IMG/VR virus record: IMGVR_UViG_3300023196_001802
Location: 21,663 to 45,412 of that record
Reading direction: 5' to 3' (one strand)
Length of the DNA: 23,750 nucleotides
Source of the DNA: a virus
Each line of letters opens with the position of its first letter. Positions within the stretch are counted from its first letter, which is position 1. Below the pieces are notes generated by a model. That model saw nothing but the letters and a program-made list of their open reading frames with translations, did no database searches and had not been told where the DNA came from. Made by a program: the position numbers and the translations under genes. Below, in pieces: positions 1 through 23,750 of the stretch.

Positions 1-2372
1 CCTCCCCAGAATGTAGAATTTCTGTCTAGTGTAGGGACTCCGTCGGCACGTGAAGATGCACTTCTTAGTGCTACAATACTCGCTTGGCTTGCTTTAATAG
101 CTCCAATACCTATTCGAGAAAGCTCTACACCATTCCTAGTTATGGCCTTTTCAAAGTATTCTATGCTGCTAGGGACGTAGCCATCGCCAGCTCCAGCACC
201 CATACCTCCTTTACCCCCAACTTTGACTCTTTGGGTATCTGTTACAAACGCAGGCTTAACTCCAGTGCTGTCCGACTCACCAACCATGTAGGGCTTTACG
301 CCGTTGTCTAGGTTTAGGCTGGCTTCTTGCTCAGCAGTTAATTGTGTGTTGCTTATAGTGCTGTCTACAGTAGTACCATTAACGTCATCTATTGCCAGAT
401 CTTGGTGAGAAGACACCCCACCGTAGTCGAATGCGTCAAACCCTGATACGTATATGTGGTACGGTAGTCCTTTTATTATAGTACTCCCGAAGTCCGTTTG
501 ATCAGCTTTATCTATAACTATCCCACCCCCCAAACTAAGGTTGTTAAGGGCTGCGAAATTTGTTGATTCTGAGTTCGGAGTTGGTAAATCGCTAGTGGTT
601 GAGCCAAGGAGGTGGCCTAATAGCCTATTACTGCCCTCGTTGGTACCTGCCCACAAGAAGAAACCATGAGATGTATTAATATAATTACTAATAAAATCTT
701 GCGGAGTCATCATACCCAGTGCCATCAAATTTCCGGTAGTAATGGTAGTATTGGATGGTGGAGCAGCGAAGTTGGATTTAAACCCAGTCAGAAGGGCGTC
801 AGAGATGGTATCCTGGTACTCCATTATATTTAGAGCCACATTAGTCAGAACACCAAGGCCATTAGGCGTGTCCCTGATGTCCATCCCGTTCCCTATGTTT
901 GTGCTAAAAGCTTCACTACTAAAACTTGCACCATCTTTCCTAGATACAGCATAGATCATACCATCGAACATCCTACCCGTGTAGTCTACAGTATCGTCCT
1001 GCCTACGGGCTTTGTTGTTCTGCGTAAAAAATGCACTAGCTCTCTCTTTTACTGCAGTAGGTTGGCCTGTACCTATCTGTGACCCAAACCACCCAAAAGG
1101 ATAGTTTTTAACCCCCTGTGCTACATCAGCTGTACTAGACCCTACTGATGCATTTTTTAGTTCAGTTGGGTCGCAGGGATCAGTAAACCAATTAGTAAAG
1201 TGCTGCTCAGGGGGGTTATTATTATAGTCTGTAAAGAAAGTGGTAGAAAAACCAGTTAGGTGGTATAACATCCAGTCACTGCTTCTGTAACAATGGTTTC
1301 CAAGCTTATATAGATCGTTTACATTGTCAGTGTGGAATTGTATATCCCCCAAGGGGTTGATAAGTCTACCTATACTCCCCCCATCTATCTCACCAGTACC
1401 TATACACCCCATTCCATACCCCGCCCCGGATGTCTGCGACAGCCGGTAGGTAAAGCTATTGGAGTTGATTTTTACAGATGTAACATCTGTCTCTAGTGCT
1501 ATTGGGTTATTAGCATCCAGAGAGACTGTAAGATAAGAGTTTGTATTCGCATAGTCAATACCATCTATATTTGGGAATATGGGCGCAACCCTGAAAAACC
1601 CTTTTAATGCCCCGGTGGGACGTAGGGTAAAGCTTTCGTCCCACTTATGGTCTGTGTAAGAATAAGTGTCAAAGTGGATACATCCTTTTTCTGTTCCCCC
1701 ATTTGTTACTTTAATACCCCCAAAGTTTTTGTCGGCCCTTTTGGGCTCTCCCGTACCTCGGCTGAATGGGATCTCACTAAAGTCAAACATTTGAGCATAG
1801 TCAAACTCAAATCCAGATTCACCGGCCTCTGACCCAGCTACGTACTTTGCAGGTACGAGGTATTGTCTTACTGTCTGCGATGTTTGTGTGGAGGTTCTGC
1901 CCCTAGCAAAGCTATCATTACCTTCTGGTATCTTGGGATTTGTAAATAGAATATCAAATTCTATCATCTTTAGGACGGGGTAAGAAACGTCGCTCATAAG
2001 AGCATTCCTTTTGTATACAATACTTATTGCCCTATGTCCATTATCTAGGTACCTATAATCAATCTCTTGAATATAGTCATCCATGTTACCGTCGTTTAGG
2101 GTAATAACATTACCCCCTGTTATCGGAGATAATATCTTCTTTGGTACTACCCCTACTATTGTTTCATAGTATAGGTTTAGAGGGTCCAAAGTTTTAACTC
2201 CAGCTGCAATATTAGTCCCATTGCCAGTCAGCTCTACAAGTTTACCACCATTGTGGTCTGGGAGAACTTTGTGTGGGGCAAAGACTGTTGTGCTGGCAGT
2301 TGTTGCTCCGCCTATAACAACGTCCAAACCTATTTTCGAGGGGAGTACATAATATAGCTTTCCTGATGACAT
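1..2372 (-). CDS. Large virion protein (tail or fibre type), 3' end off window
   Basis: An open frame reads leftward from the ATG at 2370-2372 to the window edge with no stop, at least 790 codons. The N-terminus begins MSSGKLYYVLPSKIGLDVV. The composition is typical of secreted beta-rich phage virion proteins: many G, T, N, S and aromatic residues, no membrane segment, no enzymatic motif that I recognise. It lies 12 nt after the stop of the Cys-rich 154-aa gene, at the distal end of the structural block, where tail, fibre or stabilisation proteins usually sit. The reading is continuous, so this is a truncated view of an intact gene rather than a pseudogene. It could be a tail stabilisation/muzzle protein or a receptor-binding fibre; the sequence does not decide. 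Confidence 0.85.
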   Translation of the reverse strand, partial: MSSGKLYYVLPSKIGLDVVIGGATTASTTVFAPHKVLPDHNGGKLVELTGNGTNIAAGVKTLDPLNLYYETIVGVVPKKILSPITGGNVITLNDGNMDDYIQEIDYRYLDNGHRAISIVYKRNALMSDVSYPVLKMIEFDILFTNPKIPEGNDSFARGRTSTQTSQTVRQYLVPAKYVAGSEAGESGFEFDYAQMFDFSEIPFSRGTGEPKRADKNFGGIKVTNGGTEKGCIHFDTYSYTDHKWDESFTLRPTGALKGFFRVAPIFPNIDGIDYANTNSYLTVSLDANNPIALETDVTSVKINSNSFTYRLSQTSGAGYGMGCIGTGEIDGGSIGRLINPLGDIQFHTDNVNDLYKLGNHCYRSSDWMLYHLTGFSTTFFTDYNNNPPEQHFTNWFTDPCDPTELKNASVGSSTADVAQGVKNYPFGWFGSQIGTGQPTAVKERASAFFTQNNKARRQDDTVDYTGRMFDGMIYAVSRKDGASFSSEAFSTNIGNGMDIRDTPNGLGVLTNVALNIMEYQDTISDALLTGFKSNFAAPPSNTTITTGNLMALGMMTPQDFISNYINTSHGFFLWAGTNEGSNRLLGHLLGSTTSDLPTPNSESTNFAALNNLSLGGGIVIDKADQTDFGSTIIKGLPYHIYVSGFDAFDYGGVSSHQDLAIDDVNGTTVDSTISNTQLTAEQEASLNLDNGVKPYMVGESDSTGVKPAFVTDTQRVKVGGKGGMGAGAGDGYVPSSIEYFEKAITRNGVELSRIGIGAIKASQASIVALRSASSRADGVPTLDRNSTFWG

Positions 2373-2384
2373 ATACGATACTTT

Positions 2385-2849
2385 TTAGCAGCCGCAAGCG
2401 CAGACCTCTGTACACAATTCTTTTGCTTTCAAAACCTTATCTGCAGCCATCTCTGGGTTGTTCAGAACCTGAGCTTCATGCTTTGCGGACTGAAGCAGCA
2501 GATATATAGTCTCTGCTCTCTTAAGATCTTCGTTACACTTGTTGCATTGGCATGTGCAATTGATTGCATCATGAACCAACTTTGCTATACAACAATCAAT
2601 TTCTGCGGTACCTACTTGGGAGCTTTGCTTAACAACCCTACCCTTTGAATCTTTGATTATTGTTGTAGTAACCCCGGAACCACGAAACGCTACAGTCTTC
2701 TGCAGCTTACCCGCTATAGAGTTGGCTTGGAAAGTTTTTGATTCACCTGTAACTAGGTTATTGAGTTGAATCGTGTATCTACCACGTGCCTTAAGGGCAG
2801 ATGCTTTTACTCTGACTTTTGAATCTCCGTGTACGTTTCTTGATGCCAT
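2385..2849 (-). CDS. Small Cys-rich protein of the structural block
   Basis: 154 aa, start ATG at 2847-2849, stop TAA. Residues 1-80 look like a small beta-rich domain (KVRVKASALKARGRYTIQL...). The C-terminal half is alpha-helical and carries ten cysteines: CC at 86-87, a C-x-C-x-C-x-x-C cluster at 98-105, then C146, C150, C152 and C154, the last residue. A metal-bound or disulfide-bonded helical module is likely. It sits between the 399-aa virion protein and the large fibre-type protein, 12 nt upstream of the latter, so a minor virion or assembly role is plausible. I do not recognise the family with certainty; helical Cys-rich proteins of this kind occur beside tail genes in other Bacteroidota phages (recollection, not tested). 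Confidence 0.8.
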   Translation of the reverse strand: MASRNVHGDSKVRVKASALKARGRYTIQLNNLVTGESKTFQANSIAGKLQKTVAFRGSGVTTTIIKDSKGRVVKQSSQVGTAEIDCCIAKLVHDAINCTCQCNKCNEDLKRAETIYLLLQSAKHEAQVLNNPEMAADKVLKAKELCTEVCACGC

Positions 2850-2865
2850 GATTAGAAGTATTAAG

Positions 2866-2887
2866 GGGGGAGCCTAATTGCTCCCCC
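2866..2887 (-). terminator. G/C hairpin after the 399-aa virion gene
   Basis: Perfect 8-bp stem GGGGGAGC / GCTCCCCC with a 6-nt loop, lying between the stop of the 399-aa gene (2908) and the start of the 154-aa gene (2849). On the minus strand it is followed by only a weak T-tract (CTTAATAC), so it may be an inefficient terminator, attenuator or mRNA-stabilising hairpin. Confidence 0.6.
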
Positions 2888-2907
2888 ATTAATTTATAGG
2901 TTAGTTA

Positions 2908-4107
2908 TTACCAGTTGAACTCGTTAGCTGCCGTAGCATCAATGAGTCCAAAGGTTGCCTCTACTGCAAGCTGAGTATCTTGGTTAGCATAGGTAGCTTT
3001 AGGCACGTACAAAGTAGCAGTACTGGTATTGCCTTGACTGTTAAATCCAGGCATTGTACCATTAGAGTTCACGTACTCGAGAGTAAGTCTGTTGTAAAGA
3101 ACTGTCTCAGAAGACAATCCACCAGCAGTTGCTGATGCACTAGTCACCCCACCTGTTGGGAGGTACATTCTGTTGAAGTGTCCCTGTGAGTATTGTGCCT
3201 TCTTCTCAGCAGAAAGAGCTTCTGCAAAAGAACCAACACCGATAGTCATATCTGCCTCGTCAGTGCGAGGACCTGATGCATCCTCACCATTCTTAGTAAC
3301 AAATGCATCGATAACCATACCGAAGAAATTAGCCTCGAGAAGCAGACCGTCGCCATCATCCGTTGCAGTAACAAGTTGACTAACCTGACCGTGAGCATTG
3401 ATAGCTGAAACAAGAAGACCAGTCTGAGTAGCAGCAGTACCATTTGTAGCAATATGATGCACTTTGTAGATACGCTTAGGATTGTCAAAAGCAGCAGACA
3501 AAGCAGGAGTAACAGAAGTTACAGAACCGCTTGGGTTAATCTGAGCTTCGTAGAATGCAGCATCGTGGGGGAAACGCACACTCAATATGAGTGTCAGTTC
3601 GTCGCCCGCTGCAACTGTAGCACCTACATCCATACCCGCATCACAGTTAATATCCAACTTGTGCTTAACCGGTGCAATATTAACATCCCACTTCAACCTT
3701 TTGAGTTGACCAGTGTGAATGATTGGTGAAGCAACTGGGTTACCACTAGGCATAGCCTGAACAATCTGGAACGCTCTGTTCAAGAAAGTAGGGCTAGTTG
3801 GGGTAATGTTAACAGCTTCGTCTCCTACAGCAATACCATCAGCATCAGCTACAATACCTGTACCGTCAGCAATACCTGGGAAAACAACTCCATCACCATC
3901 ACCAATACCTGCAATAAGCTGGGGATTAATAAGTCCCAATGCGGCAGTAGTACCGTCAAGATACCTTTGACCGTATGGGTCCCAGATACCTACCATGCAC
4001 GCCTCGTGACCAGCTGCGGCCCCAGCAGTGTGAACAAGAGAGCTCCATAGTTGATGGGAGTTATCTGAGATCCCACTCATATGATTCGAAATAAAAACTT
4101 GATTCAT
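2908..4107 (-). CDS. Putative virion protein (399 aa)
   Basis: 399 aa, ATG start at 4105-4107, stop TAA. Rich in A, G, T, D and N with few Cys and few Lys, including low-complexity Gly/Asp segments near residues 65-95 (GIGDGDGVVFPGIADGTG). No membrane helix or catalytic motif. It follows the connector-type 392-aa gene by 25 nt and is followed by a strong G/C hairpin, the same arrangement as the MCP, which hints at high expression. Likely a tail-tube, decoration or other abundant structural protein. No family is recognised, and the function is inferred only from composition and position. Confidence 0.8.
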   Translation of the reverse strand: MNQVFISNHMSGISDNSHQLWSSLVHTAGAAAGHEACMVGIWDPYGQRYLDGTTAALGLINPQLIAGIGDGDGVVFPGIADGTGIVADADGIAVGDEAVNITPTSPTFLNRAFQIVQAMPSGNPVASPIIHTGQLKRLKWDVNIAPVKHKLDINCDAGMDVGATVAAGDELTLILSVRFPHDAAFYEAQINPSGSVTSVTPALSAAFDNPKRIYKVHHIATNGTAATQTGLLVSAINAHGQVSQLVTATDDGDGLLLEANFFGMVIDAFVTKNGEDASGPRTDEADMTIGVGSFAEALSAEKKAQYSQGHFNRMYLPTGGVTSASATAGGLSSETVLYNRLTLEYVNSNGTMPGFNSQGNTSTATLYVPKATYANQDTQLAVEATFGLIDATAANEFNW

Positions 4108-4132
4108 AATTGTTTGATTGAATCGTTAAACA

Positions 4133-5311
4133 TTATTCACTCTCTAGGACTTCCCCAGATTGTGACTGATACCTTGGTGACTCAATTGTCTCCAAGATGC
4201 TTTTAACTGCCATCTCTATGACTTCGTCATGTGTGTGCTCTGGCAGTTCGGAGCCAATGCCTCTTGAATAACTCATGAGGGCTGGTCTCCGTAAATACTT
4301 TATAAAGATATCCTGTGGGATAAAACTAGAACCTGTGTACAAATCTACGAAGTTTTCCTGTATTGTATACAAAGGTGCCGAGTTTTTTGTTGTATTAAAC
4401 GGATCATCTAGTATAGCGTACAAGTCATCGTGTTGAGAGTATTTACAAAGTGTTCTCTTTAGCTTCAGTGTTGGGTTATCTTGTATGATCTCAGGGGTAA
4501 CTTCTCTTATTACCTCATCTATCACGAATGGTCCTTGGTTGACGTTTATGTCAATTACATCATCTGTAAGTGGATGCTTCCAACGTAGCACTGCATATGC
4601 ACCCACCGCACCAGGAATAGATACATCAGTCAGCTGAGTAAAAGCAGCTTCTCTCTTAAAGAATATCTCGTTGGCATCTGCTACAGGGGAGTCTGCTGTA
4701 ATCGAAGGAGATGTCAAATCAGAAAACCCGTCGTTAGGTGACAGGCTTGGTGTTATCTCTTCTCCGTAAACTCCGTTGCGAATAGAGTCTATTGTAATTC
4801 CCCCGAGGTTAGACTTAACACTAGTTAAAGCACCCGCAGCGTTAGCAACGCTGATATCTACCAAAATGTAACCTCGTATAGGTTGGTTGATTGGTACTCT
4901 CAAGTAGTAGTACTCTTTTCTAAATGTTTCAAAGGGCACATTTCTATCGATATTGCATTCGTAGAACACCTTGGCTCTAACGTTAATTAGGTGCATGTAA
5001 TCTGTGGGAAACTTTGCCCTGTAGGCAAATACGTCTCCCGAGCCCTTAGATGTATACACAGCGCCCATGTAACTGGGCAGGTTTTGGTAGTAATCTTCTA
5101 CGAGATTACGCAGATCATCCAATCGTTTCTGTGATTGCTCAAAACCACGGCGCTTTGGATTGCTCAACGCAGAGTATCTCTGCTTGATAAACCTTCTTTG
5201 CGCCATGTTCAACTCATGGTCGATCTCTTCAGGTAAGAGATTGTCAACCTGGAAAGACCCAAGCTTTTGGACTCCCAGGTTGACCGCTATATGCATCTCT
5301 TGTATTGTCAC
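4133..5311 (-). CDS. Putative head-tail connector / ring protein
   Basis: 392 aa. The start is GTG at 5309-5311, overlapping the upstream stop as GTGA (4-nt overlap, translational coupling); the next in-frame ATG is codon 6. The N-terminus (MTIQEMHIAVNLGVQKLGSF, then a LLPEEIDHELNMAQRRFIKQ segment) resembles a conserved protein found after the major capsid gene in crAss-like and related Bacteroidota podoviruses, where it is thought to form a neck or ring component. That resemblance is from memory of family sequences, not a search. The rest mixes alpha and beta segments with no enzymatic motif; no coiled coil or signal peptide. Position (second gene after the MCP) supports a connector role. 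Confidence 0.8.
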   Translation of the reverse strand: MTIQEMHIAVNLGVQKLGSFQVDNLLPEEIDHELNMAQRRFIKQRYSALSNPKRRGFEQSQKRLDDLRNLVEDYYQNLPSYMGAVYTSKGSGDVFAYRAKFPTDYMHLINVRAKVFYECNIDRNVPFETFRKEYYYLRVPINQPIRGYILVDISVANAAGALTSVKSNLGGITIDSIRNGVYGEEITPSLSPNDGFSDLTSPSITADSPVADANEIFFKREAAFTQLTDVSIPGAVGAYAVLRWKHPLTDDVIDINVNQGPFVIDEVIREVTPEIIQDNPTLKLKRTLCKYSQHDDLYAILDDPFNTTKNSAPLYTIQENFVDLYTGSSFIPQDIFIKYLRRPALMSYSRGIGSELPEHTHDEVIEMAVKSILETIESPRYQSQSGEVLESE

Positions 5312-6111
5312 TTTACTTCCTTAAGTTTTGCTCTAAGTGCATTTATCGCACCGGAGTTTTTCTTGTTCTTAAAATATACGATAGTATCAGCTATGTTCTC
5401 ACCCAATGTTTCATCAGCATGGATGTGCTGGTTTCCTATCTTACGTATGATATCGTTTTGTACCATTTCTGCAATCTCATCTCTGAGATCCAAATCCTTA
5501 TCCAAGGCCGCTTTCAAGAATTTCTCTGGAGAACTTGTCTTCAACTCGTACAAGTTGTTTTCAATCTCTAAGTTAGAAAGCTTGTCTGGGTTAGTATCAC
5601 TGATTACCCTTAGCAGCCTCTTCATTCTTGCAACATCCGATGATGCTTTGATAAATTCTTTGTCAGCGTCCTTAGAAACCTGAACCCTTTTGTTCTTCTT
5701 AAGAAGATCCTTTTGAGGATCATATATGTAGAATCTCTTTCCGGAGATCGACTCCATCTCAGACTTGCTCTCAGCAACCTGCCGATGTTTCATACACCAC
5801 TTGTATGTGATGTAATCTTCTGGGTTGACGGCTTTACCATCTTCAGTAGTAGTGATGTCAAGCTCCTTTCCTTCGAATGGGACTTTAACTCGCAAACTGG
5901 CCCAGTAATCTTTTTCCCTAGCGGGGAAGTCTGGATGATCGTACGGTAGACCTATAATACGTGGTAGGTATTCTTTGGCCTCTTCTCCTTCCACTCCTTT
6001 GAGTGGTTGACGTCCTACAAATATAGAACCAATTGTGACGCGAGCTCCTACTCGGACCTCCTTTGGAAGGAAACTATTAATTTCCTTTCGTCTTACGTAA
6101 ATTTTTCTCAT
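5308..6111 (-). CDS. Putative head completion / structural protein after MCP
   Basis: 267 aa, start ATG at 6109-6111, stop TGA overlapping the next gene's GTG. Very basic N-terminus (MRKIYVRRKEI), a small beta domain to about residue 60 (GARVTIGSIFVG, YLPRIIGLP), then a long charged helical C-terminal half rich in K, E and D. It is the first gene after the MCP and is separated from it by a 136-nt spacer holding a strong hairpin and a tandem repeat, so it may start a separately controlled unit with the 392-aa gene. Likely a capsid-associated or neck protein; no family is recognised with confidence. Confidence 0.75.
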   Translation of the reverse strand: MRKIYVRRKEINSFLPKEVRVGARVTIGSIFVGRQPLKGVEGEEAKEYLPRIIGLPYDHPDFPAREKDYWASLRVKVPFEGKELDITTTEDGKAVNPEDYITYKWCMKHRQVAESKSEMESISGKRFYIYDPQKDLLKKNKRVQVSKDADKEFIKASSDVARMKRLLRVISDTNPDKLSNLEIENNLYELKTSSPEKFLKAALDKDLDLRDEIAEMVQNDIIRKIGNQHIHADETLGENIADTIVYFKNKKNSGAINALRAKLKEVK

Positions 6112-6170
6112 GTTCTTTTAAGTTTAGAAAGAATAACTAAGCTGTTCTTTTATAGTCAAAGAATAACTTA
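6111..6170 (-). repeat. Two tandem 28-30 bp imperfect repeats ahead of the 267-aa gene
   Basis: Read on the minus strand, two adjacent copies carry the same ends: AGTTATTCTTT at the 5' side and AAAAGAAC at the 3' side, with a variable middle. Copies lie at 6143-6170 and 6111-6140; the second runs directly into the ATG of the 267-aa gene. Each copy is weakly self-complementary (GTTCTTT versus AAAGAATAAC). Candidate operator, mRNA leader element or late-promoter repeat. Confidence 0.6.
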
Positions 6171-6193
6171 ATGTTTGGTTTGGGTATGTAAAT

Positions 6194-6238
6194 GGTTGCA
6201 AACGGGGGGAAAGTTTACCAATCCCCCCTATGCAAACC
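6194..6238 (-). terminator. Strong hairpin after the major capsid gene
   Basis: Inner stem of GGGGGGA / TCCCCCC (7 bp) at 6204-6210 and 6222-6228, extended by an outer pairing of GGTT(T)GCA at 6194-6200 with TGCAAACC at 6231-6238. It lies 10 nt past the MCP stop. There is no long T-tract on the minus strand, so partial termination or 3'-end protection of the MCP message is more likely than complete termination. Confidence 0.6.
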
Positions 6239-6247
6239 AAACACAAA

Positions 6248-7705
6248 TTACGATGCAGTGCAAGTCAAATCAAGCGAAGTATCGAATCTGCGGAGCAGGA
6301 TACCAGCTGTCTTCAACATGTGCACAGAAGCACCGTCTATATCACTAGCGCGGGTGTCAGACCCTGTGAAGCCCTTAGGCACAACAGAACCTGCAACAGC
6401 CCAACGCAACATCTCACGACCCTTCTTATTGATCATCTGAAGGTTGTTCTCTCCATCATAGGTAGACTGATCAACAAAGGTCATTCTGTACGACTCGAGA
6501 GGCAATCCAGTGTCAGGGTGCTTACGAGAAGCCTGAGCAACAGGACCATGGTCAAACAATGGAACCTTAACTACATTCACTGTATGACCATCAATGTGAT
6601 CGTACGAGTTGAAGTAACCAGTGATTCCAAGGCTACGTCCACTACCTGTGATGAACTTAGACTCTGCCGTGTTCAAGTAGTTTCTAGTTGACCCTGGGCT
6701 TGAAGACGACTGACCTGAGCTGTAGTAGTTACGCAAAGCCTTGTCAAACTCACGTGCACCACCAATACCTGTGAACAATGTCACCTGCTTATCAGTAGCG
6801 TCAGTCATTCCGTAGAACAAATCACCAATGACGTCCTCAATCTTCTGCTGTGTAAGCGTAGAGTAAGTGTCTTTGTTGATGATCTGCTCGAACAAACCAG
6901 GACCAGAAACAACTGGCTGCCCGTTCTCGTCCACCATGTTGGTTCTACCGGTAGAGTCATGAGTCTTCTGGCCATACCAGTAGTACATCTCACACTCTTC
7001 CTTAAACTTCAACATGTGACGATACTCTTCGTAGTCCATCCACAACTTGGTAGAAGAACCTTCCTTCAAGGGGAGCTCAAACTGAGCAACGTAGTCCTTA
7101 GCATTACCAGAGAACTGGTATGACTTACGGATAGTACCAATCTTAGATCTCACCAACCCGGGTGCACTCCAGTTAGAAGCGTTTCCACGTGAGAAGTCAA
7201 TACCTACGTTAGCATAGAGCTGACCCCACATTGAACCTGGGGAAAGATCACCAGTAGTATCCGTATCAGCCAAAGCAGCTTGATCTGGAGATACCAACTT
7301 CATTGTGTACTGGTATCCGCCAGACACTTGACGTGGCTCCTCCATGATACGTGCAAGAACACCGCTCTCAGACACGAGTGTGTATGGGAATACAAACCAA
7401 CGGTCTGGGAAAGTGATAGTGAACGTTGCACCACCTGCTCCTGTTCCGTTAGCAGCTATAACCGGACGAACGTTTACCTCGTGAGTCTTCACTCGGTACT
7501 CGTATTCGAAACGATCGATAGATTTAGTGTTACCAACTCCCTCTGTCATAAAGGACAGTGGGAACTTCTTCTCTTCACGACCTGCGAGGTGCGTGATAAT
7601 TGGAGAGAGCTCTTCGGGCTTCTCCATCAACGCATTGACCAACGAATTCGTGTCAGTCATTTGCGAGTCATTGTAGTACGTCTTTAGTACATTAGTCAAT
7701 GCCAT
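6248..7705 (-). CDS. Major capsid protein
   Basis: 485 aa, ATG at 7703-7705, stop TAA. Called from context plus composition. It follows a long acidic scaffold-type gene by 31 nt, precedes connector-type genes, and is followed by the strongest hairpin of the block, as expected for the most abundant virion protein. The length fits HK97-fold capsid proteins of large podoviruses (about 450-510 aa). The N-terminal about 60 residues (MALTNVLKTYYNDSQMTDTN...) are helical and polar, then mixed alpha/beta segments follow; no transmembrane segment. No separate protease gene is evident, so maturation may be absent or performed by another protein. The HK97 fold itself is inference. Confidence 0.78.
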   Translation of the reverse strand: MALTNVLKTYYNDSQMTDTNSLVNALMEKPEELSPIITHLAGREEKKFPLSFMTEGVGNTKSIDRFEYEYRVKTHEVNVRPVIAANGTGAGGATFTITFPDRWFVFPYTLVSESGVLARIMEEPRQVSGGYQYTMKLVSPDQAALADTDTTGDLSPGSMWGQLYANVGIDFSRGNASNWSAPGLVRSKIGTIRKSYQFSGNAKDYVAQFELPLKEGSSTKLWMDYEEYRHMLKFKEECEMYYWYGQKTHDSTGRTNMVDENGQPVVSGPGLFEQIINKDTYSTLTQQKIEDVIGDLFYGMTDATDKQVTLFTGIGGAREFDKALRNYYSSGQSSSSPGSTRNYLNTAESKFITGSGRSLGITGYFNSYDHIDGHTVNVVKVPLFDHGPVAQASRKHPDTGLPLESYRMTFVDQSTYDGENNLQMINKKGREMLRWAVAGSVVPKGFTGSDTRASDIDGASVHMLKTAGILLRRFDTSLDLTCTAS

Positions 7706-7736
7706 GATTGTTTATTTTAAAAGTTAGATTGCTTGT

Positions 7737-8825
7737 TTAAAAAAGCGCGTTTATGTCCAGTTGATCCGGATCAAATGTTTTCTGTCTACGTTGAGCCTTA
7801 CGCGCACTCTTCACTCGTTCCTCATTTGTCTGTATTCTAGATCTCAAGTTCTCTACACTCTTGGTACGAGCTTTCGTATCAATAATGTCTGAGAGATTGA
7901 ATCCACTATACATCAAGTAGTCAATGGCGAGTTTAATGTCCATGTCCGCCTCAGAATAGTCTAAGTCTCTTTGAGTATTTCCTTGATCATCTACAGGTGC
8001 AGATATGTAATCAAAGAACTCTTGTTTATCGTTATCAGGTATGCGAATACCTGCAAATTCATTTCCTTCTTCTATGACTCCGGCAACTCCGTCCCAGAAC
8101 TCATCTTGTTCTGCTTCGGCTTCTTGTTGCTGTTCAAGCTGTGCTTGGTACATCTGCTCTTTCTCTTCAGCTTGTGCTGATGCTAGATGTTGCTGAGCAG
8201 CTTGCGCTTTGCCGTAGAGCTTTCCAGATTCTTCGTAGTCGTTAAGTACGTCTACAATAAAATCCTCAGGATGTCCTGCTGATTTAAAGTACTCACCAAG
8301 CATTGCTCTTTGTAGAGTAATGTCACCCTGAGACATTTCAATGTTGCCATAGTTTGCCTGCGGGTTGTGCGTAGCGTAGAATTGTTCTGGGTCACCCCCT
8401 GCAAGTATGTAGTCCAAGTGGCGTTGTACTTCGGGGAACTCTTCAAACAAACCTTGTAGTTGGTCTTCTGCTACTTCCTGAGACATGTCTCTTACGAAGT
8501 TTGTAAGTCCCTCTACAGTGTCGTCATACTCTGACTCCAGCTCCAATCCAAGAACTGTAGAGATTTGGTTTGCTATAGGTAGATCCTCTAGCTCAACTTC
8601 ATCTTCTACTGCGCCCTCTTCATCATCATTGTCATAGTCATAGTCATCGTCTACGTAATCCTCCTGATCTTCATCGCCCTGTTCAGGGTTTGGGATATCT
8701 TCGTCTACGATTTCTACGTCCTCTGGTGTTACTTCCTCAACGTCTTGAGGAGCCGTTTCTATGCCGTCTCCCAACATATCGTCGAAAGAAATGGCGCTAA
8801 AATCTAATTTGTCGTTTGGTTGCAT
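7737..8825 (-). CDS. Putative capsid scaffolding protein
   Basis: 362 aa, ATG at 8823-8825, stop TAA. Residues 25-85 are extremely acidic (runs of D, E and Y such as DDDYDYDNDDEEG), residues 200-240 form a Q/E/A-rich coiled coil (AEEKEQMYQAQLEQQQEAEA), and the C-terminus is basic (about 330-355, RKAQRRQKTFDPDQ). An acidic, coiled-coil, low-complexity protein directly upstream of the MCP with a short basic tail is the usual pattern of phage scaffolds, where the basic end contacts the coat protein. A Bacteroidota-type -7 element (TAAATTTG) ends 4 nt before its ATG. The call is by context and composition only. Confidence 0.72.
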   Translation of the reverse strand: MQPNDKLDFSAISFDDMLGDGIETAPQDVEEVTPEDVEIVDEDIPNPEQGDEDQEDYVDDDYDYDNDDEEGAVEDEVELEDLPIANQISTVLGLELESEYDDTVEGLTNFVRDMSQEVAEDQLQGLFEEFPEVQRHLDYILAGGDPEQFYATHNPQANYGNIEMSQGDITLQRAMLGEYFKSAGHPEDFIVDVLNDYEESGKLYGKAQAAQQHLASAQAEEKEQMYQAQLEQQQEAEAEQDEFWDGVAGVIEEGNEFAGIRIPDNDKQEFFDYISAPVDDQGNTQRDLDYSEADMDIKLAIDYLMYSGFNLSDIIDTKARTKSVENLRSRIQTNEERVKSARKAQRRQKTFDPDQLDINALF

Positions 8826-8829
8826 GTTG

Positions 8830-8837
8830 CAAATTTA
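8830..8837 (-). promoter_or_regulatory. TAAATTTG, Bacteroidota -7 type element before scaffold gene
   Basis: Matches the TAnnTTTG consensus of Bacteroidota primary-sigma promoters on the minus strand. No TTTG is seen 19-21 nt upstream, so it is only a half match. Its last base is 4 nt before the ATG at 8825; if used, transcription would start at or beside the start codon. Confidence 0.35.
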
Positions 8838-8867
8838 TTTAAAGTGTGTTGGTTTGAGTATGTATAA

Positions 8868-9983
8868 TTATCTTTTATATCTCCTATTACTATATCGCAC
8901 TCCCCCGCTTCTGAGTCCAGAACCTTGGGTAAGTCTACCAGGGTATGACTTCTCTATATCCTCTGCGTACATGCGTTTTGTACTCAAAGTGTTTCCTACA
9001 TTTCCTCCTTGCACGTTGTAGTATTTTCTACCGTCCTTGTCTACCCCAGTGCTGGTTATAATGTCGGAGTGGGAACCGTACCCCTCAGCGTATTTACCTT
9101 TTCCTTTACCTGCTCTTTTAAACTGACTAAAATTCTGAGGACCGATAGGGTTTCCTTTTCTGTCACGTCTTCCTTGAAATAGAATATCTCCAGCAGCAAA
9201 GGAGTCATCCCCCGATGTAATTTTTTCAGCACGGTAATTCCCCTCTTGCTTAAATGCCCTGTTTATATACTGTGAGTGCGCTGCACTGCCCTTAAACTCG
9301 GGGTCAAAAGCTACTGCTAAATCACTCACTGCAGCGGCAGACCATGGATCATCGACGGAATCGCCCTTATACCCGACGTTTTTAAATAAAGTATCTTCGA
9401 TATATCCCTCTACTCTTGGGTCATCCTCTTTCATCGTTTCTTGAGTAGCCGGGCTGGTAAATCTGTTTTGTTGATTGGCTGCTGCAAGGGCTAATCTATC
9501 CTCTCTACCTTCTAAATCTGCAGCTGGTTCTCCCTTCGGTCCTCCTTCTGCGTATTTAACTACTCCCCCATCTCTGTAGCCTTTTGCTGGGGTCTCTATT
9601 ACGTCTCCTCTATGAGGTCCTGTGGGTATATCACTAATGCCGGGGGGAACGCTCTTGTGCGATTCTACTAGATGTCCCTGCTCATTATACTTCTCTATGT
9701 TGATGGGGACTTTCATCCCGTGAGTGTTGAATGGGGTATTAGGAGGCACGTCCTTGAAAACTGCTGAGCGATCCAAATCCCCGGCTTGGTGATAGGGCTT
9801 TAGCCCCTGTCTCTGTTCCTGCGGGCTTGATAACTCTACAGGTTCTTGTTCTTTCTTTTGTTGATAGTGTTCCGCTATAAGGTCTTGCCCTTGCTCGTAG
9901 GCTTTAAACACGTCAAGTATAGAGCCCTCCATACCGGAGCCCTTAAACCTGTCTAATAGTTGTCTACGTTCTGCGTTGTTCAT
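8868..9983 (-). CDS. Virion-associated protein with DUF2272-like C-terminal domain
   Basis: 371 aa, start ATG at 9981-9983 overlapping the portal stop as ATGA. Residues 1-150 are polar and probably extended, including a GYRDGGVVKYAEGG segment common in phage structural proteins. Residues 188-345 match from memory the DUF2272 pattern, a domain placed near NlpC/P60 papain-like hydrolases: PWSA at 213-216, AHSQYI at 235-240, GDILF at 265-269, GSHSDII at 303-309 and GGNVGNT at 327-333. No cysteine is present in the protein, so a classical Cys-His peptidase mechanism is excluded. It sits between portal and scaffold, suggesting an internal or ejected virion protein acting on the cell wall. Domain call is moderate confidence. 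Confidence 0.7.
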   Translation of the reverse strand: MNNAERRQLLDRFKGSGMEGSILDVFKAYEQGQDLIAEHYQQKKEQEPVELSSPQEQRQGLKPYHQAGDLDRSAVFKDVPPNTPFNTHGMKVPINIEKYNEQGHLVESHKSVPPGISDIPTGPHRGDVIETPAKGYRDGGVVKYAEGGPKGEPAADLEGREDRLALAAANQQNRFTSPATQETMKEDDPRVEGYIEDTLFKNVGYKGDSVDDPWSAAAVSDLAVAFDPEFKGSAAHSQYINRAFKQEGNYRAEKITSGDDSFAAGDILFQGRRDRKGNPIGPQNFSQFKRAGKGKGKYAEGYGSHSDIITSTGVDKDGRKYYNVQGGNVGNTLSTKRMYAEDIEKSYPGRLTQGSGLRSGGVRYSNRRYKR

Positions 9984-12199
9984 ACTCCGTCTGGTCTCAG
10001 ATCACCCTCCTTGTCTAGAGCTTGCTGTTTAAGATTCAGTTCTCTCTCCTTAAGTTCGAACTGTCTCTGCATCTTTTCCATCTCTATGTCAAGTCTGTCG
10101 TCCGCATCCGATGCCTCTGCTTTGATAAGAGCTACCTCTATCTCCAACTGTCTGTCCTTCTCTTTGTCGATGGCATCTTGCTGGATCTTCATCTGTGCAG
10201 TTTTCTGCTGCTCTATCTGAGCTTGCTGCTGAGCCTGTTGCTGTTGTTGCTCCAGTTCCTTCTGAGCTTTCTCAGCTTTGGTAATCTTGTCCTTAATTCC
10301 TGCGTAGTTCTCTGTATCAAACAGATCCAATACTGCGGATGCTGGCACGCCATTCTGTATCATAGCCTGAGAAAGCCCTTTAGCTTGCTGAAGTTTATCT
10401 TGATCTCTACCGGAGTCGGATATGAATACCCCGTATTCGCTTTCCATATGCTCAAATGCATCTACCTCCAAGAACTGAGAGTTCATGTCGGGCATGACGT
10501 ACATTGCTTTCTTGCCCGTAATCCACGCTTCCTTAGAGTAATCCAGTAGGCCCTGGAGTTCACGTTGCTCAAATCGTGAGAATTTGCGGAAAAGATCTTC
10601 TGTAATGTGCGAGGACTGAACAATAGCTTGTTGTGACGTGGCTTTTCCTTCATAAGTTCCAATGCTTCCCTGACGTTGTCTATTTACACCTGATATCTTT
10701 TCCCACTCCTGCATGATAGACTCAAGCAATCCTAGATACTGGTCAATGGTCTTGATGGACATATCCAGCACTGACTGGTGTTGTGGTGATAGCTGTATGC
10801 CCTCTTTGTTGTAGTCAACCCACGCAATACCGGTACCTTCTACGAAGTACATGAACTTATCCATGTCCCACTTCTTGGGTATCATATTGATATCGAACTG
10901 TGCGATGATGTCCTTAGAGCGTGCAATAGCTAGCTCCATACGGTACTTGAATATGTTGTAGTTAAGCTGGAACGGTATCCCTAGGCTAACCAAGGAGATG
11001 TTCTGAGCATTAATGTCCGAGTACTTCCTACCGTTGATTGGGAGTTTGCAGATAGAGGGGTTATCCAGTGACGTTCGTTGGTTAGAAATGGGGGATATCT
11101 TGACGTAAAATCTACCGTCAATCTTTGTGCCCTGCCATACCTCATTTACCCACTCGTATTTGATCTTAGCTCCTCTCTCCTTCATATCAGCAGGCATGCG
11201 GAATCCCTCATCCACCTGCATCATCTCCATCATACCGGTATTCTCATCGATATACTCAACGAACCCAATACGCTTGCGGCTCTTCCAGTATACGGTAACT
11301 ACTTCAATAAGTCTGTTACGTGCTATGTTGTCATCCGCTCCTGTGGCCTCTGATCTGTACAGCAGGTACGATTCAGTAGACATGTGCTGCGGATTCTCCA
11401 ACTCTAGTACTTGTTCTGGTGTTAGGTAGTCCCCGAGGTTGTCTATGATTGTAGATGCGTGCGAGAACTTCCGTATGATAGACCAATCCCCGTCTTCCAC
11501 AAACTCAATGTCGGGATCTTTGTCGTAGTCTATATCAAGAGGGTTAAGTACCTCGTAGAATGGCTCGTTCCTGCGTACCCCTTTGTGAGAGTACACTTCT
11601 CCGGTGACCAAGTAGTCAAAGAACCCTCTCTGGAACTTATCATACATCTCTTCCTGATGCATAATGTAGTTGATGGCTTTCTGCCCCGTAATGGCTCTGT
11701 TGTCTACGTAGGTTCGGTCGAACTCTTCAACGATTTGCGGGGGTAGCTGTATTTCTTCTTCGGACTGCGGTATATCCAGGTCCTTGTTTTCTGCAAGCTT
11801 GCTTAGGTACATTTTCTGCACCTGTGCAAAGAGCGCTTGCTTCTTAGCGTCCTCTTTTTGCGACACAGAGTCTGCATTCTTCACAGTCACTGTGTAGTTC
11901 AGTGGTCTCTTGGCCTTTTCCCCCAGCAGGAGGTCTATAATAGGCTTGATTATGGGATAATTACGGAGCTTTGAGGGGAAGTTAGCACGCGTCTTACCAT
12001 AGGGCTTTAAAACGTACTTATAATCGGTCTCGTCTATTGTTCCGTTGTAATACTCGTACAGACTTTTGAGTCTACTTCTCCGTTCTGATAGACCAAACTT
12101 GGAGATGTTGATGAATGCATCTACGCATCCCTCTCTCCATTTCTTGTTCTTCTTACTAAGTGCTATCCTTTGTTTAGGTATATCGTGGGTCCCATACAT
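9980..12199 (-). CDS. Portal protein
   Basis: About 739 aa from the ATG at 12197-12199, which lies 10 nt after the TerL stop (12210). An upstream in-frame ATG at 12238 would overlap TerL by 29 nt and adds a hydrophobic stretch unlike a portal N-terminus, so I prefer the internal start. It directly follows TerL, as portals normally do, and its length fits large podoviral portals. The core is mixed alpha/beta (DLLLGEKAKRPLNYTVTV; SNQRTSLDNPSICKLPINGR); the last about 110 residues form a long Q-rich then charged coiled coil (EQQQQQAQQQAQIEQQ), probably the crown/barrel inside the capsid. The stop TGA overlaps the next ATG. It forms the DNA gateway of the head and docks TerL. Confidence 0.85.
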   Translation of the reverse strand: MYGTHDIPKQRIALSKKNKKWREGCVDAFINISKFGLSERRSRLKSLYEYYNGTIDETDYKYVLKPYGKTRANFPSKLRNYPIIKPIIDLLLGEKAKRPLNYTVTVKNADSVSQKEDAKKQALFAQVQKMYLSKLAENKDLDIPQSEEEIQLPPQIVEEFDRTYVDNRAITGQKAINYIMHQEEMYDKFQRGFFDYLVTGEVYSHKGVRRNEPFYEVLNPLDIDYDKDPDIEFVEDGDWSIIRKFSHASTIIDNLGDYLTPEQVLELENPQHMSTESYLLYRSEATGADDNIARNRLIEVVTVYWKSRKRIGFVEYIDENTGMMEMMQVDEGFRMPADMKERGAKIKYEWVNEVWQGTKIDGRFYVKISPISNQRTSLDNPSICKLPINGRKYSDINAQNISLVSLGIPFQLNYNIFKYRMELAIARSKDIIAQFDINMIPKKWDMDKFMYFVEGTGIAWVDYNKEGIQLSPQHQSVLDMSIKTIDQYLGLLESIMQEWEKISGVNRQRQGSIGTYEGKATSQQAIVQSSHITEDLFRKFSRFEQRELQGLLDYSKEAWITGKKAMYVMPDMNSQFLEVDAFEHMESEYGVFISDSGRDQDKLQQAKGLSQAMIQNGVPASAVLDLFDTENYAGIKDKITKAEKAQKELEQQQQQAQQQAQIEQQKTAQMKIQQDAIDKEKDRQLEIEVALIKAEASDADDRLDIEMEKMQRQFELKERELNLKQQALDKEGDLRPDGV

Positions 12200-12209
12200 T
12201 CGTGCAAAA

Positions 12210-14162
12210 TTACTTATAAATACGATCAAACCAGTCATCGGTAGACCTGTCCTCCAGGATTTCTACCACCTCTCTATTATATAACTCTCGCGTGTGGTAC
12301 ATGCCCACCATAAAAGCCATAACTCGGTCAAAGTTCCCTCTGTGATTGAACTTGATTAGCTCTTGTAGGAGTCCTGCATCATATATCTTGTGAAGGTTGA
12401 GAGTTACATTCCCATCCTCGTCAGTATGCCTTGGTGTTATTAGCCAGTCTCTTATATATAGCTCACCTTGGCGTTTACGTTGCTCGGTCATGTGCATACC
12501 GTACTGACGCTTCACATTCCTAGATCTGAGTTCTTTCTTATCCAACATCTCAAATTCCTCCTGTAGCTTATGTAGCTTACGATATCTCTTCGCGTAAGCA
12601 ATAAGCTCTCCGCGGTCGTTCTCGAATCCGATTTTGGCGTTGTAGTATTCCGCCAGCATAAATAGATTCCGGTTGTATTCATCTTGTGTCGTAGGTCTTC
12701 CAACATAGTTTGCTACAATTATATCATCCGGTTTGGATAGGTTATTCGGTCGTTTGATTACGTATGCTGCTCCAAGTGACTCATTGGTTGTCGATTTAGA
12801 CTGCGCATATGGGTCATGGCATATAATATACAAATTATGTGGGACTTCTCCCTCCTTTGTTGTATACGGAGATTCATATAAAACGATAGCCCCATCTATT
12901 TTGTCACCTTTCCTGTGTGGGAACTTGTGTACAGCGCTTACATCTGTTGATGGGCGGAATGAACTCTTCCCATTCTTGTCGTAGTACATTACCCCAGCTG
13001 TTCCCTCGGAGTCAAGCCCGTGAACCTTAATCTTGTTATACTGCTCTTTAAGAGAATTAACATCAAAGAGGTTGGCGGTAACCTGTAGAGTTGCTTCCTG
13101 CGGTGTGAACGGGTGCTCCGCGACGTACTGGTCAAGTGCCTTTGGGTCATTTGCCCCCTTCTTCTTCTCCCTCTGTATTTCCTCATGTTTCTTTGCTTCT
13201 TCTATCAGTGAGTTCCCATCGTCGTCTATGAACCCATCTAGGTTTTGTTGTATAGGTACGAAGTACCCACATTGTGTACCCATAGCTCCTGCATCCCACG
13301 TGTTGTCAAATGCTATGCAGTCATAGGAGTCAGGGTGGTAGAACAACTCTTCCATCCCGTCAAAGCCGCTACCCTCTTCACCACCTGTACCGAATGCTAT
13401 CATGGTTCCAAGTGTTTTGGAGCCTTGACGCATTGTAGGCATGGCTACTTCCCAGGCTTTCAGTAGTCCACCGAACGAGCCTGCTTCCTCAAAGAAAATC
13501 AGATCACCTGCTTTACCACGAACCTTGTCTGGGTTGTCTTTTAGAGATACCCCGATGATTTGTGATTTCATACCGAGCTCTACATCCGCTCCGTTAACGT
13601 TCTTTTTGTAGCCTGACATTTTGAACATCTCCCTATCTCTCAGGCGAGGCTGTGTCCATGCAGTGTTGTCATCAATAAAACTTAAAAACTCCCAGGCTTT
13701 AGATAGTAGTCCGTCCCCGATGAGGTATTCTTTCTGTGATGCGAATACGTAGTTCTTAGAGTTACGCATTAAGAAGTAGTTCCTAGCTAGCATTGCACCA
13801 GCCTTGTAGGAGAAGCCCTTACGTCTAGCCTTTAGTACGACTAGGTGTCTGTTTGTTTTTCTGGCTTCGTCTACCGCAGTGAAGTAGTGGTGGTCTCCGT
13901 CGTAGAAGGCAGGAAATGTTCTTTCTCTTCGTGCGATCTTGGTGCCGTCTGTTAGGATGTCGTCCACTACCCGGTCGATTGGGCAGTAGTTGAGATAGAA
14001 ATAGTGATAACCCGTTAATTCCTCGTATCCTTCTAAGCATCTTTTTCTTTCTTCGTCCCAGTAATCATAATATTCTCGAGTGCCTGGTATTGCATCTGTG
14101 TAGAAACCGAAGTCTAGATAGTGGTTTGCTGCAGGAGAGTATTTAGCACTGTTCTTAAACAT
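12210..14162 (-). CDS. terL: Terminase large subunit
   Basis: 650 aa. The ATPase that pumps DNA into the head through the portal, with a C-terminal nuclease that cuts the concatemer. Visible motifs: Walker A-like VLKARRKGFSYK at about 109-120 (arginine-rich variant usual in terminases), Walker B with catalytic acid DLIFFEEAG at 220-228, a coupling motif GTMIAFGTGGE at 252-262, and RNase H-like nuclease acids HDP (D450), FENDRG (E514, D516) and NFDRV (D612). The length matches large phage terminases. The start ATG (14160-14162) overlaps the upstream stop as TGATG, so translation is probably coupled to the 165-aa gene. The stop TAA lies 10 nt before the portal start. Confidence 0.96.
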   Translation of the reverse strand: MFKNSAKYSPAANHYLDFGFYTDAIPGTREYYDYWDEERKRCLEGYEELTGYHYFYLNYCPIDRVVDDILTDGTKIARRERTFPAFYDGDHHYFTAVDEARKTNRHLVVLKARRKGFSYKAGAMLARNYFLMRNSKNYVFASQKEYLIGDGLLSKAWEFLSFIDDNTAWTQPRLRDREMFKMSGYKKNVNGADVELGMKSQIIGVSLKDNPDKVRGKAGDLIFFEEAGSFGGLLKAWEVAMPTMRQGSKTLGTMIAFGTGGEEGSGFDGMEELFYHPDSYDCIAFDNTWDAGAMGTQCGYFVPIQQNLDGFIDDDGNSLIEEAKKHEEIQREKKKGANDPKALDQYVAEHPFTPQEATLQVTANLFDVNSLKEQYNKIKVHGLDSEGTAGVMYYDKNGKSSFRPSTDVSAVHKFPHRKGDKIDGAIVLYESPYTTKEGEVPHNLYIICHDPYAQSKSTTNESLGAAYVIKRPNNLSKPDDIIVANYVGRPTTQDEYNRNLFMLAEYYNAKIGFENDRGELIAYAKRYRKLHKLQEEFEMLDKKELRSRNVKRQYGMHMTEQRKRQGELYIRDWLITPRHTDEDGNVTLNLHKIYDAGLLQELIKFNHRGNFDRVMAFMVGMYHTRELYNREVVEILEDRSTDDWFDRIYK

Positions 14163-14659
14163 CAGTGGGAGTACTTATTGGTTACTACCCCACCCCTATT
14201 AGGGTTGTCTTTCTGCTCGTGTTTCTTAACTATAGCCTCGAGCTCGTCAAGTCCTGTAATAACCTTACCCATGTTGGAGAGGTTGCCGATGAGGTCCTTT
14301 GCGTGGTAGATAGGCTTACCGTGATCATCAAGAACATTTAGGTTTACGGTACCAAAGTAACGTTCGAGTTTAGTTATCGAGTTACGTGCAGATTTAAGAA
14401 GCTTTATAGCTGATGTTTCTGACAGTTCCTTATATTTATCTACTGCCCCCATTACCTTGGAGGTGAACTTAACCTTTAGGTCTTGACCTATCCTGTCCAT
14501 TCTCTCCTGTTCCTCATACACAGCGTAGGGGGATCGGTGGTCCGTGTAGAAATATACGGCACCCAATTCGCCGGATTTCAAACCCTTGAATTCGTTGATG
14601 GTAAGTGCGTACGCGCTTGGGACAACTACATTGTTACTTACCGTTATCAGATCCCTCAT
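14162..14659 (-). CDS. Protein upstream of TerL, possible small terminase
   Basis: 165 aa, ATG at 14657-14659, stop TGA sharing one base with the TerL ATG. It has a short beta-type N-terminal region (VSNNVVVPSAYALTINEFKG), then helices rich in K and E (SETSAIKLLKSARNSITKLERYFG at about 80-103), ending in a basic Asn-rich tail. No recognised domain and no clear helix-turn-helix. Position directly before terL and likely coupled translation make the small terminase (DNA recognition) subunit one possibility; a neck or head accessory protein is another. It overlaps the IHF-like gene by 26 nt. Confidence 0.72.
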   Translation of the reverse strand: MRDLITVSNNVVVPSAYALTINEFKGLKSGELGAVYFYTDHRSPYAVYEEQERMDRIGQDLKVKFTSKVMGAVDKYKELSETSAIKLLKSARNSITKLERYFGTVNLNVLDDHGKPIYHAKDLIGNLSNMGKVITGLDELEAIVKKHEQKDNPNRGGVVTNKYSH

Positions 14660-14852
14660 GCTTCTGTAGATACTTAAGTCTTGATTGTAGTACGTGGAAC
14701 TTTCCTAGGAATGGTAATCTAACAGGTTCGAATTTACCCTGCCGCATTACGTTGTGCACGTACTTGAACTGGTAGTACACTGCCTCCTCTACTTTCTGTA
14801 GTGGCAGGTTGTGCTTATTTGCTAGTCTTTGTATTATTACCTTCTGATCCAT
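14634..14852 (-). CDS. IHF/HU-like DNA-binding protein, short form
   Basis: 72 aa, ATG at 14850-14852, stop TAA inside the next gene. Two N-terminal helices (VIIQRLANKHNLPLQKVEEAVYYQFKYVHNVM) followed by the beta signature VRLPFLGKFHVL (44-55), which corresponds to the V-x-L-x-G-F-G-x-F-x-V segment of HU/IHF proteins. The usual family length is 90-100 aa; here the region that forms the DNA-embracing beta arm and the last helix is missing or very short, so it may dimerise or bend DNA differently. crAss-like phages carry an IHF-like gene close to the packaging genes (known for the group), which supports the call. It overlaps both neighbours. Confidence 0.75.
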   Translation of the reverse strand: MDQKVIIQRLANKHNLPLQKVEEAVYYQFKYVHNVMRQGKFEPVRLPFLGKFHVLQSRLKYLQKHEGSDNGK

Positions 14853-15144
14853 CTTTCTTCTTGGCCTTCAATGTGACTTTCTTTCCGTGCTGACCCACTT
14901 TTATGGTGGGCCATTTCTTTTCTGGGCAGTTTGATGTAGCCCACTTTGCCTTTTGTTCAACAAGGCAGCCACATTTACCGCACCTCATTACATCTTTTCG
15001 TAGGTCCTTGCAACCACCGCAGGTTGCTAACCTTTCTTTGTATTGATTTCTGTTGACGTGTGGGGCGCCTTGCTTTGCAAACTCCGCGACCTCCTTACCG
15101 AAGGTCTTCATCATATCAATAAATGACGGTGTCTTCTCGCTCAT
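14815..15144 (-). CDS. Small zinc-ribbon protein
   Basis: 109 aa, ATG at 15142-15144. Six cysteines in a zinc-binding pattern: C42-x2-C45, then C55-x2-C58-x-C60 and C73 (ATCGGCKDLRKDVMRCGKCG). The N-terminal 30 residues are helical (FIDMMKTFGKEVAEFAKQG) and the C-terminal 30 are Lys-rich, suggesting nucleic acid contact. Such small zinc ribbons recur in phage late regions as unknown proteins; transcription or packaging roles are guesses. It overlaps the IHF-like gene by 38 nt and the short upstream frame by 29 nt. Confidence 0.78.
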   Translation of the reverse strand: MSEKTPSFIDMMKTFGKEVAEFAKQGAPHVNRNQYKERLATCGGCKDLRKDVMRCGKCGCLVEQKAKWATSNCPEKKWPTIKVGQHGKKVTLKAKKKDGSEGNNTKTSK

Positions 15145-15259
15145 CTTCTATGTTTTTAATTATTACCGTTAGTAGACGTCCGCTAGAGTCTTGGAGCACG
15201 TTGATGCCCCAGGGGTACTTAACGAACCTCGTGGATACTATGTCATCTAGTAATCTCAA
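15116..15259 (-). CDS. Possible 47-aa protein with TTG start
   Basis: The 98-nt gap between the winged-helix gene and the zinc-ribbon gene is open in one frame: TTG at 15257-15259, stop TGA at 15116-15118, giving residues such as LLDDIVSTRFVKYPWGINVL followed by QDSSGRLLTVIIKNIEDERE. It reads like a compact alpha/beta protein and the overlaps with both neighbours fit the local style. There is no ATG or GTG start, so it rests on the TTG. It could also be an untranslated spacer. Confidence 0.42.
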   Translation of the reverse strand: MRLLDDIVSTRFVKYPWGINVLQDSSGRLLTVIIKNIEDEREDTVIY

Positions 15260-15557
15260 TAACTACAGTTTTATCCATTTTCAGGAGTTGTGATACAATA
15301 TAACCATTCTTGCTTTTAACAATAGCGCCCTTGTCTTTGAGACGTTTGACGTAGTTGTTTAGCGTGTTGGGGTCATCGACCCCCATGTCATCTGCTACTT
15401 TCTTCTTGCTGTCCGCCGAACATATGTTGTTCGTCTCCGACAGGTCTATAAACTTAGACAGTATCAGAAGCTCTTTGTACGTAAGCTCAAGGATACCATT
15501 GAATACCTGTAGGTACTTGAACGTCGTGTCTGCTTTGATTTGTATTTTTCTACTCAT
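15243..15557 (-). CDS. Winged helix-turn-helix DNA-binding protein
   Basis: 104 aa from the ATG at 15555-15557 (a GTG one codon earlier is also possible). Pattern of a winged helix: helices in residues 14-40 (KYLQVFNGILELTYKELLIL), the recognition helix pair KKKVADDMGVDDPNTLNNYV (about 51-70), a third helix VKRLKDKGAIV and a beta wing NGYIVSQLLKMDKTVVIEI. This is the layout of a MarR- or replication-initiator-like wHTH. It overlaps the preceding gene by 8 nt. A late-gene regulator or a DNA-binding packaging factor (terS-like) are both possible. Confidence 0.75.
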   Translation of the reverse strand: MSRKIQIKADTTFKYLQVFNGILELTYKELLILSKFIDLSETNNICSADSKKKVADDMGVDDPNTLNNYVKRLKDKGAIVKSKNGYIVSQLLKMDKTVVIEITR

Positions 15558-15789
15558 CACGTATTACGATTTTGACCTTACCCTCCTCAATGTTGATTCT
15601 TGAACGGGAAGACTGTTTGTTGAACTCCTCTACGTACTCCATAATGGTTTCCCGTGTACACAGGAAGGAGAGGAATACTTCGATCTCCCTTGCGGCCCTC
15701 TGCAGATTGCTGTTTCGCTCGTCTGCATTTTGGTGAGCACCCCTAAGTTTATCAAATTCAGAGAGCGGTATGGTTACCGTGCCCTCCAT
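15550..15789 (-). CDS. Small coiled-coil protein
   Basis: 79 aa from the ATG at 15787-15789, which overlaps the stop of the co-chaperonin gene as TAATG; an upstream in-frame ATG at 15837 would overlap that gene by 49 nt and is less likely. Residues 10-60 are a heptad-like helix (FDKLRGAHQNADERNSNLQR..., REIEVFLSFLCTRETIMEYV), and the end is a beta-rich basic tail (EGKVKIVIRDE). It is the only gene in the window with a confident product that ends in TAG. Function unknown. Confidence 0.72.
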   Translation of the reverse strand: MEGTVTIPLSEFDKLRGAHQNADERNSNLQRAAREIEVFLSFLCTRETIMEYVEEFNKQSSRSRINIEEGKVKIVIRDE

Positions 15790-16067
15790 TAGCTGGGAAT
15801 TACCCCACAGATAGAAAATTCGTTTACCATGATGCACTCTTGGTCATCGATGGTTACAACTAGGCCCTCCGTTGCAGGGTGCACCATAACTGTGTCCCCC
15901 TCTTTGATGAGTTCACATTTAGGTCCAGCAGCAAGTACTGTTAGTATGTTGGTGCGAAGGGATTTTTCTGCACCTCCCATAAGGTGGATACCCGCATCTG
16001 TCTGGTCTTGCTTTCTAAGTGGGAGAACAAGCCAGTCACGTGTGGGTTGGAAATTAAGATTTGCCAT
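15789..16067 (-). CDS. GroES-like co-chaperonin (Cpn10)
   Basis: 92 aa, ATG at 16065-16067. The sequence order fits Cpn10: N-terminal strand PTRDWLVLPL (8-17; compare P-x-x-D-R-V-x-V), a polar mobile-loop region with the GI-h-L signature (GIHLMGG, 26-32), then ILTVLAAGP (41-49; compare V-x-A-V-G-x-G), IKEGDTVMVHP (54-64; compare V-K-V-G-D-x-V) and the final strand CIMVNEFSICGVI (78-90). The usual length is 95-100 aa. Phage co-chaperonins such as T4 gp31 replace host GroES so that the capsid protein fits in GroEL; here the gene is in the late region with the MCP. A good Bacteroidota promoter lies just upstream. Confidence 0.85.
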   Translation of the reverse strand: MANLNFQPTRDWLVLPLRKQDQTDAGIHLMGGAEKSLRTNILTVLAAGPKCELIKEGDTVMVHPATEGLVVTIDDQECIMVNEFSICGVIPS

Positions 16068-16083
16068 AATGTTTGGTTTATGA

Positions 16084-16116
16084 CAAATATATAAAACTAC
16101 ATCTTATATAACCAAA
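16084..16116 (-). promoter_or_regulatory. Bacteroidota-type promoter before the co-chaperonin gene
   Basis: On the minus strand, TTTG (16113-16116) and TATATTTG (16084-16091) are separated by 21 nt, matching the -33 TTTG / -7 TAnnTTTG consensus of Bacteroidota sigma factors. The element ends 16 nt before the ATG at 16067 and lies in the only AT-rich gap (53 nt) between amidase and co-chaperonin genes. Best promoter match seen in the window. Confidence 0.65.
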
Positions 16117-16120
16117 TAGT

Positions 16121-16540
16121 TTACAAGATATCTGCAAACTTCTCGCTGACTTTAAAGCTTGGACATGCTTTGTCGGAGAACTCGTTGTGCCCATGCAGGG
16201 TCAACTTCTTGGTCCATACCATACGCAGAGAGTATACAAGCTCTCTCATAGCTTCTTCTTGTTCAGGAGTCATAGTGTCCTTTGGTGTTTGTCCATCACC
16301 CTCGCATCCCCCAATGTAGCAGATCCCGATTGAGTCGTCGTTGTGACCACGCACGTGTGCACCTTTCTTTTCTATTCCTCTACCGGGCTCAATGTCCCCG
16401 TTAAGACGAATGCAATAATGGTACCCAATGTCAGACCAGCCGTTTCCGTTAACGTGCCAATCCTTGATTGTTTCTGCGGTAATGTCTTGTCCCTCTCTTG
16501 TAGCAGAGCAGTGGATGATGATGCGATTGATTTCTCTCAT
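16121..16540 (-). CDS. N-acetylmuramoyl-L-alanine amidase (T7 lysozyme-like endolysin)
   Basis: 139 aa, ATG at 16538-16540, stop TAA. Zinc amidase of the Amidase_2/PGRP family that cleaves the amide bond between N-acetylmuramic acid and L-Ala in peptidoglycan, giving host lysis. Zinc ligands are visible as H10 (IIIHCSAT), H118 (LTLHGHNEF) and C126 (DKACPSF); the catalytic pair corresponds to Y40 (IGYHYCI) and K124. Length is close to T7 gp3.5 (151 aa) and there is no signal peptide, so a holin or other export is needed; no holin is evident nearby. In T7 the homologue also inhibits RNA polymerase; nothing here shows that. It is preceded by a 259-nt gap of unclear nature. Confidence 0.95.
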   Translation of the reverse strand: MREINRIIIHCSATREGQDITAETIKDWHVNGNGWSDIGYHYCIRLNGDIEPGRGIEKKGAHVRGHNDDSIGICYIGGCEGDGQTPKDTMTPEQEEAMRELVYSLRMVWTKKLTLHGHNEFSDKACPSFKVSEKFADIL

Positions 16541-16542
16541 GA

Positions 16543-16790
16543 CTAGATATAATTTTCCCCCTTGGGGTTTTTGTCTAACGCTGGATTTCCACTCGCCGTG
16601 TTAAGCCTACGTGGGGGCATTTCTGTCAGCCTATAGCCTTGTTCCCACCCGAGTTTTATACCAACGCACTTTTTGAAACTACCGGGGACGACTTCAGCTG
16701 CCTATGTTGACAGCCTCCAAACCCGATGTCTAGGCCCCTTTTTGGTTACCAAGGGCCGGTCACATAAGTGGTCTCGATGCAAAGATAGTA
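16543..16790 (-). ncRNA. Candidate structured RNA, or remnant/recoded ORF, upstream of amidase
   Basis: This 250-nt gap between the amidase and the 44-aa gene is more GC-rich than its flanks and has several hairpins on the minus strand: a two-step stem at 16733-16757 (GGCCC/GGGCC outside, TTGG/CCAA inside, 3-nt loop), a 6-bp stem at 16697-16702/16709-16714, and a bulged stem at 16611-16648 (GTGGG/CCCAC plus GGC/GCC). CTGTCA in one loop region can also pair with TGACAG downstream. A TATCTTTG -7 element lies at its 5' edge. Alternatively one frame is open apart from a single TAG at 16702-16704, giving a protein-like stretch (SFKKCVGIKLGWEQGYRLTE) up to a TAG at 16543-16545. I cannot decide between the two. 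Confidence 0.35.
16780..16787 (-). promoter_or_regulatory. TATCTTTG, -7 type promoter element
   Basis: Perfect match to TAnnTTTG on the minus strand, 12 nt after the stop of the 44-aa gene and at the 5' edge of the structured gap before the amidase gene. No TTTG at the expected -33 distance. It could drive the candidate RNA and the amidase. Confidence 0.35.
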
Positions 16791-16799
16791 AAAACTGTT

Positions 16800-16934
16800 T
16801 TATCTACCCTGTCCTCTGTACGGCTTTTTATAGCTCTTGGAAGATTTGTGTGTTGACGTCTTACTCTTTGCGTGTACTCCTGGACGAGATACGTTCTTCT
16901 GTACGAAGAGTTGGTGGTTTGTTTTTTGTGCCAT
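16800..16934 (-). CDS. 44-aa basic protein
   Basis: ATG at 16932-16934, stop TAA at 16800-16802. The protein is very basic and Ser/Lys-rich: MAQKTNHQLFVQKNVSRPGV at the start, then HAKSKTSTHKSSKSYKKPYR and GQGR at the end, with no acidic residue. It resembles a small protein (RPGxHxKxKxS... YKKxYRGQGR pattern) that I have seen in late regions of Bacteroidota phages; this is recollection, not a search. It is the first leftward gene of the divergent centre. A nucleic acid-binding or head-internal role is a guess. A TATATTTG element ends 4 nt before the ATG. Confidence 0.75.
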   Translation of the reverse strand: MAQKTNHQLFVQKNVSRPGVHAKSKTSTHKSSKSYKKPYRGQGR

Positions 16935-16938
16935 GGTT

Positions 16939-16946
16939 CAAATATA
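16939..16946 (-). promoter_or_regulatory. TATATTTG, -7 type element before the 44-aa gene
   Basis: TAnnTTTG on the minus strand in a very AT-rich stretch, ending 4 nt before the ATG at 16934. No TTTG at -33. If it is the first late promoter, the transcript would begin almost at the start codon, as at the scaffold gene. Confidence 0.45.
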
Positions 16947-17051
16947 GAAAATTTTTTTTAGAAGGAAGTTTTTGAGAGTGGTAACCTACACAATAAAAGA
17001 CCCGCACTACACTTCGGCGGCTCAAACCCCCCGCCCTCGAATACCTTAGCT

Positions 17052-17222
17052 ATGCTAAACGCAAACGATTTTACCCTATCAAAGAGTGGCAAGTACTACT
17101 TCGCTACCACTGCCAAGATGAACGACGAGACTGGCGACATCACTAACGCAGAGAAAGTCTTCGTTGCTGCTGCAACGACCTTCGGTCAGCGCATTGCAGA
17201 CTTCCAAAAGAAGAACTCCTAA
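17052..17222 (+). CDS. 56-aa early protein
   Basis: ATG at 17052, stop TAA at 17220-17222. The sequence MLNANDFTLSKSGKYYFATT continues with a segment on meeting MNDETGDITNAEKVFVAAAT and ends FGQRIADFQKKNS. It looks like a small alpha/beta protein with no recognised motif. It is the first rightward gene of the divergent centre, and its stop codon lies in the loop of a perfect 8-bp hairpin, so it is probably a short, separately terminated transcript. The upstream 117 nt hold no perfect TAnnTTTG match on the plus strand. Confidence 0.75.
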   Translation: MLNANDFTLSKSGKYYFATTAKMNDETGDITNAEKVFVAAATTFGQRIADFQKKNS

Positions 17223-17231
17223 CGGAGTTCT
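17212..17231 (+). terminator. Hairpin spanning the stop codon of the 56-aa gene
   Basis: Perfect 8-bp stem AGAACTCC / GGAGTTCT with loop TAAC that contains the stop codon, followed by CTTTG. The T-tract is short, so termination may be partial. Confidence 0.5.
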
Positions 17232-17270
17232 CTTTGCCCGACGTAGGTAACTACAGTTAATTGATAGTGT

Positions 17271-17303
17271 GTGAGTGTGACTACCAGGTCATACTCACCA
17301 CTT
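17271..17303 (+). terminator. Hairpin plus CTTTT, rightward terminator
   Basis: GTGAGTGTGAC (17271-17281) pairs with GTCATACTCAC (17288-17298), 11 bp with one mismatch and a 6-nt loop, followed by CACTTTTC. Good candidate Rho-independent terminator between the 56-aa and 118-aa genes. Confidence 0.6.
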
Positions 17304-17311
17304 TTCCCCAC

Positions 17312-17341
17312 TATGTGACACCATATACTTTCTGTCACATA
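17312..17341. promoter_or_regulatory. Inverted repeat ahead of the 118-aa gene, possible operator
   Basis: TATGTGACA (17312-17320) and TGTCACATA (17333-17341) are perfect 9-bp inverted arms with a 12-nt spacer; a third, partial copy (TATGACACATGG) runs into the start codon at 17356. The arrangement fits a dimeric repressor site more than a terminator, since no T-tract follows. Confidence 0.45.
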
Positions 17342-17355
17342 CAATACTATGACAC

Positions 17356-17712
17356 ATGGACCTCAAGAAGAATAAACTCAACAACCCAGTCGTTCACCGT
17401 TACAACACATGGAAGAACGACAAGTGGGTAATACTCAATGCAGCACAATCAGAGCGTCAACGCTTGATGCTTGAGATTGCAGAGAGACAGAAGACTGTCA
17501 AAGAACTAACTGCCATCATTGATGAGCACGACGTCAATGAGCAGATCAAAATATACAATGAAGAGATTGCCTCCGTTCTCGACAAGCTGTCCTTCGACGA
17601 GAACGAGGACGTTAACAATCATTTTCAACAGGAGTTCTGGTATTATCTCGAAGAAGGACTTAAGAAGAGAGGCTTAAGTAAAAGAAATCTAGAAACAACA
17701 ACAGAATCATGA
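17356..17712 (+). CDS. 118-aa helical protein, unknown
   Basis: ATG at 17356, stop TGA overlapping the next ATG (ATGA). Strongly helical and charged, with a probable coiled coil at residues 30-75 (SERQRLMLEIAERQKTVKEL) and an aromatic patch near residue 90 (FQQEFWYYLEEGLKKRGLS). No recognised domain, signal peptide or metal site. It is the first gene of a two-gene unit with the exported 117-aa protein, preceded by a terminator and an inverted repeat. Early position suggests a host-takeover or regulatory role, but nothing in the sequence proves one. Confidence 0.75.
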   Translation: MDLKKNKLNNPVVHRYNTWKNDKWVILNAAQSERQRLMLEIAERQKTVKELTAIIDEHDVNEQIKIYNEEIASVLDKLSFDENEDVNNHFQQEFWYYLEEGLKKRGLSKRNLETTTES

Positions 17713-18062
17713 GAGATACTATCATTCGATACGCTATCGTAGCAGCATTAGGGGCATTCCTGTCCCTTCTGTTTGCTATGGAGGCAAAAGCACAAGCATA
17801 CAACTGTGGTATGTTCGGCATGTTACAAGACATGTACGGTGAGACATACGTAGCACGGTTCAATGAGAACCTCGAGACTATACAACTCGAGTCAGCTACT
17901 ACGTGTGACCACATTGTCTGCAATGTAGACTTGTTCGACATCAAACGCAGACGTAAGAACACTGTACTATGGATTACAATCGAACATCCTAGGTTTGATG
18001 ACATGCCATACAGGATCAAGTACCCAACAGGTAGTTGGGGTATCATCAACAAAACCAAGTAA
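17709..18062 (+). CDS. Small exported protein with Sec signal peptide
   Basis: 117 aa, ATG at 17709 with a 4-nt overlap, stop TAA. Residues 1-30 form a classical signal peptide: MRDTIIR, a hydrophobic core YAIVAALGAFLSLLFAM, then EAKAQA with AxA-type sites after residue 28 or 30. The mature part of about 87 residues has three Cys (C33, C65, C71) and a beta-rich second half (KNTVLWITIEHPRFDDMPYR). No lipobox. It would act in the periplasm or at the surface. Superinfection exclusion or envelope modification are possible roles; the family is not recognised. It is followed directly by the structured RNA region. Confidence 0.8.
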   Translation: MRDTIIRYAIVAALGAFLSLLFAMEAKAQAYNCGMFGMLQDMYGETYVARFNENLETIQLESATTCDHIVCNVDLFDIKRRRKNTVLWITIEHPRFDDMPYRIKYPTGSWGIINKTK

Positions 18063-18072
18063 ACTGGTTACA

Positions 18073-18129
18073 AACGTAGCCTGGCGGCTAATACTCGAGT
18101 TAAGTGAGGTTCGATTCCTCACTGCGTTT
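18073..18129 (+). ncRNA. tRNA-like element 1 (acceptor and T arm, no room for anticodon arm)
   Basis: A 7-bp acceptor stem AACGTAG (18073-18079) / CTGCGTT (18122-18128) and a perfect T arm TGAGG-TTCGATT-CCTCA (18105-18121) with the consensus tRNA B-box. Only 25 nt separate acceptor and T arm instead of about 41, so a normal D arm plus anticodon arm cannot form; a D-loop-like CTGG is present. It is either a degenerate tRNA or a tRNA-like RNA. No CCA is encoded. Confidence 0.5.
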
Positions 18130-18131
18130 CT

Positions 18132-18266
18132 ATGATAACACAGCGTGCCGGCCAACGGGCAGTTAAGTACACGCAAGACAAATTGCTATACTACGATGAC
18201 GGTAGTATGCCTCCTTTTGATTCGACCCTTAAGGTAGTTGTTGATAGCTGTGTTATCATTTTATAG
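18132..18266 (+). other. Element closed by a 13-bp inverted repeat, overlapping a 44-codon ORF
   Basis: ATGATAACACAGC (18132-18144) is the exact reverse complement of GCTGTGTTATCAT (18247-18259), followed by TTTTATAG. Inside is a second strong hairpin at 18186-18210 (ATACTAC/GTAGTAT, 7 bp, extended by GC/GC around a bulged T). The same bases also read as an ORF of 44 aa from ATG 18132 to TAG 18264-18266 (MITQRAGQRAVKYTQDKLLY...). Both readings cannot easily be under selection at once; the stems favour a structured RNA, and the ORF is less certain. It fits exactly between two tRNA-like elements. Confidence 0.5.
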
Positions 18267-18368
18267 TGCGCATTGGCGTGGGGGGTTGTCTTTGTGTAGT
18301 ACTCGTAATTGGTTGAGCTACACATATCTACAGACATTATCCTGAAGGTTCGATTCCTTCCGCACTAC
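18264..18368 (+). ncRNA. tRNA-like element 2 with an extended arm in place of the anticodon arm
   Basis: A perfect 7-bp acceptor stem TAGTGCG (18264-18270) / CGCACTA (18361-18367) and a perfect T arm GAAGG-TTCGATT-CCTTC (18344-18360). Between them are 73 nt. A stem TGTCT/AGACA (18287-18291, 18332-18336) encloses a further 7-bp stem TGTGTAG/CTACACA (18293-18299, 18318-18324). No 5-bp stem with a 7-nt anticodon loop and T33 can be drawn. The layout recalls the tRNA-like domain of tmRNA, but no tag reading frame is seen. No CCA encoded. Confidence 0.5.
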
Positions 18369-18376
18369 AGTCGTCC

Positions 18377-18560
18377 CCTTTGCTAATTCGATCGGGTCGC
18401 GCCCGTTGTCCCTCTAGCAAAGGATACATGTGACGCAAATACCTATATGGTATTCCTACTAGGTAAGAATAGAGGGTTGCGGTGGACACGTAATCATATC
18501 TCTGTCGCCTTCGGGCGGGTAGTACTACTAGGGCGTTGGCGTTTCGCCTCTGTCCGGTCC
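18377..18560 (+). ncRNA. Run of hairpins, candidate structured RNA
   Basis: No convincing ORF. Stems visible in order: CCTTTGCTA/TAGCAAAGG (18377-18385, 18415-18423), enclosing CGGG/CCCG (18393-18405); an alternative CCCTCTA/TAGAGGG (18410-18416, 18470-18476); CGCC-TTCG-GGCG (18506-18517), a classic cUUCGg tetraloop; and GGCG-TTT-CGCC (18538-18548). The stretch continues without a gap from tRNA-like element 2 and leads to the pseudoknot before the 191-aa gene. It may be the 5' leader of that gene or part of a long phage RNA. Confidence 0.45.
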
Positions 18561-18596
18561 TAAGCATGACAGTAAACTGCTTTTTACTTTGAAATC

Positions 18597-18629
18597 AATG
18601 GCGTAAGGTGACGGCCATTAACAGTCACC
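18597..18629 (+). promoter_or_regulatory. H-type RNA pseudoknot in the leader of the 191-aa gene
   Basis: Two perfect interleaved 6-bp stems: AATGGC (18597-18602) with GCCATT (18614-18619), and GGTGAC (18607-18612) with GTCACC (18624-18629). Loops are GTAA, G and AACA. This is a textbook compact H-type pseudoknot ending 32 nt before the ATG at 18662. It could control translation initiation, protect a 3' end, or cap the upstream structured RNA. Confidence 0.6.
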
Positions 18630-18661
18630 ATCATAAAAATCATGTTTAAATCCATAACATC

Positions 18662-19237
18662 ATGGAAAACATCATTAACAGCGGCAAGCTGGAGGCCCTA
18701 ACTCCAGGCAACAGTCTCTTGGTACAAGCTATCCAAGTGGCTAATGGTAAAATCCAGTTGGAGCTGGCGGAGCGCCTTGAAGGTGCTGCACAAGCCAATC
18801 CACTGGCAGTGTTTAACAAATCCGACGAGAGATTCTCTCAAGGTGGGGCACGTCGTGCTTGGCTTACTTGTGAGCCAGCTGACGCAGCTGAACTCTTGGG
18901 CGTTGACTTGAAGGATGGTTACACAATGAACGAAGCTGGCAAGTCTGTCAAGCCTTTGAACATTGCGAACCCTACAGTTAACGGTAATGTACTTCGTGTA
19001 CAGATTACTGAGACTGTGGAGCCTAGTGAGTGGCAGATGGCCAACCTTTCTACAGCTGCAAAGCGTCGTGGTAAGGATGGTGAGTACATCACTCACGATG
19101 GTTGCTACATCTTTGCAAACTCTCAAGTTTGCTTTGGTGAACCCAGCCACACATTCCTCGAGGCGGATGCAGTGACTAAAGTCACTGGCGGCATCCCCGC
19201 TGGAGTGGACGTTATGACAGGAGAGATCATGTCGTAA
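18662..19237 (+). CDS. 191-aa protein of unknown function
   Basis: ATG at 18662, stop TAA, followed at once by a strong terminator. Begins MENIINSGKLEALTPGNSLL. It is soluble, with no signal peptide, two close Cys near residues 147-156 and mixed alpha/beta composition; a beta segment at about 118-131 (NGNVLRVQITETVEPSEWQM) is notable. Single-gene unit: an elaborate structured leader with a pseudoknot upstream and its own terminator downstream suggest strong, separately regulated expression. An early nucleic acid-binding protein such as an SSB analogue is possible by position next to the polymerase, but no OB-fold signature is clear. Confidence 0.82.
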   Translation: MENIINSGKLEALTPGNSLLVQAIQVANGKIQLELAERLEGAAQANPLAVFNKSDERFSQGGARRAWLTCEPADAAELLGVDLKDGYTMNEAGKSVKPLNIANPTVNGNVLRVQITETVEPSEWQMANLSTAAKRRGKDGEYITHDGCYIFANSQVCFGEPSHTFLEADAVTKVTGGIPAGVDVMTGEIMS

Positions 19238-19245
19238 CAAAACGA

Positions 19246-19272
19246 GGGGGCAGCGAAAGCTGTCCCCTTTAT
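19246..19272 (+). terminator. Rho-independent terminator after the 191-aa gene
   Basis: 9-bp stem GGGGGCAGC / GCTGTCCCC (one G-T wobble) closed by a GAAA tetraloop, followed by TTTAT. It ends exactly where the next tRNA-like element begins, so it may also define that element's 5' side. Confidence 0.8.
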
Positions 19273-19350
19273 CACCATGAGCTAATGGTAGCGCTGTCTC
19301 TCGGGGTAAACGAGGAGATACGACATTGGGTTCGATTCCCAACATGGTGA
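19273..19350 (+). tRNA. tRNA or tRNA-like element 3, anticodon uncertain
   Basis: Perfect acceptor stem CACCATG (19273-19279) / CATGGTG (19343-19349) with discriminator A, and perfect T arm TTGGG-TTCGATT-CCCAA. A D-arm GCTA-ATGG-TAGC is possible. The anticodon region is irregular: TCTCG-GGGTAAA-CGAGG gives a 7-nt loop with GTA (Tyr) at positions 34-36, but position 33 is G instead of the universal T, and there are extra bases on both sides (TGTC/GACA may pair). It could be an aberrant tRNA-Tyr or a non-decoding tRNA-like RNA. Confidence 0.5.
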
Positions 19351-19379
19351 CTATACATTCACAACAAACACTTACACTT

Positions 19380-19601
19380 ATGGGTAAAATGGGACAAATC
19401 GCTCACCTTATACAGGATGGGCGTTCTGATGTGCTTGATAACTTGATCAAAGCATCGGAGAGACAGAATAGAAATGAGGTATATTTCCTTGGTAAGACTT
19501 ACAGCATGGCAGACGCCAAGCAGATACTAATGTTTATGCAAAAAGAACAGAAGGAAAATGAAAAGCGTACGATTTATAGGCTCAAGCAGCCCTCTAAATG
19601 A
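19380..19601 (+). CDS. 73-aa protein upstream of the DNA polymerase
   Basis: Start ATG at 19380; an earlier in-frame ATG at 19326 lies inside the tRNA-like element and is rejected. Begins MGKMGQIAHLIQDGRSDVLD, helical and charged, with a basic C-terminus (KENEKRTIYRLKQPSK). The gene overlaps the polymerase start by 44 nt in another frame, so translation is probably coupled. No known domain; a short polymerase-associated or regulatory protein is possible. Confidence 0.72.
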   Translation: MGKMGQIAHLIQDGRSDVLDNLIKASERQNRNEVYFLGKTYSMADAKQILMFMQKEQKENEKRTIYRLKQPSK

Positions 19602-21411
19602 GATACAGACGGCTACGATTGAGGAGTGTGCGGCATACTGCAAGACAAAGACAGTCCTTGGTGTAGACACGGAGACTGAAGGCTTTGACTTCACCTCCAA
19701 GAAGATGATCATGCTTCAGATTGGGGACAGAGAGCGTCAGTATGTAATCGATACACGTGTGGTAGATATAACACTTCTTAAACCAATACTAGAATCACAT
19801 GATATTATCAAGATTTTTCACAACGCTAAGTTCGACTACAAGTTCATCAAAAAGTGGGCTGGAATTTCGGTGGAAGAGATATACGACACGTTTCTTGTGG
19901 AGAGAGTTATCAATTGTGGCAAGCAAGACTATGGATACTCTCTTGCCAAGTGCGTGGAGCGATACCTCGGTGTTACTCTCAATAAAGAGACGCGTAGTAA
20001 ATTCATCGGACTCAAAGGTCAGCCTTTTACTGTCGACCAAATTACGTACGGGGCAAACGATGTGGTTTATCTGTTGGACATACGGCAGAACCAGCTTGGC
20101 TTACTTCATACGTATGAACTTGAGCAAACAGCACGTCTTGAGAATAAGGTAGTCAAGGTATTCTCTGAGATAGAGTACGAGGGACTAGCTATTGATAAGG
20201 ACAAATGGACAGTTATGGCAGAGAACAATGTCAAGCTGGCACATGAGCAGTCGATCAAGCTAGATGATATGGTGTTGGCACATCCATTGTTACAGCACTA
20301 TAATATACCAGTACAGGTGGATATGTTTGCTCCTATAGAGGACATCAGGCATACTCACATCAACTGGGGCTCCCCTACGCAAACCTTAGAGCTATTCAGG
20401 AATCTAGAACCTAAACTAGAGGATGTTAACGGTAAGAAACTAAATAAGTACAGATACAAACATAAACTCATAGATGAATATATACGCTATAAAGAAAGGA
20501 CCAAGCTCGCAAACGCCTACGGTACTAAGTTCTTCAACTACGTCAACAGTGATGGGAGAGTTCATACAAATTTCTCACAAATCCTTGACACGGGAAGAGT
20601 TTCTTCCTCAAAGCCTAACATGCAGCAGATTCCAAGCGATAACACCTTTAGAAACTGTTTCATTGCTCCACAGGGATGGGTCTTTGTTTCCTCTGATTAC
20701 TCTAGTCAGGAACTAAATGTCATCGCATATGGCAGTAAAGATCCGGTGTGGCTTGATGCTCTCACCAGAGGATTGGATTTGCACGGAGTATGTGCAGATC
20801 TCGTATTCGAGGACAAATGGAGAAACGCTGACCCTGACGCACGGAAGAAGCTCAGAACCCAAATCAAAGCAATCAACTTTGGCTTGGCCTATGGTATGGG
20901 CCCATTCAAGCTAGCAGATACATTGCAGATATCTAAGTCAGATGCAGAGGCACTCATAGAGAAATACTTTACAGAGTTTCCTAACATCAGAGACTTTCTA
21001 CAAACTCTTGGTACATTTGGTACACGTAATGGTTACATACGTACCTTCAAGCCATTCAAGCGTAGAAGGTGGTTTGATACGTGGTTCCCTAAGATCTGGA
21101 ATGACAGGTCTATGTTCCAGGAGTTCGGTAGTATTGAGCGTGCATCTAAGAACACACCTATTCAGGGTTCATCAGCTGACATGACTAAACTGGCTCTCAT
21201 CTATATACATAGAGAGATACAGGAGTCATGGTCTGATACCGTGAAGATTGTAATGACCGTACATGATCAGATTGATTGTGTATGCAGACAAGATGTAGCC
21301 GAGGCATGGGCAGTCAGGATGACTGAGCTCATGGAGAAGGCTGCTAAAGTAATTATACCTAATGGCCTGTTAAAGGCAGATACTAATATTTCAAAGACAT
21401 GGGAAAAATGA
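19558..21411 (+). CDS. polA: DNA polymerase I family (family A) with 3'-5' exonuclease
   Basis: 617 aa, replicative phage polymerase. The start ATG 19558 follows an AAGGAAA purine tract. Proofreading domain (1-180): Exo I VDTETEG (D37, E39), Exo II HNAKFD (88-93), Exo III YGANDVVYL with D168. Polymerase domain: DTGRVSS (344-350), motif A SSDYSSQEL with D380, motif B KAINFGLAYG with K437, F441 and Y445, and motif C TVHDQ with H569 and D570. There is no 5'-3' exonuclease domain, as in other phage enzymes such as T7. The residue equivalent to E. coli F762 is Phe (F441), a state reported for virulent marine phages. Motif A DYSSQEL differs from the common DYSQIEL. The stop overlaps the next start (ATGA). 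Confidence 0.97.
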   Translation: MKSVRFIGSSSPLNEIQTATIEECAAYCKTKTVLGVDTETEGFDFTSKKMIMLQIGDRERQYVIDTRVVDITLLKPILESHDIIKIFHNAKFDYKFIKKWAGISVEEIYDTFLVERVINCGKQDYGYSLAKCVERYLGVTLNKETRSKFIGLKGQPFTVDQITYGANDVVYLLDIRQNQLGLLHTYELEQTARLENKVVKVFSEIEYEGLAIDKDKWTVMAENNVKLAHEQSIKLDDMVLAHPLLQHYNIPVQVDMFAPIEDIRHTHINWGSPTQTLELFRNLEPKLEDVNGKKLNKYRYKHKLIDEYIRYKERTKLANAYGTKFFNYVNSDGRVHTNFSQILDTGRVSSSKPNMQQIPSDNTFRNCFIAPQGWVFVSSDYSSQELNVIAYGSKDPVWLDALTRGLDLHGVCADLVFEDKWRNADPDARKKLRTQIKAINFGLAYGMGPFKLADTLQISKSDAEALIEKYFTEFPNIRDFLQTLGTFGTRNGYIRTFKPFKRRRWFDTWFPKIWNDRSMFQEFGSIERASKNTPIQGSSADMTKLALIYIHREIQESWSDTVKIVMTVHDQIDCVCRQDVAEAWAVRMTELMEKAAKVIIPNGLLKADTNISKTWEK

Positions 21412-21917
21412 ATACTAAAACAGACAAATTGGATTACAGCACGTTTAGCTATCAAGGCTTACGTACACACAAGGCCAAGGTAGAAGTAGTGATAAGTAAA
21501 AATCAAGAAGAGCTTGAACTTATCGATAAGTTTCTTAAGGTAAGTCGCACACTGGAGATTGCAAAGAACTTGGAGGTCGTAAGACGTCAAAGCGGATCTG
21601 AACGTTCTAGCAGCATAACTGTAGCTACATCCTCAGGACATAACATGTGTAGGGTGTATTCCAACAACGCTTCTTTCGCAAATCAGATTACTCTCATACC
21701 AGAGATGCTAAAGATTGTGCAGAAAGTAGCAAGTGGTGCGTACACATTTACGTTCCAGGAGGAAGCTGAAAAGCTTTTGGAAAAAGCATCAGGCAGAAAT
21801 GTCATGTGGGACCTTATTAGCAAAGAGCGTCATAAGACAAAAGCACGTGGTTACACTAGAGTCTCTAAGCTGGTGCCTGGTAAACAGGAACCAGAAACTA
21901 AACAAATGCCCTTCTGA
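21408..21917 (+). CDS. 169-aa protein downstream of the polymerase
   Basis: Preferred start is the ATG at 21408, a 4-nt ATGA overlap with polA; an ATG at 21399 is in frame but overlaps more. Begins MNTKTDKLDYSTFSYQGLRT. Helical, basic and Ser/Thr-rich, with one coiled segment (NQEELELIDKFLKVSRTLEI) and a basic C-terminal region (KERHKTKARGYTRVSKLVPG). No recognised domain. Coupled translation with the polymerase points to a replication accessory role, not proven. Confidence 0.75.
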   Translation: MNTKTDKLDYSTFSYQGLRTHKAKVEVVISKNQEELELIDKFLKVSRTLEIAKNLEVVRRQSGSERSSSITVATSSGHNMCRVYSNNASFANQITLIPEMLKIVQKVASGAYTFTFQEEAEKLLEKASGRNVMWDLISKERHKTKARGYTRVSKLVPGKQEPETKQMPF

Positions 21918-21920
21918 ATC

Positions 21921-22187
21921 ATGAGCAAAGATGTACAAGTCGGTAACAAGGTGATGCGACAGCTTGAAGTCAAGCTATTCGTGACGTCTATGCTACTACA
22001 AGAACTGTTGGATGAGACACAAGGTAATACTCGCTTCAAGCACAAGCTAAAGCACCACATCGGTGGGCTGCAGAATGAGCTTGATAAGGTATTGTCTGTG
22101 GACATGAGAGACGATAGTCTCAGCATGTTTATAACTGATGCGATAAGCGCTCTCGAAGAGAGCATCGACGGCTTGCTCACTGAGTAA
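21921..22187 (+). CDS. 88-aa helical protein
   Basis: ATG at 21921, 3 nt after the previous stop; stop TAA 6 nt before tRNA-Arg. Entirely helical in appearance (MRQLEVKLFVTSMLLQELLD, then FITDAISALEESIDGLLTE), amphipathic, without Cys. It may be a small dimeric or adaptor protein. No family is recognised. It is the last gene of the polymerase unit before the tRNAs. Confidence 0.72.
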   Translation: MSKDVQVGNKVMRQLEVKLFVTSMLLQELLDETQGNTRFKHKLKHHIGGLQNELDKVLSVDMRDDSLSMFITDAISALEESIDGLLTE

Positions 22188-22193
22188 GCAATT

Positions 22194-22267
22194 GCCCTGA
22201 TAGCACAACTGGATAGTGCAACATCCTTCTAAGATGTAGGTTGTGGGTTCGAGTCCCGCTCGGGGTA
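22194..22267 (+). tRNA. tRNA-Arg (anticodon TCT)
   Basis: A complete cloverleaf: acceptor GCCCTGA/TCGGGGT (G-T at the end pair) with discriminator A, D arm GCAC-AACTGGATA-GTGC, anticodon arm ACATC-CTTCTAA-GATGT with TCT at 22228-22230 and T33 present, T arm GTGGG-TTCGAGT-CCCGC. CCA is not encoded. It reads AGA, a codon used often in this phage. Confidence 0.93.
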
Positions 22268-22326
22268 CGCGTGTGAGGCGATAACAGCTCACTCGTAATT
22301 AGTTTATTTCTAGTTTCAACAGGTGA

Positions 22327-22354
22327 GGGCTGGCAAAACGTTGCTGGCCCTTTT
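22327..22354 (+). terminator. Terminator between the two tRNA genes
   Basis: 10-bp stem GGGCTGGCAA / TTGCTGGCCC (two G-T pairs) with loop AACG, followed by TTTT. Its T-tract ends 2 nt before tRNA-Met, so upstream transcription is probably stopped and the Met tRNA may need its own promoter or read-through. Confidence 0.75.
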
Positions 22355-22356
22355 CC

Positions 22357-22429
22357 GCGCCCGTAGCTCAGTGGTTAGAGCAGTTGACTCATAATCAATT
22401 GGCCGTAGGTTCAAGTCCTACCGGGCGCA
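22357..22429 (+). tRNA. tRNA-Met (anticodon CAT)
   Basis: A complete cloverleaf: acceptor GCGCCCG/CGGGCGC, discriminator A, D arm GCTC-AGTGGTTA-GAGC, anticodon arm GTTGA-CTCATAA-TCAAT with CAT at 22390-22392, T arm GTAGG-TTCAAGT-CCTAC. The lack of three G-C pairs in the anticodon stem argues against initiator tRNA. A tRNA-Ile with lysidine-modified CAT is the alternative. CCA is not encoded. Confidence 0.93.
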
Positions 22430-22444
22430 CAACACGATTACACA

Positions 22445-22906
22445 ATGATAGATCCAAAAACAAGTCCCTATGCGTATCCGGGACTGCACAACAGTGCGCA
22501 AACACGTATAAAGCACAGCCACTGCTTTAACAAAGGTGAGTTAGACATCATAGCTATGGCTTGCTGTGATGAGTACGGTCTTACATTTGAAGAATTCAAA
22601 GGCAGATGTAGGAGCGCTATGTTAGCGGATGCTAGGAAGATATTCTTCTACCTGTGCAGAGAAGAGTTCTATCAGTTTACATGCAAACGTCTCGGTATGT
22701 ATGCTGACAGGGATCACTCTACGGTTGTCTACTCTGTACAAAGAGCAGGGCAGCTGTTGGAAGTAGATCCTACGTTTCGAGACAAATTCAAGCACGCAAG
22801 AGGCGTTGCTGAACTAAGACTAAAATTAAATGGATATGAATACAGATCCGACATTAACGTTCGATATCGAGCGAATCAAAATGGAGCAGGACAACTTGAA
22901 AAATGA
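22445..22906 (+). CDS. DnaA domain IV-like origin-binding protein (stand-alone)
   Basis: 153 aa, ATG at 22445, 15 nt after tRNA-Met. Residues 32-115 match the C-terminal DNA-binding domain of DnaA (Bac_DnaA_C): a first helix ELDIIAMACCDEYGLTFEEF, a helix with RSAMLADARKIFFYL, then LGMYADRDHSTVVYSVQRAG, which contains the DnaA signature D-R-D-H-S-T-V (residues 88-94; G-R-D-H-S-T-V in bacteria) that reads the DnaA box major groove. There is no AAA+ ATPase part, so it cannot melt DNA alone. It may mark the phage origin, recruit host DnaA or a helicase loader, or repress. The C-terminal 77 nt overlap the next frame. Confidence 0.88.
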   Translation: MIDPKTSPYAYPGLHNSAQTRIKHSHCFNKGELDIIAMACCDEYGLTFEEFKGRCRSAMLADARKIFFYLCREEFYQFTCKRLGMYADRDHSTVVYSVQRAGQLLEVDPTFRDKFKHARGVAELRLKLNGYEYRSDINVRYRANQNGAGQLEK

Positions 22907-23054
22907 GTTGTCATACCTCCGCAGACAGATTGTAAAACTAAACATTAAACAAGTTCAATATGAGCGTACACTCTTACAGAACAACGATCGACTCCGACAT
23001 GGGCAAGTTGACCATCGAAGCGAAGTACAACATCAACTCAGGACAGAGGGGTGA
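22830..23054 (+). CDS. Possible 74-aa coiled-coil protein overlapping its neighbours
   Basis: Starts with MDMNTDPTLTFDIERIKMEQ (later ATGs at 22836 and 22881 are possible) and continues with a convincing coiled coil (DNLKNELSYLRRQIVKLNIK). It overlaps the DnaA-like gene by 77 nt and the next gene by 95 nt, leaving only 53 nt of its own. The end after about residue 55 reads less naturally (HGQVDHRSEVQHQLRTEG). A real small gene is plausible in this compact genome; a fortuitous frame is possible. Confidence 0.45.
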   Translation: MDMNTDPTLTFDIERIKMEQDNLKNELSYLRRQIVKLNIKQVQYERTLLQNNDRLRHGQVDHRSEVQHQLRTEG

Positions 23055-23190
23055 TTGGGACACTGAACCTATTCCCTCTAGCATCGAGATGATCGATGTA
23101 AGGATTGTGCAAGAGTCTATTGTTATAGTAGACCTAGACTTCTTGCATCACTTGGAGGAAGAAATATCTCAGTATGAGTCGCTCCAATAA
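22960..23190 (+). CDS. 76-aa protein before the helicase
   Basis: ATG at 22960, stop TAA. Begins MSVHSYRTTIDSDMGKLTIE; beta-rich first half (IEAKYNINSGQRGDW), a hydrophobic strand (IVIVDLDFLHHL) and an acidic C-terminus. The acidic small alpha/beta look recurs in many phage early proteins of unknown role. It overlaps the helicase start by 17 nt, so translation of the two is probably linked. Confidence 0.7.
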   Translation: MSVHSYRTTIDSDMGKLTIEAKYNINSGQRGDWDTEPIPSSIEMIDVRIVQESIVIVDLDFLHHLEEEISQYESLQ

Positions 23191-23750
23191 ACCAAAGAAG
23201 TTAAATTACGTGGGTAGGCGAGCTCCCCTGACTGTTGATAAGAAAGGCGTGGTAAAACCTATGACACGCAATGACTATCAAAAGAAGGCACTTAACGAGT
23301 GGGCCAATAAAGGGTTTAAGGGCAGCATTATTGCTGCTACTGGCTTTGGGAAATCTCGCGTTGCCACTCTCGCTGTTGCTTATAGTCTCGATGAACTGGA
23401 GGACAAAGACGCACGATGTCTAGTCCTTGTGCCTACACAGCAGTTGCAGGAGCAGTTCCCCACCGAGTTTGTTAAGTGGGGGTTCGAAGAGTACCTAGAT
23501 CGTATAGACTTCATGTGCTATCAGTCAGCGCACAAGATGGAGGGCAAGCATTACCACGTTGTGGTATGTGACGAGATTCACCTTGGCTTGTCTGAAGTAT
23601 ACCGAGAGTTCTTCAACAAGAACTCATATGATCGGTTGCTGTGTTTGACTGCGACTATACCCGAAGAGCCTGAGTATCGTATGGTACTTGTAAACCTAGC
23701 ACCTATCTGTTTTACCATCACTCTTGACGAGTGTGTAGAGGCTGGATTCG
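23174..23750 (+). CDS. Superfamily 2 DNA/RNA helicase, 3' end off window
   Basis: ATG at 23174; 192 codons are visible before the edge. Motifs in order: a leading YQKKALNEW (35-43), Walker A / motif I ATGFGKS (55-61), motif Ia LVPTQQL (85-91), motif II DEIH (133-136) and motif III TAT (159-161). This is the first RecA-like domain of an SF2 helicase of the UvsW/DEAD-like type used by phages in replication, recombination and repair. The basic N-terminal 30 residues (MSRSNKPKKLNYVGRRAPLT) may bind DNA. Location after the DnaA-like gene supports a replication role. Confidence 0.93.
   Translation, partial: MSRSNKPKKLNYVGRRAPLTVDKKGVVKPMTRNDYQKKALNEWANKGFKGSIIAATGFGKSRVATLAVAYSLDELEDKDARCLVLVPTQQLQEQFPTEFVKWGFEEYLDRIDFMCYQSAHKMEGKHYHVVVCDEIHLGLSEVYREFFNKNSYDRLLCLTATIPEEPEYRMVLVNLAPICFTITLDECVEAGF

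Follow-up and report, generated by a model that had tools for sequence, protein, structure and literature searches.

What does a phage do with an intergenic gap that is packed with structured RNA, some of it shaped like tRNA? We address this question for an uncultured phage known from a 45,412-base virus record; the window, that is, the whole 23,750-nucleotide stretch of DNA analysed here, is a part of that record and has phage genes for terminase, portal, amidase and family A DNA polymerase. An initial annotation described positions 18063-18640, between a 117-aa and a 191-aa gene, as a packed non-coding array of structured RNAs. This description holds: every module lies near the place given for it, and relatives at 80 loci support the array. 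Two tRNA-like elements (TLs) have their acceptor and T-arm at about the positions proposed, a 13-bp closed element occupies 18132-18259 and an H-type pseudoknot is found at 18597-18629, with compensatory changes among relatives. The reported run of hairpins with a cUUCGg loop is also real, although it extends over 18377-18582 and its last part (18550-18582) is itself a pseudoknot. A third tRNA-like element (19273-19349), just 3' of the 191-aa gene, had been overlooked. The features are collected in Table 1. The folding energy of the whole array (z -2.4) is too weak to serve as an argument; the evidence from comparison is strong.

Table 1. Features of the array and its surroundings (window coordinates).
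Feature	Position	Strand	Description
117-aa gene	stop at 18062		array starts directly 3' of the stop
TL1	18073..18129	+	acceptor 18073-18079/18122-18128 (AACGTAG/CTGCGTT); T-arm 18105-18121 (TGAGG-TTCGATT-CCTCA)
Framed RNA element	18132..18259	+	13-bp closed; outer helix TGATAACACAGC/GCTGTGTTATCA invariant, interior variable, core GTKARGTACAMGCAAGA
TL2	18264..18368	+	acceptor 18264-18270/18361-18367 (TAGTGCG/CGCACTA); T-arm 18344-18360 (GAAGG-TTCGATT-CCTTC)
Structured module with cUUCGg hairpin	18377..18549	+	first helix CCTTTGCTA/TAGCAAAGG (18377-18385/18415-18423)
Second H-type pseudoknot	18550..18582	+	consensus [X]-C-UAAGCA-(U/A)-[X']-nnAAAC-UGCUU
Leader H-type pseudoknot	18597..18629	+	S1 AATGGC/GCCATT, S2 GGTGAC/GTCACC; ends 32 nt 5' of the start codon
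191-aa gene, candidate single-stranded-DNA-binding protein	18662..19237	+	followed by a 91-aa ORF, then the DNA polymerase gene
Terminator-like hairpin	19246..19267	+	GGGGGCAGCGAAAGCTGTCCCC, then TTTAT; between the 191-aa gene and TL3
TL3	19273..19350	+	acceptor CACCATG/CATGGTG; T-arm TTGGG-TTCGATT-CCCAA; D-loop AATGGTA
Family A DNA polymerase (context)	19558..21411	+	617 aa; PHROG 17, E 8e-108
tRNA-Arg(UCU)	22194-22268	+	ordinary; called by ARAGORN and Rfam
tRNA-Met(CAU)	22357-22430	+	ordinary; called by ARAGORN and Rfam
153-aa ORF near the tRNAs	22445-22906		DnaA C-terminal helix-turn-helix domain PF08299, E 6e-14

We found no nucleotide or protein relative of the array or of the 191-aa protein in a search of 50,697 annotated phage records, so the comparison is based on relatives in IMG/VR: 16 loci first, then 80 loci that include the 16 (given below as L numbers). 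The phage's host is probably a marine Bacteroidota. An 805-aa protein encoded elsewhere in the record (L018 7960-10377, minus strand) has a sorting domain for type IX secretion (TIGR04183, 29.2 bits with the cut-off at 23), which is unusual for a phage-encoded protein and points to a Bacteroidota host. A scan for sigma-70 promoters gave no match, as may be expected for Bacteroidota.

Are the tRNA-like elements simply tRNAs? ARAGORN and Rfam do detect normal phage tRNAs in the window, since both call the two ordinary tRNAs further downstream, which act as an internal control. Neither calls any element of the array or TL3, and none of the TLs in the window scores above the gathering threshold of RF00005; ordinary tRNAs are thus ruled out, as the initial annotation had supposed. 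Each TL keeps the half that a functional tRNA would need for its acceptor and T-arm (a 7-bp acceptor stem, a 5-bp T-stem and a canonical T-loop), and none of TL1-TL3 has a 5-bp anticodon stem with a 7-nt loop and a readable anticodon. TL1 has GG in a short linker and no anticodon arm, TL2 has a long variable arm where the anticodon arm would be, and TL3 has an enlarged arm lacking an anticodon, with A at the discriminator position. A tmRNA (RF00023), which would combine tRNA-like ends with a tag-peptide frame, was likewise searched for with ARAGORN and Rfam and has no match in the window.

The same anatomy recurs in the relatives. TL1 has homologues in L091 and L096, the seventh acceptor pair of the TL2 homologue in L097 differs by a compensatory change, and equivalents of TL3 occupy the matching site in 12 distinct sequences, with differing acceptor stems. 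Most TLs lack a usable anticodon arm, which is replaced by long variable arms, by 7-bp stems with ~12-nt loops or by nothing. The second type is found in freshwater relatives (e.g. TAACGAG/CTCGTTA and CTGCAAG/CTTGCAG). The third is represented by mini-TLs of ~42 nt in L153 and L159, which consist only of an acceptor, an 11-nt linker with ATGGT and a T-arm; L151 and L161 have a similar mini-TL with a 6-bp acceptor. In 29 of 30 TLs the linker after the 5' acceptor strand contains GG, as a D-loop/T-loop contact needs. Run on the relatives' TLs, ARAGORN returns 'tRNA-???' or a call on the enlarged arm, and one upstream TL of L097 has a borderline RF00005 score (29.1 bits). Non-decoding TLs can escape tRNA finders or be misnamed by them. 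For example, a tRNA-Lys(UUU) called by ARAGORN in L116 and L117 (5619-5708) has an enlarged arm; it is probably a non-decoding element, and a warning for phage tRNA annotation. A further tRNA-like family, AGTCAGG...CCTGACT (L107, L108, L110, L112, L123-L125, L202), resembles tRNA-Leu, has 82-181-nt bodies with replaced arms and often lies near tRNA-Arg(UCU).

The TLs are far from a chance pattern. A scan of 679 kb for a 5-bp T-stem with a TTCRANY loop and a directly contiguous, exact 7-bp acceptor gave 71 matches (normal tRNAs included) on the strand that is sense for the 191-aa gene, none on the antisense strand and none in three shuffles. T-arms alone, counted independently, gave 67 distinct ones in sense orientation against one in antisense, and 53 of the 67 had an acceptor at gap zero. 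Across 21 distinct non-decoding TLs, 99.2% of cells are paired, a percentage that is biased because acceptor pairing was partly a search criterion; the strand and shuffle controls are unbiased. Double-change cells number 87 against 20.2 in shuffled alignments, and the covariation score is 0.969 against 0.212. Covariation among homologues, the check proposed in the initial annotation, thus finds compensatory changes in the TLs, and it does so also in both pseudoknots, in the helix 18377-18385/18415-18423 and in the inner helices of the framed element.

These numbers bear on the idea that the TLs are decaying tRNA remnants without present function. It would suit the freshwater TL3s of L110, L112, L116 and L121-L126, which look like elongator tRNAs and have a normal D-arm, and the likeness of the AGTCAGG type to tRNA-Leu. 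Decay should, however, bring a loss of pairing, and would not be expected to leave elements at a fixed site beside one gene; with acceptor and T stems so completely paired through many double changes, we consider this explanation very unlikely.

Is the array then one molecule or several? The initial annotation left the choice between one ornate RNA and a processed set of tRNA-like RNAs, and pointed to GOLLD and ROOL as large structured phage RNAs that occur beside tRNAs. Comparison of close relatives favours the processed set. L091, whose 191-aa protein is 99% identical, keeps TL1, TL2 and TL3, with another RNA in the slot between the first two, and has lost or never had the 18377-18582 module. 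In L093, TL1 and the framed element are missing, and TL2 is present along with the 18377-18582 module, whose first helix differs between L093 and the window by three compensatory pairs. L096 has two framed elements; L097 has one, together with an extra TL. Because these cargo RNAs are swapped or vanish between close relatives, the array is a series of separate modules. A single ornate noncoding RNA of the GOLLD/ROOL kind would account for the dense structure, the nearby tRNAs and the phage origin. Yet no Rfam covariance model for GOLLD or ROOL matches in the window, many GOLLD RNAs exceed 800 nt, far more than this array (PMC12286853), and the modules are gained, lost and exchanged independently, which led us to reject the single RNA; we regard it as highly improbable. 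A kinship with GOLLD and ROOL is not supported either: they are also structured phage RNAs near tRNAs, but here we see a modular array and not one large conserved RNA.

Exchange of this kind could also mean that the modules are mobile or recombining cassettes, selfish or exchangeable elements that gather in the intergenic slots and have no specific role in expression; the ends of some would derive from tRNA or form a 12-bp terminal inverted repeat. Wholesale replacement between near-identical phages fits such cassettes, as does the framed element, whose outer helix stays invariant around different interiors, as a terminal inverted repeat would. The outer 12-13 bp are invariant, so covariation neither supports nor refutes this helix; the interiors differ and their inner helices covary. 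Against cassettes speak the strong compensatory change that maintains RNA structure, the location of every TL on the transcribed strand and the recurrence of different sequences at identical positions by the 191-aa gene. We judge this account quite unlikely.

The position of the TLs around the 191-aa gene is the second line of evidence. Downstream, 12 distinct sequences have a TL 13-36 nt past the stop codon of this gene; if L092 and L095 are counted in, the acceptors are of eight types. Upstream, TLs end 53-66 nt 5' of the start codon in L091, L097, L153, L155 and L159, only 1-6 nt ahead of the leader pseudoknot. TL2 of the window ends 294 nt 5' of the start codon, with another module in between. 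Further TLs lie a few kb downstream, in the neighbourhood of the tRNA cluster. Much of the family (e.g. L100-L106, L111, L114, L115) has no TL directly 3' of the 191-aa gene, and many relatives have a hairpin only; the downstream TL is thus not essential. In the window's clade TL3 follows a terminator-like hairpin, with similar hairpins in L092-L099, so only read-through RNA would contain TL3; a terminator scan did not include the hairpin at 19246-19267 among its calls.

Siting also helps in weighing the view that the TLs are stable, tRNA-shaped carriers or decoys, in which the top half would protect an RNA that affects the host through its enlarged variable arm, e.g. as antisense RNA, by luring anticodon nucleases or by keeping tRNA enzymes busy. 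Here one can point to the arm that replaces the anticodon arm, which is the most variable part and differs among close relatives (TL2 in the window, L091, L093, L096), and to the AGTCAGG-type elements near tRNAs, with their long inserted arms. But the mini-TLs are entirely armless, the arms have no sequence in common, a decoy for anticodon nucleases would be expected to retain an anticodon loop, and nothing in this view predicts siting beside the 191-aa gene. We consider it unlikely.

The 191-aa gene itself has a leader with a familiar layout. Across ten distinct sequences of the leader pseudoknot, 96.3% of cells are paired, with 14 double changes against 3.0 in shuffled alignments; the covariation score is 0.404, that of the shuffles 0.134. 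The pseudoknot lies 27-33 nt 5' of the start codon in most closer relatives (other sequences replace it elsewhere), and the sequence between the two is rich in A+U and contains UUAAA-like repeats. In the operator of T4 gene 32, too, an H-type pseudoknot precedes an A+U-rich, less structured stretch that extends as far as the start codon and has repeats of the UUAAA kind (PMC535899, PMC3014915). Moreover, RNase E cuts the T4 gene 32 mRNA at -71, beside the pseudoknot at -67, and a second time close to the 3' end of the gene (PMC3014915). The two systems differ in the distance from pseudoknot to AUG (about 40 nt in T4, about 27-33 nt here), in having RNase E sites as opposed to TLs, at which cleavage is proposed, and in the phage, here one of Bacteroidota. 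Their proteins belong to unrelated families as far as tested, the PF08804 search having been run without a positive control.

Given this operator layout, the 191-aa protein may repress its own translation. We treat it as a candidate single-stranded-DNA-binding protein: its predicted order of strands and helix fits an OB fold (pLDDT 81.5). No sequence match was found in Pfam, PHROGs, NCBIfam or PDB, no OB-fold match with Foldseek and no match to T7 gp2.5 with hhalign. The bacterial-type SSB family PF00436 is absent from 16 records, in a search whose positive controls worked; PF08804 had no match in 16 records and PF10991 no match, both in searches without a positive control, which do not establish absence. 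The protein preceding the DNA polymerase in crAss-like cr108_1 was considered as a relative of the 191-aa protein and is unrelated.

From the anatomy and the placement of the TLs we infer that they are cutting signals for RNase P and RNase Z, which would free the mRNA of the 191-aa gene and the cargo RNAs, with the leader pseudoknot as a gene 32-like operator; we hold this combined reading to be somewhat better than an even bet. A TL retains what bacterial RNase P and RNase Z would recognize, namely a 7-bp acceptor stacked on a 5-bp T-stem with a canonical T-loop, usually with a D-loop-like GG, and its decoding half is enlarged, scrambled or lost. Acceptor, T-stem and T-loop are enough for cleavage by bacterial RNase P (PMC11143913), which requires the T-loop or a similar loop and can dispense with the D-loop (PMC4919913); the acceptor/T-arm stacks found here are of this sufficient type. 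When transcription reads through the array, every TL would be cleaved on its 5' side by RNase P and on its 3' side by RNase Z. The cuts would release the RNA between two TLs, which in the window would be the 13-bp-closed RNA (about 18130-18263), and the mRNA of the 191-aa gene, bounded by TL2 upstream and TL3 downstream. Where a TL abuts the leader pseudoknot, as in some relatives, the cut would leave the pseudoknot as the 5' end of the mRNA. Transcription of the array, cleavage and binding by the 191-aa protein are steps that we infer.

Several known systems resemble parts of this scheme. Mitochondrial genomes have functional tRNAs between genes, which were proposed as cutting sites (tRNA punctuation). 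Both systems have tRNA-shaped elements between genes, whereas here they are non-decoding and concentrated at one phage gene. The CI RNA of phage P4 is a phage RNA, not a tRNA, with a tRNA-like signal for processing by RNase P. Going by the title of a reference cited in PMC11143913, the precursor of the C4 antisense RNA of phages P1 and P7 is likewise a non-tRNA phage RNA with a tRNA-like processing signal. By comparison with the C4 precursor and CI RNA, several TLs occur per locus here, flanking mRNA and cargo RNAs, and they have canonical acceptor/T-arm halves, sometimes of only ~42 nt. TL1 finds its best Rfam match in mascRNA, at 20 bits and far under gathering (RF01684, 42.5 bits). MascRNA/menRNA, small and tRNA-like, lacks a proper anticodon arm and is generated by RNase P and RNase Z; it is a product of eukaryotic lncRNAs, and TL1 is like it in shape only. 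In the open-access text that we searched, no paper describes phage arrays of non-decoding tRNA-like elements.

Stated in full, a lineage of Bacteroidota phages may have converted tRNA genes into 'cut here' modules that no longer decode and keep just the half used by RNase P and RNase Z; these would excise the mRNA of an autoregulated replication protein and swappable new noncoding RNAs from one transcript. We advance this only tentatively. If this is true, tRNA processing serves a virus as a general means to cut mRNA and to set noncoding RNAs free, a bacterial-virus counterpart of the mitochondrial punctuation model, and the ~42-nt TLs would be natural examples of the smallest model substrates of RNase P designed in the laboratory. 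With the leader pseudoknots, an arrangement that was considered possibly the sole viral case in a 2010 review (PMC3014915) would then have an example beyond the T4 group.

Several RNA families of the array are absent from Rfam. The framed family, with outer helix GATAACACAGC, occurs in the window and in L005, L006, L007, L009, L012, L013, L048, L058 and L097, with at least three kinds of interior; alternatively, its invariant ends could be the terminal inverted repeat of a small mobile element. Another structured-looking RNA, ATCCTTGGGYCTTAG..GGTGGGG..TACTACCTCTT, is found in L091 (~4662-4830), where it fills the slot between TL1 and TL2, and in L098 (4767-5000). A dense non-coding stretch lies between a framed element and a TL, 5' of the 191-aa gene, in another clade (L013 2345-2620, and L014). 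The second pseudoknot has no match in Rfam; its motif was found in 15 distinct sequences, with 100% pairing and a covariation score of 0.390 against 0.106 in shuffled alignments, and it may serve as operator, as processing site or as ribozyme. It sits in short intergenic gaps, often 30-42 nt 5' of an ORF. The strict pattern of its commonest form matches 42 viral stretches and none of the GTDB genomes, and the motif, whose full form is GAAAGGACG..CGTCGTATTCCTAAGCATGAAGACAAACTGCTTA, is present in the window, L101, L120, L125, L127, L129, L159 and L215-L256.
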